Assembly (NCBI RefSeq): GCF_002954445.1
Contig: NZ_MQWA01000001.1
Span: 3,203,470 to 3,259,621 of the forward strand
DNA from: Rubritalea profundi
GTDB lineage: Bacteria; Verrucomicrobiota; Verrucomicrobiia; Verrucomicrobiales; Akkermansiaceae
Direction of reading: 5' to 3'
Length of the DNA stretch: 56,152 nt
Position numbers and translations under genes: made by a program. This document shows positions 1 through 56,152 of the stretch, in pieces; positions within the stretch are counted from its first letter, which is position 1; every line of letters begins with the position of its first letter. The notes beneath the pieces were generated by a model. It ran no database searches, was not told where the DNA came from, and saw only the letters and a list, made by a program, of their open reading frames with translations.

Positions 1-75
1 ATAGAACTGGCCATCATGCGAACCTTCCATCCAACAAACAACAGCAAATCCATGACCCCGCCGCACAGCGGCTCT

Positions 76-134
76 GTTCAACAAGCAGGTGGACTCAACG
101 CGCTACCGCGCGTGAGTCACCTTTTACGTTCTGC
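76..134. other. attC-like integron cassette recombination site
   Basis: The left end GTTCAAC (76-82) fits the RYYYAAC consensus of an attC R'' box, and a GTT core lies at 128-130 in the R' position, giving a 59 bp site, near the minimum known length. Between them, 87-103 and 108-122 form an imperfect hairpin (AGGTGACTCACGCGC paired) in which the left arm carries two unpaired bases, near G92 and A98, both on one strand. Such one-sided bulges are the hallmark of attC sites. The right box GTTCTGC departs from GTTRRRY, so the site may be degenerate. No integrase gene is visible. Confidence 0.55.
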
Positions 135-179
135 GCGGCTACGGCGGCATGGGATATTGGATTACCGATTGATTCGGGC

Positions 180-296
180 GTGATTGTAATAGGTGTAATA
201 GGGTTACTCATTAGTTTCGGCTGTTTTATTTTTTCGAGGGTGCTGTTTGTTAGCTGGAGAAGAAACAAGGCATGTGAAGAAAATAAAAAGCTCTAA
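180..296 (+). CDS. possible small single-pass membrane protein (38 aa)
   Basis: A GTG-started frame directly after the attC-like site encodes about 38 residues. It begins with a strongly hydrophobic stretch rich in Ile, Val, Leu and Phe (about residues 2-25) and ends in a short basic then acidic tail (WRRNKACEENKKL). Position right after the recombination site suits a cassette gene. There is no recognisable family, no clear Shine-Dalgarno sequence, and the open frame continues upstream of the GTG, so the start is uncertain. It could be chance. Confidence 0.25.
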   Translation: MIVIGVIGLLISFGCFIFSRVLFVSWRRNKACEENKKL

Positions 297-445
297 AGAA
301 TTGAAAGAATTTGCAGTACAACACACATCACCCAATCGCTGATCAGCTACGAGAGCGATCGATTTATGACAATTTCACCATCAACCCAAAACCTAAGTGC
401 ACTGAGAGGTCAGTGATCCGTGCGCTCTAGGTTATGCTAAATAAA

Positions 446-473
446 TTGACCTATTCGAGACATCCTGTAAATT
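446..473 (+). promoter_or_regulatory. candidate sigma-70 promoter of the toxin-antitoxin pair
   Basis: TTGACC (446-451) and TAAATT (468-473) are separated by 16 bp and resemble -35 and -10 boxes. The expected transcription start, 6-8 nt past the -10 box, falls on the ATG at 480, and no ribosome-binding site precedes that ATG, so the transcript may be leaderless. Confidence 0.45.
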
Positions 474-479
474 GGTGAT

Positions 480-680
480 ATGGGTACGATAGAAGCCATT
501 GAAGATGCTGTAGAGCAGCTTGGGAAGAATGATTTAGCTATATTCAGGGAGTGGTTCAGCTCTTTTGAGGCCGCGCACTGGGATGCCCAAATTGAGCGTG
601 ATATTGTCGGCGGTAAGCTTAACCAACTAGCTGATGACGCCATTGCTGAATTCCGTTCTGGGAATACTAGAGAACTGTAA
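480..680 (+). CDS. antitoxin of a type II toxin-antitoxin pair (RelB/ParD-like small acidic protein)
   Basis: A 66-residue acidic protein that ends 5 bp before a RelE/ParE-like toxin gene. It contains a predicted helical segment (EDAVEQLGKNDLAIFREWF) followed by an Asp/Glu-rich region and a charged tail, as in small antitoxins that wrap around their toxin and repress their own promoter. No ribbon-helix-helix motif is obvious, so family membership rests mainly on gene order and size. The start at 480 lies directly behind a promoter-like sequence with no space for a leader. The pair sits about 350 bp from the attC-like site, typical of cassette-borne addiction modules. Confidence 0.6.
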   Translation: MGTIEAIEDAVEQLGKNDLAIFREWFSSFEAAHWDAQIERDIVGGKLNQLADDAIAEFRSGNTREL

Positions 681-685
681 CCTCG

Positions 686-940
686 ATGAAACATCATACG
701 ACGAAGAAGTTCTGGGACGCTTATAATAAACTGCCCAATCGAGTTCAATCAGTTGCCGATGATAATTTTTCTTTGCTCAAAAATGACCCTTTTCATCCGT
801 CATTACATTTCAAAAAAGTCGGGCGATTCTGGTCTGTACGCGCAGGTATCAAATATCGTGCACTTGGGGTAAGGGCTGACGGATCTATGATTTGGTTTTG
901 GATCGGCAGTCATGCCGACTATGACCGTCTGATCTCGTAA
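686..940 (+). CDS. RelE/ParE-superfamily toxin
   Basis: An 84-residue basic protein. The N-terminal KKFWDAYNKLPNRVQSVADD helices, the central 'HPSLHFKKVG' strand and 'WSVRAGIKYRALG' core, and the C-terminal 'WFWIGSHADYDRLI' strand match the small RelE/ParE-like toxins. In that family the fold either cleaves ribosome-bound mRNA (RelE, HigB) or inhibits gyrase (ParE); the sequence alone does not say which, though the His/Asp/Tyr near the C-terminus fits the RNase-like branch. It follows the antitoxin by 5 bp and is almost certainly co-transcribed and co-translated with it. Confidence 0.75.
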   Translation: MKHHTTKKFWDAYNKLPNRVQSVADDNFSLLKNDPFHPSLHFKKVGRFWSVRAGIKYRALGVRADGSMIWFWIGSHADYDRLIS

Positions 941-997
941 ATCGACTTGCAGAACAAGATGCTGCGTCTAAAAGTCAAGGCTTAGAATAGGGTTTAA

Positions 998-1138
998 GCA
1001 CTTATTTCTTCAGGGTTTTGGGGCTATTATAAAACCTTTTTTATTTGGGTCACATTACTGTGCCTACTGGGATTGTGTCCGTCTCTTTTTGCATCAAAGG
1101 TTCCTCGCATTACCTCTGAAGAATTGAATACAAGATAG
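998..1138 (+). pseudogene. possible decayed 5' end of an exported protein gene
   Basis: An open stretch between two stops has no ATG but encodes a signal-peptide-like segment (KTFFIWVTLLCLLGLCPS then LFAS) followed by KVPRITSEELNTR and a stop. A short sequence like 'VPRIT-EEL' often opens exported rhodanese domains, so this could be a scrap of one, but the evidence is thin. The surrounding 941-1234 region has no other gene. Confidence 0.18.
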
Positions 1139-1168
1139 AAGAAACCTCTAACGAAAAAAATGCATCTA

Positions 1169-1198
1169 ATTCAGGTTCCACTATCGCGAAACCTGAAT
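1169..1198. terminator. inverted repeat, possible terminator or attenuator hairpin
   Basis: ATTCAGGTT (1169-1177) and AACCTGAAT (1190-1198) form a perfect 9 bp stem with a 12 nt loop. There is no T-run after it in the forward direction; a run of seven A precedes it, so in the reverse direction it would resemble an intrinsic terminator, though no reverse gene is near. Confidence 0.35.
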
Positions 1199-1234
1199 AG
1201 ATGATCTAAAATATTGTGCAAAAAAATTGAACTA

Positions 1235-1678
1235 ATGAAACCGAACCCAATGAAAATAATAAAACACACGCTATCCTGCTGCCTTTTGGCACCACTCATA
1301 GGCATCTTAATTGGCAGTATGGCGACGGCCGCTCCAGATGATGCGAAGATCGCTCGAGACGTTGACTCTGTTCAAGTCGCGAAGGCTTGGTTTATTTCTC
1401 TCATGCAAGGCGATACTGCCGTTACGGCCTCTCTGTCCGAAGCCCCTTTCAACCTCGATGGCAAACACGAAATTGCAACGATGGGAGAACTTAAGAAAAT
1501 ATATGATAGCGTAGTGGAGAAAAAGGGTAAGCGGAATCTGAAGGTCGGGTCTGCCAAGGTGAGTCTTTCCACACCGGAGAAGGTCACGGTATTGATCACG
1601 ATTGAAGGGGACGACGAGACGATCTCGGTGTTTGTCAAACCAGGGGACGCCTTTCGGGTGATTGGATTCAGATACTGA
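1235..1678 (+). CDS. exported small protein of unknown function (NTF2-like fold suspected)
   Basis: About 147 residues from the ATG at 1235; a second ATG at 1250 gives a cleaner signal peptide (basic MKIIKHT, hydrophobic core, cleavage after 'MATA'). The mature part has two helices (VQVAKAWFISLMQGD, GELKKIYDSVVEKKG) and then strands (KVTVLITIEGDDETISVFVK, FRVIGFRY), the order seen in NTF2/SnoaL-like small domains. I do not recognise a named family. It stands alone, with about 270 bp of non-coding DNA before it and 580 bp after. Confidence 0.6.
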   Translation: MKPNPMKIIKHTLSCCLLAPLIGILIGSMATAAPDDAKIARDVDSVQVAKAWFISLMQGDTAVTASLSEAPFNLDGKHEIATMGELKKIYDSVVEKKGKRNLKVGSAKVSLSTPEKVTVLITIEGDDETISVFVKPGDAFRVIGFRY

Positions 1679-1961
1679 GAAAAGACTGCAGAACAAAACT
1701 CACTCATATACTGACGCGCATCAAGATTTGCGAAATTGAGAACGATCTCTGATGTTGGAGGAATTCCTTTGAGCTCCTAGTGGTGTTACGTTTTACGTGT
1801 TAAGTATTATGTCCACCCTTGATGTGGAAATCCAAAAACATGGCACGTAGCAGTATAGCTAGTCGCTACTACCTACTGGCTACTCCATAGAGACGCCGAA
1901 AGCGCTCTTGTACGCCGGGCAGGAGCACAGCTTAAAAATTGGCGTGCAGAGTGAAGTGGTA

Positions 1962-2168
1962 TAATACCACTTAGCAAAACCAAAGAGACAAATGTTCTTT
2001 TTGAGGGCTTTAGGGAAATGCGCTACGCGGAAAGCTTTGAGTGCTGGGCGCTTTCTTGATAAAACGGCGTTTCTCCTCAGTCATGGTGCTCGCACCACTC
2101 TCGTCTAGCCTTGATGGATCAAAAAATCACTCCAGCATTAGTCTCTTTTGATTCACTAAGTGGTATAA
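1962..2168. repeat. MITE-like dispersed repeat, copy A (207 bp)
   Basis: Bounded by TAATACCACTTAG at the left and its near-exact inverse CTAAGTGGTATAA at the right (12 of 13 match). Inside are the segments CTGGGCGCTTTCTTGA, GTTTCTCCTCAGTCA, a TGGTG-CTCG-CACCA hairpin and ACTCCAGCATT, shared with copy B at 41098-41304 and partly with copy C at 4405-4615. No protein is encoded. An extra palindrome (AAGTGGTATAATACCACTT) overlaps the left edge. The rest of the 1679-2261 gap shows nothing I can name. Confidence 0.65.
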
Positions 2169-2261
2169 GTAATTGGATCGGAAGAATTCCGACTAACCAT
2201 TAGTCGAATCGCCTTGACGCTGAGCGGGGGAATGGTGATCTTAACTTATCTTAAATAATTT

Positions 2262-4244
2262 ATGAGTCAGGAAGAATTGCCAGAGGTGAGTTTACGGGAG
2301 ATGTACGCGGATTATTTCTTGGATTACGCAAGTTACGTGATCCTAGAACGCGCCGTACCGTATGTGGAAGATGGTTTAAAACCTGTACAGCGACGTATTC
2401 TACACTCATTGAATGAGTTGGATGACGGTCGCTACAACAAGGTGGCGAATGTCGTGGGTAATACGATGAAGTATCATCCTCACGGAGATGCTTCGATCGG
2501 AGACGCGATGGTGGGACTTGGCCAGAAAGACCTGCTTATTGATACTCAGGGAAACTGGGGCAACATTCTGACTGGAGATAGAGCGGCGGCACCTCGATAC
2601 ATTGAAGCGCGTCTGACTGCTTTTGCTAAAGAGATCACTTTCAATCCTAAGACGACAAATTGGACACCTAGTTACGATGGTCGAAGTCAAGAGCCGATCT
2701 GTCTTCCTGTTAAATTTCCACTTTTGTTAGCTCAAGGTGTGGAGGGGATTGCAGTAGGCCTGGCATGTAAGATTCTCCCGCACAACTTTATCGAGTTGAT
2801 CGATGCTTGTATAAGTACTCTGCGAAATGAGCCATTTGAGATTCTTCCGGACTTTCTCACTGCGGGGATTATGGATGCCAGCGACTACCGTGAAGGAATT
2901 CGTGGTGGTAAGGTGCGAGTCCGTGCTCGGATCGAGATCGACAGTAAAAAGCTATTGCGAATTACAGAAGTCCCTTACGGAACGACTACTGGTGGCTTGA
3001 TGGATAACATCGTGGCGGCGAATGAGAAGGGGAAGATCAAGATTGCCAAGGTAGTGGATAACACTGCAGCCAATGCAGAAATCTTGGTACACCTTCCCGT
3101 GGGTTCCGAACCAGAAGTCGTGCGTGACGCGCTGTATGCCTTTACCGATTGTGAGTCGAGCATTTCACCGAACTCCTGTGTGATTATCGACAGTAAGCCT
3201 AAGTTTATGGGGATGCATGACATTCTCAAGCATAGTGCTTTTCATACCAAGGACCTTCTTCAGAAGGAATTAGAGATTCGCTTGGCTGAGCTGAATGACA
3301 AGTGGCACTTTAGTTCGCTAGAAAAAATATTCATCGAGAATGAGATCTATCTCACGATGAAAGACTGTAAGAGTATGGAGGAAGTAGTCACCGTGATAGA
3401 TAAGAGACTGACTCCATTCAAGAAGTTACTTCAGCGTGATGTGGAGGAAGAAGATATCGTCAAACTTTCTAAGTTGCCATTCTTGCGCATGACTCGATTT
3501 GATAGTGCTAAGGCGGATGACTTGCTCAAGGCACTGGAAGATGCCATTGAGGAGGTGGAGAAAAATCTACGAAATCTGACACGCTACACGATCAGCTACT
3601 TCAAAAATCTACTGAAGAAGTACGGTAAAGGACGCGAGCGGAAGACTGAAATTTCTAGCTTTGCAAAAGTGGACCGTACTCAGGTTGTTGTAGCTAACGA
3701 GATTCTCTACATCGACCGTAAGAATGGATTTGCAGGCTTCGGGCTGAAAAAAGAAGAGTCGTTAGATAAGTGCTCAGAACTCGATGACATGATTGTGATC
3801 AGCACTGACGGTAAGATGAAGGTGATGAAGGTAGCCGAGAAACTCTTTGTCGGTAAGCGGCCTCAGCATATTGCTATTTTCCGTAAGGACCAAGAGAAAG
3901 TGTATTCGGTGATCTATAGAGAAGGCCGTGATGGACCAATTCGAGCCAAGCGCTTCCGCATAGGTGGTGTCACTAGAGACAAAGAATACGGCTTAGCTAC
4001 AGCGGCGAAGGGGACACGCATTCTCTACTTCATAGTTCACGAGACCGAAGCTGAATCCAACGATAATATTGTTATTGTCCATCTCAAAGCTCAGCTCAGA
4101 TTGCGTAACCTTTCCCGACCATTTAAGTTTGAAGACATAGCAATCAAGGGCCGTGGAGTCCGTGGTAACCTTGTCAGTAAACACGGGGTCGATCGTGTGG
4201 TACGCGCGCCGAAGAATCAGGAGTTAGACCTCGGAGATTCGTAA
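2262..4244 (+). CDS. parC: DNA topoisomerase IV subunit A / GyrA-family type IIA topoisomerase subunit
   Basis: 660 residues of the type IIA topoisomerase A-subunit family, which breaks and rejoins DNA to decatenate or relax it together with a ParE/GyrB ATPase partner. The N-terminus shows the winged-helix signature GLKPVQRRILHSL and HGDASIGDAMV, then the active-site Tyr113 in RAAAPRYIEARLTAF. The C-terminal third (residues ~480-650) has beta-pinwheel-like repeats (VISTDGKMKVMKVAEK). It is shorter than typical GyrA (~800-900) and closer to the short ParC type of Bacteroidetes/Verrucomicrobia. No parE lies next to it, and the gene seems monocistronic. Confidence 0.85.
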   Translation: MSQEELPEVSLREMYADYFLDYASYVILERAVPYVEDGLKPVQRRILHSLNELDDGRYNKVANVVGNTMKYHPHGDASIGDAMVGLGQKDLLIDTQGNWGNILTGDRAAAPRYIEARLTAFAKEITFNPKTTNWTPSYDGRSQEPICLPVKFPLLLAQGVEGIAVGLACKILPHNFIELIDACISTLRNEPFEILPDFLTAGIMDASDYREGIRGGKVRVRARIEIDSKKLLRITEVPYGTTTGGLMDNIVAANEKGKIKIAKVVDNTAANAEILVHLPVGSEPEVVRDALYAFTDCESSISPNSCVIIDSKPKFMGMHDILKHSAFHTKDLLQKELEIRLAELNDKWHFSSLEKIFIENEIYLTMKDCKSMEEVVTVIDKRLTPFKKLLQRDVEEEDIVKLSKLPFLRMTRFDSAKADDLLKALEDAIEEVEKNLRNLTRYTISYFKNLLKKYGKGRERKTEISSFAKVDRTQVVVANEILYIDRKNGFAGFGLKKEESLDKCSELDDMIVISTDGKMKVMKVAEKLFVGKRPQHIAIFRKDQEKVYSVIYREGRDGPIRAKRFRIGGVTRDKEYGLATAAKGTRILYFIVHETEAESNDNIVIVHLKAQLRLRNLSRPFKFEDIAIKGRGVRGNLVSKHGVDRVVRAPKNQELDLGDS

Positions 4245-4374
4245 AAAATGAGTACAGCACCTCAGTCAAAGGCCGAATGCTGGACGCGCCTTATTTGTTT
4301 GCTTCTATGGTGCAGACAATGGTGACTTAACATGGTCAAAAACCTGCAATCAGTTCGTCTAGTGCACATGAAAA

Positions 4375-4403
4375 ACACCCAGAGCGCGTGCGCTGTTGGG
4401 TGT
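4375..4403 (-). terminator. intrinsic terminator for the reverse-strand gene at 4634-5149
   Basis: ACACCCA (4375-4381) pairs with TGGGTGT (4397-4403), with an inner AGCGC/GCGCT stem. Read on the reverse strand the hairpin is followed by TTTTT, so it should stop transcription arriving from the gene at 4634-5149. Copy C of the dispersed repeat begins two bases away. Confidence 0.55.
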
Positions 4404-4404
4404 G

Positions 4405-4615
4405 TAATACCATCTTCACAGTTACCTTGGAGCAATGATCGATTTTTGGGTTTGAGAGTAGTCAGCAAAGCTGAATTTTAAGAAAGCGCTAAAGTTTTCC
4501 CATTCTAGCAGCGTTCCGCGTCAGTCACATAGCTCGCTATGCTCCTTCCTTGAGCCTTGCTAGAATAGAAAATCTTCAGCGTCATTACACCAATCTAACT
4601 CCTCAAATGGTATAA
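4405..4615. repeat. MITE-like dispersed repeat, copy C (211 bp)
   Basis: Starts with TAATACCATCTT and ends with AAATGGTATAA, again inverse of each other. It shares CCTTGGAGCAAT near the left end with copy B, and in the centre CGTCAGTCA followed by the hairpin CATAG-CTCG-CTATG, then GCCTTG. An outer stem ATTCTAGCA/TTGCTAGAAT encloses this hairpin. The stem bases differ from copies A and B, yet pairing is kept. It lies between parC and a convergent gene. Confidence 0.6.
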
Positions 4616-4633
4616 AAGGGGATTTGAAGGCGA

Positions 4634-5149
4634 TTACTTGATCGTGATTTTACGGCCTTTGTTCTCTTTCCAAGCTTTGCTGATAGATTTATAGATTTCA
4701 CCGAGATCGTCTGTATCGATGACTCGAAATTCGATAGTTTTCGAGTGGGTGGTGAGTGGGTAATCTTTATGGACGGTAGTGTCTGGGTCGACACCAACTT
4801 TTCCACCAGCTTCGCTACCGAGTTGTTTTGCTCGACTGATAAGGTTGGAGGCAGCATTGGAGCTGTTATTTTCACCGAGAGCTTCGATAACGTAGAAGCG
4901 AGTGAGAGCGGCTCCCATAGTTTCGATGTCCACTTCATGCACGACAGCGCCTTTTACATGGTATGTGCTCATACCGATGGATGAGATACGTGCTAGAGAA
5001 ACCATATAGCTGCCGCCAGGGAGATTTGCTTCCCAGAATTTTTGTGGTAAATTTTGGCTGGATACATTGTCATTTTTATTCTGAGCCGTGGCTGAGATGG
5101 GCGCCATGACTGCAGCGGTAAGAGCTATGATGGGTAGAATGAATTTCAT
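4634..5149 (-). CDS. exported protein of unknown function, 171 aa
   Basis: Start chosen at the ATG at 5149 because it opens a clear signal peptide (MKFILPIIALTAAVMAPIS, cleavage near ATAQ); a longer frame to 5389 would overlap rppH and has no export signal. The mature protein includes GGSYMVSLARISSIGMSTYHV and later TIEFRVIDTDDLGEIYKSI, which suggests a mixed alpha/beta periplasmic domain. I do not recognise the family. It is divergent from rppH, 94 bp apart, and is followed by a terminator-like hairpin at 4375-4403. Confidence 0.6.
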   Translation of the reverse strand: MKFILPIIALTAAVMAPISATAQNKNDNVSSQNLPQKFWEANLPGGSYMVSLARISSIGMSTYHVKGAVVHEVDIETMGAALTRFYVIEALGENNSSNAASNLISRAKQLGSEAGGKVGVDPDTTVHKDYPLTTHSKTIEFRVIDTDDLGEIYKSISKAWKENKGRKITIK

Positions 5150-5243
5150 AATAGTTGTTTCTACAGTGTTCCTACGGGCGCTGGCAATGATGGTTACGCT
5201 AATCTTGTGAAAATCTTGATTTACAAGGGATGCACAAGTTGAG

Positions 5244-5726
5244 ATGAATCTATTGATGCCAAAATACCGCCCAAACGTAGCTGCCATTATTATCAATAGA
5301 GAAGGCGAAATTCTTGTCTGTGAGAGGTCTAACAATGGCAGAGCATGGCAATTCCCCCAAGGTGGAGTAGACAAAGGTGAAACCAACATAGAGGCACTTT
5401 ATCGCGAAGTCTTGGAGGAAGTGGGGCTAGAGAAAAAATATTATAAAGTGCTAGAAGAGAAGGGTGGGTATAAATACCTCTACCCTCAAAAAGTACGTGA
5501 AAAGAAGAAGTTCGACGGTCAGAAACAAACGTACTTTCTTTGTCGCTTAAAGAAGTCTGCGCCCGAGATCGATCTCGGTGAGAACAATCCTGAGTTCAGT
5601 GACTACGATTGGGTGCGTCCGGAGGAATTCGATGGAGCTTGGCTACCTGATTTCAAACTGGACGTCTACCGTGAGGTGATGCTTCACTTTTTTGATGTCG
5701 AGATAGTTTCGGCTGATAGAGTTTGA
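5244..5726 (+). CDS. rppH: Nudix hydrolase, RNA pyrophosphohydrolase RppH
   Basis: 160 residues. RppH removes pyrophosphate from the 5' triphosphate end of mRNA and so starts RNA decay. The N-terminal YRPNVAAIIINREGEILVCE is typical, as is WQFPQGG leading into the Nudix box GGVDKGETNIEALYREVLEE-VGL with the metal-binding REVLEE. The start could also be the Met at 5256. The gene ends within the last 43 bp of the convergent hydrolase gene. Confidence 0.85.
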   Translation: MNLLMPKYRPNVAAIIINREGEILVCERSNNGRAWQFPQGGVDKGETNIEALYREVLEEVGLEKKYYKVLEEKGGYKYLYPQKVREKKKFDGQKQTYFLCRLKKSAPEIDLGENNPEFSDYDWVRPEEFDGAWLPDFKLDVYREVMLHFFDVEIVSADRV

Positions 5727-6532
5727 GAAAAGTCGAGGAAGAGCTGGATGAAGGCTTGAATTTCCTCTGGCGAGTCGCCGTAGATGTCATTGTGACCACG
5801 ACCTTTGAGGTCGTGGAATATATGCTTTCCGGTGTGGGCTGCAATCAGAGCCTTGCCGTGAGACTGTGGGATGACCCCATCTTCCTCTCCGTGGATTACC
5901 ATGAGGGGGGTCGTGATGCCTTTGATCCTATCAATGTTAGGGAAGCGATCACGTGGAAAGATCGGGAAGCGGAAGGCGACGCGGTAGATGCTGCTGAGTG
6001 GATTGATGAGTATCATACCGGCGGCGGGCTTCTGAGTGGCGAGGTAGGTCGTTGGGCCTGAGCCCACGGATTTGCCCACGAGAATGAGGTCCTTGCTAGC
6101 GATTTTATGGGTGAGGGTAAGGTCCACATACACTCTTTCAATGGCAGCGTAACAGCTCCGATCGCTTGGCGACCCATCGCTCAGTCCGTAGCCTGGGTAG
6201 TCGTAAGCATAAATTCCAAAACCGGCTTGGTGGAAGAGATCTAAGAAACTGGTGGAGCTCAAGTCCTCAGCATTGCCATGTGACCAAAGGAGCGTGGCCA
6301 TGCCCGGTTTTGCTGGACGGTAATAGGTGGCTATTTTGGTGTTCGCCTCGCTTCCCTCAATGAGAGCGATATGATCGGATTGTTCGGTATAGGTCGGAGT
6401 CGGCGGGAGGAAGATGAAGTAGTCCGCTAGACTCACTGCAATGACTAGGAGAATGACATAGATTGAGATGAGCGATTTAGCGAGCCGCTTCCAGCTGAGT
6501 TCACCGATCAGGTACTTCTTCCACTTACTCAT
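5684..6532 (-). CDS. membrane-anchored alpha/beta hydrolase (ABHD13/Bem46-like)
   Basis: 282 residues. Residues ~15-40 form one membrane segment (LISIYVILLVIAVSLADYF). The hydrolase core shows the oxyanion region LLWSHGNAEDLSS, the nucleophile elbow GKSVG, the acid in VIHGEEDGVIP and the catalytic His in GRGHNDIYG. This is the pattern of ABHD13/Bem46-type serine hydrolases, whose bacterial substrates are mostly unknown. It is the last gene of the bamD run, starting 3 bp after the preceding stop, and its 3' end overlaps rppH by 43 bp. Confidence 0.8.
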   Translation of the reverse strand: MSKWKKYLIGELSWKRLAKSLISIYVILLVIAVSLADYFIFLPPTPTYTEQSDHIALIEGSEANTKIATYYRPAKPGMATLLWSHGNAEDLSSTSFLDLFHQAGFGIYAYDYPGYGLSDGSPSDRSCYAAIERVYVDLTLTHKIASKDLILVGKSVGSGPTTYLATQKPAAGMILINPLSSIYRVAFRFPIFPRDRFPNIDRIKGITTPLMVIHGEEDGVIPQSHGKALIAAHTGKHIFHDLKGRGHNDIYGDSPEEIQAFIQLFLDFSQTLSAETISTSKK

Positions 6533-6535
6533 GTA

Positions 6536-7465
6536 CTACACTAAGGTTTCAGGGAATTGTTGTTTCCAGAGCAGTAGTGATTGCTTGATTTGCTCTGGAT
6601 CGCGGGTTGGGCTGAGCTCCCAGGTGTGTGGCATTTTTGGATCAAAATGTTGCAGTAACTTCGGGAAGTCGATCTCGCCAGTGAGCGGGACGCGGTGGTC
6701 GCGCTCGGGCCAATAGACATCGTGGACGTGACAGCCTACGAGGTAGGGAGTCATGCTTGTTAGCCATTCATCGTGATCTAGCATGTGGATGTTGTGCTTG
6801 AGTTGGACGTGACCGAAGTCGTGCCAGTAACCCACTGTAGGGTTGTCTTTAAAATGCTCTTGCAGCGCGAGCATCTCAGTCTCAGTGGGCATATCTTCGT
6901 AGCGCGAGCGTGATTCTACAGCTAGCTTAACTCCAACTTCAGCAGCTTTCTCTGCAATTTCTTCTAAAGCTTCAATCGCGCGGGCATAGTAGAGTTGTCC
7001 AATTTTTGCCCGCTTCTTGATAAATTTTTCTTTGATACGTTGGTATTTCTTGGTGTCGTCTTTTTCTTGTTTGACGAGAGCTGTGAGTTTGTTGGTCCAG
7101 CGTTTTGGGTTCATGGGAGCTGAGCCCATGTGGAGCACCATGTAGTCGGCTTCAAAGCGCGATGCCATTTCAAGAGTTTTGAGAGTGAGCTCTAGTGCAC
7201 GTTTCCTGTCATATGTTCGGTGTGAGGTGTACTCGTAGGCGTCGGGAGCGTCGATCATGACCTCTACTGGTGAGGGGAAAAAGTTGTGAACCCCGCAGCA
7301 GTTGAATTTGCCTTTTTTGAAAGCCTCCATGATGCCAGGAAGCTTGGTGATCATCATGCCGTGGCTGAGCTCGATATTGCTGAAACCGAGCTCGACAATT
7401 TCATCGATGACTTGTTCGCCACAGTTGTGCCGAGCATTATTCCAGCATGTTGAAAAACTGAGCAT
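6536..7465 (-). CDS. sugar phosphate isomerase/epimerase-like TIM-barrel protein
   Basis: 309 residues of the AP-endonuclease-2/xylose-isomerase-like TIM barrel fold. Strands carrying candidate metal ligands are visible: NIELSHG, MVLHMGSAP, LAVESRSR, GYWHDFGH, GCHVHDVYWP and TWELSPT, which supply Glu, His and Asp in the usual order. Members act on sugars, sugar acids or inositol; the substrate cannot be told here. It sits between rsmI and the hydrolase with short gaps (16 and 3 bp). Confidence 0.75.
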   Translation of the reverse strand: MLSFSTCWNNARHNCGEQVIDEIVELGFSNIELSHGMMITKLPGIMEAFKKGKFNCCGVHNFFPSPVEVMIDAPDAYEYTSHRTYDRKRALELTLKTLEMASRFEADYMVLHMGSAPMNPKRWTNKLTALVKQEKDDTKKYQRIKEKFIKKRAKIGQLYYARAIEALEEIAEKAAEVGVKLAVESRSRYEDMPTETEMLALQEHFKDNPTVGYWHDFGHVQLKHNIHMLDHDEWLTSMTPYLVGCHVHDVYWPERDHRVPLTGEIDFPKLLQHFDPKMPHTWELSPTRDPEQIKQSLLLWKQQFPETLV

Positions 7466-7481
7466 TCAAGTGAAGTGATGT

Positions 7482-8147
7482 TCAGGGTTTTGGCTTGAGC
7501 AGAAGGACTATTTCCCCCTTTGGCTTGTGGACACTGAAGTGCTCAAAAAGCTCTTTGGATGTACCACGGTGGTAAGTTTCAAACTTTTTAGTGAGCTCAC
7601 GAGCCACACAAATCTGGTGGTCCGGTATCTCTTTGCTGAGGATTTCAAGAGTGGAGGTTAGACGGTGAGGCGACTCGAAGAAGAGTGAGGTGTGTTCAGA
7701 TTCTGCTGCGGCGAGTAAAGCCTTGGTGCGTTTGCCCTTTTTCACAGAAAGAAAACCGCCGAAGTAGAAGGCGTGAAGAGGGAAGCCAGAGCCAACCAGA
7801 GCAGTAAGTACCGCTGAGGGGCCGGGTAGGACTGTGTACTCAACCTTGTTTTCAATACACGCCTGCATGAGGCGATACCCTGGATCAGAGATCGCGGGCA
7901 TACCAGCATCTGTGATGACAGCAATGTTTGTGCCTTGTAGAGCTTTCTCTATGAGTTCTGGGGTCTTTCTCGCTTCGTTGTGATCGTGAAGTGCTACGAC
8001 CGGTTTAGATACTCCTAGGTGTTCGAGAAATGGGCGCGAGTGGCGCGTGTCCTCACAGGTGATGAGGTCTACTTCTTTGAGGACCTCGATAGCGCGAAGG
8101 GTTATGTCGCCGCGGTTGCCAATGGGTGTTGGTACAAAACTGATCAT
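7482..8147 (-). CDS. rsmI: 16S rRNA (cytidine1402-2'-O)-methyltransferase
   Basis: 221 residues. RsmI methylates the ribose of C1402 in the ribosomal decoding centre using SAM. The family landmarks are present: FVPTPIGNRGDITLRA at the start, EDTRHSR, ALHDHNE, VITDAGMPAISDPGY and VLPGPSAVLTAL, all of the tetrapyrrole-methylase fold. It is about 60 residues shorter than E. coli RsmI, lacking the small C-terminal domain. It begins 2 bp after lptE ends. Confidence 0.9.
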   Translation of the reverse strand: MISFVPTPIGNRGDITLRAIEVLKEVDLITCEDTRHSRPFLEHLGVSKPVVALHDHNEARKTPELIEKALQGTNIAVITDAGMPAISDPGYRLMQACIENKVEYTVLPGPSAVLTALVGSGFPLHAFYFGGFLSVKKGKRTKALLAAAESEHTSLFFESPHRLTSTLEILSKEIPDHQICVARELTKKFETYHRGTSKELFEHFSVHKPKGEIVLLLKPKP

Positions 8148-8149
8148 AA

Positions 8150-8656
8150 TTAGAATCCGTTTGCGATACGAAGCATGATGAGTTCAGTAGCATTTTTTGC
8201 AGCATCGGGGAAGGCGTTGGTACGTGAGGTTTGCTGATTTGAGTCCACAGAAAATTGGGTGCGGCCAGAAACTTTACCTGAGGCAAGCGTCTGGTTTTGA
8301 TGGTCTACTAACTTCCACTCAACCTTGAGGTTCATGTACATTTCTGTAGCTTTTAGTGAATCAAAGCGTGCGTTGCGTCGCTCACTGTACTCGATTGTTT
8401 TGATGGTCGCGATGAGGTCCGCATCAGATGTGGCGGCTGAAGCAATATTGTAGGTGCCGTCTCGGGTAATGGCGTCGACCATACTGTTGGTCACGAGGCT
8501 TGCTAGCCGTTGTTCCTGCGTCTCATTTTTAAAAAGAGGGACTGAGATCGAGTTGACTGAGCTGAGCTCGGAGGGCTTAACATTTCCAAGCTGGTAGCCA
8601 GCGCAGGAAGTAAGAGCAGTTAGACAAAGAGCAGCGGCGAGTAGTTGACGAAGCAT
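8150..8656 (-). CDS. lptE: LptE-family LPS-assembly lipoprotein
   Basis: 168 residues with a lipoprotein signal (lipobox LTSC, Cys at about residue 18) followed by AGYQLGN, the usual opening of LptE-like proteins ('CGYxLxG'). LptE plugs the LptD barrel that inserts lipopolysaccharide in the outer membrane. The repeated pattern ISVPLFKNET and LTNSMVDAITRDGTY matches verrucomicrobial/chlamydial LptE-like families. It follows bamD by 14 bp, so two outer-membrane biogenesis genes are co-transcribed. Confidence 0.75.
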   Translation of the reverse strand: MLRQLLAAALCLTALTSCAGYQLGNVKPSELSSVNSISVPLFKNETQEQRLASLVTNSMVDAITRDGTYNIASAATSDADLIATIKTIEYSERRNARFDSLKATEMYMNLKVEWKLVDHQNQTLASGKVSGRTQFSVDSNQQTSRTNAFPDAAKNATELIMLRIANGF

Positions 8657-8670
8657 ATGAGCGATGGAGT

Positions 8671-9618
8671 TTATTTAGGGAGGGCTGCGAGACGCTGCTT
8701 GGAGCGTTGGTTGAGGTCGGATCCCGACTTCGTGGCGCGGATCACTTCGTTGTAGTAGAACGCGGCGGATGGATACTGTTTCTTCTTTTCGTAGAATTCA
8801 GCAATGCTGAAGCTGCGCTGGATATCGGAGCCTTTGATTTGCTTTAGAATGACCTTCGCGCTCTTCGCTTGTTTGCTGTTTGGATAGAGCAAGGTAAGGT
8901 CTGTGAATGTCGTGTTCGCTGTGTCGAGGTTTCCACGGTTGCGGTTACCGTCTTCCGTTTGTTTGAGTAGGAGGTTACCTACGCGGTAGAGGGCTTCTGG
9001 AGCAAGTGATGATTTCGGGTAACGGACGTAAAGATCCTCGTATGCTTTGATCGCTTTACCGAGGTTCTTGTCATTCTGCCACATCTCAGCGAGGCCGAAT
9101 TGAGCCTTAGGTGCGGTGGGGCCGAAGGGGGCATTATCGCGGACTTGTATGAACATCTTTTCCACCTTGCTACGGGGGATGTCAGATTTGAGCCCGAGGA
9201 AGCTATTTTTTATTTTTCCAGTAGAGGCAGCGTGCACTACGTCGGACTGGCGCTGGATAGCCTTGTCATACTGAGAGGTGCCACGGTATTGGGTGATGAA
9301 TGATTGGTACTGTTCAAATGATTTCATTAACTCAGCTTGAGAGTAAAGGAGCTCGGCCTGTCGAATGCGTGCATCTGGTGCTTCTTTAGACATTGGGTAG
9401 TCGTCAGTCACATTACCATATACCTTGATTGCCTTTTTTGTGCTACCTTGAGCTTCGAGGGCTCTGGCTTGGCTGTAGAGTTTGTTCGCCTCTACAGTGC
9501 TGCCCTGTGTGACTTGACCTGTAGCAATTTGGACCTTGTCGTTAGTGTTGCCGCAAGAAGTGATGCCAGCCGTGGCGATGGCGATGAATGCGTAGGAAAG
9601 AGATACTGCTTTGTGCAT
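8671..9618 (-). CDS. bamD: BamD-like outer-membrane assembly lipoprotein (TPR)
   Basis: 315 residues. A lipobox ends in ITSC at about residue 22. TPR-type repeats follow: EANKLYSQARALEAQGSTKKAIKVYGNVTDDYPMSKEAPDARI is split by typical 'A..Y..V...YP.S..A..A' spacing, and again at FGLAEMWQNDKNLGKAIKAYEDLYVRYPKS. BamD helps the BAM complex fold outer-membrane proteins. It is longer than E. coli BamD (245 aa), with two extra repeats. It is first of the reverse-strand run bamD-lptE-rsmI-6536-5684. Confidence 0.75.
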   Translation of the reverse strand: MHKAVSLSYAFIAIATAGITSCGNTNDKVQIATGQVTQGSTVEANKLYSQARALEAQGSTKKAIKVYGNVTDDYPMSKEAPDARIRQAELLYSQAELMKSFEQYQSFITQYRGTSQYDKAIQRQSDVVHAASTGKIKNSFLGLKSDIPRSKVEKMFIQVRDNAPFGPTAPKAQFGLAEMWQNDKNLGKAIKAYEDLYVRYPKSSLAPEALYRVGNLLLKQTEDGNRNRGNLDTANTTFTDLTLLYPNSKQAKSAKVILKQIKGSDIQRSFSIAEFYEKKKQYPSAAFYYNEVIRATKSGSDLNQRSKQRLAALPK

Positions 9619-9687
9619 GTCGACAAACTAACGCTTTAGCGCAAATTGCCAACTATGAATTTTACCAGACTCGAAGTATTCTAGACG

Positions 9688-10068
9688 CTAAGCGAGAGAT
9701 ATTTTATCAACCCTGAAAATCCTATTTTCGCGTCGCAGATGGCAATAAGCTGAGGCATAGGTGTGAGGGGAGTTGGTGAAGCGAAAGACTGATTCGATGC
9801 TAGCTAAACGGAGTTGTCGCGGGCTGGAGCCACCGTAGTAGTAAAACGCAATGGTTTGGTTGCTTTGGCTCGATTCCTGTAATCTGCAGACTGTGGAGTC
9901 ATTGCTTTCACTCAAAGGATAGCGCACTTGATTTTTCCATGGCTCAAATTCTTTTGATCGTTGTTGAATGGGATCTGTTGGTGAGCATGTATCTTCGGCG
10001 GCTTTAGCTATGAATGGGAGGAGGGTGGTAAGGCTCAAGAGCCCGAGAATGTTTCGTCTGCTAGTCAT
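9688..10068 (-). CDS. small exported protein with a WYL-like core
   Basis: 126 residues. The N-terminus MTSRRNILGLLSLTTLLPF then IAKAAED is a signal peptide with a twin-arginine-like SRRNIL motif. The rest contains TIAFYYYGG, PRQLRLASIESVF and ASAYCHLRRENRIFRVDKI, which follows the WYL-domain pattern (Tyr-rich strand, basic strand, 'AYCHLR.E.R.FR.D.I'). WYL domains normally sense ligands in cytoplasmic regulators, so an exported version is odd. It is divergent from a WYL regulator (10169-11173), 100 bp apart. Function unknown. Confidence 0.6.
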   Translation of the reverse strand: MTSRRNILGLLSLTTLLPFIAKAAEDTCSPTDPIQQRSKEFEPWKNQVRYPLSESNDSTVCRLQESSQSNQTIAFYYYGGSSPRQLRLASIESVFRFTNSPHTYASAYCHLRRENRIFRVDKISLA

Positions 10069-10168
10069 GAATAGACTATAGAATGCTAGGGTGGGACATT
10101 TGCTGGGCTACCCTGTGAAGAGTTTGTCAATTTGGAGGTTTTTAGGTTCGAATATCTATGTTAGCTGA

Positions 10169-11173
10169 TTGTGTATGAGTGCATTTGGAGGTGGTCGGAC
10201 TGCGACGGTTAGGATGATGAATATTTTTGATTCAGTTAAAAATGGAAGTTTTCCAAATTGTCGCAAGCTTGCGGAAGAATTTGAGGTGAGGCCGAAAACG
10301 ATCCAACGCGATATCACCTATATGCGCGATCAGATGGGAATTGAACTGCACTATAATCAGCAACTTCATGGCTACGAACTTGTGGGAGAGTTAGAAGATT
10401 TCCCTTTGATAGATCTACAGGTGGAGGATCTAGCCGCATTGTTCCTAGCCCGCAGTGCGATGGGGGGGATTCAGGGGACTAAGCTAGCAGAGTCGCTCCA
10501 GCCAGCCTTTGAGAGGTTGTCGCAGCAGCTTGAGGGAAAGGTGAGTCTGAGGTGGAATGATCTAGATGAGGCGTTTGCTATCAAAAAGAATGCGGTGGTT
10601 GAGGCGGATCTAACTTTGTTCGGTAAACTTGCTGAGGCGGTTTTGAAACAAAATGAAGTGAGTTTTAAATACCGCGGGATCAAGGCTCTGGTATCGACTC
10701 ATAGGAGGATACAGCCCTACCATGTGGGTGAAATTTCTGGGGGGTGGTATGTTATCGGTTATGATCTCGACCGTGATGGATTACGGACATTCGCGCTACA
10801 GAGAATGACTGGCGTGAAGGTCCTGAAGACCTGGTTTGAACGGCCCGATGATTTTAGCATTGGTGAGCATTTGGGCGGAGGTATCGGGGTCTGGAGTGGC
10901 AAAGCAGATGGTGCTGAGTCAATTGAGGTAGTGATCGAGCTTACTGGCTGGGCGGCACGTTTGGTACAAGAACGACTTTGGCATCCAAGCCAGAAAATCA
11001 CGATACTCGATGATTTGGGCGAGAAAATTCAGATGACAATGGGTTTAGATAATTTGACAGAGGTGACTCAGGTGGTTCTTAGCTGGGGCAGTAACGCTAA
11101 AGTCCTGGCGCCAGAAGCCTTAGTGCAATCCGTGTGTAAGGAGTTGGAGGGGGTTCAGAAATTATATGAATAA
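10169..11173 (+). CDS. WYL-domain transcriptional regulator with N-terminal HTH
   Basis: 334 residues. An N-terminal winged HTH (NCRKLAEEFEVRPKTIQRDI, DeoR-like recognition helix) is followed by LHYNQQLHGYELVG, then the WYL domain (RIQPYHVGEISGGWYVIGYD, LRTFALQRMTGV) and the C-terminal WCX region (VVIELTGWAARLVQERLWHP). Such proteins bind nucleic-acid or nucleotide-like ligands and regulate DNA damage or phage-defence genes in other bacteria. A start at 10175 is also possible. The divergent neighbour carries a WYL-like core too, so regulation of that gene is plausible. Confidence 0.8.
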   Translation: MCMSAFGGGRTATVRMMNIFDSVKNGSFPNCRKLAEEFEVRPKTIQRDITYMRDQMGIELHYNQQLHGYELVGELEDFPLIDLQVEDLAALFLARSAMGGIQGTKLAESLQPAFERLSQQLEGKVSLRWNDLDEAFAIKKNAVVEADLTLFGKLAEAVLKQNEVSFKYRGIKALVSTHRRIQPYHVGEISGGWYVIGYDLDRDGLRTFALQRMTGVKVLKTWFERPDDFSIGEHLGGGIGVWSGKADGAESIEVVIELTGWAARLVQERLWHPSQKITILDDLGEKIQMTMGLDNLTEVTQVVLSWGSNAKVLAPEALVQSVCKELEGVQKLYE

Positions 11174-11222
11174 GCTTGGATCCAAATCCTTAAAGTCGAC
11201 TTGCACCGTATCAGGGTAAGCT

Positions 11223-11663
11223 CTAGTGGCTGTGCTTTATCCCTTCGGCGCATTTTGCGCAGTGTGGCCAGGCTGTGGTTCCATCGGTGTAATGCTCTTT
11301 TTTCCAGATGGGAACACGTGATTTTGTCTGGTCAATGATATAGCGGCAGGCTTCGAAGGCGGCATCGCGATGGGCTGCAGAGACAGTGACGCATACCGCC
11401 ATGTCGCCAATAGCAAGATGTCCGATGCGATGCTCACAATGCGCAGCAGTGAGCGCAAATTTTTCCAGAGCTTCCTCTATCACCCGTGAGCCTTCTTTCT
11501 CAGCAAGGCTGACATAGGCTGAGTACTCTAGGGAGTCGACGGCTCGCCCTTGATGGTGATTGCGCACCCATCCTTCAAAACTAACAAATCCACCAGCTGT
11601 GTCGCTGAGAGTTTTTTCGCGCAGTGCCGCGTGGTCGATGGGAGATTCTGTAATGGTAAACAT
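11223..11663 (-). CDS. moaE: molybdopterin synthase catalytic subunit MoaE
   Basis: 146 residues from the ATG at 11663; the longer frame to 11741 adds residues lying inside moeA. MoaE receives sulfur from MoaD thiocarboxylate to turn precursor Z into molybdopterin. Visible are GGFVSFEGWVRNHHQGR, LEYSAYVSLAE, HRIGHLAIGDMAV and the catalytic-loop PIWKKEHYTDG with its lysines. It lies 4 bp downstream of moeA. moaD and moaC are not in the window. Confidence 0.9.
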   Translation of the reverse strand: MFTITESPIDHAALREKTLSDTAGGFVSFEGWVRNHHQGRAVDSLEYSAYVSLAEKEGSRVIEEALEKFALTAAHCEHRIGHLAIGDMAVCVTVSAAHRDAAFEACRYIIDQTKSRVPIWKKEHYTDGTTAWPHCAKCAEGIKHSH

Positions 11664-11667
11664 GGTT

Positions 11668-12852
11668 TTAAATTTGGGCCCAAGGGTAAAAGTTATAGAG
11701 AGAGTTCGCTGGAGATGTTGTCGTAGATGGTGGAATTTCAATCACGCCGTGACAGCCAAGTAGGGCAGCATAATCTCCAGAGTTATTCGGCGAGGATGGG
11801 TAGATTTTGCCGTCTTCAATACGCCCAGCAAGCAGCTGAGTGAGCTTCGGGTGAAGCGGGGCGGGGGAGGAAAGTGGAAGACTTTTTACACCCTTGAGGA
11901 TACCTAGATGGAGTTTCAATGCGGGAAGCACATAGCGGGCTAGGCACGCCATCACTGAAAGTGGGTTTCCTGGTAGAGCAAAAATGGGAATGGGTTTCTC
12001 AAAGTAGGCGAATGGTTTTCCTGGCCGTTGGCTGACTCCGTGAAATAGCGCGGTGCCTGCAATCTCATTGAGTAGGGGCGCGATGTAGTCGAATTTTCCT
12101 TTGGAAACTCCACCGGTGAGAATCAAAATGTCCGCCGTTGCTAAGGAATGATGAAGAGCCTCTCGGGTCGCCATCTCGTCATCCGCAATGTGTGTGTGTG
12201 TCACCGATCCGAGACCACCCGAATCAATAGCAGAGAGGATAGCGATCGGGTGACTGGAGCGGATTTGAAATGGTTCTGGTGTGGCTGCGGGAGGAATGAC
12301 TTCGTCACCAGTGGTGATGAGGTGAATCTGAGGAGTGCGTGAAACCTGGAGTTGGCACGCGCCACAACTGGCGGCAATGGCCAGTTCGGCAGCTCCGAGG
12401 ACCGAGCCTGGCTCAAGCATGGTGTCACCAGCTAAGTGATCGCTCGCCTCTCGGTGGATGAAGTCGCCCGCGGCATAGGCATACTTTTCTGAAATTTTCG
12501 CCTGACCATTCTCGATGGTCACTTCTTCGATTGGGACGACACAGTCGCATCCGACTGGAATAGGCGCTCCAGTCATCACCTCGAGGCATGCGTTGGTATC
12601 GAGTAGAGTAAGGGCTGGGGAGCCGGCCGCTTGGACTGCTTCTACAGCGAGGGCTCCTCGATTAGTCGATGAGTGAATGGCGATGCCGTCCATCATAGCC
12701 CTGTCAAACGGGGGTATATTGCGGTCCGCTAGCACTGGACGCCGCAGTAGTTTCCCAAAGGATTTATCGAGCTCAATAGTCACTTCAGCAGCTGCAGGGA
12801 TACTGAATTCAATGAGCTGGCTGGCGTCTGCTGGTGTGGTCAATGGCTTCAT
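11668..12852 (-). CDS. moeA: molybdopterin molybdenumtransferase MoeA
   Basis: 394 residues starting at the ATG at 12852 (MKPLTTPADA); a longer frame to 12975 would overlap moaA and lacks family sequence. MoeA inserts molybdate into adenylylated molybdopterin. Motifs: RPVLADRNIPPFDRAMMDG at the domain I/III junction, EVMTGAPIPVGCDCVVPIE, THIADDE, ILTGGVSKGKFDYI (MPT-binding) and FALPGNPLSVMACL. It is divergent from moaA across 104 bp, which must hold both promoters. Confidence 0.9.
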   Translation of the reverse strand: MKPLTTPADASQLIEFSIPAAAEVTIELDKSFGKLLRRPVLADRNIPPFDRAMMDGIAIHSSTNRGALAVEAVQAAGSPALTLLDTNACLEVMTGAPIPVGCDCVVPIEEVTIENGQAKISEKYAYAAGDFIHREASDHLAGDTMLEPGSVLGAAELAIAASCGACQLQVSRTPQIHLITTGDEVIPPAATPEPFQIRSSHPIAILSAIDSGGLGSVTHTHIADDEMATREALHHSLATADILILTGGVSKGKFDYIAPLLNEIAGTALFHGVSQRPGKPFAYFEKPIPIFALPGNPLSVMACLARYVLPALKLHLGILKGVKSLPLSSPAPLHPKLTQLLAGRIEDGKIYPSSPNNSGDYAALLGCHGVIEIPPSTTTSPANSLYNFYPWAQI

Positions 12853-12956
12853 AGACTTACTTGCAATAATGGAAGCGTGCAATGCCGTGCCTGCCAATAG
12901 AAAATTGCTCTTTTTTATTTTGTTTATGACAACAATCCGCACTAGCGTTTCTTCAG

Positions 12957-13964
12957 ATGAGCAGCACCGATACATTACAGCGCCCTTTGCGCGATCTTCG
13001 AATCTCAGTCACGGATCGATGTAATTTTCGTTGCCGGTATTGTATGCCCGCCGAGATTTTTGACAAAAACTACAGTTTCTTGCCTCGTGAGGAGATTTTA
13101 CGTTTTGGTGAGATAGAGACGCTGGCACGGAGTTTTGTGAGCCTAGGAGTTCGTAAGCTACGTCTCACTGGTGGCGAACCTTTGATGCGGCGAGATCTGG
13201 ATGTTTTAGTGGGAAAGTTAGCAGCGATCGAGGGGGTAGATGACATAGCAATGACCACTAACGGATCCTTGCTGGCTCGCAATGCTCAGAAACTTGCGGA
13301 CGCGGGGCTTCATCGTGTGACTGTCTCGCTGGATTCCCTAGACAATGCCATCTTTGGTAAAATGAATGGTGTGGGTGCAAAAGCTGACCGAGTGATTGAG
13401 GGGATTGATGCCGCGCTCGCTGCAGGTTTAGGCGTTAAGCTCAATGCCGTGGTTCAGAAGGGGATCAATGAATCTGAGTTGTTGCCATTGGCTCAGTTTG
13501 CTTATGAAAGGAATATTTCTATCCGCTACATCGAGTTCATGGATACTGGTAATACCAATGGCTGGAAACACGAAGAGGTGGTTCCATCCCAGAAGGTGTT
13601 AGAATTGTTGCAGGAATCTTTTCCATTAGTTTCCGTTGCTGATGCGGCAATCGGTGAGACCGCAAGAAGATACCATATCGAGGGGCGGGCCGGTTTCGAA
13701 GTCGGCTTCATCAGCTCGGTGACTAAACCATTTTGCCGCGACTGTAATCGGATACGGTTATCTGCTGACGGCCATCTTTATACCTGCTTGTTTGCGCAGT
13801 CTGGCTACGACATAAAATCGTCCCTACGAGAGGGGGAAACTCCCGAGCAATTGATGAGTAGAATTTCCTCACTATGGGGCGTACGCGATGATCGATATTC
13901 TGAACTACGAAGTGAGGGAATGGCTCCCGTAGCTAAGAAAGAAATGTCCTACCTTGGTGGATAA
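12957..13964 (+). CDS. moaA: GTP 3',8-cyclase MoaA (radical SAM)
   Basis: 335 residues. MoaA rearranges GTP as the first step of molybdopterin synthesis. The radical-SAM cluster motif is RCNFRCRYCMP (CX3CX2C), followed by KLRLTGGEPLMRRD (SAM site). The second cluster is in KPFCRDCNRIRLSADGHLYTCLF read as CX2CX13C. The protein ends in the required Gly-Gly (SYLGG). It is divergent from moeA. Confidence 0.93.
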   Translation: MSSTDTLQRPLRDLRISVTDRCNFRCRYCMPAEIFDKNYSFLPREEILRFGEIETLARSFVSLGVRKLRLTGGEPLMRRDLDVLVGKLAAIEGVDDIAMTTNGSLLARNAQKLADAGLHRVTVSLDSLDNAIFGKMNGVGAKADRVIEGIDAALAAGLGVKLNAVVQKGINESELLPLAQFAYERNISIRYIEFMDTGNTNGWKHEEVVPSQKVLELLQESFPLVSVADAAIGETARRYHIEGRAGFEVGFISSVTKPFCRDCNRIRLSADGHLYTCLFAQSGYDIKSSLREGETPEQLMSRISSLWGVRDDRYSELRSEGMAPVAKKEMSYLGG

Positions 13965-13988
13965 TTTGCTATAAATGGATATACAGCG

Positions 13989-14555
13989 ATGAATCCGCTC
14001 ATTAAATTAGCCCTACGCGGAAAGTTTGCTTTGACCACAAGAGGGCAAGCAATGAATCAGGCTCGTAAGGCTCTGGATTCGTACATGGTGCTGGCGATGA
14101 CTCTCAGTGAAGAGGCTGGTAAATTGCCGGTGAGGGTGCCGGCTATGCGCGGGGTGGATGAAGACATGCGTGATTGGTCGTTTTTTATGCTCTTAGAGCA
14201 TAACCTGATCGTGAACAGGAGCATAACGACTCGAATCAAGACCCTCGTGACAGGGGAAGCCAGCCCAGCACCTGAAGGGTTCGATGCCAAAAAGGATGTG
14301 ATGCCATCCGCTATAACTGGGAGTCCACAAGTGGCAGCATTTAGGCGTTCAATTAATGAGCACGTCAAGTTGGTCAGCAGCCTTAGTCAGTTATGCGGAA
14401 CAGCCACCAGTCAGCATCCCATCTTCGGTACCTTTGATGCGCACCAGTGGAACTGTATGCTCTCCTTCCATCTTCAGATCCATCTTAGGCAGGCAGCCTA
14501 TATTGCAGAGCATGCAGGCGACTCAATAGCGGGCGACCTCAGGGTCGATCAATAA
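13989..14555 (+). CDS. DinB-like helical protein
   Basis: 188 residues, nearly all helix. The segments DWSFFMLLEHNLIVNRSI and FGTFDAHQWNCMLSFHLQIHLRQ carry spaced His residues as in DinB/DUF1569 four-helix metal-binding proteins (stress-related, some are thiol transferases). The function here is unknown. It begins 24 bp after moaA and may be co-transcribed; its last 33 bp overlap the convergent rhodanese gene. Confidence 0.55.
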   Translation: MNPLIKLALRGKFALTTRGQAMNQARKALDSYMVLAMTLSEEAGKLPVRVPAMRGVDEDMRDWSFFMLLEHNLIVNRSITTRIKTLVTGEASPAPEGFDAKKDVMPSAITGSPQVAAFRRSINEHVKLVSSLSQLCGTATSQHPIFGTFDAHQWNCMLSFHLQIHLRQAAYIAEHAGDSIAGDLRVDQ

Positions 14556-14867
14556 GGACCATTGGTCGATGCCGCCTGCCATAGAATATGTGTGGGTGAA
14601 GCCTTGCTCCCGTAGATAGAAAATGGCGTTGAGCGAGCGCACTCCATGGTGGCAGTAGATAATGGCGGGGACATCTCCGCTAGAAAACTCAGTTTCCGCT
14701 GGGCCCATGAAATTTGAGAGCGGAACCAGAGTCGCTCCATCAATCCTGCAATGAGTGTATTCATTGAGTTCGCGGCAGTCGATTAGCAATGGGGGATTCT
14801 CAGACTTAAGTAAGTCCTGGCATTGCGCGACGTCGAGCTCGAAGGTGTGGCTGGGGTCGGGAAGCAT
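14523..14867 (-). CDS. single-domain rhodanese-like sulfurtransferase
   Basis: 114 residues, cytoplasmic. Rhodanese landmarks: LLIDCRELNEYTHCRIDGA, the active-site loop YCHHGVRS with the persulfide-forming Cys, and AGGIDQWSLLIDP. It resembles GlpE/MoeZ C-terminal-type domains; given the molybdopterin genes nearby, a sulfur-donor role is possible but unproven. Its ATG overlaps the stop of the upstream L,D-transpeptidase by one base (TAATG), so translation is probably coupled. Confidence 0.85.
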   Translation of the reverse strand: MLPDPSHTFELDVAQCQDLLKSENPPLLIDCRELNEYTHCRIDGATLVPLSNFMGPAETEFSSGDVPAIIYCHHGVRSLNAIFYLREQGFTHTYSMAGGIDQWSLLIDPEVARY

Positions 14868-15496
14868 TATTCGACAATCACAGGTGTGCCGTGAGGAGTG
14901 TTATCGAAGAATTTCTGAGCCATATTCTTGGGCATACGCACGCATCCATGTGATGCTGGATAGCCTGGGAGGAATCCTGCGTGCATTCCTATTGCACCAT
15001 TGAAGCGCATAAAGTGGGGCATCGGAGCGTGCACAAAAACTTCGCCTGCGCCTGCTTTGTCACGGCGGGTAGACGCATCTCTAATGATGGTCTCGCCCGT
15101 CTCTACATTTTTGATTACCCCGTAGAGTGAAGATTCGTGGTCGATATCCTTTTGCGTCACTTTGTAACGGCCGCGTTGAGTGCCATGACCATCGGTGCCT
15201 GTAGAAATTGGAGTGACGCCTACGAGGGTGTCGCCTTTAAAGTAATAAGCACGTTGGTCGTCTAGGTTGATTCGGATTTTCGGTGAGCCCGTGACTCCGT
15301 CACCATCCCAGTACCCCTTAGCTGCGACTTGACCATTATGTTGGATAGGAGCTTGGCCAGCCTGAGTTTGATCGAAGCCAGAGAGGTAGCTGCTTCCTCC
15401 ATAGTTTGAGGTGCCTTTGTAATAAGGATCATAAGGGTAACAACTGCTGAATAATAATGCGGATGCCAGAGTGGCTACAAGTAAGAGAGATTTCAT
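14867..15496 (-). CDS. L,D-transpeptidase (YkuD) lipoprotein
   Basis: 209 residues. A lipobox (LLFSSC, Cys19) predicts membrane anchoring. The YkuD catalytic motif GMHAGFLPGYPASHGCVRMP has the catalytic Cys in SHGCVR and the conserved His. The upstream strand KIRINLDDQRAYYFKGD is typical. Such enzymes make 3-3 crosslinks in peptidoglycan or attach lipoproteins to it. It precedes the rhodanese gene with a 1 base overlap. Confidence 0.88.
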   Translation of the reverse strand: MKSLLLVATLASALLFSSCYPYDPYYKGTSNYGGSSYLSGFDQTQAGQAPIQHNGQVAAKGYWDGDGVTGSPKIRINLDDQRAYYFKGDTLVGVTPISTGTDGHGTQRGRYKVTQKDIDHESSLYGVIKNVETGETIIRDASTRRDKAGAGEVFVHAPMPHFMRFNGAIGMHAGFLPGYPASHGCVRMPKNMAQKFFDNTPHGTPVIVE

Positions 15497-15671
15497 ATAC
15501 TTCGAATTGTCAGGACTATAAATTATGAAGGCTGATGGTCAAGTCACCTCTCGATTTAATAGAATAGAGAGGTAAGTTCAAAAGGGTAAGTTGTCTATGT
15601 GTTTTTGAGTAACATTTTTAGGTTGATGCGTGACAGTTGAATCAATCTCCTTTAAGGATTATTGCAGACTT

Positions 15672-16499
15672 ATGTTGCATCATTATCTACGCCCTATAGG
15701 GAAAACTCTTTCAATAATGGCCCTCGTTGTGGGGTTTTCAAGCTGTGCGTCGAAGAACGGCAACGAAGGTTCACCAGTACCCAACCCAATAGGTAAGAAT
15801 CCTGGGTATGGCAATACTAGTGTCAGTGGCCCCGTGCCGCAAAACCCTGACATGCGTCTGTCTTCAGAGTTTTCAGGGATTTCTTCCGTGAGTATAAGTA
15901 GTGGTTCGCGTTCTCAGAAACTTCTGGCTCTTACCTTCGATGACGGGCCCAATCCAGCTCACACACCTCGTCTTCTAGACATGTTACGCCGTAGAAATGT
16001 GAAAGCTACTTTCTATGTGATCGGTGAGCGTGCAGCAAATCATCCAGATATCATACGTCGAATTGTCGCTGAAGGCCATGAGGTAGGCAATCACACTTGG
16101 ACACACCCGAATTTAAAAAAACTCAGCGACGATGCAGTGCGTCGTGAATTGGATAAGACGCGCGACGCTATTGTCAGCGCATGTGGTGTTCAACCCCGCA
16201 CGATGCGCCCTCCGTATGGTGCAATGTTCAAAAAACAAAGGGAATGGGTTTACCGTGAGTATGGCTACCCGACAGTGCTGTGGGATGTGGATCCGCTCGA
16301 CTGGAAGAAGCCTGGATCCAGCGTTGTGGCTCAGCGTTTGATTAGTGGTGCGCGGAATGGATCCATCTTGCTCGTTCATGATTTACACGGAAGTTCTGTC
16401 GATGCTATGCCGCAGACCATTGATACGCTTTTACGCCAAGGCTATCAGTTTGTGACCGTTTCTCAGCTTATAGCACAGAAGTCTGTAGTTGCCCGCTAG
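15672..16499 (+). CDS. polysaccharide deacetylase lipoprotein (NodB domain)
   Basis: About 275 residues from the ATG at 15672, which gives a normal lipoprotein signal (lipobox GFSSC); a GTG at 15630 has a better Shine-Dalgarno-like TTAGG and would add 14 residues. The NodB motifs are all present: LTFDDGPNP, GNHTWTHP, RPPYGAMF, DVDPLDWKK and LLVHDLHG, giving the Asp-His-His metal triad. The substrate is probably peptidoglycan or a related glycan. The next gene starts 5 bp after the stop. Confidence 0.87.
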   Translation: MLHHYLRPIGKTLSIMALVVGFSSCASKNGNEGSPVPNPIGKNPGYGNTSVSGPVPQNPDMRLSSEFSGISSVSISSGSRSQKLLALTFDDGPNPAHTPRLLDMLRRRNVKATFYVIGERAANHPDIIRRIVAEGHEVGNHTWTHPNLKKLSDDAVRRELDKTRDAIVSACGVQPRTMRPPYGAMFKKQREWVYREYGYPTVLWDVDPLDWKKPGSSVVAQRLISGARNGSILLVHDLHGSSVDAMPQTIDTLLRQGYQFVTVSQLIAQKSVVAR

Positions 16500-16504
16500 A
16501 CCAT

Positions 16505-18157
16505 ATGCTAGGGGAGGAATATGCAGCAACACGCGACTCGCTGATCGAACTCATTCGCTACACGCGTGTGCTAGCTAAACGGTCAGCGACACCACTTGAG
16601 GAGGGGGAAGACGCTTTGGATGACCAATTGCGTAGACCGTTTCGTTTTGTCGTGATTGGTGAGGCGGGTGCAGGCAAGACATCTTTGATGCAGAAGCTTG
16701 CTGGTGTTAACTATGCCAGTGAGCCTTTAAAATCACCCTCTGTCTCCATCATTCGTGACGCAGGTTACCGTGTTTTTTTAGAGGCAGAGGACGCCTGTGA
16801 AAAGCATTATGTTAGGGGAGCTAAAGACGTAGAAATAATCGAAGTGCATGACTACGGGAAACTTAGTGAGACCCAACATGCTTCGCTCGATTATTTATTA
16901 GAAGAGACGGACTTCCTTTTTTGGGTATTTACAGCAGAGAACCCGTGGTCGGCATCGACGTGGGACGCTGTGGAGGATAAGCACGCGCAGGTGTGTATGC
17001 GTTCTGCGCTCGTGCTCCAGCAGGTTGACCGCCGTGCCGCTGAGGATATCTCAATGCTGTTAGGGCATATGAAGGAGCTGTGTGAAAAACGTGTCGAGAT
17101 AGGCATCCCACAGTTTGCGCTAAGTACCCAAAACGGATCTGGCATCAACGAATGTTTTACTCATGTCAATCTTAGCTTAAATCGTTCAGTTGATCGAAGA
17201 CGTGAGCTTCGGAATGTTTATAAAACCACCTACGCGATGTTGCGAAGGACTGAGGGAAATATTGATGACCGCTCACGTAATCTTGCGGGCGACCAAGAAT
17301 ACCTGCAGTCGATCGAAGCACAAATCGACAGATCACGCGAAGAAGAAGTGCGTCACGTTATGGCAAACATGAGCCAGCTTAGCTTGCTCCTAAGTAGTCA
17401 AATCAAGCGGGTGATGCGCTACACTAGTCTGCGCACAGGTGTGGTTGCTAGCCACATTGCAATTTTTGGAAAAGGCGACACAGCTACTAAGGTCGAGCAC
17501 TTCTTGATTGAGAAGGTCAGTGAAGAGGCTGAAGCTTACGCTAAAGTAGAAACTGAAAAGATGCGTCAGCAATGCCGCAAAAATTGGGGAGAAATACGGC
17601 CGCATTTAGTAGATCGACTCTCGATCGATGTCGGTGACTTCAATGAAGCGAGTTTCGATGAGCAACAAGAAGTATTTTGTGAGGGAATGGCAAAGTCTGT
17701 TAGTCAGGCAATACTGCATCTCAAGCTCCGACGCTTTCTAGACGTACTAATCGTCCGACGCTACAAGGTCATGCGTAAGATCATAAAGCTAGCGCTCTTC
17801 CTCCTCACTGCGGGCAGTTTGATCGCAGTTCTAACAAACAAGTTATTGGGTGTTGGCGCACTGACTCTCGTAGGAATAGGTGTGGCGCTTTTAGCTGCCT
17901 CCGTGGTGTATAGCCGCCTGACTGGCTCATTGGTGAATCGTAGTTTTGCCGAATCACTAGAGGACTCAGCACCAGCCTTGAGGAAGTCTTTGCGTGACGG
18001 GTACGTTGACCGAGTGCGAGCCTATTACAATGGCTACACTCCTATGTTCGAAAGTATGCGGCGCCATATTTCCGATGCAAAGTCAGATCTGCAACCACAA
18101 CAAAAAGTGGCTGCTCAGCTCTTTCTGAGGCTCAAAGCTCTCGAGCAAGAGATTTAG
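16505..18157 (+). CDS. divergent dynamin-like GTPase with C-terminal membrane hairpin
   Basis: 550 residues. The P-loop is FVVIGEAGAGKTSLMQKLAG (G52-K58-T59). The expected G3 (DxPG) is only VHDYGK and the G4 (TKxD) is LQQVDRR, so switch and base-contact motifs are altered. A long helical region follows (residues ~240-420), then two hydrophobic segments (~427-472, LALFLLTAGSLIAVLTNKLL and LTLVGIGVALLAASVV) and a helical tail. The architecture fits bacterial dynamin-like membrane-remodelling GTPases, but a more distant P-loop relative is possible. It is in an apparent operon with the NodB deacetylase. Confidence 0.6.
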   Translation: MLGEEYAATRDSLIELIRYTRVLAKRSATPLEEGEDALDDQLRRPFRFVVIGEAGAGKTSLMQKLAGVNYASEPLKSPSVSIIRDAGYRVFLEAEDACEKHYVRGAKDVEIIEVHDYGKLSETQHASLDYLLEETDFLFWVFTAENPWSASTWDAVEDKHAQVCMRSALVLQQVDRRAAEDISMLLGHMKELCEKRVEIGIPQFALSTQNGSGINECFTHVNLSLNRSVDRRRELRNVYKTTYAMLRRTEGNIDDRSRNLAGDQEYLQSIEAQIDRSREEEVRHVMANMSQLSLLLSSQIKRVMRYTSLRTGVVASHIAIFGKGDTATKVEHFLIEKVSEEAEAYAKVETEKMRQQCRKNWGEIRPHLVDRLSIDVGDFNEASFDEQQEVFCEGMAKSVSQAILHLKLRRFLDVLIVRRYKVMRKIIKLALFLLTAGSLIAVLTNKLLGVGALTLVGIGVALLAASVVYSRLTGSLVNRSFAESLEDSAPALRKSLRDGYVDRVRAYYNGYTPMFESMRRHISDAKSDLQPQQKVAAQLFLRLKALEQEI

Positions 18158-18233
18158 TATCAAGGAGTTAGTAGTCCTCGATGAGGCGGCTCTATCGACC
18201 ACCCCTCAAATCATGATCGTGTCAGGTGTTGCT

Positions 18234-18488
18234 TTAGGCTTCTGGTAGCTCTGGCAGTGCGTTGAGCATTACTTGGTAGCGGAGTTCATCGAAATTTCGC
18301 TTATCGATGAACATACGGTTAGTTTCATCTGCTAGGCAGAGAGCTAACATCTTGATTGCCTCTTCGTCATCTGTGTCATCGAGTTTGATGAGGCGCTCAA
18401 ATGTCTTTTTGACGTAGGGGGTGTCTTTGGATTTTAGTTGATCCTTAATGGCAGGTATCAGAGCGGTGATTAGGTCAGTTTCTTCCAT
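18234..18488 (-). CDS. small acidic protein of unknown function, 84 aa
   Basis: An all-helical 84-residue protein without signal or cysteines. Sequence features: KSKDTPYVKKTFERLIKL, DEEAIKMLALCLADETNRM, and the C-terminal YQVMLNALPELPEA. The pattern 'DEEA..M.A.CLA.E' looks like a conserved small protein of Verrucomicrobia, but I cannot name it. It is convergent with the GTPase gene (76 bp apart). Confidence 0.6.
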   Translation of the reverse strand: MEETDLITALIPAIKDQLKSKDTPYVKKTFERLIKLDDTDDEEAIKMLALCLADETNRMFIDKRNFDELRYQVMLNALPELPEA

Positions 18489-18668
18489 GATAGGTATTGT
18501 TAGTTATTTGTTGAAAATCCAGCACGATAAAACGGTTTCTACCGCGAATTTCACGAATTTCACGAATTGCACTAATGCTTGATGAAACGGGTTTACCGCG
18601 AAAGATGGGAACGTGTCGAAAAGCAGAGACTATGAAACTGCTCCACTGGCTATAAGCGAGGCTGGCTG

Positions 18669-18702
18669 GAATTCTTAATTCTTAATTGGAGCGAAGCTCC
18701 CC
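18669..18702. repeat. AT-rich repeat plus hairpin at a gene end
   Basis: AATTCTTAATTCTTAATT followed by GGAGC-GAA-GCTCC. It overlaps the last codons and stop of the dehydrogenase gene. A related AT-rich unit with a CGCGCT/AGCGCG hairpin lies at 49682-49728. The 18489-18668 stretch before it has no gene but contains TTTCACGAA twice in tandem. Confidence 0.5.
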
Positions 18703-19628
18703 ATGAAGCTTGTAATATTTTCTGCGACTCCCGCTAGCAAGCGTTGTCGTGCCTCCAAAGTACTCCAAGCTGTATGCGGAGTGATCATCAATTGTGGATG
18801 ATCACTCAGAATCAATGAATTGTTAGGGGAGGGGGGCTCTGAGGATAAAACATCGAGCCCAGCACCCGCGATAGTTCCCGCATCTAGGGCCTCGGCCAGA
18901 TCAGCTTCGTTGACCAATGGTCCTCGGCCAGTATTGATGAGATAGGCTGTGGGTTTCATCTGACTTAGAGTTTGTTTATTGATGCAGCCCTGGGTGGCTG
19001 GCGTTAGCGGGCAGTGGAGAGAGATGAAGTCTGAGCTAGAGTAGAAATCTTCGGCTGCTACTCTGGGCAGCTCGGGCATCCGTTTAGCTTTCGATTCTTC
19101 CCTAGCGAGTACCTGCACATTCATGCCAAAAGCCAGCGCTAATTTAGCGGTAGCTCCACCGATCTCGCCGAGACCGATGATGCCCAGCGTTTTTCCTACA
19201 AGATCGAAACTAGGATGGGCGAGGCTGGTGAAAATAGGAAACTGAGGCCAAGCTCGGCTATGTTGATTAAATTGCGGGATCTGCGTCGCAAAATTGAGAA
19301 TGAAAGTGAACACGTGCTGGGCGACCGAAGGGGTCGAGTAGCCAGCCACATTGCTGACAACGACATTGGCTGCTGCTGCTGCGTCGAGATCGATTTGGTT
19401 GACACCAGTGGCGCAGGAAACGATGAGTTTGAGCTGTGGGGCTGCCGCGATGTTCTTTGCGGTCATCAGGGCCTTGTTGGTGATGACTATATCGGCATGG
19501 GGGATGCGTTCCGGAATTTCAGCCTCGGCGGAGACTGGGTAGCTGGTGAGGGAACCGTGGCGCTCGAGTACCGAGAGATCAAGTTCTCCTGAGTGGAGAG
19601 TTGAGGCATCGAGAAAGACTATCTGCAT
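18675..19628 (-). CDS. D-2-hydroxyacid dehydrogenase (NAD), glycerate dehydrogenase-like
   Basis: 317 residues from the ATG at 19628. The Rossmann motif is LGIIGLGEIGGATAKLALAF; catalytic Arg is in SCATGVNQ and NTGRGPLVNE, Glu in LDVLSSEPPS and His in MITPHTAWST. This family reduces or oxidises hydroxypyruvate, glyoxylate or similar 2-oxoacids. The length and sequence fit HprA-like enzymes, but substrate is not proven. Divergent from ctaA, 95 bp apart. Confidence 0.85.
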   Translation of the reverse strand: MQIVFLDASTLHSGELDLSVLERHGSLTSYPVSAEAEIPERIPHADIVITNKALMTAKNIAAAPQLKLIVSCATGVNQIDLDAAAAANVVVSNVAGYSTPSVAQHVFTFILNFATQIPQFNQHSRAWPQFPIFTSLAHPSFDLVGKTLGIIGLGEIGGATAKLALAFGMNVQVLAREESKAKRMPELPRVAAEDFYSSSDFISLHCPLTPATQGCINKQTLSQMKPTAYLINTGRGPLVNEADLAEALDAGTIAGAGLDVLSSEPPSPNNSLILSDHPQLMITPHTAWSTLEARQRLLAGVAENITSFMGSFAPIKN

Positions 19629-19723
19629 GGCGCTAGTCTGTGTTGTACAATTCAGGTGCACAAGGACAAGTTAGTAACAAACTAGCGCTTGTGCAGCGGG
19701 GGGGGCTGGGCTATGGATAAACC

Positions 19724-20722
19724 ATGAGGATGAGCGTATTCCAGAAGGTGGCCCTAGCGACACTTATTTTCACTCTCTTACTAATGTTTGTAGGTGCAGT
19801 GGTGCGTGCAACGGGGGCTGGAATGGGTTGCCCAGATTGGCCAAAATGTTGGGGAAAATACATCCCTCCGACCTCGGTCGAGCAAATCGATGCCGATGCT
19901 CTTCCCATAGAACGCTACAAGAAAAAGGCCGAGCGCTATGGTCGCGATCCAGCGGAAGTGACTCGCGAGAATGTGTTGGCCGAATTTAACCCAGTGCACA
20001 CTTGGACCGAATTTATCAACCGGCTGTGCTCGTTGCCTATTGGAGTATTCACTTTGCTGACATTGGCCATGTCGTTCAAGTTCGCGAAAAAGAAGCCCAT
20101 CGTACCCATTGCTGCATCAACAGCCACATTTTTGGTTGGGCTGAATGCCTGGATGGGGGCGAGGATCGTCTATTCAGGGCTGCAACCGGGGACGATTACC
20201 ACCCACATGGCTCTGGCCGTGCTTTTGCTTTGTGTCCAAGTCTCCATCGTCTGGATGGCTCGTGAACAACCGTGGACGCTCAAGGTGACCCAACTCGGGC
20301 GCAAGCTAAAATGGTTTGGCCTGATCGCTTTTGTCTTCATTTTGGTTGAGGGGATCATGGGGTCTCAAGTGAGGGAAATGACTGATGCTCTGAAAAAATC
20401 CCACGGCGACGCCCCACGTATCGAATGGTCGGAAGAACTAGAACAGACCTGGATGTATCTGGTGCATCGCAGCTTTTCATGGGCAGTGTTGCTTGCCTCT
20501 TTGATGTTCTACTGGGTGAGCCGGAACTTCCGTATTGGCGGAGCTGGTTGGCATGAAAAAACGATTCTAGCAATCGTTTTGGCGCAGATGACGCTTGGAC
20601 TGATCCTTTCCCAAGTGGGAGTTCTTAGAATAGTACAAGTCCTCCACATCGGACTGTCCGCGATACTGGTGGCAGTGTTTTTCCACTGGCTATTAGCTGC
20701 ATTTGGCCGCAGGAAAATGTAG
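19724..20722 (+). CDS. ctaA: heme A synthase (CtaA/COX15)
   Basis: 332 residues with about eight membrane helices. It oxidises the C8 methyl group of heme O to give heme A for aa3-type cytochrome oxidase. The first helix is followed by VGAVVRATGAGMGCPDWPKCWG, the signature; conserved His lie in THMALAVLLL, LVHRSFSW and VLHIGLSAI. The cysteine pair C-x5-C in the first loop is the known redox pair. Other terminal-oxidase genes are not next to it. Confidence 0.9.
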   Translation: MRMSVFQKVALATLIFTLLLMFVGAVVRATGAGMGCPDWPKCWGKYIPPTSVEQIDADALPIERYKKKAERYGRDPAEVTRENVLAEFNPVHTWTEFINRLCSLPIGVFTLLTLAMSFKFAKKKPIVPIAASTATFLVGLNAWMGARIVYSGLQPGTITTHMALAVLLLCVQVSIVWMAREQPWTLKVTQLGRKLKWFGLIAFVFILVEGIMGSQVREMTDALKKSHGDAPRIEWSEELEQTWMYLVHRSFSWAVLLASLMFYWVSRNFRIGGAGWHEKTILAIVLAQMTLGLILSQVGVLRIVQVLHIGLSAILVAVFFHWLLAAFGRRKM

Positions 20723-20810
20723 CGAGGCTTGTGGAATTGTCAGGTGACTCGACAAGACCAGAAGGCTTCCCATAGATCGAGTGTGGGCAGCAGTCGTGAA
20801 TGGTAGTAAA

Positions 20811-22120
20811 TTAAGCTGATTCGGTGAACTCAGGCAAACTGGTTTTCACTGTGGAACCTAGGCTTCCTAATAGATGGTAGAGTCCAAAATAGGTGCGATT
20901 TAGATAGAGAGCATTTGGGTTTCCACGCGAGGTGCTGAGTTTGTTCAGCTCTTTATCTAGTCGAGTACGCTCACCAAATGCGGCTAGCTCATCGAAGTAG
21001 GCACGATCACCAAAATCAAATGAACCTTCATAGAACGGCCGCGATAGCAGCTCGACTGATTCTCTAAAGATAGCTGTAAGTTTTTTAACCTCGTGCGATT
21101 TATCCGATTCTAAGATGAGACCAATCTTGAACAATGCATCTTGGAAGAGTTGCTCGTCGCCGAGTACGTCTGGATTCATCAGCGAGAAGTAGTCTTTGTA
21201 GAAAGTGTCACTCAAAGCCTTGGTACAACCGAAATCCAGAACCCACAGTTGATTGTCATGGACCTTAAAGTTGCCAGGGTGTGGGTCAGCGTGAAACAGG
21301 CGAAGCTCGTGGATCTGATGGTGGTAAAAGTCCCAAAGAGCTTGGGCTATTTTCAGTTTTTCTTCAGACGAGGCATTGGACTCGGCATAGGTGTCGAGAT
21401 GGGCTCCTTCTACCCACTCCATAGTCAAGATTCGCAGGCTACTCATCTCAGGGAAAAACTGAGGGAAGCGCGTGTTGGATAACTGCTTTGACTTCTCAGC
21501 GAGGTCCTGTGATCGTTCCAGTTCTAGGTGGTAGTTGGTTTCTTCTAATAATCTCTCTTGTACTTCTTTGATGTAGGGGTCGAGTGATTGGGAATCGAGT
21601 TGGAATAGACGAAGCGCGATTGGTTTAACAATTGCTAGGTCAGACTTCATGCTATTTGCGACACCTGGGTACTGAATTTTCACCGCATATTTTTTTCCAG
21701 CGAGCTCAGCTTGATGGACTTGGCCTATCGATGCGCCCGAGACAGCCTTTGTGGTGAATGAGTCAAAAACCTCGTTTGGTCGTTTACCTAACTCTTTGGT
21801 AAATGTGTTGACGACCAATGGATAGGTGAGTGGTGGGGCATTATACTGAGCTTGTGAAAATTGATCAGCGTATTGATCGGGGATGAGGTTGCGATCCATG
21901 CTGAGCATTTGTGCGAGCTTTAGTGGTCCACCTTTGAGTTTACTAAAGGTGTCGTATGTTGTCTTAGCGGTAGCCTCGTGAAATGCAGTTTTATCATCGT
22001 CACCGGTGATGGTTTTTTTGCCTGATATTTGAGGTAGTTGACGCCGACTTGAATACCTGCCCCGGCAATTTTACTGGCTCTGCCAATCTTGCTCTTAGGA
22101 ATTTTTGTTTGTTCTTTCAT
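20811..22120 (-). pseudogene. AarF/ABC1/UbiB-family kinase-like protein, frameshifted once
   Basis: Two frames join into one ~436-residue ABC1 protein if one base is restored in the A7 run at 22013-22019: MKEQTKIPKSK... leads through QAKKTITGDDDK to LKGGPLKLAQMLS (KxGQ-like, Gly to Ala). Other motifs: SGASIGQVHQAEL (Ala-rich loop), YAVKIQYPG (Lys), HADPHPGNF (catalytic) and LDFGCTK. ABC1 proteins support quinone or isoprenoid-lipid processes. The reading GCA AAA AAA CCA contains the heptamer A AAA AAA, so -1 slippage could also restore the frame. Last gene of the carotenoid-photolyase run. Confidence 0.75.
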
Positions 22121-22126
22121 CAGGAT

Positions 22127-22798
22127 TTAGCTTTGGGTGATGGTAAATTTTCTGAGGAGAAAACGACTAAGGTCAAACGCTGAGTCAAGAGAGCCTGAAC
22201 GGGCAACATCGGCACCAAGGCGAACGCTTTTTTCTATCAAGGCGTCAGTGTCTTGGAATTCTGTAGAGCTATCTTTTTTGTGGAACTCGATGATGGCTTT
22301 GAATTGTTCAAAAAGGAGTTGAGGGTATTTCTCAGTGAGCTTTTTACGATTGGCAATTGATCCTTCATCAACCCCTTGGGAAATGACATGAGTGGCCCAT
22401 TCGATAAAGCGACTCCGCATCGGCTTGAGCGCTTTACTACAGCCAGGTCGAGGGAAGAATTCGACAATACGAGAACGATTCTTTTGAGCATGGAGAAAAA
22501 AGGTGTAGAGAAAGGCTAGGACTTTTTGCTCACTTTGGTAATCGGCATAGTCGCTATCCTCATTGAGGACAGCAATCGTCTCTTCGACTAGGCTATCCCA
22601 ATAGCCGGCTTCGATAGCATCAAAACTAGAAGCGTGTTTGTAGAACTCAGCTTCTTCTATGTCTATTGACTGAGTAAAGGCGTAGACGCTGTGCGGTCGC
22701 GATCCCTCGGTGAGTAGTATGTGCCAGTAGCGGTCTTCAAGAATTTTCTTACTGAATAATGGCGGATCAGTAGGTACTTCAGTGGAATTTGTCTTCAT
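22127..22798 (-). CDS. TetR-family transcriptional regulator
   Basis: 223 residues. The N-terminus ILEDRYWHILLTEGSRPHSV followed by YAFTQSIDIEEAEFYKHASSF is an HTH of the TetR type (helix, turn, 'FYKHASSFDAIEAGYW'). The rest is an all-helical ligand-binding domain. Similar TetR proteins pair with AarF/ABC1 genes in Bacteroidetes. It is 6 bp upstream of the aarF-like gene and 75 bp downstream of the photolyase, so it may tune this operon. Ligand unknown. Confidence 0.65.
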   Translation of the reverse strand: MKTNSTEVPTDPPLFSKKILEDRYWHILLTEGSRPHSVYAFTQSIDIEEAEFYKHASSFDAIEAGYWDSLVEETIAVLNEDSDYADYQSEQKVLAFLYTFFLHAQKNRSRIVEFFPRPGCSKALKPMRSRFIEWATHVISQGVDEGSIANRKKLTEKYPQLLFEQFKAIIEFHKKDSSTEFQDTDALIEKSVRLGADVARSGSLDSAFDLSRFLLRKFTITQS

Positions 22799-22873
22799 CC
22801 TATATAATAGTTGGGTATGCCGTTAGGTCAAATTTTCTGCATGATAAAGTTACGTGAAAATGAATAGGACTAG

Positions 22874-24313
22874 CTACAGACTAGATTTGAATTTTGAATA
22901 AGCATCGAGCGCTTGTTTTCTGCCCTCCTGATGGCCGATAATAGGTTTGGGGTAATCGGTACCGAGTTTGACACCGGCGGCAGCTAATTCGAGTGGTTCC
23001 ATTTCCCAAGGTGCATGAATTAGCTTGGCGGGCACCTCGCTGAGTTCAGGAATCCATTTTTTGATATAGGCTGCGGTGGGGTCGAACTTCTTACTTTGAA
23101 GAATCGGGTTGAAAACGCGGAAATAGGGTGATGCGTCGGCTCCGCAGCCACCGATCCATTGCCAGCCTTGAGTGTTGTTTGCTAGGTCAGCATCAACCAA
23201 CGTGACCCAGAACCAATGTGCACCTTCCTGCCATGGCTGAAGTAGGTGTTTCACGAGAAATGAAGAGGCGACCATACGCACGCGATTGTGCATCCATCCA
23301 GTTTTCCAGAGCTGACGCATTCCTGCGTCGACAATGGGGTAGCCAGTTTGACCTCGTTGCCACTTTTCGAGGAGGTCGGTGTCGAAATTCCATGGGAAGT
23401 TTTGGTATTCATCCCGCAGCGGTTGATCGTGGGTGTGGGGGAAATGGTAGAGCAGGTGCGCTGAAAATTCTCTCCAGAAGAGTTGGCGTAATATTCCGTT
23501 TTGAGCGGTATCTTTAACGGTACAGCGAGTGAGGACTTCGTGGTGAAATTCTGCAGGGCTAATTTGACCAAAATGGAGGTAGGGGGAGAGCCTGCTAGTT
23601 CCGTCATCAGATGGAATGTCCCGCAGGTCTTGGTAGTGAGTGGACTTCGCAATCGCTTGCTTTAGCAGCTTTTTTGCGCCTGAGCGAGTGGGCTCCCAAA
23701 ACTCTTTCATTTCAGAGTCCCATGGGATCTTGGGTAAGAGAGAAAATGAATCAAGCTCGTCACTTTTTAAACAATAGTGAGGTGACGTTTCGGCCTGTTG
23801 AAATGTGATAGTTTCTGGGCGGGGGATGACTAAAGTGAGGCATGACTTCCAGAATGGAGTGAAGACTTTGTAGGGAGATCCCGACTTATTGGTGATTTCA
23901 AGAGGGTCAAAGAGTAAATTGCCGTTGAAGGATCTGACAGAGATCCCATCGTTACTTAGGGTCTCTTTTATCAGCGTATCACGTTTTATCGATTGTTCTT
24001 CATAGCATCGGTTCCAGTAAATAGCTTTCACTGGGATTTCCTGAGTGAGTGCAGTGAGGGCTGCAATAGCGGTGTCAGAGCTGCGAAGTGTCAGCGTGAG
24101 TCCATAGCACGCTAATTGATTTGAGAGATCTTGGAGCGCATGATGAAGCCACCAGTTAGATGCTGCGCCAGCTCTCCATTTACCCTCTTCGCTAGGGCTG
24201 TGTATGAAGAGTGGAATGATTTTGCAGCCACTTTTTACAGCTGCGTTCCAAGCGGGGTTATCGTGCAGACGCAGGTCTCTGCGGAACCAAACAATACAGG
24301 TGTCTTTACTCAT
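22874..24313 (-). CDS. phr: deoxyribodipyrimidine photolyase (cryptochrome/photolyase family)
   Basis: About 480 residues from the ATG at 24313. It repairs UV-made cyclobutane dimers with blue light and FAD. Features: VWFRRDLRLHDNPAW at the start, the FAD-binding stretch TSRLSPYLHFGQISPAEFH, FWREFSAHLLYHFP, GYPIVDAGMRQLWKTGWMHN, RMVASSFLVKHLL and DLANNTQGWQWIGGCGADA with the Trp-rich electron path. This is the class I-like pattern. The start overlaps the crtO-like gene by 8 bp, so it is translated as part of the pigment operon. Confidence 0.92.
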   Translation of the reverse strand: MSKDTCIVWFRRDLRLHDNPAWNAAVKSGCKIIPLFIHSPSEEGKWRAGAASNWWLHHALQDLSNQLACYGLTLTLRSSDTAIAALTALTQEIPVKAIYWNRCYEEQSIKRDTLIKETLSNDGISVRSFNGNLLFDPLEITNKSGSPYKVFTPFWKSCLTLVIPRPETITFQQAETSPHYCLKSDELDSFSLLPKIPWDSEMKEFWEPTRSGAKKLLKQAIAKSTHYQDLRDIPSDDGTSRLSPYLHFGQISPAEFHHEVLTRCTVKDTAQNGILRQLFWREFSAHLLYHFPHTHDQPLRDEYQNFPWNFDTDLLEKWQRGQTGYPIVDAGMRQLWKTGWMHNRVRMVASSFLVKHLLQPWQEGAHWFWVTLVDADLANNTQGWQWIGGCGADASPYFRVFNPILQSKKFDPTAAYIKKWIPELSEVPAKLIHAPWEMEPLELAAAGVKLGTDYPKPIIGHQEGRKQALDAYSKFKSSL

Positions 24314-24785
24314 TACAGCTAGTTTTTTTAGAGACCACACGAACGAGACGGACTCTAGTGTAGCGAAGGTTAAGGATGCAGGGGAGGTTAGAAAGGATGG
24401 CGTAGCCTACAATGGCGAGGTTTGCTGGCCATGGGTTCCAGGCTATGAATCCGGTGATTACTATGATTTGTAGCCAGTGGGAAAACTCACCACGTCTAGT
24501 TTCGCTGATGAAGCGCTCAAGGTAAGCTGGGGAAGTGTCAGTAAGTTTTCCTTTTGGGAAACCACCTAACCATGGAGCACCGTCAGGTAATAGTTGCTTC
24601 CATTGACGGGTGCAGAAAAGGTGATGGTGTAGGAAAATTTCAAAATCGCTGATTGGTTTATCATGCGAGGATGAAAAGAGCCCGATTGGCAGAATTGTGA
24701 ATGCTAATGCTAAGCTTAAATGCGCGATAGGAATGGCTATGACATTGAGTAGGACAATCCACGTGTTTGATAATTCAATCCACAT
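24306..24785 (-). CDS. crtO: CrtO-like glycosyl-diapocarotenoate acyltransferase
   Basis: 159 residues, with membrane helices at ~8-35 and ~105-135 and the central KQLLPDGAPWLGGFPKGKL motif seen in staphylococcal CrtO (165 aa), which esterifies the sugar of glycosyl-4,4'-diaponeurosporenoate with a fatty acid. Length, the 'W...LPDGA.W..GF.K' stretch and position directly after a CrtQ-like gene (1 bp gap) make this likely. Gene symbol is by similarity only. Confidence 0.7.
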   Translation of the reverse strand: MWIELSNTWIVLLNVIAIPIAHLSLALAFTILPIGLFSSSHDKPISDFEIFLHHHLFCTRQWKQLLPDGAPWLGGFPKGKLTDTSPAYLERFISETRRGEFSHWLQIIVITGFIAWNPWPANLAIVGYAILSNLPCILNLRYTRVRLVRVVSKKTSCNE

Positions 24786-24786
24786 A

Positions 24787-25904
24787 TTAGTTTACCATCC
24801 GACCCTTCCAGTTAGTTTTCATTCCTCTGTGTTTATCGACTAGCGATTTAAAAAATAGCGTCTGATAAAAAAGCAATGAGCTAGGGAATAAAAGAGCGTT
24901 CCAGATGCCAAATGAACCTGCGATTCTGAATGCCCATCCACAAGCTAGAGCGTTGGTTAGATATCCAATTAGTACGTAGATGCTGTAATGTGGTGGTGCA
25001 TAGGAACTGCCAAGAAAACAAAGTGAAACGATGCTCAGCATTCCAGCTGAGATCCAAATTGAGGAAAAAACGAGAGTAGTTTTTTCAACTTTTGCTGCGC
25101 CACTAACGAAGCCCTTTTTCCAACTATTCCAAAGCTCGCTGGAACCAGTGGGAAACATACGCATACTGATGAGGCCCTTACCTAATAAACATGAGCAATG
25201 CGTTTTGTTTGACTTGAGTATTTCCGCGAAATGGAAATTCTCTAACACTTTGTCCTTCACCGCAGCGTGGCCGTCAGTTTCAAAGTAGAGTTCTTTGGGA
25301 ATGAGGAATGTTTGTCCGAATAATGCGGCATTATGTCCAGCCGAGGAACCGTAGCCAAATGCGTTCACACCAGCGACCATAAGGGCATTGAAATAGGCCG
25401 AGAGCTCTTCGTAGGGCTGATCAACTAGATGGTGAGGGTAGACCGAATAGACGGTGTTCGTGTCGCCACGGCTAATGAGTAGATTGAGCTTTTCAACAGC
25501 ACCTTGGTGTAGCCGGACGTCAGCATCGAGAAAGAGCAACCAATCTCCAGTGGCTGATTTGGCTCCTTGGTAGCACGCCCATGGCTTACCATTCCAGCCC
25601 TCAGGTAATGTATCTGACGGGAGCACCTTGGCTCCACCGTCTAGCGCGAGTTTGGCGGTGCCATCGGTTGATGCATCATCGACGATGATCACTTCGTGGA
25701 TAAGGTTTTTCCCGGATTGGAATGAGTTGAGCAGAGGAGTGATGTTAGCCTCTTCATTGCGAGCTGGGACAATGATGGATACCGTACTGGATTCTTTAGT
25801 GGGCTTCTGAGAGCTCGGGACATTAGCCAAGTAGCGTGGCCGTCCAAGAATACAAAGGACGGACAGCGCGCAGAGAGTGGCTAAGATGGGAAGTATGACT
25901 AACA

Positions 25905-25905
<1 letters not shown>
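24787..25905 (-). CDS. crtQ: CrtQ-like glycosyltransferase (GT2)
   Basis: 372 residues from the ATG at 25905, which shares one base with the stop of the preceding gene. GT2 motifs: VSIIVPARNEEANI, VIIVDDASTDGTAKLAL, the DxD-like FLDADVRL and the later GKGLISMRMFP, with C-terminal membrane helices. CrtQ glycosylates diapocarotenoic acid at the membrane. In a Rubritalea-like host the sugar could be xylose (inference from the known pigments). Confidence 0.75.
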
Positions 25906-27433
<1,528 letters not shown>

Positions 27434-27478
27434 TTATAAGGTGATCTGATTTAGCTTTGTTATTATATAAATAAGCTT

Positions 27479-28876
27479 ATGACAGTCGAGCAAACACAGC
27501 AGCAAACACAGCAGCAAATTCGTGACGTTTTGAGTCGTCAGAGGCAGTATTTTTCTGAGGGGAATACTCTGGATTTGGCGATGCGTGAGAGGTATTTATT
27601 GGACTTAGAAAGCGCTCTAATATCCCATAAGGATCAAATTCTAGATGCTTTACGTCTGGACTTAAATAAGCCTGCCGTGGAGGCTTACTTAGCGGAGTAC
27701 TATTTCCTACTTCAGGAAATTCGCTTAGTGAGAAAATCGCTAAAGAAGTGGCTGAAACCAAAGAAGGTATCGAGTCCCATCTATTTTCAGCCATGTCGTA
27801 GTGAGATTTGTCGTGAGCCATATGGGGTAGCATTAGTTGTTGCGCCATGGAACTATCCGATACAGTTGGCATTGGCTCCGTTGATGTCAGCTATTGCAGC
27901 TGGAAACACAGTAGTGTTAAAGCCATCTGAGGTTGCCACAGCAAGTGAAGCATTATTGGTTAAGTTGTTAGCCAGCGTTTTCCCGCCAGAGTTAGTCCAT
28001 GTACAAACTGGAGGCGTTGCTGTTTCATCAGCATTGTTGGGGGAGAAATTTGATTTCATCTTTTTTACAGGTAGTACGGAGGTTGGGAAAATCGTTGCCC
28101 TAAGGGCTGCGGAGTCATTGACTCCATCTGTGTTAGAATTGGGTGGGAAGTGCCCGTGTGTTGTTGATAGCACGGCGGATATAAAATTGGCGGCTGGTAG
28201 GATTCTTTCGGGTAAGTTTTTCAATGCGGGTCAGACCTGCTTTGCTCCTGATTTTGTGGCTGTCCATGAAAGTGTGAAGGATGCGCTTTTGGCGGCGATG
28301 CAGTGTGAGTTGGAACAGGTGCCATGGCATCTGGAAATGGCGCATGTGATTAATGATCGACACTACCAGCGTCTGAGTAATTTTCTAGAGGGATTGAATG
28401 ATGAGCAGATCGTTTGTAGTGGTGAGGATGACAGGAGTATTTGTAAAATGGCACCGCGCTTAGTCAGTGGTATCGACTGGGATCATATCTTGCTGAAAGA
28501 GGAAGTATTTGGGCCAATTTTACCGATTGTTAGTTATAGCTCTGAGAGTGATTTGGTAGAGAAATTAAGAGAGTATAGTGATCCGTTGGCGCTCTATCTA
28601 TTCTCCGAAAGTAAGAGTTTTTGTTTAAAAATTCAGCAATCAAAACGCTCTGGTGGAGTTTGTATCAATGACACAATGAAGCAGTCATCTAATCTGAAAC
28701 TTCCTTTTGGAGGTGTTGGTGACAGTGGCAATGGTCGCTATAGAGGTGAATTTGGGGTGAGGGCTTTTAGTTATGAAAGGGCAGTGGTGCGACGCGGTAA
28801 GCTTGGCGCGCAGAAAATGGATCTGAAGCCTCCATACGGTAAATTATTTCCGTGGCTAGAGCTATTCATGCGCTAA
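27479..28876 (+). CDS. aldehyde dehydrogenase of the carotenoid locus (class 3-like)
   Basis: 465 residues. Catalytic features: NAD region APWNYPIQL and FTGSTEVGK, Glu in VLELGGKCP and Cys in NAGQTCFAPDF. ALDH3-like enzymes of this kind oxidise C30 carotenoid aldehydes to carboxylic acids, the step between CrtP and CrtQ. It is divergent from the crtP-like gene over 75 bp (27404-27478). A Gln-rich N-terminus (QTQQQTQQQ) is encoded by a short CAGCAAACA repeat. Confidence 0.8.
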   Translation: MTVEQTQQQTQQQIRDVLSRQRQYFSEGNTLDLAMRERYLLDLESALISHKDQILDALRLDLNKPAVEAYLAEYYFLLQEIRLVRKSLKKWLKPKKVSSPIYFQPCRSEICREPYGVALVVAPWNYPIQLALAPLMSAIAAGNTVVLKPSEVATASEALLVKLLASVFPPELVHVQTGGVAVSSALLGEKFDFIFFTGSTEVGKIVALRAAESLTPSVLELGGKCPCVVDSTADIKLAAGRILSGKFFNAGQTCFAPDFVAVHESVKDALLAAMQCELEQVPWHLEMAHVINDRHYQRLSNFLEGLNDEQIVCSGEDDRSICKMAPRLVSGIDWDHILLKEEVFGPILPIVSYSSESDLVEKLREYSDPLALYLFSESKSFCLKIQQSKRSGGVCINDTMKQSSNLKLPFGGVGDSGNGRYRGEFGVRAFSYERAVVRRGKLGAQKMDLKPPYGKLFPWLELFMR

Positions 28877-29318
28877 ATAGTTCTTCGGTCAGTCGCCTTC
28901 GTTCATCGAAAATGTGTTGGAGTTTCTTTTTCACGTGAAGCGTGTGGGCAATCGCTCCAAGAGGTCCATAGGGGAGTGCGTAGAGTATATCGTCAGTCAT
29001 CAAAACTCCCTCTGCATTTTCCTCAAATTGATGCGTATGGTGCCATACCTTGTAGGGGCCAATTCTCTGGTCATCGATGAAGCGCTTCTTATCTTCAACG
29101 AGGGTGATTTCACTCAGCCATTTCACCCAGATCATGGGAGCGATTTTGATGCGATAGCCAATCATTTGTCCCACATGCATGACATCAGATTTACAATGGG
29201 TGATTTTAAAGCCAACTGAGCTAGGTGTGAGCTTGTCTAGGTTTCGTGGGTTAGAGAAGAAATCCCAAGCATCATCTAAACTGCAGTGGAGTTGTTGTTT
29301 ACGGTGTAGGTGATACAT
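28866..29318 (-). CDS. SRPBCC-fold (START-like) protein
   Basis: 150 residues. MYHLHRKQQLHCSLDDAWDF then FFSNPRNLDKLTPSSVGF is the usual opening of SRPBCC/polyketide-cyclase-like proteins that bind hydrophobic ligands. Later: RIGPYKVWHHTHQFEENAEG and a basic C-terminal helix. The carotenoid setting suggests lipid or pigment binding. It shares 11 bp with the 3' end of the convergent ALDH gene and lies 3 bp after the lipoprotein gene. Confidence 0.7.
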   Translation of the reverse strand: MYHLHRKQQLHCSLDDAWDFFSNPRNLDKLTPSSVGFKITHCKSDVMHVGQMIGYRIKIAPMIWVKWLSEITLVEDKKRFIDDQRIGPYKVWHHTHQFEENAEGVLMTDDILYALPYGPLGAIAHTLHVKKKLQHIFDERRRLTEELFSA

Positions 29319-29321
29319 GGC

Positions 29322-29948
29322 TTATTTGGTGCGTTTCCCGTATTCGGAGTTTGGATCGATCTTGTGGCAAAGGAGCTTTGCCTCTCCGGCACTCTTGTGG
29401 TTTTCCTCAGCAAAGGCCAAAGAAGCATAGTACAGGATAGCTTGCTTTTCATTGGCTTTTAAAGACGATTTAGGCTTCTTTACTTCAGCTAAGAGAACCT
29501 CAAAATCTGATATTGAAGTGGGACGAGTGCCAAAACGCTTGGGGACTTTGTAGTAGGCAATAGCTCTAACCATTCTGACTCTTGGTTTGTTCGGTGAACC
29601 GAAAACTGCGGCCTCCATCAGGGCTTTTCCTTTCTTTATACAGCTAAGTTTTGTTGGAGGGAAAAATGAATGTTTAGCTTCAAGAGCGTAGCCACTACCT
29701 AGATAGGCGCGCGCTAGGTCGTTGGTAGGGTTACGCGTCAGTGCAGCCTCAAACTTTACGATTTGTTCCGCAATTTTATTGGTGTCGCCCTGCAAACAAA
29801 CATCGTGCCATTGTCGAAATTTATCGTGCTCCGAAAGGCTAGTTTTAGACTTTTGGGAAGTGGCTCCAGATTTTGCAGAACCCTTGGAACAACCTTGTAA
29901 AAGGGCGATCGAGCCAGCTACCAGCAAATGTGTCGTGAATTTTAACAT
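29322..29948 (-). CDS. lipoprotein with TPR-like helices
   Basis: 208 residues. A lipobox LLQGC puts the lipid on Cys20. The remainder shows helical repeat character (KFEAALTRNPTNDLARAYLG then SGYALEAKH), like a single TPR, and ends with LLCHKIDPNSEYGKR. The start overlaps the last 7 bp of the crtN-like gene, so it belongs to the pigment operon. Role unknown; perhaps envelope storage or protein scaffold. Confidence 0.6.
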   Translation of the reverse strand: MLKFTTHLLVAGSIALLQGCSKGSAKSGATSQKSKTSLSEHDKFRQWHDVCLQGDTNKIAEQIVKFEAALTRNPTNDLARAYLGSGYALEAKHSFFPPTKLSCIKKGKALMEAAVFGSPNKPRVRMVRAIAYYKVPKRFGTRPTSISDFEVLLAEVKKPKSSLKANEKQAILYYASLAFAEENHKSAGEAKLLCHKIDPNSEYGKRTK

Positions 29949-31477
29949 GTGGATAAATCGGTTGTTTGACTTAGAATTTCGGTAGCAAAATCTACACGTC
30001 CACGCTTTTTTCCGTAGGACTCACAAATCAAGTTAGAGGAAATGCGCGCGCTTTCATAGATGGTAGGTAGACCACTCCCTGGATGCGTTCCGCCACCGAC
30101 TAGGTAGATGTTGTCGAACCCCTGCATGCGATTGCGAGGGCGCAAGTAGAGCATTTGGTCCAGCGTGTGCGCTAGGTTGAAGGTGGCGCCGAGGAAGATG
30201 TCAGCACCTTTCCAGTCCTGTGGCGTGATGATGCGTTCTTCAACGATGTGCTCACGGAGGTCTTTCATCCCAGTTTTTTCGATGATCCGGGAGAGGACTT
30301 TCTCCTTGTACTCTGCTACGGTTTTTTTCCAGTCATGGCCATTTCGGCAGTTTATAGTGGGCACTAGGATGTAGAGTTGAGAATGTCCAGTAGGTGCGAC
30401 AGTTGGGTCGGTCACACTGGAGTTTCGGATATAGACAGACATGTCGTCAGAGATGACTTTCTCACCTTGAATATCACGGAGGTTTTGATGGTAATCGTCG
30501 GCAAATACTACGTGGTGGTGTGGTTCGTCTTGATAGATTTTATCGAGCCCTAGGTAGAGCATGAAGGTGGAGCACGAATACTTTTTCTTTGCCTGGTCCT
30601 CTTGGCTTTCGTTTCTCGCTCCGAAGATCATGTGACGAGCTTGCGCGTAGTCAGCATTCACGACTAGGTCATCGCACTGCATTATTTCACCATCTGCTAG
30701 AGTGACTGTCGCGGCTCGCTTTCCGTTATACTTTATTTCAGTGACTTCAGAATTTAGGCGTATGGTTCCACCTTCTTCTTCAACAACTTTAGCCATGCCT
30801 TCAGATATGTTAGAGAGTCCACCTTGGACGTGGTATATTCCATGAGCATACTCGATGTAGGCAAGAATACTGAAGAGCGCCGGGCAATTCCAGGGTGACA
30901 TACCGAGGTATTTTGCCTGAAAAGTGAATGCTAGCTTGAGCCGTTCGTCATCGAAATATTCCCCCAAAACATCCATCACAGATTTTGATGTAGCAACATA
31001 GGGTAGGGCTTTTATGAGGTTGACATTGAGAAAATTACTAAGCTTGTGATAGGGCATTAGCAGGCAGGGGAATATAGCCTGTAGCTTTTTAGCATGATCG
31101 CTCATGAAGCGTTCGTAATTCGCAGATTCACCAGGAAATGCCTTTTCAATATTACGCAGCATCTGATCTTGATCATAGCTGGTTTCCAGCGATATGTCAC
31201 CCCAGGTGAGCGTGGTCATAGGGTCGAGCTTTACGAACTCCATGTAGTCCTCGGGTCTACGACCGGTCTCGGCAAAGACCTCATCGAGTGTGAACTTTTG
31301 GTGGAGGAAGGTGGGGCCAGTATCGAATATGTAACCGCCAGATCGAATAGGAGCATTCCGACCGCCAACGACAGAAGCTTTTTCCAAAATGGTGACATCG
31401 TATCCTCTGTGGGCGAGTAGCATTCCGCTTGTGAGGCCGCCGGGACCTGCGCCAATGATGATGATTTTTTTATTCAT
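29942..31477 (-). CDS. crtN: CrtN-like C30 carotenoid desaturase (CrtI family)
   Basis: 511 residues. FAD motif IIIIGAGPGGLTSGMLLAHR, then GRNAPIRSGGYIFDTGPTFL and the C-terminal GGGTHPGSGLPTIYESARIS, the CrtI/CrtN desaturase signature. It would add the double bonds to a C30 backbone such as diapophytoene or squalene. No CrtM/HpnCDE synthase is present in the window, so the substrate must come from elsewhere. A 'CrtI' function on C40 cannot be excluded. Starts 67 bp after carH ends. Confidence 0.8.
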   Translation of the reverse strand: MNKKIIIIGAGPGGLTSGMLLAHRGYDVTILEKASVVGGRNAPIRSGGYIFDTGPTFLHQKFTLDEVFAETGRRPEDYMEFVKLDPMTTLTWGDISLETSYDQDQMLRNIEKAFPGESANYERFMSDHAKKLQAIFPCLLMPYHKLSNFLNVNLIKALPYVATSKSVMDVLGEYFDDERLKLAFTFQAKYLGMSPWNCPALFSILAYIEYAHGIYHVQGGLSNISEGMAKVVEEEGGTIRLNSEVTEIKYNGKRAATVTLADGEIMQCDDLVVNADYAQARHMIFGARNESQEDQAKKKYSCSTFMLYLGLDKIYQDEPHHHVVFADDYHQNLRDIQGEKVISDDMSVYIRNSSVTDPTVAPTGHSQLYILVPTINCRNGHDWKKTVAEYKEKVLSRIIEKTGMKDLREHIVEERIITPQDWKGADIFLGATFNLAHTLDQMLYLRPRNRMQGFDNIYLVGGGTHPGSGLPTIYESARISSNLICESYGKKRGRVDFATEILSQTTDLSTC

Positions 31478-31544
31478 TAGAGATCGTTAGAGTAGAATAG
31501 GAGCATGAAGAGATAATTGGGAATGAACTGAGTTAGAAAATAAG

Positions 31545-32456
31545 CTACTCTCGCAGTTTACTCAACTCGGGGCTTAAGTCAGCAAAAGTTTTGAGTTGAA
31601 TGATTTCCAGTTCCTCTAGCGTTGGGGTGTAGAGCTTTGAAAGAGCTCCACCGATAATGATCGGGATAGTGTCGTCTAACTGGGAACGAAGCTTGCGAAG
31701 CTGTACATTAATTTGGGGGTCATCTAGTGGGTAAACGATGCTAAGAACGACGGCGCGCGCACCTATTTTCTCGGCAGCTCCTGCGATCTCGTCTGGTTGT
31801 AGTGAGGTCCCGAGGTAAATAACCTGCCAGCCTAGTTTACGAGCTTGGGTAGCAGCGATTGTTGCACCGATTTCGTGCAGTTGCCCCTGAGGAGTGGTGA
31901 TCAATAGTTTTGGCGCGTTAGTCGCTGAACTAAATGGGCGAGCACTCACGCAGAGGTAATCTTTTATAAAGCTCGTCGCTGCGTGTTCCTCTGCTGCCAT
32001 TAGCTCACCATCGTGCCACAGTTCCCCGACATTGTGGATGAGTGGGATAAGCACTTTTTCTAGTAAGCATGAGTAGCCAGCTTCCTTAACCACTTTATCA
32101 AATATCTTTTCGAGTGAGACTTGGTCGAAATTTCTGATGGCAGTGAGTGTGGCTGCTATTACTGGGGCATAGATGCCACCTTGTCCCGTCTGCTCAGCTT
32201 GCTTAGGGTTAGATTCTTGAAGGGATTTGTGAAGCTCGGATAGCTTCTCATCAGATAGATTGGCTATATGGCCGATGGAGTGCCCACTTTTTGTGAGGTC
32301 TGCGAGGTAAATAAGGCGCTGGATGCTTTCATCACTGTAAAGGCGTCTGTTTGTTTCGGTACGTTCAGGCTCCACAGCAGCATAACGTTTCTCCCACATG
32401 CGTATAACGTGGGATGTGAGGCCTGATTTGAGAGTTGCGATTTTTATGCCATGCAT
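31545..32456 (-). CDS. carH: CarH/LitR-type cobalamin-dependent photoreceptor repressor (MerR family)
   Basis: 303 residues from the ATG at 32456 (MHGIKIATLKSGL); longer frames have no HTH. The N-terminal MerR HTH is followed by RMWEKRY and TNRRLYSD. The C-terminal B12 domain has W147-x9-E157-H158, the CarH light-sensing signature, and QLHEIG with the lower-ligand His194. CarH uses adenosylcobalamin to repress carotenoid genes in the dark. The canonical Glu-x-His is Gln-x-His here. It lies upstream of the crtN-like operon and divergent from a CIA30 gene. Confidence 0.85.
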   Translation of the reverse strand: MHGIKIATLKSGLTSHVIRMWEKRYAAVEPERTETNRRLYSDESIQRLIYLADLTKSGHSIGHIANLSDEKLSELHKSLQESNPKQAEQTGQGGIYAPVIAATLTAIRNFDQVSLEKIFDKVVKEAGYSCLLEKVLIPLIHNVGELWHDGELMAAEEHAATSFIKDYLCVSARPFSSATNAPKLLITTPQGQLHEIGATIAATQARKLGWQVIYLGTSLQPDEIAGAAEKIGARAVVLSIVYPLDDPQINVQLRKLRSQLDDTIPIIIGGALSKLYTPTLEELEIIQLKTFADLSPELSKLRE

Positions 32457-32460
32457 GACT

Positions 32461-32542
32461 ATTTTGTTGGTAACAAAATGTAGACAATTCTGTGGCACTT
32501 TCAAGTTATATCTTTAATTAAGTAAACAGAATATAGACATTT
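32461..32542. promoter_or_regulatory. candidate CarH operator region
   Basis: ATTTTGTT-GGT-AACAAAAT (32461-32479) is a perfect 8 bp inverted repeat starting 4 bp from the carH start codon. Two direct repeats, TGTAGACAATT (32479-32489) and TATAGACATTT (32532-32542), are 53 bp apart, close to five helical turns. Both lie between divergent promoters, fitting autoregulation. Confidence 0.35.
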
Positions 32543-32585
32543 TAGTTTTGTGTGGAATGATGCAGTTCCACTTAACTATAAAACT

Positions 32586-33143
32586 ATGAGACACTTACAG
32601 TCAAAAATTGTACTAGGAATAAGCCTATTTACAGGATCCGTTATGGCTGAGGAAACAAAGATATTGGAGCAGTTTGACAACGACCAACAAGAGTTACAGT
32701 GGCAAGCTGTCAACGATGGCGTGATGGGTGGGAGATCTAAGGGGGATTTTGATCTGAAAGAATCTTCAGCACTTTTGTTCAAAGGTGAAATCTCACTAGA
32801 AAACAATGGGGGGTTTTCTTCGATCCGCAGCTATGGAAATCAGTATGACTTGAGTAAATATGATGGAATAGAAATTAAGGTAAAAGGGGATGGTAGAAAA
32901 TATTATCTCACAGCACGCTGTAATGGTAGCAGAATGCTGGCGTATTGGAGCCCAATCCAACCAGATAAGGGAAAGTGGACGACAGTAAAAGTACCACTCA
33001 GCGCATTTTACGCGACATCATTTGGTCGCAGAATCCCAAGTTTGAAACTCAACACAAAAAAAGTAACAAGCGTAGGATTTATGCTTTACGATAAAAAGGC
33101 TGGTGAGTTTGAGTTAGAAATAGACTGGATAAACGCCTACTAG
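32586..33143 (+). CDS. exported CIA30-family protein
   Basis: About 185 residues from the ATG at 32586 with a signal peptide (LGISLFTGSVMAEE). The mature part has the CIA30 pattern: WQAVNDGVMGGRSKG, the NNGGFSSIR stretch, YDGIEIKVKGDGRKYYL and VGFMLYDKKAGEFELEIDWI. CIA30 proteins form a beta-sandwich of unclear role in bacteria. Divergent from carH, so it may be light-regulated too. Confidence 0.75.
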   Translation: MRHLQSKIVLGISLFTGSVMAEETKILEQFDNDQQELQWQAVNDGVMGGRSKGDFDLKESSALLFKGEISLENNGGFSSIRSYGNQYDLSKYDGIEIKVKGDGRKYYLTARCNGSRMLAYWSPIQPDKGKWTTVKVPLSAFYATSFGRRIPSLKLNTKKVTSVGFMLYDKKAGEFELEIDWINAY

Positions 33144-33674
33144 TTTTCTGGGAGAACTCATCTGCCTTATAGTTCATATGAAGAACTTTAGCGGCTGCAG
33201 AACTAGTTGTATCCTACGGTATTTGAGGCACCAACGGCTACTATCGACTGTTCTAAGCGGCTTATTTAATATGCTGACAGGCTAGTGACTTCGATCAACC
33301 TGCAGGCTAGAGGCTTTATTTAACAAAGGAGCGTTACCCTTCACTAACCACTTCAAATTACCGTAGCTGTCTCAAATTATTTTACAGATCGGATATTACT
33401 TGCCGTTCCTATCCAAGTTGGAATTGTAAAAATAAAGCATACTAAACTCCAATAGATTCCATGTGGGGGCTAGCCAATTCTGTGGAGGTAGGCGCTGAAA
33501 AGTCCTAATTATGAGAGGAATATATTTATCGGTGGGTGACCACTCTAGAGCGGGATGTATTTCGAATAAACTTTTTGAATTTGAGAGTGAGGTCGTTGGG
33601 TGCGCTCAACTCTGTCGTCGACGGACTGACAAACTATTGATTTTTCTGGATACTCATCTTAGTCATTGTCCCGC
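33144..33674. other. 531 bp with no gene recognised
   Basis: Between the CIA30 gene and the MFS gene I see no convincing frame, repeat or terminator. It should contain the MFS promoter, but no clear -35/-10 pair stands out. Confidence 0.5.
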
Positions 33675-34880
33675 ATGAGCGAAGAAAGTGCCGAGAAGAA
33701 TTGGAAGAGGACCTTCAGCATGGATTTGCTGCGGTCTGTACCGATGGGTATCACCGAGACTGTGGGCTCCACCTTTGCTATGTTTGTGGCTGTTGGAATC
33801 TTGCAGGTAAATACAGTCTCCAAATCATCCATCATTGCGGGCCCAGCCCTCGGCTTGTTGCTGAGTATGTTTTCGGTGGCAATGGTGCGGCGCATCGGCC
33901 TCTCGGCAAACGTGTCTGCGGCCATTGGTTGGATCATCTCGGCGGTTGGCTACGCCGTCGTGGCGATGTCGCCTCAGAATGAGATACTCTTTGTTATGGG
34001 GATAGTGCTGGCGACGCTCACGCATGCATTATCGAGCCCACTGCAGGCTCAAATCTACCGTGAGCATTACCCTAGCAAAGTGCGTGGTCGGCTCTTTTCT
34101 ACTGTGGGAATGATACGTGCCTCAGTTGCTGCATTATTTGGTTATTTCGCAGGGCTATGGTTAGTCGGGCAGGGAAATGATTACGCGCCATTGTTCTGGG
34201 TGTTCGCTCTAGCGAGTGTGCTTAAGGCCACTTTCACCCTCTGCATGCGGCGTGTTTATTTACGCAAGTCCCATCGCCTCTCATTGTTGGACTCATTCGG
34301 CCACCTTCGCGAGGATAAAGTCTTTAGGAAACTCATCAGCTCTTGGATGATGCTCGGCTTTGGAAATCTACTTTGTATGGCACTCTTCGTAGAATACATA
34401 ACCAACCCAGACTACGGCTTTGGCTATGGTGCTGAGAATGTGAGCCTAATTACCACCACCATACCGATGTTAGTTTTCATCGTCTCGATAGTTGCCTGGG
34501 GTGCCATCTATGATAAAATGGAATTCTACAGGTTGAGAATAATCACTAACTTCTTCTTCTTTCTAGGATTGTTAGTCTACTTTTTGGTGCCTACTTACTG
34601 GGGCTTAATTATCGGTATTTCCCTCCACGGAATTGGTAAAGCTGGTGGCAATGTGTTGTGGAACCTGTTCGTCACCCGTTTTGCCCCATCCGACAAAGTA
34701 GGAGAGTACATGAGCGTTCACACCTTCTTCACTGGTGTGCGTGGCGTCATCTCAGCCTTCCTCGCTTTCGCTATCGCTAAAACTCTCGGCCCGTCAGTAG
34801 TTGCCTACATCGGAGCGAGTTGTATTTTGATAGCCTCGTTGATGCTCCTCCCTGAGCTAAAGCAAAACTGGCGGAAGTAG
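33675..34880 (+). CDS. MFS transporter
   Basis: About 401 residues from the ATG at 33675 (TTG at 33666 is the alternative). Roughly 12 membrane segments are visible, among them ITETVGSTFAMFVAVGIL, IIAGPALGLLLSMFSVAM and VAYIGASCILIASLMLL, with a loop SKVRGRLFST between helices 4 and 5 that matches the 'R.RGR' loop of MFS. Substrate cannot be inferred. Single gene, no terminator seen. Confidence 0.78.
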   Translation: MSEESAEKNWKRTFSMDLLRSVPMGITETVGSTFAMFVAVGILQVNTVSKSSIIAGPALGLLLSMFSVAMVRRIGLSANVSAAIGWIISAVGYAVVAMSPQNEILFVMGIVLATLTHALSSPLQAQIYREHYPSKVRGRLFSTVGMIRASVAALFGYFAGLWLVGQGNDYAPLFWVFALASVLKATFTLCMRRVYLRKSHRLSLLDSFGHLREDKVFRKLISSWMMLGFGNLLCMALFVEYITNPDYGFGYGAENVSLITTTIPMLVFIVSIVAWGAIYDKMEFYRLRIITNFFFFLGLLVYFLVPTYWGLIIGISLHGIGKAGGNVLWNLFVTRFAPSDKVGEYMSVHTFFTGVRGVISAFLAFAIAKTLGPSVVAYIGASCILIASLMLLPELKQNWRK

Positions 34881-34908
34881 CTTTGGCTCGGGCTGATTTT
34901 GATAGCTC

Positions 34909-35061
34909 TCATACATGGTCATGGATTATGAAGTAGCTCTCAGCTTTAAGCTGTACCGCTCCGTTGGGCGGCGATGCCGCTTTTATGATGTTGAGAACGG
35001 TAGTTTGAGTGATACCCGACAACTTGCCAGCGATGGTATATCATCTATATTTGAGGTTCAT
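34909..35061 (-). pseudogene. possible helix-turn-helix scrap of a transposase
   Basis: A reverse frame starting MNLKYR then stop continues as YTIAGKLSGITQTTVLNIIK and AASPPNGAVQ. The middle resembles an HTH of transposase type ('G.S..TV...IK', as in IS1-like N-termini). With an internal stop and no catalytic part it would be debris. The rest of 34881-35366 shows nothing else. Weak evidence. Confidence 0.2.
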
Positions 35062-35366
35062 GTGTACTCGAAAAAACTGGATTGATGAGAATAAACTAGG
35101 GATTTCTATAAAACTTTGGATGGTTAGACATTCAGGTTGTATGGATTAGGTGAAAATACTAGGTACTAAGAAACAGCGTTAGAGGGACTGGAGATGCGTT
35201 TCTAGGAGAGTTAATGTCGGCCTAATCATTGAGATATAATACTGCATAGATCAACTATGTAAGGATACTTAATAAGTTAGATGTTGGGTTATTTAATTCT
35301 AGTTAACTTACTCTATTGCAGTGTTTTATTGATTTTTTGAGTGTGACTGTGTTACTTTGTGAAGCT

Positions 35367-35849
35367 ATGAAGATGAAATGGTTATTGATTGTTGTTACGT
35401 CCATTTTAGTTCCCGTGACCTCGGCTATTGCTGATAGCCATGAGACTCCAGCTGCTACGGACGAAGTAAAGGATGCGTCTAAGGCAGATAAGCAAATGGA
35501 TAAGCCAAAGTTTGGCGAGATTTCGATCAAGGATGTCCAGAATGCAATAGCTAAGAAAGAGCTGACTGTGATCGATGCGAATGGCATTGGTAAGTACAAT
35601 AATGGGCACCTTCCTAGGTCACTGCATTTCGCGTCGATGAAACCTGAAGCCCTAGCTAAGGTCTTGCCCGAAGATAAAGCGGCACTGATTGTGACCTACT
35701 GCGCTGGACCTACCTGAAACGCTTGGAAGAAGGCTGCGGTCGCAGTCAAAAAACTTGGTTACACAAATATTAAGGCCATGAGAGCCGGAATTTCTGGATG
35801 GACTGAGGCTGGAGCCGATGTCGAGAAATCTGATGAAAAATTAGAGTAA
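35367..35849 (+). CDS. exported rhodanese-like protein with in-frame TGA (candidate selenoprotein)
   Basis: 160 residues if TGA at 35715-35717 is decoded. Signal peptide MKMKWLLIVVTSILVPVTSA (cleavage near AIAD). Rhodanese elements: LTVIDANGIGKYNNGHLPRS, active-site loop YCAGPT-(TGA)-NAWKKAAV, and LGYTNIKAMRAGISGWTEAG after it. The frame, family match and codon use continue unbroken beyond the TGA, in a place where relatives often have Cys (CX4C). Residue 117 would be selenocysteine, with the sulfur Cys at 112. A TGC-to-TGA mutation is the alternative. A SECIS-like hairpin follows at 35732-35747. Confidence 0.65.
35732..35747 (+). promoter_or_regulatory. bacterial SECIS-like hairpin
   Basis: GGCTGC (35732-35737) pairs with GCAGTC (35742-35747) through six pairs with one G-U, enclosing the loop GGTC. 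There are 20 nt between the end of TGA and the loop, inside the usual 16-37 nt window, and the loop starts with G as required for bacterial SECIS elements. Confidence 0.5.
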
Positions 35850-35931
35850 TAGAAACTTTCGTCTGGACGTTCATCATAGAGGACGAACCAGACCGCGGCT
35901 AAGCTAGTACCGTGCTTGGGCTAGTGAGCTT

Positions 35932-36066
35932 GTGAAATATGCGTTCAGGGTTTGGGAGAATACTGGGCGCATTGTTTGTAGTACTGTCACAGGTTTACTC
36001 GTCATTGGTTTACTGGGGCTATCTGAAATCAAAAGGTCGCTATACGAGCAGCTAGAAGAGCCCTAG
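35932..36066 (+). CDS. possible small membrane protein, 44 aa
   Basis: A GTG-started frame gives VKYAFRVWENTGRIVCST, then VTGLLVIGLLGL (one short membrane helix), then a charged end, SEIKRSLYEQLEEP. The helix, the basic-to-acidic flanks and the position 82 bp after the rhodanese suggest a real small protein, but no ATG or strong Shine-Dalgarno is present. It ends 65 bp before fabD. Confidence 0.3.
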   Translation: MKYAFRVWENTGRIVCSTVTGLLVIGLLGLSEIKRSLYEQLEEP

Positions 36067-36131
36067 AGAGAATCGTTTAGCTCTTCATATTGAGGGTTGC
36101 TTAGTCGATAGTCGGAGGTTAGAGAAAGGTT

Positions 36132-37061
36132 ATGGCTAATAAGGTAGTAGTACTATTTTCCGGACAGGGAGCTCAGAAAGTGGGCATGGGTAAAGATCTA
36201 GTTGAGACATTTCCTAGAGCAAAAGCACTTTTCGACAAGGCCGACGCCGCACTCGGTCGCTCATTGAGCTCTGTTATGTTTGAGGGCCCCGATGAGGAAC
36301 TCACACGCACAGGCAATTGCCAACCAGCGCTTTACCTACACGGATTGGCTTGTCTCGAGGTGCTCAAAGAGAAGCTGCCTGAGCTAGAGATCGTGACTGC
36401 TGCAGGACTTTCACTTGGTGAATTCACCGCTCATTCTGCTGCTGGGACATTTTCGTTTGAAGACGGTCTTAAGCTCGTGGAGCAACGTGGAGCCTTCATG
36501 GAAGAAGCCTGTAATAGCACTGAGGGTGCAATGGCAGCCATGATCGGTGGTGACGCGGAGGCTGTAAAGACTCTTGCTGCAGACTGCGACGTGGATGTGG
36601 CTAACTTCAATGCGATCGGGCAGATCGTCGTTTCTGGTTCAATCGAGGGAGTTGATAAGGCTGTCGCTGGAGCTAAAGAGTGCGGTATCCGTATAGCTAA
36701 GAAGCTTAAAGTAGCTGGAGCTTACCATTCTCGTCTCATGCAAAGTGCTCAGGACCAGCTTGCGCCAGTTCTTGTCGCTGCAGATATCTCAATGCCATCA
36801 GTTCCTGTGTATTCTAACTATAATGCAACAGCTGTTGCTGACTCGGCGGAGATCCGTGAGACTCTCGAGAAGCAGGTGACTAGCTCGGTCCGCTGGACTG
36901 AGAGTATGCAGGCCGTGATCGCTGAGGGGAACACTACTTTCATCGAGCTAGGGCCAGGTAAGGTGCTCGCGGGTCTCATGGGACGTATCGATAAGACCGT
37001 GAAAGTCTACTCAATCGATGACGTGGCCTCGCTTGAAGCAGCCATTACTGAGCTTGGCTAA
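36132..37061 (+). CDS. fabD: malonyl-CoA-[ACP] transacylase
   Basis: 309 residues. FabD moves malonyl from CoA to acyl carrier protein for fatty acid synthesis. Motifs: FSGQGAQKVGMGKDLVETFP, QPALYLHGLA, the nucleophile AGLSLGEFTAH (Ser94), catalytic His in VAGAYHSRLM and NFNAIGQIVVSG. The usual GHSLG has Leu93 instead of His. Not linked to other fab genes here. Confidence 0.92.
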   Translation: MANKVVVLFSGQGAQKVGMGKDLVETFPRAKALFDKADAALGRSLSSVMFEGPDEELTRTGNCQPALYLHGLACLEVLKEKLPELEIVTAAGLSLGEFTAHSAAGTFSFEDGLKLVEQRGAFMEEACNSTEGAMAAMIGGDAEAVKTLAADCDVDVANFNAIGQIVVSGSIEGVDKAVAGAKECGIRIAKKLKVAGAYHSRLMQSAQDQLAPVLVAADISMPSVPVYSNYNATAVADSAEIRETLEKQVTSSVRWTESMQAVIAEGNTTFIELGPGKVLAGLMGRIDKTVKVYSIDDVASLEAAITELG

Positions 37062-37195
37062 GCAATTACAAGAGACTTAAATTTCAAAAGAAAAAGCATT
37101 TACGATCATTTGTGAGGTGTGTGCCATCTATTTAGTGAAAGATAGTGGACTTACCTAGAGTTCTAGATCTACTGTTTATGCAGTTGAATACACCT

Positions 37196-38793
37196 ATGAA
37201 AGCACACGTACTAACAATCTTAGCCAGCGCGAGCATGAGCCTAATGGTCTCGGCTGAGCAAAAGCGGCCTAATATCCTATTTCTCTTTTCTGATGATCAC
37301 GCTCTGAAATCTATTTCAGCCTATGGTGGGCCACTGAAAGATATAGCACCGACTCCTTACATCGATAGCATTGCTGAAGAGGGGGCGATCTTTGAGAATT
37401 CGTTTTGCGGCAACTCGATTTGTGGGCCATCGCGCGCCAGTATCCTGACAGGAAAGCACAGTCATAAAAATGGCTTCATGCGCAATACTGGTAAAGGGTT
37501 TGACCAAAGCCAATGGACGGTAGCGAAGGCTCTGAAAGGTGCAGGTTACACAACGGCGGTGATAGGTAAGTGGCATCTCCACACTAATCCAGTTGCTTTC
37601 GATTATTGGGAAGTTTTACCAGGGCAAGGGAGCTACTATAATCCTGATTTTATTCAAATGGATGGCTCCAAGAAAAAATTTCAGGGCTATGTGACTGACA
37701 TAACGACTGACAAGGCGATCAAATGGCTCGACGGTCGAGATAAAGATAAGCCATTTTTTTGATGTGTCAGCACAAGGCACCGCATCGCACTTTTTCACCA
37801 GCTCTGCGTCACCTCAATGCATTTGAAGGGGTGGATATCCCTGAGCCAGACAGCTTATTTGATGACTACAAAAACCGCAGTGTGACTATGCCTCTCAATG
37901 AGATGGAAATCGGTCGCCATATGCACTGGTCATACGATCTCAAGCTACGTGGAGATGAGGCCGAAGCTGCAGGAGTGAAACTCCCTGGGCCCAATAGATA
38001 TGGTGCTAAAGTCTACAACCGTATGAGCCTGTCACAGAAGAAGACTTGGGATGGCTACTTCGGACCAAGGAATAAAAAATTCTTGGAGGACTACAAAGCT
38101 GGCAAGTTGAAGCCTGAGGATGTGGTGAAGTGGAAATACCAACGCTACATTAGCAACTATTTAGCGACAGTTAAAGCTGTCGATGAGAACGTTGGCCGGA
38201 TGTTGCATTATCTTAAGGAAAATGGGCTCGATCAGAATACCATCGTGATCTATTCTTCAGACCAAGGGTTCTTTCTCGGCGAGCATGGCTGGTTTGATAA
38301 GCGCTGGATGTTTGAGGAGTCCTTTAAAATGCCATTCTTGATCAAGTGGCCAGGAGTCATCAAACCTGGGTCTAGGCCAAAGCAACTCATACAGAATATC
38401 GACTACGCACCTACTTGGTTAGAGATGGCTGGAGTGAAGGTGCCTGACGAGGTGCAAGGGCGCTCTATCGTTCCATTGCTGAAAGGTAGCAAAGTGGATG
38501 ATTGGAGAGAGGCAGTATACTACGCATACTACGAGATTGGTGAGCACGCTGTGCCTCAGCACTACGGAGTACGCACGGAAACGCACAAGCTGTTCTACCT
38601 TCCTGCGACTCAGGAGTGGCAGATGTTTGACTTAGTCAAAGACCCTGAGGAAATGGTGAACGTCTATGATAATCCTGAGTATTCGAAAGTTAGAGAGTCG
38701 CTTACTAAGGAATACTACCGGCTACGTGAGCACTACGATGCTCCGAGCTATGAGGAATATGCACCGAAGAAAGGTGAAGAGTTCCAGAAGTAA
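37196..38793 (+). pseudogene. secreted formylglycine-type sulfatase, frameshifted once
   Basis: From the ATG at 37196 a signal peptide ([20 protein letters not shown]) leads to [20 protein letters not shown] (metal Asp) and [12 protein letters not shown], the CxPSR motif matured to formylglycine. The frame stops after DKPFF in a T7 run (37754-37760); one more T gives [13 protein letters not shown] and continues through SSDQGFFLGEHGWFDKRWMF to the end. About 532 residues in all. Substrate is probably a sulfated marine glycan. The gene is likely intact if the missing T is a sequencing indel. Confidence 0.8.
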
Positions 38794-38820
38794 TATTTCA
38801 CTCTCTTAAAATTTCAAAAA

Positions 38821-38856
38821 AAAGGCCCAGTGTGATTCGAATCACGCTGGGCCTTT
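38821..38856. terminator. bidirectional terminator between sulfatase and argD
   Basis: AAAGGCCCAG (38821-38830) pairs with CTGGGCCTTT, with an inner GTGATTC/GAATCAC stem and an A-run at the left. The long hairpin with A-run and T-run serves both convergent genes. Confidence 0.8.
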
Positions 38857-38876
38857 GTGTTGATTGGTGAGTGCGG

Positions 38877-40130
38877 TTACGCAGCTAACTCGTCGAGAGC
38901 CTCTTTGAGGAGGGCCAGCGCATGTTCGACTTCTTGCTGGCTCACATTAAGCGCAGGCAGCCACCGGAGAGTCTCTGCGCCGGCTGGTACTGTGAGCATA
39001 CCTTTTTCAGTGAGTTTGAGTACCAGAGCAAGAGCTGGAGTCACGCCCTCAGCAGTCTTGATCGCAGAAGGTTCGAGAGCGAAGCCTAACATCAGGCCTT
39101 TACCTCTGAGCTCCTTGATTGCTGGGTGGTTCCACTCGGCAAGTGTTGCTCTGATTTGTTGCTCTCTTGCGATGACATTGTCGTTGAGCTTAGCCTCTTT
39201 GATTTCCGCTAGAACTGCAAGGGATGCTGCGCATGCCAGCGGGTTTCCGCCGTAGGTGGAACCATGAGTTCTAGGGCCTAGTTGGCTGCTCAGTGTGACA
39301 CCGTCAGAGATTGCTCTATCACTGACCCAGAAGGCACCGACTGGGAAACCGCCGCCCATGCCTTTGGCCCAGGAGATAGCATCGGGCTGCACGTCTGGAG
39401 CAATAGCTCTCCATGCCATGTCGTGGCCGAGTCTGCCGAAGCCAGCTTGCACTTCATCGAGCATCAGTAAAAGATCGTGGTCCTTACAAAGAGCTGCGAG
39501 TCCATTGAGGAATTCTGCTGTTGCAGAGAAAATTCCACCTTCGCCTTGAATTGGCTCTAGCAGGATTGCTGCAGTCTTGTCAGTGATCTGAGCTTTGACG
39601 GAATCGAGATCATTGTAGATAGCGTAGTTGATACCGGGAAGGATCGGGGCAAATCCTTTTTGGATAGCATCTTGGCCAGTGGCAGTGAGTGTGGCCATGG
39701 TTCTGCCGTGGAAGGAATTTCTGAAGGTGATGACTTCAGGCCTAGGGGTGCCGTCGGTGCTCGGCTTAGAATTGCCAAATTTACGGGCGAGTTTGATCAG
39801 GCCTTCATTGGCCTCAGCGCCTGAGTTCGAGAAGAAAACTTTGCCGGGGATTTTGACGAAGTTCTCGACGATGGTTTTCGCTAGCTCAGCTTGTTGAGGA
39901 ATCTCGTAGAGATTTGAGCAATGCATCAACTTGCTAGCCTGTTGTTGGATTGCTGTTACGAGACGCGGGTGGCAGTGGCCGATGGAGCACACGGCGATGC
40001 CGGTGCAGAAGTCGAGGTACTTGTTGCCCTGGTCGTCCCAGAGCCATGAGCCCTCAGCCTTCTCAGGGACAAGAGGGAACCGACCGTAGGTCGGCATTAC
40101 GTATTGTGTGAATGTGTCGTGAACGGACAT
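38877..40130 (-). CDS. argD: acetylornithine aminotransferase (class III PLP)
   Basis: 417 residues. ArgD converts N-acetylglutamate semialdehyde to acetylornithine for arginine synthesis. Motifs: YLDFCTGIAVCSIGHCHPRL, VFFSNSGAEANEGLIKLA, FRNSFHGRTMATLTATG, LDEVQAGFGRLG and the PLP lysine in ISWAKGMGGGFPVGAF. Succinyl-diaminopimelate or ornithine aminotransferase activity is possible too. Confidence 0.85.
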   Translation of the reverse strand: MSVHDTFTQYVMPTYGRFPLVPEKAEGSWLWDDQGNKYLDFCTGIAVCSIGHCHPRLVTAIQQQASKLMHCSNLYEIPQQAELAKTIVENFVKIPGKVFFSNSGAEANEGLIKLARKFGNSKPSTDGTPRPEVITFRNSFHGRTMATLTATGQDAIQKGFAPILPGINYAIYNDLDSVKAQITDKTAAILLEPIQGEGGIFSATAEFLNGLAALCKDHDLLLMLDEVQAGFGRLGHDMAWRAIAPDVQPDAISWAKGMGGGFPVGAFWVSDRAISDGVTLSSQLGPRTHGSTYGGNPLACAASLAVLAEIKEAKLNDNVIAREQQIRATLAEWNHPAIKELRGKGLMLGFALEPSAIKTAEGVTPALALVLKLTEKGMLTVPAGAETLRWLPALNVSQQEVEHALALLKEALDELAA

Positions 40131-40184
40131 GACTTTAAAGTGATAAGTGGGGAGTTATAAGTGTGAAGTGGGAGCTAACAGTAA

Positions 40185-40201
40185 AAAAGGCTTTGCCTTT
40201 T
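40185..40201 (-). terminator. short intrinsic terminator after hslO
   Basis: AAAAGGC-TTT-GCCTTTT (40185-40201) touches the hslO stop codon and on the reverse strand is followed by further T residues. Confidence 0.55.
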
Positions 40202-40960
40202 CTACAGCATATCTGGGGTGATGACGTGTTTGGAGCCGCAGCGTGGGCAGGTGATCTCGACCTCTGGATCTCCCTGGAAGAGTTCTTCTTTGTTGTCTTT
40301 GTATTGAGCGAGTGCCGGAAGGAAACGATCGGGGGCACAACCACAGTGGAAGCGGAACTTGCGTGTCTCGAGGACTTTGGTTTGTTCCTCGACCATGATT
40401 TTTTCGACATCTTCGGTGGTGAGAGCTTCGAGCCATTCAAGGTCACAATCCGGCTGGGCAGCGATCAGGACGAAGTTCTCATCTGGCAGACGGAATGCGC
40501 GTGCTGGGCGTTGCTCACTTTGCACATAATAGGTTTCCACCCATTTAGCTGGATCATTATCATCGAGCTCGACAGTAGACTTCCGGCCTTCAGCACCTTT
40601 AACCAGTGTCTGGCTGTAGAGGATGTTTCGGTCAGATTCTTTGACGTTTTCAGTGAAGAGGTGGCCGGTGATGTTTTCCTCTACTGAGCTACCAGTGACG
40701 AAAAAGTTGACGCGTGGCGCGCGTAAGTTGACTGTCCAAGCGATGGTTTCAGCCCATGGACGAGCGACCAAGTGGAGGGTGAGGAATGCGAGCTTATCTT
40801 TGATGATTGTGTCGAGCTGTTCTTTGTGGCGCAGCTGGTTCTCCATCAAGTGGATGTAATAGTCGGTGAAAATCGGCGTGAATTGACCACACACCATTAG
40901 CGCATTGCGCTTGCGGACGAAAATGGATTCTACTTTGGTGAATTCTTCTACGGGTTCCAT
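40202..40960 (-). CDS. hslO: redox-regulated chaperone Hsp33
   Basis: 252 residues from the ATG at 40960. Hsp33 is a holdase activated by oxidation; the zinc-binding cysteines CGC (in RFHCGCAPDRF) and CPRC (ITCPRCGSKH) are at the C-terminus as expected. N-terminal region VESIFVRKRNALMVCGQF is less canonical but fits a divergent Hsp33. The longer frame to 41005 is unlikely. It sits 71 bp downstream of argD. Confidence 0.8.
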   Translation of the reverse strand: MEPVEEFTKVESIFVRKRNALMVCGQFTPIFTDYYIHLMENQLRHKEQLDTIIKDKLAFLTLHLVARPWAETIAWTVNLRAPRVNFFVTGSSVEENITGHLFTENVKESDRNILYSQTLVKGAEGRKSTVELDDNDPAKWVETYYVQSEQRPARAFRLPDENFVLIAAQPDCDLEWLEALTTEDVEKIMVEEQTKVLETRKFRFHCGCAPDRFLPALAQYKDNKEELFQGDPEVEITCPRCGSKHVITPDML

Positions 40961-41097
40961 AGGATTTGAGTAGTTTAAAGTGTTGATGTTGAATATGCTA
41001 GGCACACGCTCAGGAAACAGCCTTTTGTGGAGCAGTTTGCGGCTTTGTCGAAAGGGTATATCGCGGGTGTATGGCCTTGAGCCTCATTTGTGAAGTT

Positions 41098-41304
41098 TAA
41101 TACCACTTGGAGCAATAAAAGAGATAACTGTTGTTTTTTAGGTTTTGTTGATAGTGCTTCGCGTAGGAAATGAAATACTGGGCGCTTGCTTGAGGATTCT
41201 ACGTTTCTCCTCAGTCACTGTGAGCGCACCGCTCCTTTGTTGTGCCTTGAATTCTCAAGGAATGACTCCAGCATTTGCCTGTTTTCTCGTTCCAAGTATT
41301 GTAA
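41098..41304. repeat. MITE-like dispersed repeat, copy B (207 bp)
   Basis: Begins TAATACCACTTGGA and ends TCCAAGTATTGTAA (inverse with a two-base gap). Shares CTGGGCGCTTGCTTGA, CGTTTCTCCTCAGTCA and GACTCCAGCATTTG with copy A, and CTTGGAGCAAT with copy C. The central hairpin is TGTG-AGCG-CACC and the outer stem CTTGAGGATTC/GAATTCTCAAG, different bases from A and C but the same pairing. Confidence 0.65.
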
Positions 41305-41399
41305 AAGCGAATGCTCCCACACCCTCACTCGAGGATGTGGGAGACTTACTCTACCTACACAATGAAAATGGTTGATTGCGCTTTCTGGCGCTGTGTTGA

Positions 41400-41768
41400 T
41401 TATTGGTCGATCTGGATTTGCCGCGGCAGGCTTTCGTCTCGTCGGTCGATCTGGATACTGAGGACTCCATTATCAACAGAAGCCGAAGTTTTATTGAGGT
41501 CGAGGTCTGGGTGGATGTTGAGCACCAGCTGATAGTTTGTTGGCCGCGTGCTGTTATTGACGAGATTCCACTCCTCAGGTGTGGAGTCGCTACGTTGCGC
41601 CTGAATCTTTAGTTGTTGCTTGGTGCTGGTGATCGTGACGTCTTGCTTAGCGACGCCAGGAAGGTCGACTGAGACCAATATTCCGAGCTTGGTAGTCGTG
41701 GATTTGTACTGCGCACGTGCTGTGGATGGAGTGCTTTCTTTGCTGGATCTGTTTGTGTGTTCTATCAT
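41400..41768 (-). CDS. small heat-shock protein Hsp20, second copy
   Basis: 122 residues with the alpha-crystallin domain: ILVSVDLPGVAKQDVTITST, then the typical SASVDNGVLSIQIDRR ('A...NGVL.I...') . A short Ser/Thr-rich N-terminus. sHsps bind unfolding proteins. It lies 25 bp after the first copy, so both come from the same transcript. Confidence 0.88.
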   Translation of the reverse strand: MIEHTNRSSKESTPSTARAQYKSTTTKLGILVSVDLPGVAKQDVTITSTKQQLKIQAQRSDSTPEEWNLVNNSTRPTNYQLVLNIHPDLDLNKTSASVDNGVLSIQIDRRDESLPRQIQIDQ

Positions 41769-41793
41769 CGGATTTATTTGGTTAAATTTGTTC

Positions 41794-42153
41794 TTACTGA
41801 ATGGTGATATGCTTATTGTTGGCCACTTCTTCTTTACGTGGCAGGCTGACCTCTAGGACACCATTTTCGAGTTTAGCGGTGATCGATAGGCTGTCGACTT
41901 CCTCGCCTAGTGCAAATTTGTGGTGTGCTGTTGGCCTTGTGCTTTCTGAGCCTTCTGGCTTTTCTGCGATCAGATGCAGGGCTCGGTCTTCGAAATGGAG
42001 TTCAAGATCAGATTTCTCAAATCCCGGCAGGTCAACTCGTACGGCCCAGCCATCGTCTGTGGTATAGAGTTGGTGTGCTTGTGGACTTTCCTCGAAGAAG
42101 ATGTTGAGTTCGTTGAAGAGGCTACGTGTTGTGAATGGTGATAATGTTCTCAT
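41794..42153 (-). CDS. small heat-shock protein Hsp20, first copy
   Basis: 119 residues: an N-terminal MRTLSPFTTRSLFNELNIFF arm, GWAVRVDLPGFEKSDLELHF, FALGEEVDSLSITAKLENG and VLEVSLPRKEEV, the alpha-crystallin core. Preceded by a sigma-54-type promoter at 42181-42197, unusual for sHsps. No CIRCE or sigma-32-like promoter was found. Confidence 0.9.
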   Translation of the reverse strand: MRTLSPFTTRSLFNELNIFFEESPQAHQLYTTDDGWAVRVDLPGFEKSDLELHFEDRALHLIAEKPEGSESTRPTAHHKFALGEEVDSLSITAKLENGVLEVSLPRKEEVANNKHITIQ

Positions 42154-42180
42154 ATTTTATTTTTGTTCTACAATCATAGT

Positions 42181-42197
42181 TGCAGCTTGTGTGCCAA
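42181..42197 (-). promoter_or_regulatory. sigma-54-type (-24/-12) promoter of the hsp20 pair
   Basis: On the reverse strand TTGGCACACAAGCTGCA matches YTGGCACrnnnnTTGCW with the invariant GG and GC ten bases apart; only one core T differs (CTGCA). It lies 28 bp upstream of the first Hsp20 ATG. Confidence 0.6.
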
Positions 42198-42255
42198 TTT
42201 GAGATCAGTTTGTTTTATTTGCCTATTTTGAGTGAGTTACGGTTACTTTTGGTGG

Positions 42256-42291
42256 TGTGTCATTTTTGTTACATAGTAATAATGTGACACA
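42256..42291. promoter_or_regulatory. inverted repeat, candidate enhancer-binding-protein site
   Basis: TGTGTCA (42256-42262) and TGACACA (42285-42291) are perfect inverses 22 bp apart, about 60-95 bp upstream of the -24 box, where sigma-54 activators bind. A further TGACA/TGTC pair lies at 42306-42317. Confidence 0.45.
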
Positions 42292-42320
42292 ATAACCCAG
42301 TGGAGTGACAAAATGTCGGG

Positions 42321-42860
42321 TCAATATGACTCACTTGAGTGAATCCAATCGTGTTGGACTTGATCTGACTTGGGTCTGCCACCCGGGCCAAACCGAGTCA
42401 CTGACTGCAGAGTATCCATAATGCTTGTGGTATCCAGTTCGCTCACAAAGAAGCTGGCGTGGAGTGAACAGCAGATGTCGGCACTATGAGCCGCTGGAAT
42501 GATGGCATTCTTTACTGCGATCACGCCACAGACAGGAATGACGGCAGGAGTATTTCCCGCTGGGCAGGCATCAGGCATCAATACTCCACGCTCGATCACT
42601 GGACAGCAAAGGAGTTGTTCCATTTGCTTTTGAGATTTCGCGAGGTTCTTGATTGCTTCCTTTGAGTTTGCTTGGATCGCCAGACTCAGGGGGGCTGGAG
42701 TTTGCTGCATTGTCAACGAGCCATGGCTACCCGGAAAGTCACACTTGAGGTGCTTTATGAGGTAGCTGAGTTCTGTAATGTTTTTTTGATCTATCAGCTG
42801 GATTGCGTGCTGATAGATGGTGTCGAGCAATGGAGTTTGTTGCCATCCAGCCTCGACGAG
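42321..42860 (-). pseudogene. rtcB: truncated RtcB-type RNA ligase remnant
   Basis: Readable protein from LVEAGWQQTPLLDTIYQHA to a stop after SESY; the reported start is a TTG at 42830. The core VIERGVLMPDACPAG, IPVCGVIAVKNAIIPAAHSA and DICCS (the metal-binding Asp-Cys pair) is RtcB. The expected GNHF, later His ligands and guanylylation His are absent: only ~180 of ~400 residues remain. RtcB joins RNA 3'-phosphate/cyclic phosphate to 5'-OH ends; this copy cannot. Confidence 0.7.
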
Positions 42861-42972
42861 CTATTGTTTTTGAAGTTTCAAAATAGAATTTGAGATGAAA
42901 TTTTTAGGACGAGTATTCAAATGAATTACTCGTTGGCATCCGGTCAGGAGCCAAAAAAATGGGCACAAAAAA

Positions 42973-43001
42973 GCCCTGCGTGCAGCGTGCATCAGCAGGG
43001 C
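42973..43001 (-). terminator. intrinsic terminator of the subtilase gene
   Basis: GCCCTGC (42973-42979) pairs with GCAGGGC (42995-43001); on the reverse strand it is followed by six T. It lies about 155 bp past the subtilase stop. The gap 42861-43157 contains no gene. Confidence 0.6.
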
Positions 43002-43157
43002 GGGTGAGAAAACAATACAAGCCTACTCAACCGCGCATGATGCACGCTCGCTACGTCGATTACGAGTTGGTTGAATAAGATTTATATGTTCTGCCTAGCG
43101 ATTTATCTGGGTTTGTCAATGCCTTAGCCATGCGCTCTATTTCTATAGAAGCTATTT

Positions 43158-46057
43158 TCATTGGCTAGTTACGCGGAGCCTAACAAACATCTGGTCGCCA
43201 GTAGCCCCAATACTGGCACCTTCATTGCTGATAATGAATCCTGTGGACGACCACTGAATAAGGTCATCTGACCACTCAGGTATGATGATGAACCCCGGGC
43301 GGTTCATGTCAGTGAAATTGAGTGTGAGCAAACCTTCTGAGTAGCTTGTCGTAATCGGGGAGTTGGGAGTTGTTAGGCTGGATCCCAGCACGTACTCAAC
43401 GAGGTTACTGACGCCATCTCCGTCAGCATCCGCAAGTGGCTCTAAGTCTTCTCCGACAAGTCCTTCATCGTAGGCATGGCGGCTGACGTCTGAAAGCCCA
43501 GCATAGTAAACATCTAACAACTCATCTGGAGGGAGAGCTCTTTGATAGATTCTAATTTCATCGAGACAGGCATCGAGTCGGTACGGACTTACTCCGTCCC
43601 AGCCAATAGAGCTAGAGTCACTGAAGTTGCTCGCTGAGTTATTTACTTGGTGGATCGAAGAATGCATCGATGTTCCGTCGTGCAAGTAGAGAGTGGTCTG
43701 AGTGGGGTGGATAACGAGTGCGATGAAACACCATTGCTCAGAAGGTAGAGTTAAGCTGCTTAATGTGGCTGTGTCGCTAGCTCCTGCATTCCATTGATAG
43801 GCTAGGGAATTACCATTTTTTATAGTGAGTCCGGAGGATAGATTGTTTGATCCGTTGTATAGGATAGCTACATCAGGATCTTGTGATCTGTTAAGCTTGA
43901 CCCATGCTGTGAGAGTCGTTTGTGGGTTTACCAAATTAAGTGGAGGGATGGTCACAGAACCTTGGATTCCATCGAGGTATAGGCCTTGCCCCCTCATTCC
44001 TTGGATCGGGCTAGCACCGGAGGAGGATAAGGTGCCGTCGAAATGGCTCCCACCAGTATCGGCGACATTGAGATCTTGGATTTGATCAAATTCCCATTGT
44101 GCGTGAGGACCGATTTTATGGCCATCGATGATGATGCTACAGACCTGATTGCCACCAGTGAGGGTGCCTTTATGGTTGACGCTGAGAGTGTAGTTTCCCG
44201 CAACAGGGAGATTGAGTATAATTTGTTCTACATTGTCGCGGGTGTTGTCACCGCGTGTCGCACTGGCGCTGGGGGCAGTAGGGTCTAGTATCCATGGTAG
44301 GGTTGTTTCACCAGTTGGGCTGGTGAGGCGGATGTCTAGATCGTTGACCAGTGCCGATTGCGGGTTGTCGATTCCATAGATCGCTGATGCTGGCACTGGG
44401 TCAGTCCAGCAAAGAGTGATGCGTATCTCGCTAGAGCTACCATCCCATTGAAACTGCCTTTGGTGGCTGGAGCCATCATTCAGATTTATGACGCTGAGGT
44501 GTTCTAGACTAGGAGAAGCCTCGTGTTTATCTAGCAATTCAACAGCGGCCTTAGCATTCATTAGCCCCCAGCCATAGCTATAGTCTGGACCCGGATTGCC
44601 AAGGTCATCTGCCGAGTGAAGAATCAGAGCCTTCTGTAAGCTAGACGGCATTCTTTTGTAAGAGTTGATTTGTGCGTAGCGTTGCTGGATCAGCATGGCG
44701 GCTCCCATGGCGCTAGGAGTCGACATGGATGTGCCGCTGAGTGTGAGGTAGCTGGTGTCACTGCTTGAGTCTGCAGAGGTCAGAGAGTCGCCATTTGCGA
44801 CAATATCCGGCTTGATGCGTCCGTCATCGGTTGGTCCCCAGCTGCTGAAGATTGTGATGTTGGCTTGTTGAAGGTCTCGTGAACCCGAACTGACAGCATC
44901 GCTGACCGCCCCCACAGTCATGATGTTCTTTGCGACCGCTTCGCCGGCAATGGTGTCGTATTGAAGGTCGAGCTCGCGTGGTGGGTGGCTGTCTGGTTTG
45001 TAGCGGCTTCTTTGCCACTGAAAGCCATTCCATAGGTATATCCGTGCGTTATTGTTAGGCCCGTCGTTGCGGTCGTTTCCAGCAGCCAGAAGGGGAGAAA
45101 ATAGGGAGCTGCGACACAGATATTATCGAGGGTTCTTGCGCCGCTATTATAGTTACCAAATGTTTCGTGTTCTGTGTCTGTTGTTCCATCACCCATCCAG
45201 TGCCAGGCTGTGGTTCCTGAAATATTGACATAGGCCCAGCCGGCTAGGTAGCCATATGAATGATTAGATGTGGTGATGGAGGCGACTGCATTCTCGCTAG
45301 CCGCCGCTTCGTTCGCCATCTCTGCGAAGTCGGAATTCCAATCGTGACTGGTAAGCTGGCCCATAGGAGCCATTCCTCGAGCATTGCTTTGGCTACCATT
45401 TCCGAGAATGGTACCACTCACGTGCGTATGGTGGTAGGAAAGTAGGCTTGCGGAGTCAATTTTCTGAACACGTCCGCCAAACTCTTGGTGGCTAGTTCTG
45501 CAAGCATTACTATCCCATATCCCAGCGTGCATACCACCTCCTTGTAAATTGTACAGTGACGACGGGGTGTTGATGAGGGATGCCGCATTTGTGATGGCTG
45601 CATTCTCGTTGTTGGTTGCTCGGTAGAGCGGAAGCTTACCCTCGAATCCAGCAAGTTGGTATTCCATACCACCGACCGTACGACCGCGGGTGATTAGACC
45701 CATCGACTCAGCTCTAACTGTAGCGTTTTTTAGGGTTTCTTGAGCATGGTTATCTAGCGCAGCGACATACTTCAGTCTCGTATCCATGGATTTGAAGGCT
45801 CCATTGCTGAGTCGAGATGAATCAAGTGTGTGAGCTGTACTCGTGGCCACCTCGAGCGGACTTTCAACAGCTTCCTCAGAACTCGGCTGAGTACTGAGTG
45901 AAGTAATACTGGTAGCCGAGGCTATAGTCTGAGTATCCAGCGTCTCAAGCGTAGGATCAGCTGGAGAAATTACAGGCGCAGCTGGTTGTTCTTGCTGATG
46001 TGCGTAATAAACACATAGACAAGCCAAGCCTGCAGTTATGGTGGGTTTGATTTTCAT
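43158..46057 (-). pseudogene. large secreted subtilisin-like protease with LamG domain, frameshifted once
   Basis: About 966 residues. Catalytic Asp in GGGMHAGIWDSNACR, His in SYHHTHVSGTILGNG and Ser in LTLSGTSMSTPSAMGAA. The frame breaks near 45083-45100, where PYFLPFW should continue to AAGNDRNDGP, i.e. one base is missing. After the peptidase come a PPC/P-like part (VAGNYTLSVNHKGTL), a LamG/concanavalin domain (WEFDQIQDLNV, TLTAWVKLNRSQDP, DEIRIYQRALPPDEL) and the Ca-binding tail DADGDGVSNLVEYVLGS typical of Verrucomicrobia. ATG chosen at 46057. Confidence 0.78.
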
Positions 46058-46276
46058 GGACACTACTTGGGGGATAGTAGTTTCCTAGAATGTGAATCTT
46101 CTAGAGCCTTTAAGTATGTTCTATGTGGCTAATTCCTGTCAACAAGCTGAAGATTGAGTGCTCTGAATCCTTTAGTCCTCGGAGGTGAGGTGTTAGTGCA
46201 ACTGGCGGGAACTGGTTAAGTGCTGTATAAGAGTTTGTTGAAAATGGGAGCACGCCACCAAATGACGAACTAACAA

Positions 46277-46699
46277 TTAGAGGTTATTCTCACCACTATA
46301 TGCGCTATAGAGGGATTTAATCTCGGCAATACGAACTTCTGAGTAGGGCTGCTTTTCTGAGCAGGCCCAAACGACGCTAGGCCATGCTGGATCGCTAGAG
46401 ATTCTTCCAATCACATGGATATGCATTTGTCTTATAACATTACCAATGTTGCCGACATTGATTTTTTCTGGGCTAAAGCGATCGGACAAGAAGCCAGCGA
46501 CGAAGCGTGTGCTGTGATTGATCGAATCATACTGGGCTTCGCTGAGTTGGTGAATTTCGGTGATCGAAGGGTCAATCTCAGGCACCAATATGAACCAGAG
46601 AAAATGGCTATTATTTTTGAGCAACATGCGGCAGATACCGTGGCAGCCAAAATCGATACCGCCTTTTTCTAACCTCTCGTTGAGTTTGAATGTTTCCAT
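46277..46699 (-). CDS. HIT-domain protein
   Basis: 140 residues. The HIT motif is QMHIHVIGR, with N-terminal HFLWFILVPE and DPSITEIHQLSEAQY. HIT proteins hydrolyse or transfer nucleotide phosphates. It is 76 bp downstream of the LysM gene, separated by a terminator-like hairpin. Confidence 0.75.
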   Translation of the reverse strand: METFKLNERLEKGGIDFGCHGICRMLLKNNSHFLWFILVPEIDPSITEIHQLSEAQYDSINHSTRFVAGFLSDRFSPEKINVGNIGNVIRQMHIHVIGRISSDPAWPSVVWACSEKQPYSEVRIAEIKSLYSAYSGENNL

Positions 46700-46718
46700 G
46701 GTGTTTTTGTATACAAAG

Positions 46719-46748
46719 AGCGCCCAGAAGTCGAAACTTCTGAGCGCT
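46719..46748 (-). terminator. intrinsic terminator after the LysM gene
   Basis: AGCGC-CAGAAGT pairs with ACTTCTG-GCGCT around a short loop; a short T-stretch follows on the reverse strand. Confidence 0.6.
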
Positions 46749-46775
46749 GCCTTCGTTTTTAAAATATGAACTAGC

Positions 46776-47720
46776 TCAGTGCTGGTTGCCAGGGATGTAG
46801 AGTTCGGATCCCTGTGCGAGGACGGTGCTCTTGGTGAGTTTGAGGCCGTTCATCACGTTGATCTGCTCAACTGTTGCTCCATAGGTAGATGCAAACTCTC
46901 CAAAGGTCATCTGGCGTGTCACTGAAACCGTGCGCACTTTAGATTGCTTTGGTGCGTGCTTTACTTGTTGAGTTGACTGTTTAGCTGGAGCTGATTTAGC
47001 AACCTTTTTCTCAGGGGTTTCCTTTTCGACTGCTGGCACTGGCTTAGCCGCTTGTTTTGCAACTGTTGGAGTCTTTTTTGTTACGGAACTAGACTGCGCA
47101 GTAGCAATTGCAATGCTTTGGCCGGGGCGAAGTTTACGTGGATCGAGTCCTTGATTTTGTTCGAGAATGTTAGCAACGCTAGTGTTGTTCTTACGAGCGA
47201 TTCCGTAGAGGGTGTCGCCTTTTTGAACAACATAGTCCTTTGTGTTCACGATAGCTTTTGGAACCTCCGCGTGTGTTGCAGCGGGGATGGGTGCTGGGAG
47301 GATTTCAGCCTTCGCGATAGGAGTCGCTTTTGCTGGTGCTTTTTTCGTAACCGTAGCTGAGCTTGGAACATGGACAGTCTGTCCAATACGAAGCTTGTTA
47401 GGATTGATGCCATTGTTCGCGGCCATCAATGTATTGAGTGCTACACCATGCTTTCGAGCGATTTTGCTCAGGCTGTCACCTTTGGCGACCTTGTAGTTGA
47501 TCGTATTTGTTGGCGCCGGTGCTGCGAATGCTAGGCGCTGTGGTGAAGCATTATTTTTAGCCAAGAGCGCGTGCAGTGAGTCGATCTCTTTCTCAAGCTC
47601 TGTGATCTGACGATCTTGGGTAGCGCAGCGGTTGCGCAATGTGTCGGTTTCGCTGGCGGCTGGAGCCATTTGGCTCAGCGATCCAACGACGGCTGCAGTA
47701 ACGAGGGCAAATTGTTTCAT
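46776..47720 (-). CDS. secreted LysM peptidoglycan-binding protein
   Basis: 314 residues from the ATG at 47720. Signal peptide (MKQFALVTAAVVGSLSQMAP) then a coiled segment (EIDSLHALLAK) and LysM domains: YKVAKGDSLSKIARKHGVAL, YVVQKGDTLYGIARKNNTSV and a more divergent third, VTRQMTFGEFASTYGATVEQ. Linkers are Lys/Pro/Ala-rich. No catalytic domain is present, so it probably anchors or organises cell wall. Confidence 0.85.
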   Translation of the reverse strand: MKQFALVTAAVVGSLSQMAPAASETDTLRNRCATQDRQITELEKEIDSLHALLAKNNASPQRLAFAAPAPTNTINYKVAKGDSLSKIARKHGVALNTLMAANNGINPNKLRIGQTVHVPSSATVTKKAPAKATPIAKAEILPAPIPAATHAEVPKAIVNTKDYVVQKGDTLYGIARKNNTSVANILEQNQGLDPRKLRPGQSIAIATAQSSSVTKKTPTVAKQAAKPVPAVEKETPEKKVAKSAPAKQSTQQVKHAPKQSKVRTVSVTRQMTFGEFASTYGATVEQINVMNGLKLTKSTVLAQGSELYIPGNQH

Positions 47721-47924
47721 AACAAGAATCACACTTTATTAAAAAGATTCATTTGTAAAGATTGAAGTTCAATAAATCCTAGAAAGTTAGTTGATAGTGA
47801 CTTATTTTAGAAGGAATAGAGAGACTTAATTGACTAGGATGGCTAGTCTTTCAGTATTCATCCTGATAAGGATGTGCAGGAAATAGGAAAACTTTTTAAA
47901 AAAGTGGGATGAGGGCAAAAAAGA

Positions 47925-47950
47925 CCCACATGGTGGGGAAACCATGTGGG
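47925..47950 (-). terminator. strong intrinsic terminator after the flavoprotein gene
   Basis: CCCACATGGT (47925-47934) and ACCATGTGGG (47941-47950) form a perfect 10 bp stem with loop GGGGAA. On the reverse strand TTTTTT follows. Confidence 0.8.
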
Positions 47951-47980
47951 TGATAAAAGGGGCCTAGAGGATCTGGTAGC

Positions 47981-49213
47981 TTAGTAGTCTTCAGCAATAG
48001 CGCAACCAGCGTGGTGACCGCTCATCCAGGCATTCTGGAAATTGAATCCACCAGTGATGCCGTCTACATTCATCACTTCTCCGGAAAAATAGAGGCCAGG
48101 GCTAAGTTTACTCTGCATGGACTTGAGGTTGATTTCTTTAAGTTCCACGCCACCAGCGGTGACGAACTCATCTTTGTTGATACTCTTGCCGTCGACAGGA
48201 AGGCGACAGTTGTTGAGCAGTATACTCAGAGCCTGAGTGTGTGCTTTTGAAAGCTGGGACCAAATCTGTGTTTCTGGAATTCCTGCGACTTCTAACATTC
48301 TGGCCCAGAGTCTTTTTGAAATAGCTTCAAAGGGGCAACGGGTAGAAAGTTGGCGTTTACCCCAATCTGATCTTAGTTGAATGATCGTGGTGGTCGCGTC
48401 AGTGTCTGGTAGCCAGTTGACGACGAGGGTGAATTTGTAATCGAGCTTTGATAGCTCTCTGGCGCCCCAAGCTGAAAGCCTCAATATTCCAGGGCCGCTC
48501 ACGCCCCAATGAGTGATGAGCAAGGGGCCGCGGGAGTTGAGTCTTGATTTTTCCACAGAGACTGCCGTATCGGCAACTGCTACTCCGGGTAGATCTTTAA
48601 GCAGAGGGTGGGTGATTTTAAAGGTAAACAGTGAGGGAATGGCTGGCTCTAACTGATGGCCTAGATGTTCGGCTAGTTTAGCACCCGCGGCCAAGCGCGT
48701 GCCGCCTGTGGCTAATAAAATACAACGTGTCCGATGGCTCTCACCCTTGTCGGTGTGCACGATGAAGCGAGCGCTATCGGACTCGTCGTCGCTTAACTGC
48801 TCGACCGATGCTACTCCATTGGAGGTCTCGATCTTCACTCCGGCATCTCTAGCAGCCTTGGTGAGGCAATCGATGATGGTTTGAGAATCATCAGTGATGG
48901 GGAACATCCGACCATCCGCCTCAGTCTTGAGTTCCACCCCGCGGGACTGGAACCAATCCACAGTGTCCTGCGCGCCCCATCGGTGCAGCGGACCAATCAG
49001 AGATTTCTCTCCGCGTGGGTAGTTCTTGCTGAGCTCTTTGGGGTCAAAGCAATGGTGGGTGACATTACAGCGCCCCCCGCCAGAGATTTTCACCTTTCCT
49101 AGCAGCTTTGAGGATTTCTCAAGCATAAGGACGCTCTCAGCGCCACTTTCAGCCGCCGTAATAGAACCAAAAAATCCAGCAGCCCCGCCGCCAATTGTGA
49201 TCAAGTGAAACAT
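47981..49213 (-). CDS. YhiN/HI0933-family flavoprotein (NAD(P)/FAD-dependent oxidoreductase)
   Basis: 410 residues. FAD-binding LITIGGGAAGFFGSITAAE, SGGGRCNVTH (family signature), ILLATGGTRLAAGAKLAE, PSLFTFKITHPLLKDLPGVA and the C-terminal LYFSGEVMNVDGITGGFNFQ. BaiN-like and HI0933 proteins belong here; the physiological substrate is not known. It stands alone with its terminator at 47925-47950. Confidence 0.88.
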   Translation of the reverse strand: MFHLITIGGGAAGFFGSITAAESGAESVLMLEKSSKLLGKVKISGGGRCNVTHHCFDPKELSKNYPRGEKSLIGPLHRWGAQDTVDWFQSRGVELKTEADGRMFPITDDSQTIIDCLTKAARDAGVKIETSNGVASVEQLSDDESDSARFIVHTDKGESHRTRCILLATGGTRLAAGAKLAEHLGHQLEPAIPSLFTFKITHPLLKDLPGVAVADTAVSVEKSRLNSRGPLLITHWGVSGPGILRLSAWGARELSKLDYKFTLVVNWLPDTDATTTIIQLRSDWGKRQLSTRCPFEAISKRLWARMLEVAGIPETQIWSQLSKAHTQALSILLNNCRLPVDGKSINKDEFVTAGGVELKEINLKSMQSKLSPGLYFSGEVMNVDGITGGFNFQNAWMSGHHAGCAIAEDY

Positions 49214-49250
49214 TTGAATGAATAATTAACAATTAATAATTAACAATGCT
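49214..49250. repeat. AT-rich short direct repeats upstream of the flavoprotein gene
   Basis: AATAATTAACAATTAATAATTAACAAT consists of near-identical TTAATAATTAACAA-like units; an inverted relative is at 49682-49712. They flank the S23-like pseudogene. Confidence 0.45.
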
Positions 49251-49293
49251 AGTGCCGCTTTGCAGCCAGGTAGGAGGATGTGGTGAATATGCA

Positions 49294-49653
49294 TTATGTG
49301 GTCTTGTTTTGTTTAGATGTGTTTAGAATGGATGTGAGTATTTTGATGAGCTCTCTACATTCCCCTTGGATGGATTCTGACTGATCACGGTTGAGGTAGT
49401 CTGAGTTTGTGAGAAGTCTTAGCCAATAGAGTGTTTCTCGAGCCTCCTTATAAGCAATGCTCATTTTGGAGATGAAGTCTCTATGGGATTGTCCTCCAAT
49501 CGACTCTTCAATGTTAGCTCCGATTGAAGTGCCAGATCTTAGGACTTGTTTGGGTAGAACATGCTCGTTCTTTTCTTCATTGAGGAAACGACTAAGTTTC
49601 ACAATTCACAGAGCAAAGTCGTAGGATTTATCCTGAATCACATTGTGCTTCAT
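49294..49653 (-). pseudogene. four-helix-bundle (S23/IVP-like) protein gene with an in-frame TGA
   Basis: From the ATG at 49653: MKHNVIQDKSYDFAL, then TGA (49606-49608), then IVKLSRFLNEEKNEHV. Family members read 'FALRIVKLYK' here, so TGA replaces Arg (CGA to TGA). Downstream GTSIGANIEESIGGQSHRDF and AYKEARETLYWLRLL are strongly conserved. The downstream Met at 49602 could give a truncated 102-residue protein. Related genes occur in intervening sequences and as free genes. Function unknown. Confidence 0.65.
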
Positions 49654-49681
49654 AGTAGAGCTGTGCCGCAATGCTGAGAAT

Positions 49682-49728
49682 TATTCATTCTTAATTGTTA
49701 ATTATTAATTCGCGCTACAGCGCGTAAC
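49682..49728. repeat. AT-rich repeat plus CGCGCT/AGCGCG hairpin
   Basis: CTTAATTGTTAATTATTAATT followed by a hairpin CGCGCT-AC-AGCGCG that overlaps the stop of the small gene at 49715. It resembles 18669-18702 in layout. Confidence 0.45.
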
Positions 49729-50008
49729 TTCCGTCTTCGTCTTCGCCACTCCAGCCTAGTTTTCTGAATGCGGCGATGATGGATGAGAAGGTGTCGTCTT
49801 CGCCTTCGGCTTGCTCGATGGTGGCGGAGGTGGTGAGGCCGCTCATGGATTCGATGGAAATGACGGTTTGGAGGCCATCGAGGTTGATCCAGTCGCCCCA
49901 AGATTGCTTGTCGTGTTTGGCTATGAGCTTTTGTTTCTTGAGGGCTGCAACAACTTCGCGGATAGTAGCGGGTGGCTCGGAGTCTGGTAGGTGGACGCGT
50001 GTTTCCAT
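49715..50008 (-). CDS. small conserved-looking protein of unknown function, 97 aa
   Basis: 97 residues without signal or cysteines: METRVHLPDSEPPATIREVV, SWGDWINLDGLQTVISIESM, EQAEGEDDTFSSIIAAFRKL and an acidic end GEDEDGSYAL. The order strand-helix-strand-strand-helix suggests a small compact fold. It starts 36 bp after the SNF2 gene on the same strand. I do not recognise it. Confidence 0.65.
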   Translation of the reverse strand: METRVHLPDSEPPATIREVVAALKKQKLIAKHDKQSWGDWINLDGLQTVISIESMSGLTTSATIEQAEGEDDTFSSIIAAFRKLGWSGEDEDGSYAL

Positions 50009-50044
50009 TTTTTTTAAGGGTTGGAGAGAAAGGTTGGCTGCTAG

Positions 50045-53000
50045 TTAAACATCAATCGGGGCTAGTAGTCCGTTGAGAGTTTCGGTGGTTAGGCTGAGCT
50101 TGTTGGTTGAGCCTGCTAGGAGGGATTCTACGAGCTTTGCTTTCTTTTCTTGGAGCTCTTGGATGTGTTCTTCGATGGTGCCTTGGCAGATGAGTTTGTG
50201 GACGAAGACTGGTTTGTCTTGGCCGATTCTGTAGGCGCGGTCGGTGGCTTGGTTCTCAGCTGCTGGGTTCCACCATGGGTCGTAGTGGATGACAGTGTCG
50301 GCTGCGGTTAAGTTGAGACCAGTGCCGCCGGCTTTGAGCGAAATGAGGAAGACGGGGACCTTGCCTGTTTGGAATTTCTCGACTGGGGCCTCGCGGTCGC
50401 GAGTGGCTCCAGTGATCTTAGTGAAAGCGATATTCTCCTTTACGAGGTGCTTTTCAATCATTCCTAGCATGGTGGTGAACTGGGAGAAGATGAGAATGCG
50501 CCTGCCTTCTTCGATGAGTGTCCCTAGCAGGTTGGTGAGGTAGTCTAACTTGGCTGAGGATTGGATTTTCTGGGCTTCCTTTAGCTTGAGCAGCTGTGGG
50601 TGGCAGCAGATCTGGCGCAGCTTGAGCAGTGCATCGAGGATGATTATCTGTGATTTGCTGAGGCCTTGGTCAGAGATGGCGTCGCGGACGCGTTTGTCCA
50701 TCGAGGCTCGCACGCTCTCATAGAGGTCAGTTTGCTCCTGAGTGAGGCTGATGTGATGGGGGATGATAGTTTTTGGCGGGAGTTCCTTGGCGACGACATC
50801 CTTGGTGCGGCGGAGGAGTAGCGGGCCGACTCGGCGGTTGAGGCTAATCTGTCTGGCTGTGTCACCATGGCGCTCGATCGGAGTGCGGAAGGTGGATGTG
50901 AATTCCTTGTTAGACTGGAGCAGACCAGGCATCAGGAAGTTGAAGGTGCTCCACAGCTCGCCAAGGTGGTTTTCCATCGGGGTTCCGGACAGGCAAATGC
51001 GGTGGTTGGCCTTAAGTTTGTAGGCAACCTTGGTGGTCTTAGTCGCGGCGTTCTTGATGTATTGGGATTCATCGAGAATGGCGATGTGGTATTGTTGCTT
51101 GGTGTGGAGAGCTTGGTCACGCTGGAGCAAGGCGTAGCTGGTGATGACGATGTCGTGATTTTTTATCTGGGTGAAATTGAGGTGGCGCTCGCTGCCGTGG
51201 AGGAGCAGGACCTTGAGCGAGGGGCTGAACTTTGCAGCCTCGGTTCTCCAGTTAGGTATCACGCTGGTGGGAGCGACCACGAGGGTGGGGAGGCCCTTGT
51301 TTCGTTTGGTATTCTTCTCCGCTAAAATGTGGGTGAGTGCTTGGATCGTCTTACCTAGGCCCATGTCGTCGGCTAGCACTCCGTGGAGCTTATAGCGGGC
51401 GAGGAATTGGAGCCAGCGGAAGCCTTCGATCTGGTAGTCGCGGAGTTCAGCATTGAGGTTCTTCGGAACTCTGGTTTTTGGTAGCCCCTTGATGTTTTTG
51501 AGTTGGGCTCCTAGGGCTGCGAGTTCTGTCAGTGTTTGGTTCGACTTTTCAAGATCGAGGTCATCAACCAATGTGGCGGCTCGGAGCTGGGGGATGTGGA
51601 TTTCTCCGTCGCCATTGATGTGTTGGAAAATGTCTTGGACTTTATCGAGGATCAGCTTGAAGCGCTTGGCTGGGAAGTTGATGAAGGTGTTCTTCTTGTC
51701 GATCGGGATAGCGAGGAGATCACCGCCGGCTGCGTCAAAGTCGTAGCTCTCGTACATGCCAGATGCGATGGCATTGGCGAGTGCGGGGATCAGGCTGAAT
51801 TTCTCGCCATTGTATTCGACTCCGAGGTCGAATCTGAACCACTCGGTCTTCAGTTCGTTTTGTGAGATGACTTCGTAAAAGCTATCGTAATCGAGGAGTG
51901 TGTAGTCGAGCTTGCCGATGTTGACGGTCCAGCCAGCGGCTTCGAGTTTCGGCACCTCGCTACTGATGTAGGCCACCCATTGATGCGTGTTGGAGCTGTC
52001 AGCCTTAGAGAAAAGGACTGAGTCATTATAGGGCTGATTGATGAGCTTTTCATCAAATGCTTTGGAGAGCTTGAGCGTTGGCGCGTGCTCTAGCTGGCGG
52101 AGCAGTTTACTTTCCAGTATTTGGTCTCGATGAATGGTGGTGATGTCATTCGCAGTCGTGACGGTGAAGGTGTCAGCGAACGGTTCGGCTTTTATCGAGT
52201 GGTCGCCGTAGTTGAAGCTGAGTGAGCCGATGAGAACATTCGAGACTGGGCTATTCTGCAGCAAGATAGCTGGTGAGCTGGCGTCTGTTCTCTCGATGTC
52301 AAACTGAGCAGTCGGGGTAAGATCTACTAAAATGTTTTGCTTCGGCAGTTGGGGGATGGCGGTGCTGAGTTTCGGCTTGCCTAGGCGCGCGGGTTTGTCT
52401 GGTGTTTCGCTGCCGGTAATATTAGCAGATTTCTCGATGAGTTGCTGGACATTATCTAGCTCATCTTGAGGGATTTTAGGGCCTAACAACCATTGCTTGA
52501 GAAACTCGTCTGGGTGAGTTTGATCGAGCTTTCCGACGGAGTTTTGGCTGCGGTCGATGTAGATTTTTGGTGTACTATAAATAAGCTCGTCTGGCTCTGG
52601 CTCGATCAAGATGGAGGGTTTGAGCGCATTGTTTGCAGTGCTCGACCAGCTAGGGGACAGGACTCGATCTTCACCTAACTCTATAGGTAAGTAGGTCGTA
52701 GTTCTATCGTGAACAGATACTGACTGTCTTAAAATAACTCGGCCCGTAGAGATACATTCGAGTAGAATGTTGGCGAACATCGAGGAATCTATATATATCG
52801 AGGATGATCCATACATACGCCCAGACGACAATGAAATCTGATTGAGTAGCCTGAGATCAGAATTTGTGATGAACATCGGCTTATTGTACTCTTGGTAATC
52901 AGTGCGGACATTGTGGGCAGTGATCTTGAAACTGCCGTCTTTTTGTAGTCTGCCTTTGTAAGCATGAAGTCCTAAATTTTGGTAATCAGCTTCCTGACCT

Positions 53001-53476
53001 AGTAGGTAAATGACGCGGTCCTTATAGCTTGGCGGGAATTCGTCTTCTGCGTCCTCCTCTGAATCAGCAGAGGCGGATTGAGTTAAATTTTCGAGCCAGG
53101 AATCGACGGATATTTCAGCTGTGCTAGCTGTTGATTCCGAGGACTCAGATTCGGGTCGATTTTCTAGAATATGCCTCTCTAACGTATAGAGAGCCGCCGC
53201 GATGTGCTTGCATTTCTCCTCGTCTGGGCAATCACAAAACGAGTAGAGCCGGTCATTGGTGGTGAAGTTGACTTCTACTTCGTAGGCGTAGGAGCCCGTG
53301 ACTGTGAAAAAGGCAAAGCTCGCGCTGTCGACATCGACTAGGAGGTTATCAATGCTGGCGTCTTCGTTCGAGAAGAGTCGTTGGCCGCGCTTGAGCCGTG
53401 CGTTGTCGAAATGGTTCTCCCACGATCTTGAGAGGAAGAATTTCTCAGCTCTTTTTGGTAGTCGTGGGAAGTTCAT
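50045..53476 (-). CDS. SNF2-family helicase with SWIM zinc finger
   Basis: 1143 residues. N-terminal SWIM domain SFCDCPDEEKCKHIAAALYT (CxCxnCxH, residues ~80-110), a long linker domain, then the helicase: LADDMGLGKTIQALTHILAE (Walker A), ILDESQYIKNA (DESQ box), LSGTPMENHLGELWSTFNFL, and in the second lobe SLKAGGTGLNLTAADTVIHY and DRAYRIGQDKPVFVHKLICQ. Bacterial members (HepA/RapA-like) remodel DNA or RNA-polymerase complexes. It is convergent-side neighbour of the ABC-F gene, 8 bp after it. Confidence 0.88.
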   Translation of the reverse strand: MNFPRLPKRAEKFFLSRSWENHFDNARLKRGQRLFSNEDASIDNLLVDVDSASFAFFTVTGSYAYEVEVNFTTNDRLYSFCDCPDEEKCKHIAAALYTLERHILENRPESESSESTASTAEISVDSWLENLTQSASADSEEDAEDEFPPSYKDRVIYLLGQEADYQNLGLHAYKGRLQKDGSFKITAHNVRTDYQEYNKPMFITNSDLRLLNQISLSSGRMYGSSSIYIDSSMFANILLECISTGRVILRQSVSVHDRTTTYLPIELGEDRVLSPSWSSTANNALKPSILIEPEPDELIYSTPKIYIDRSQNSVGKLDQTHPDEFLKQWLLGPKIPQDELDNVQQLIEKSANITGSETPDKPARLGKPKLSTAIPQLPKQNILVDLTPTAQFDIERTDASSPAILLQNSPVSNVLIGSLSFNYGDHSIKAEPFADTFTVTTANDITTIHRDQILESKLLRQLEHAPTLKLSKAFDEKLINQPYNDSVLFSKADSSNTHQWVAYISSEVPKLEAAGWTVNIGKLDYTLLDYDSFYEVISQNELKTEWFRFDLGVEYNGEKFSLIPALANAIASGMYESYDFDAAGGDLLAIPIDKKNTFINFPAKRFKLILDKVQDIFQHINGDGEIHIPQLRAATLVDDLDLEKSNQTLTELAALGAQLKNIKGLPKTRVPKNLNAELRDYQIEGFRWLQFLARYKLHGVLADDMGLGKTIQALTHILAEKNTKRNKGLPTLVVAPTSVIPNWRTEAAKFSPSLKVLLLHGSERHLNFTQIKNHDIVITSYALLQRDQALHTKQQYHIAILDESQYIKNAATKTTKVAYKLKANHRICLSGTPMENHLGELWSTFNFLMPGLLQSNKEFTSTFRTPIERHGDTARQISLNRRVGPLLLRRTKDVVAKELPPKTIIPHHISLTQEQTDLYESVRASMDKRVRDAISDQGLSKSQIIILDALLKLRQICCHPQLLKLKEAQKIQSSAKLDYLTNLLGTLIEEGRRILIFSQFTTMLGMIEKHLVKENIAFTKITGATRDREAPVEKFQTGKVPVFLISLKAGGTGLNLTAADTVIHYDPWWNPAAENQATDRAYRIGQDKPVFVHKLICQGTIEEHIQELQEKKAKLVESLLAGSTNKLSLTTETLNGLLAPIDV

Positions 53477-53484
53477 TTTCGAAA

Positions 53485-55389
53485 CTAGCTATTCGCATAT
53501 TCTTCGTAAGCCGCCTTCACTGCTTCTAGTTCTTCCCAGAGTGCGTAGATCTTAGTGGCTTTTTCTTTCGCTTCTTTGAGCTTCTTTTCAAACTCTTGAT
53601 AGTCGCTGGCGTGCTCGGCATAGAAGTTGGGTGCTGTAATCACTGCTTCTTGCGCGGCGACGTCTTCTTCAGCTACTAGGATGTCACCTTCGATCGTTTT
53701 GAGCGTTTCTTCCTCGCTCCACTTCAGCTTGCGTGGCTTCTCAGTCGGCTTCACCTTCTTGGGCTTGTCCTTGCTGGTGGTGAGTTTCGAGTAGCTGCTC
53801 GCTTGCTTGTCGCGCTGGGCTTTCTTTTCAAGATAGTAATCGTAGGAGCCAGGTGAGAAGTAGAGTGATCCATCGTCTTCAAAGGCGAGGATGCCTGTGC
53901 AGACTCGGTTGAGGAAATAACGATCGTGCGAGACCACCAAAACTGAGCCTTTGAAGTGAGCGAGCGCTTCTTCTAGCAATCTCAGAGTGGCGAGGTCGAG
54001 GTCGTTGGTCGGTTCGTCGAGAACCAGCACGTTGCCGCCGCGTTTGAGGATCTTAGCTAACATGACACGCGAGCGTTCACCGCCTGAAAGTAGCTCAATC
54101 TTAGTGTTGATGCGATCATCGTCGAACAGGAAGCGGCGGAGGTAGGCGCGCAGGCCGATGGTTTCATCGCCGAGCTTGACGTATTCTTGGCCTTCACCGA
54201 CTTCTTCGAAAACGGATTTTTGATCGTCCATCAAGAGTCGGTTTTGGTCAACATAGTTGATGTCGGTACGCATGCCTACGTGGACTGAACCGGATTCTGG
54301 CTCGATCATGCCCAAAAGAGTTTTGATCAACGTGGATTTGCCCATGCCATTGCGACCTACGATCCCAACGCGTTCGCCAGGCTCTAGTTTGAAATCGAAA
54401 TTCCTGAAAAGTGTGCGGTCGCCAGCTGTCTGAGTAATGCCTTCGCAGTCGAGTACGCGGTTCGGTAGCTTGCCACACGCTGGGATGATGAGATCGACAT
54501 CGATTTCTTCTTCTGGTGCTTCTTGGTCGGCAACCTCAAAGTATTTATCCATCCGGTCGCGTGACTTGGTGCGGCGGCCCGATGGGCGTTTTCTGACCCA
54601 TTCGAGTTCTTTCTTAAGGAAGCGTTGGCGCTTGTGCTCGTTGACTGCTTCTTGAGACATGCGTTCGGCGCGGCTGATGAGGTACTCGGTGTAGTTTCCC
54701 TGGTAGGAAATACACTTACCCTGAGCCATCTCGACAATCCGTGTGGCAATGCGATCGAGGAAGTAACGATCGTGCGTCACGAACAGGCAGGTGCCATTGT
54801 AGCGAGAGAGGAATGTCTCTAGCCATTCGATAGAGCCAGTGTCGAGGTGGTTGGTAGGCTCGTCGAGGATCAGGAAATCTGGCTGCGCGAGAAGAGCACG
54901 AGCCAGTGAGACTCGGCGCTTTTCTCCACCGGAGAGGGTGTTTATAATACGTTCAGACTCCGGAGCGTGAAGGTTGGTGAGTAGCGAGATAGCTCTGGAG
55001 TCGACGCTCCAACCATCGAGGTGATTGATTTCTTCCAAAATATCAGCGCCCGCTTGCGACGCCATGTCGCAGTTGTCATAGGCATCGAGCAGGTCGAGAA
55101 TGTGCTGCGCACCTGCGAGTGTCGCCTCGAGAACGGTGGCTTCTTCATCGAGTTCAAAATTCTGTGGCAGGTAGCCCGTGACGAGGTCGTTGCGGGTGGT
55201 GTATTCACCTGAGTCTGGGGTGTCGGCTCCAGCGCAGATCTTGAGGAAGGTCGATTTTCCTGAGCCATTACGACCAACAAGACCAATGCGCTCTCCAGGT
55301 TGGATAGCAAGAGTCGCACCGTCGAGGACGGTGTGGTGTGAGTATTTAACGCAAAGTTCAGATGCGCTGGCAATGGCTGGCTCGGACAT
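53485..55389 (-). CDS. uup: ABC-F ATPase, Uup-like
   Basis: 634 residues. Two ABC domains: GLVGRNGSGKSTFLKICAG, TLSGGEKRRVSLARALLAQP and FLILDEPTNHLDT; GIVGRNGMGKSTLIKTLLG, LLSGGERSRVMLAKILK and LVLDEPTNDLDLATLRL. The linker between them is the ABC-F P-site tRNA motif region, and the C-terminal ~90 residues (KKVKPTEKPRKLKWSEEET...) form the coiled-coil DNA/ribosome-binding arm found in Uup. ABC-F proteins act on the ribosome; Uup also affects transposon excision. Confidence 0.87.
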   Translation of the reverse strand: MSEPAIASASELCVKYSHHTVLDGATLAIQPGERIGLVGRNGSGKSTFLKICAGADTPDSGEYTTRNDLVTGYLPQNFELDEEATVLEATLAGAQHILDLLDAYDNCDMASQAGADILEEINHLDGWSVDSRAISLLTNLHAPESERIINTLSGGEKRRVSLARALLAQPDFLILDEPTNHLDTGSIEWLETFLSRYNGTCLFVTHDRYFLDRIATRIVEMAQGKCISYQGNYTEYLISRAERMSQEAVNEHKRQRFLKKELEWVRKRPSGRRTKSRDRMDKYFEVADQEAPEEEIDVDLIIPACGKLPNRVLDCEGITQTAGDRTLFRNFDFKLEPGERVGIVGRNGMGKSTLIKTLLGMIEPESGSVHVGMRTDINYVDQNRLLMDDQKSVFEEVGEGQEYVKLGDETIGLRAYLRRFLFDDDRINTKIELLSGGERSRVMLAKILKRGGNVLVLDEPTNDLDLATLRLLEEALAHFKGSVLVVSHDRYFLNRVCTGILAFEDDGSLYFSPGSYDYYLEKKAQRDKQASSYSKLTTSKDKPKKVKPTEKPRKLKWSEEETLKTIEGDILVAEEDVAAQEAVITAPNFYAEHASDYQEFEKKLKEAKEKATKIYALWEELEAVKAAYEEYANS

Positions 55390-55489
55390 GGGGCTGGTCT
55401 ATCAGTCAATGGTCACTAGTCAATGGGAGAGAGGCTCAGCGAGACAGAATTTCTAGCCAGTGAGTTTTCCGGACAGAATTTACAGCAAT

Positions 55490-55515
55490 GCTGATTGCTG
55501 ATTGCTGATTGCTGA
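55490..55515. repeat. tandem GCTGATT repeat (about 3.7 units)
   Basis: The unit GCTGATT occurs three times in tandem followed by GCTGA. It lies in a gene-free stretch (55390-55650) that also has several CAATGGTC / GACCATTG-like motifs in both directions, e.g. at 55400 and 55550-55570. Confidence 0.7.
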
Positions 55516-55656
55516 ATCTAGAATTCCGAACCCTGGAGCTAGATGGTCCATTGACCAATTACCATTGACCGCCCAAAGGGCCAGTTGAGACACAGTCGCT
55601 GCCCTAGGTGCAGAAATAAGACGTGAAACAACTCTGAAGGAGTTGTGGAGTAGAGG

Positions 55657-55761
55657 CTATTCGATGACGGGGAGGGCGATGCTGGCATCACCGTTCTTGA
55701 GGCCAGACTTGATGGTGTCCACTAGATCAAAAATTGCCTGTTTGCGAAGTGCTTGGGGGAT
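55657..55761 (-). pseudogene. C-terminal scrap of an unrecognised gene
   Basis: A reverse frame between a TAA and a TAG reads IPQALRKQAIFDLVDTIKS then GLKNGDASIALPVIE, 34 residues with no start codon. The composition is protein-like, so it may be the 3' end of a lost gene in the restriction-gene neighbourhood. I do not recognise it. Confidence 0.25.
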
Positions 55762-55850
55762 TTAATCAATCGATGTATGATTAGATTGTATTGATTAATA
55801 TTCTAACAGTTAGAAGTGATTTGTAACAGGTCGGAAATTATTTGTCAGTC

Positions 55851-55883
55851 TGCACTGCTATTGCACTGCTATTGCACTGCTAT
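55851..55883. repeat. three exact copies of an 11 bp tandem repeat
   Basis: TGCACTGCTAT is repeated three times without change, then a partial fourth TGC. It lies 45 bp beyond the end of the mrr-like gene. Confidence 0.85.
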
Positions 55884-55928
55884 TGCGGTATGCTGATTGT
55901 GAATCGAGAGGGGATTCGTGAATTCGCT

Positions 55929-56152
55929 CTAGGACTCCTCAAAGTAGTCGGTATCGAGGCGTGTGATCGCGATGGTTCGCTCAGTGGAGACTCCCACGTT
56001 GTGTTCGATCATGAGGTCCACCAGACGGAGTCCATCGATGAGGATGACTTTTTGGGGGACGGCTTCAGCAAATTCTATGGCGTTGGTGTTGTTGCCACTG
56101 GTGGTGATGAAGATACCTTTGTGGGCTTGTTTGCCAGCTAGGGCTCCAACGT
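55929..56152 (-). CDS. mrr: Mrr-like restriction endonuclease, 3' end only
   Basis: 74 C-terminal residues; the 5' part is beyond the window. VGALAGKQAHKGIFITTS, AIEFAEAVPQKVILIDGLRL, VDLMIEHNVGVSTERTIAIT and DTDYFEES match the Mrr-family C-terminal endonuclease domain: the QxK-like 'GKQAHKGIFITTS' strand and 'LIDG.RL..LM...NVGV'. Mrr cleaves methylated DNA. Short tandem repeats and a gene scrap sit just downstream, suggesting an unstable accessory site. Confidence 0.75.
   Translation of the reverse strand, partial: VGALAGKQAHKGIFITTSGNNTNAIEFAEAVPQKVILIDGLRLVDLMIEHNVGVSTERTIAITRLDTDYFEES

Follow-up and report, generated by a model that had tools for sequence, protein, structure and literature searches.

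The Interrupted Rhodanese Frame

Within the window, the whole stretch of 56,152 nucleotides from Rubritalea profundi that was analysed, a rhodanese-like gene carries one TGA in frame, and the question raised by this locus is whether that codon ends the protein or is decoded as selenocysteine (Sec). The gene is best read as that of an exported, single-domain rhodanese selenoprotein, with a probability of roughly 0.9, a figure that covers the selenoprotein part of the reading. The selenoprotein reading is strongly supported by the Sec genes of the genome, the recurrence of the TGA, an invariant hairpin core, the identical codons within that hairpin and the grouping of the Sec forms. The features of the locus are the following:

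35367–35849, + strand: putative Sec-containing rhodanese gene (160 residues and a TAA; codon 117 is a TGA, taken to specify selenocysteine; PF00581 match)
35367–35432, + strand: likely signal peptide, MKMKWLLIVVTSILVPVTSAIA (judged by eye from a basic start, a hydrophobic core and an A-x-A end)
35526–35807, + strand: rhodanese domain (PF00581 profile, AlphaFold2 model and nearest solved folds)
35700–35702, + strand: codon TGC for Cys112, at the position of the rhodanese catalytic Cys (invariant in 11/11 sequences of alignment A1)
35715–35717, + strand: in-frame TGA, predicted Sec117 (five residues past Cys112; motif YCAGPTU; same TGA in four other species)
35732–35747, + strand: candidate SECIS hairpin of the bacterial type (GGUC loop on a stem of 6 pairs; all five intact Sec forms share the 13 nt at 35733–35745 unchanged)

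The sequence-only reading had held that the rhodanese frame is interrupted by a single TGA at 35715–35717 and then continues to a normal TAA, and this was confirmed on the sequence. The list of open reading frames under the standard code ends the gene at the TGA, and the read-through frame matches PF00581 over residues 54–147, a span that includes the TGA, with 48.2 bits against a cut-off of 22.2 (E 1.6e-12). The local sequence around the codon is YCAGPT-U-NAWKKAAVAV. The rhodanese is probably exported from the cytoplasm, and since the signal-like N-terminus recognised by eye is also found in relatives (hydrophobic N-termini occur likewise among the 11 sequences of alignment A1), the protein should act outside the inner membrane. 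Further along the window, at 37145–38793, a run of seven T (37754–37760) divides a gene identified by eye as sulfatase-like; an indel in the assembly or a slippage site may be the cause.

Distribution of the TGA and Cysteine Forms

A family search covering 260 genomes found homologs in 11 of them at E at most 1e-10. The same codon is TGA in five of the 11, belonging to three genera (the window's genome, G173, G174, G185 and G187), and Cys in the other six (G143, G107, G077, G126, G190 and G226). Over the stretches compared, the G187 sequence is identical to that of Persicirhabdus sediminis KCTC 22039 (L046), and the G185 sequence to that of an Akkermansiaceae metagenome-assembled genome (L041). 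The claim that the TGA lies five residues after the catalytic Cys, where relatives have Cys, was borne out when homologues were read at this position, with TGA in four other species and, among 86 distinct sequences, Cys in 80 and TGA in six (one of them decayed), a ratio biased towards Cys because most of these sequences came from two search patterns, one of which demanded Cys. The downstream frame is conserved in all five TGA species.

The genome contig collection gave no match when scanned with a single protein; with an alignment as query, the best 80 of 321 loci were read and the motif was found in 79 of them (not in L119). Filtering of loci L041–L149 yielded 103 Cys and five TGA matches, the latter being L041, L046 and repeats of G173, G174 and G187, and these counts too lean towards Cys, as one of the two patterns required it. 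No further Sec form was found in 386 genomes of the order (117 matched) or in 387 genomes of the phylum (25 matched), where matches lacking a locus were judged by their internal-stop count alone; two TGA-flagged matches, in G407 and G747, had Cys at the position when read. The search of plasmids by tblastn returned eight records, all below 60% identity.

On a 100-row tree with few columns, some long branches and a midpoint root, the five Sec forms make up one group within the Cys forms (97/67, and found in 96% of bootstrap trees). A single Cys-to-Sec replacement inside a Cys family of Verrucomicrobia is the probable, and simplest, origin of the Sec form. A decayed second copy of the gene lies in the same genome as the window (G000:C1:3513628-3514035, L040); it has kept the TGA, Tyr stands in place of Cys112, the hairpin is broken, and TAA and TAG appear further on.

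The Hairpin Downstream of the TGA

Bacterial SECIS elements lie 16–37 nt from the TGA that they serve. The hairpin of the window copy consists of GGCTGC (35732–35737), the loop GGTC (35738–35741) and GCAGTC (35742–35747), with six pairs, including one G-U. The six pairs and the GGTC loop described earlier were found as stated; the distance of 20 nt given there for the hairpin runs from the TGA to the loop G, and the stem itself begins 14 nt past the TGA. In the available text of PMC1088965 a small loop with a guanosine is given as a mark of the bacterial element, and the window copy has such a loop in a hairpin closely downstream.

The weight that one hairpin can carry was estimated from the 2371 TGAs of the window, on both strands and in any frame. 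A comparable hairpin (six or more pairs of which no more than one is G-U, a 4-nt loop with G as its first base, 16–37 nt from the TGA) follows 19 of them, and a GGTC loop occurs in one of these 19, namely that of the rhodanese TGA; 90 of the 2371 qualify if loops of 3–8 nt are allowed. The folding energy of the window hairpin is ordinary (z −0.04), with values of −1.41 to −2.84 for the four other Sec forms and −0.11 to 0.11 for three Cys controls, in a comparison where the L030 and L031 stretches are offset by a few nt. Given this ordinary energy and these chance counts, a single hairpin proves nothing by itself, and it is the comparison between species that carries the case. No Rfam match was obtained in 34900–36200, and PADLOC found nothing.

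The 13-nt core of the hairpin, GCTGCGGTCGCAG, is identical in 5/5 intact Sec forms and present in none of the 80 distinct Cys forms; it is also lacking from the sixth TGA copy, which is the decayed paralog. Within 45 codons on either side of the TGA, compared ungapped among the five Sec forms, the codon varies at 17 of the 17 invariant degenerate residues outside the hairpin and at none of the four inside it (4/4 identical versus 0/17; Fisher 1.7e-4). The loop codon GTC places Val in all five Sec forms at a position where the four commonest residues of the Cys forms are Lys, Asn, Thr and Ala (67/80), and the Trp three residues past the TGA is shared by 5/5 Sec forms versus 3/80 Cys forms.

These comparisons bear on the simplest competing explanation, that the TGA really terminates translation or stems from a sequencing error, the gene being a pseudogene or the source of a truncated protein. 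Other frame problems in the assembly (the sulfatase-like gene at its seven T, and selB, described below) and the presence of a decayed paralog in the same genome would be in keeping with it. Against it, the same codon is TGA in five species, the downstream frame is kept and the 13-nt core is invariant, and genuine decay, as seen in the paralog with its change of Cys112 to Tyr, broken hairpin and TAA/TAG codons, looks different. A sequencing error is very improbable when five species have the TGA along with a matching conserved hairpin, and on these grounds a pseudogene or error was rejected, with hardly any probability left to it.

Genes for Selenocysteine Decoding in the Genome

The genome that holds the window (4.17 Mb in four contigs, 95.8% complete) was searched for selA, selB, the tRNA-Sec gene (selC) and selD, a check that had been proposed from the sequence, and all four are present, selB being frameshifted in the assembly. 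The selA gene scores 496 bits and selD 376.5 bits, the latter with an in-frame TGA of its own in the motif MAACGGU; the tRNA-Sec scores 49.6 bits against a gathering score of 47, and its anticodon was given as TCA by ARAGORN. The selD gene also has a hairpin, which in a 54-nt fold places a GGTCT loop 32 nt past the selD TGA and which does not appear in a 48-nt fold. A GGUC loop common to selD and the rhodanese would fit the reading of both by one SelB. With a tRNA-Sec, a hairpin and a TGA in selD at hand, a changed genetic code is needless as an explanation.

The selB gene, above its cut-off with 267.7 bits, is split into two overlapping open reading frames by a one-base frameshift (G000:C1:1020794-1022700; L009:1495-3401). 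Set beside the DNA of three relatives, that of the window's genome is one base short, and six of the seven relatives fetched read ...QQxTLxGGxxLD unbroken at the point where, in the window's genome, the frame changes after ...QQGTL; the seventh, L162, has an open frame of 643 residues in which the pattern QQxTLxGGxxLD was unmatched. The frameshift is either an assembly indel or a very recent loss, and Sec decoding is accordingly less certain in this strain than in the lineage. Since the sulfatase-like gene is also split at a homopolymer, an assembly error in selB is plausible, if unproven. The other possibility is that the lineage uses Sec and that this strain has just lost the ability through selB, so that the window copy is heading for loss. 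One base missing from an otherwise intact selB, with both halves open, and one paralog already dead speak for such a loss. Yet selA, selD and tRNA-Sec look intact, the split sulfatase-like gene fits assembly indels, and a one-base slip without other decay looks like an error or a change of very recent date, so that a recent loss of decoding is considered unlikely, though it keeps some weight.

For the lineage, the selenoprotein reading agrees with the distribution of the Sec genes. Both selA and selB were found in 5/5 Sec-form genomes, and a tRNA-Sec over the cut-off in four of the five, the exception being G185 (81% complete). In Cys-form genomes, selA is present in 2/6 of the family and in 8/36 of the order (36 of 107 available). 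The rhodanese gene is missing from all 11 genomes of the same genus, though selA is present in 10 of them, and the gene is thus dispensable.

The same counts bear on another proposal, that the rhodanese serves as a selenium carrier, binding perselenide and supplying selenium to the cell instead of acting in sulfur redox chemistry. Going by a title in the reference list of PMC5877670, a selenium-substituted rhodanese has reportedly been suggested as a selenium delivery protein, which speaks for this role. However, the protein appears to be exported and selenophosphate synthesis is cytoplasmic; in addition, selA is missing from 28/36 Cys-form genomes of the order and from 4/6 of the family, and with most Cys-form genomes devoid of selA, the basic job of the family needs no Sec. 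A carrier function is judged quite improbable.

Relation to Described Rhodanese Selenoproteins

Rhodanese-like selenoproteins are listed in five forms (UxxS, UxxG, CxU, UxxG and UxxxxU) in the available part of a 2026 review (PMC13188914), in which a different Sec position is counted as a separate subfamily and the term CxxxxU is absent. With its CxxxxU motif outside the five forms listed there, the window protein would represent a new subfamily rather than a new kind of selenoprotein; the available text does not give the place of Sec in form 1 (WP_010941598.1) or in the metagenomic survey proteins, and some of these could share the position found here. The earlier suggestion that the protein may be new accordingly holds for the CxxxxU arrangement, which stands outside the five listed forms, and fails for rhodanese-like selenoproteins as such, which are already published (PMC13188914, as far as its available text goes). 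The accompanying statement that rhodanese-related selenoproteins had been proposed from marine metagenomes agrees with the accessible portions of PMC1088965 and PMC2398784, where Sec sulfurtransferases assigned to COG2897, COG0607, cd01449 and one distant family are listed. No literature joining Verrucomicrobia, selenoprotein, selenocysteine and rhodanese was found, nor any description of a CxxxxU rhodanese form in the literature searched, which largely comprised sources other than subscription journals and was available in part.

The best NCBIfam match of the window protein was TsoB (NF045694), a rhodanese/DsbD fusion selenoprotein with the motif UxxxxU according to the available text of PMC13188914 (E 4.1e-12; residues 7–158 on profile positions 4–162 of 572). 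Judged from that motif as given there, TsoB probably has a Sec at the same loop-end position as the window protein. The two differ in that the window protein scores 45 bits where the cut-off is 805 and corresponds to the rhodanese part only, with no DsbD part, and in the first motif position, which is Sec in TsoB and Cys in the window protein. None of the 387 phylum genomes had TsoB over its cut-off, and the matches listed lay mainly on the DsbD part. The form 3 protein NF041203 (rhodanese_LYCAU, CxU) likewise has a single rhodanese domain in which the Cys is kept with Sec near it (PMC13188914, available part); its Sec is, however, two residues after the Cys instead of five, and its profile, with a cut-off of 115, gives the window protein 29.3 bits. 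Forms 1, 2 and 4 (UxxS, UxxG and UxxG) and the Sargasso Sea and GOS sulfurtransferases also have Sec in proteins of PF00581, COG0607, COG2897 or cd01449, going by what is available of PMC13188914, PMC1088965 and PMC2398784, and one such family also appears in the available text of PMC5029168. The UxxG of forms 2 and 4, as listed there, would fit a Sec at the catalytic Cys, unlike the loop-end Sec of the window protein. The fold is shared by BH2092 (PDB 3nhv, 3o3w), with a C-x4-C loop, CWGPAC, and by the Cys-type verrucomicrobial relatives, with the C-x4-C loop CGGPxC; both have Cys for Sec, and the 13-nt core occurs in 0/80 of the Cys forms read.

Fold and Possible Mechanism

The rhodanese fold is predicted with confidence in the AlphaFold2 model (mean pLDDT 83.3; block means of 94–98 over residues 51–150), and the nearest solved fold in Foldseek was 3nhv (BH2092; E 2.7e-8), with GlpE and YgaP also listed. 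Judging by the alignment to rhodaneses, Cys112 and residue 117 sit at opposite ends of a single active-site loop. It is proposed that SelB and tRNA-Sec would decode UGA codon 117 as Sec under the direction of the hairpin with the GGUC loop, and that Sec117 would replace the loop-closing cysteine of the relatives, converting C-x4-C into C-x4-U. In the periplasm, Cys112 may take up a sulfane sulfur or become oxidised, after which Sec117 would attack Cys112 to give a Cys-Sec selenenylsulfide, and a membrane thiol-electron carrier such as DsbD would re-reduce the Cys/Sec pair.

The protein is thus proposed to be probably a redox-active sulfur-handling enzyme rather than a simple thiosulfate:cyanide rhodanese. 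Taken separately, the redox mechanism, which rests on fold and homology, is held tentatively, at somewhat less than even odds. The one hint that suggests coupling to DsbD is the best NCBIfam match, the fusion selenoprotein TsoB. The DsbD of the window's genome has an ordinary CLTC motif and is encoded far from the rhodanese. The DsbD of the Persicirhabdus-like genome (L185; G187:C39:116500-119800) has an in-frame TGA in TADW-U-LICK and looks like a UxxC selenoprotein, the DsbD of the window's genome having Cys at that place. No shared neighbours or obvious operon were seen by eye in the loci examined, and because the neighbours differ among the five Sec-form loci, no substrate can be read from the context. 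The fullest form of the proposal, a C-x4-U subfamily with Sec at the resolving position, acting as a periplasmic persulfide/sulfane reductase fed by DsbD-type carriers and having a single origin, with the hairpin dictating the residues AAVA, is offered as a possibility that is more doubtful still.

Implications

Gene callers that apply the standard bacterial code stop at the TGA, and the family is therefore likely to be overlooked or labelled as a fragment. The selenoprotein reading also implies that a SECIS element dictates part of the sequence of the protein in whose gene it lies. The prediction is open to a direct test, since one of the holders corresponds to a culture-collection strain, Persicirhabdus sediminis KCTC 22039, and the five Sec species with their many close Cys relatives constitute a natural experiment on the replacement of Cys by Sec at the end of the loop.
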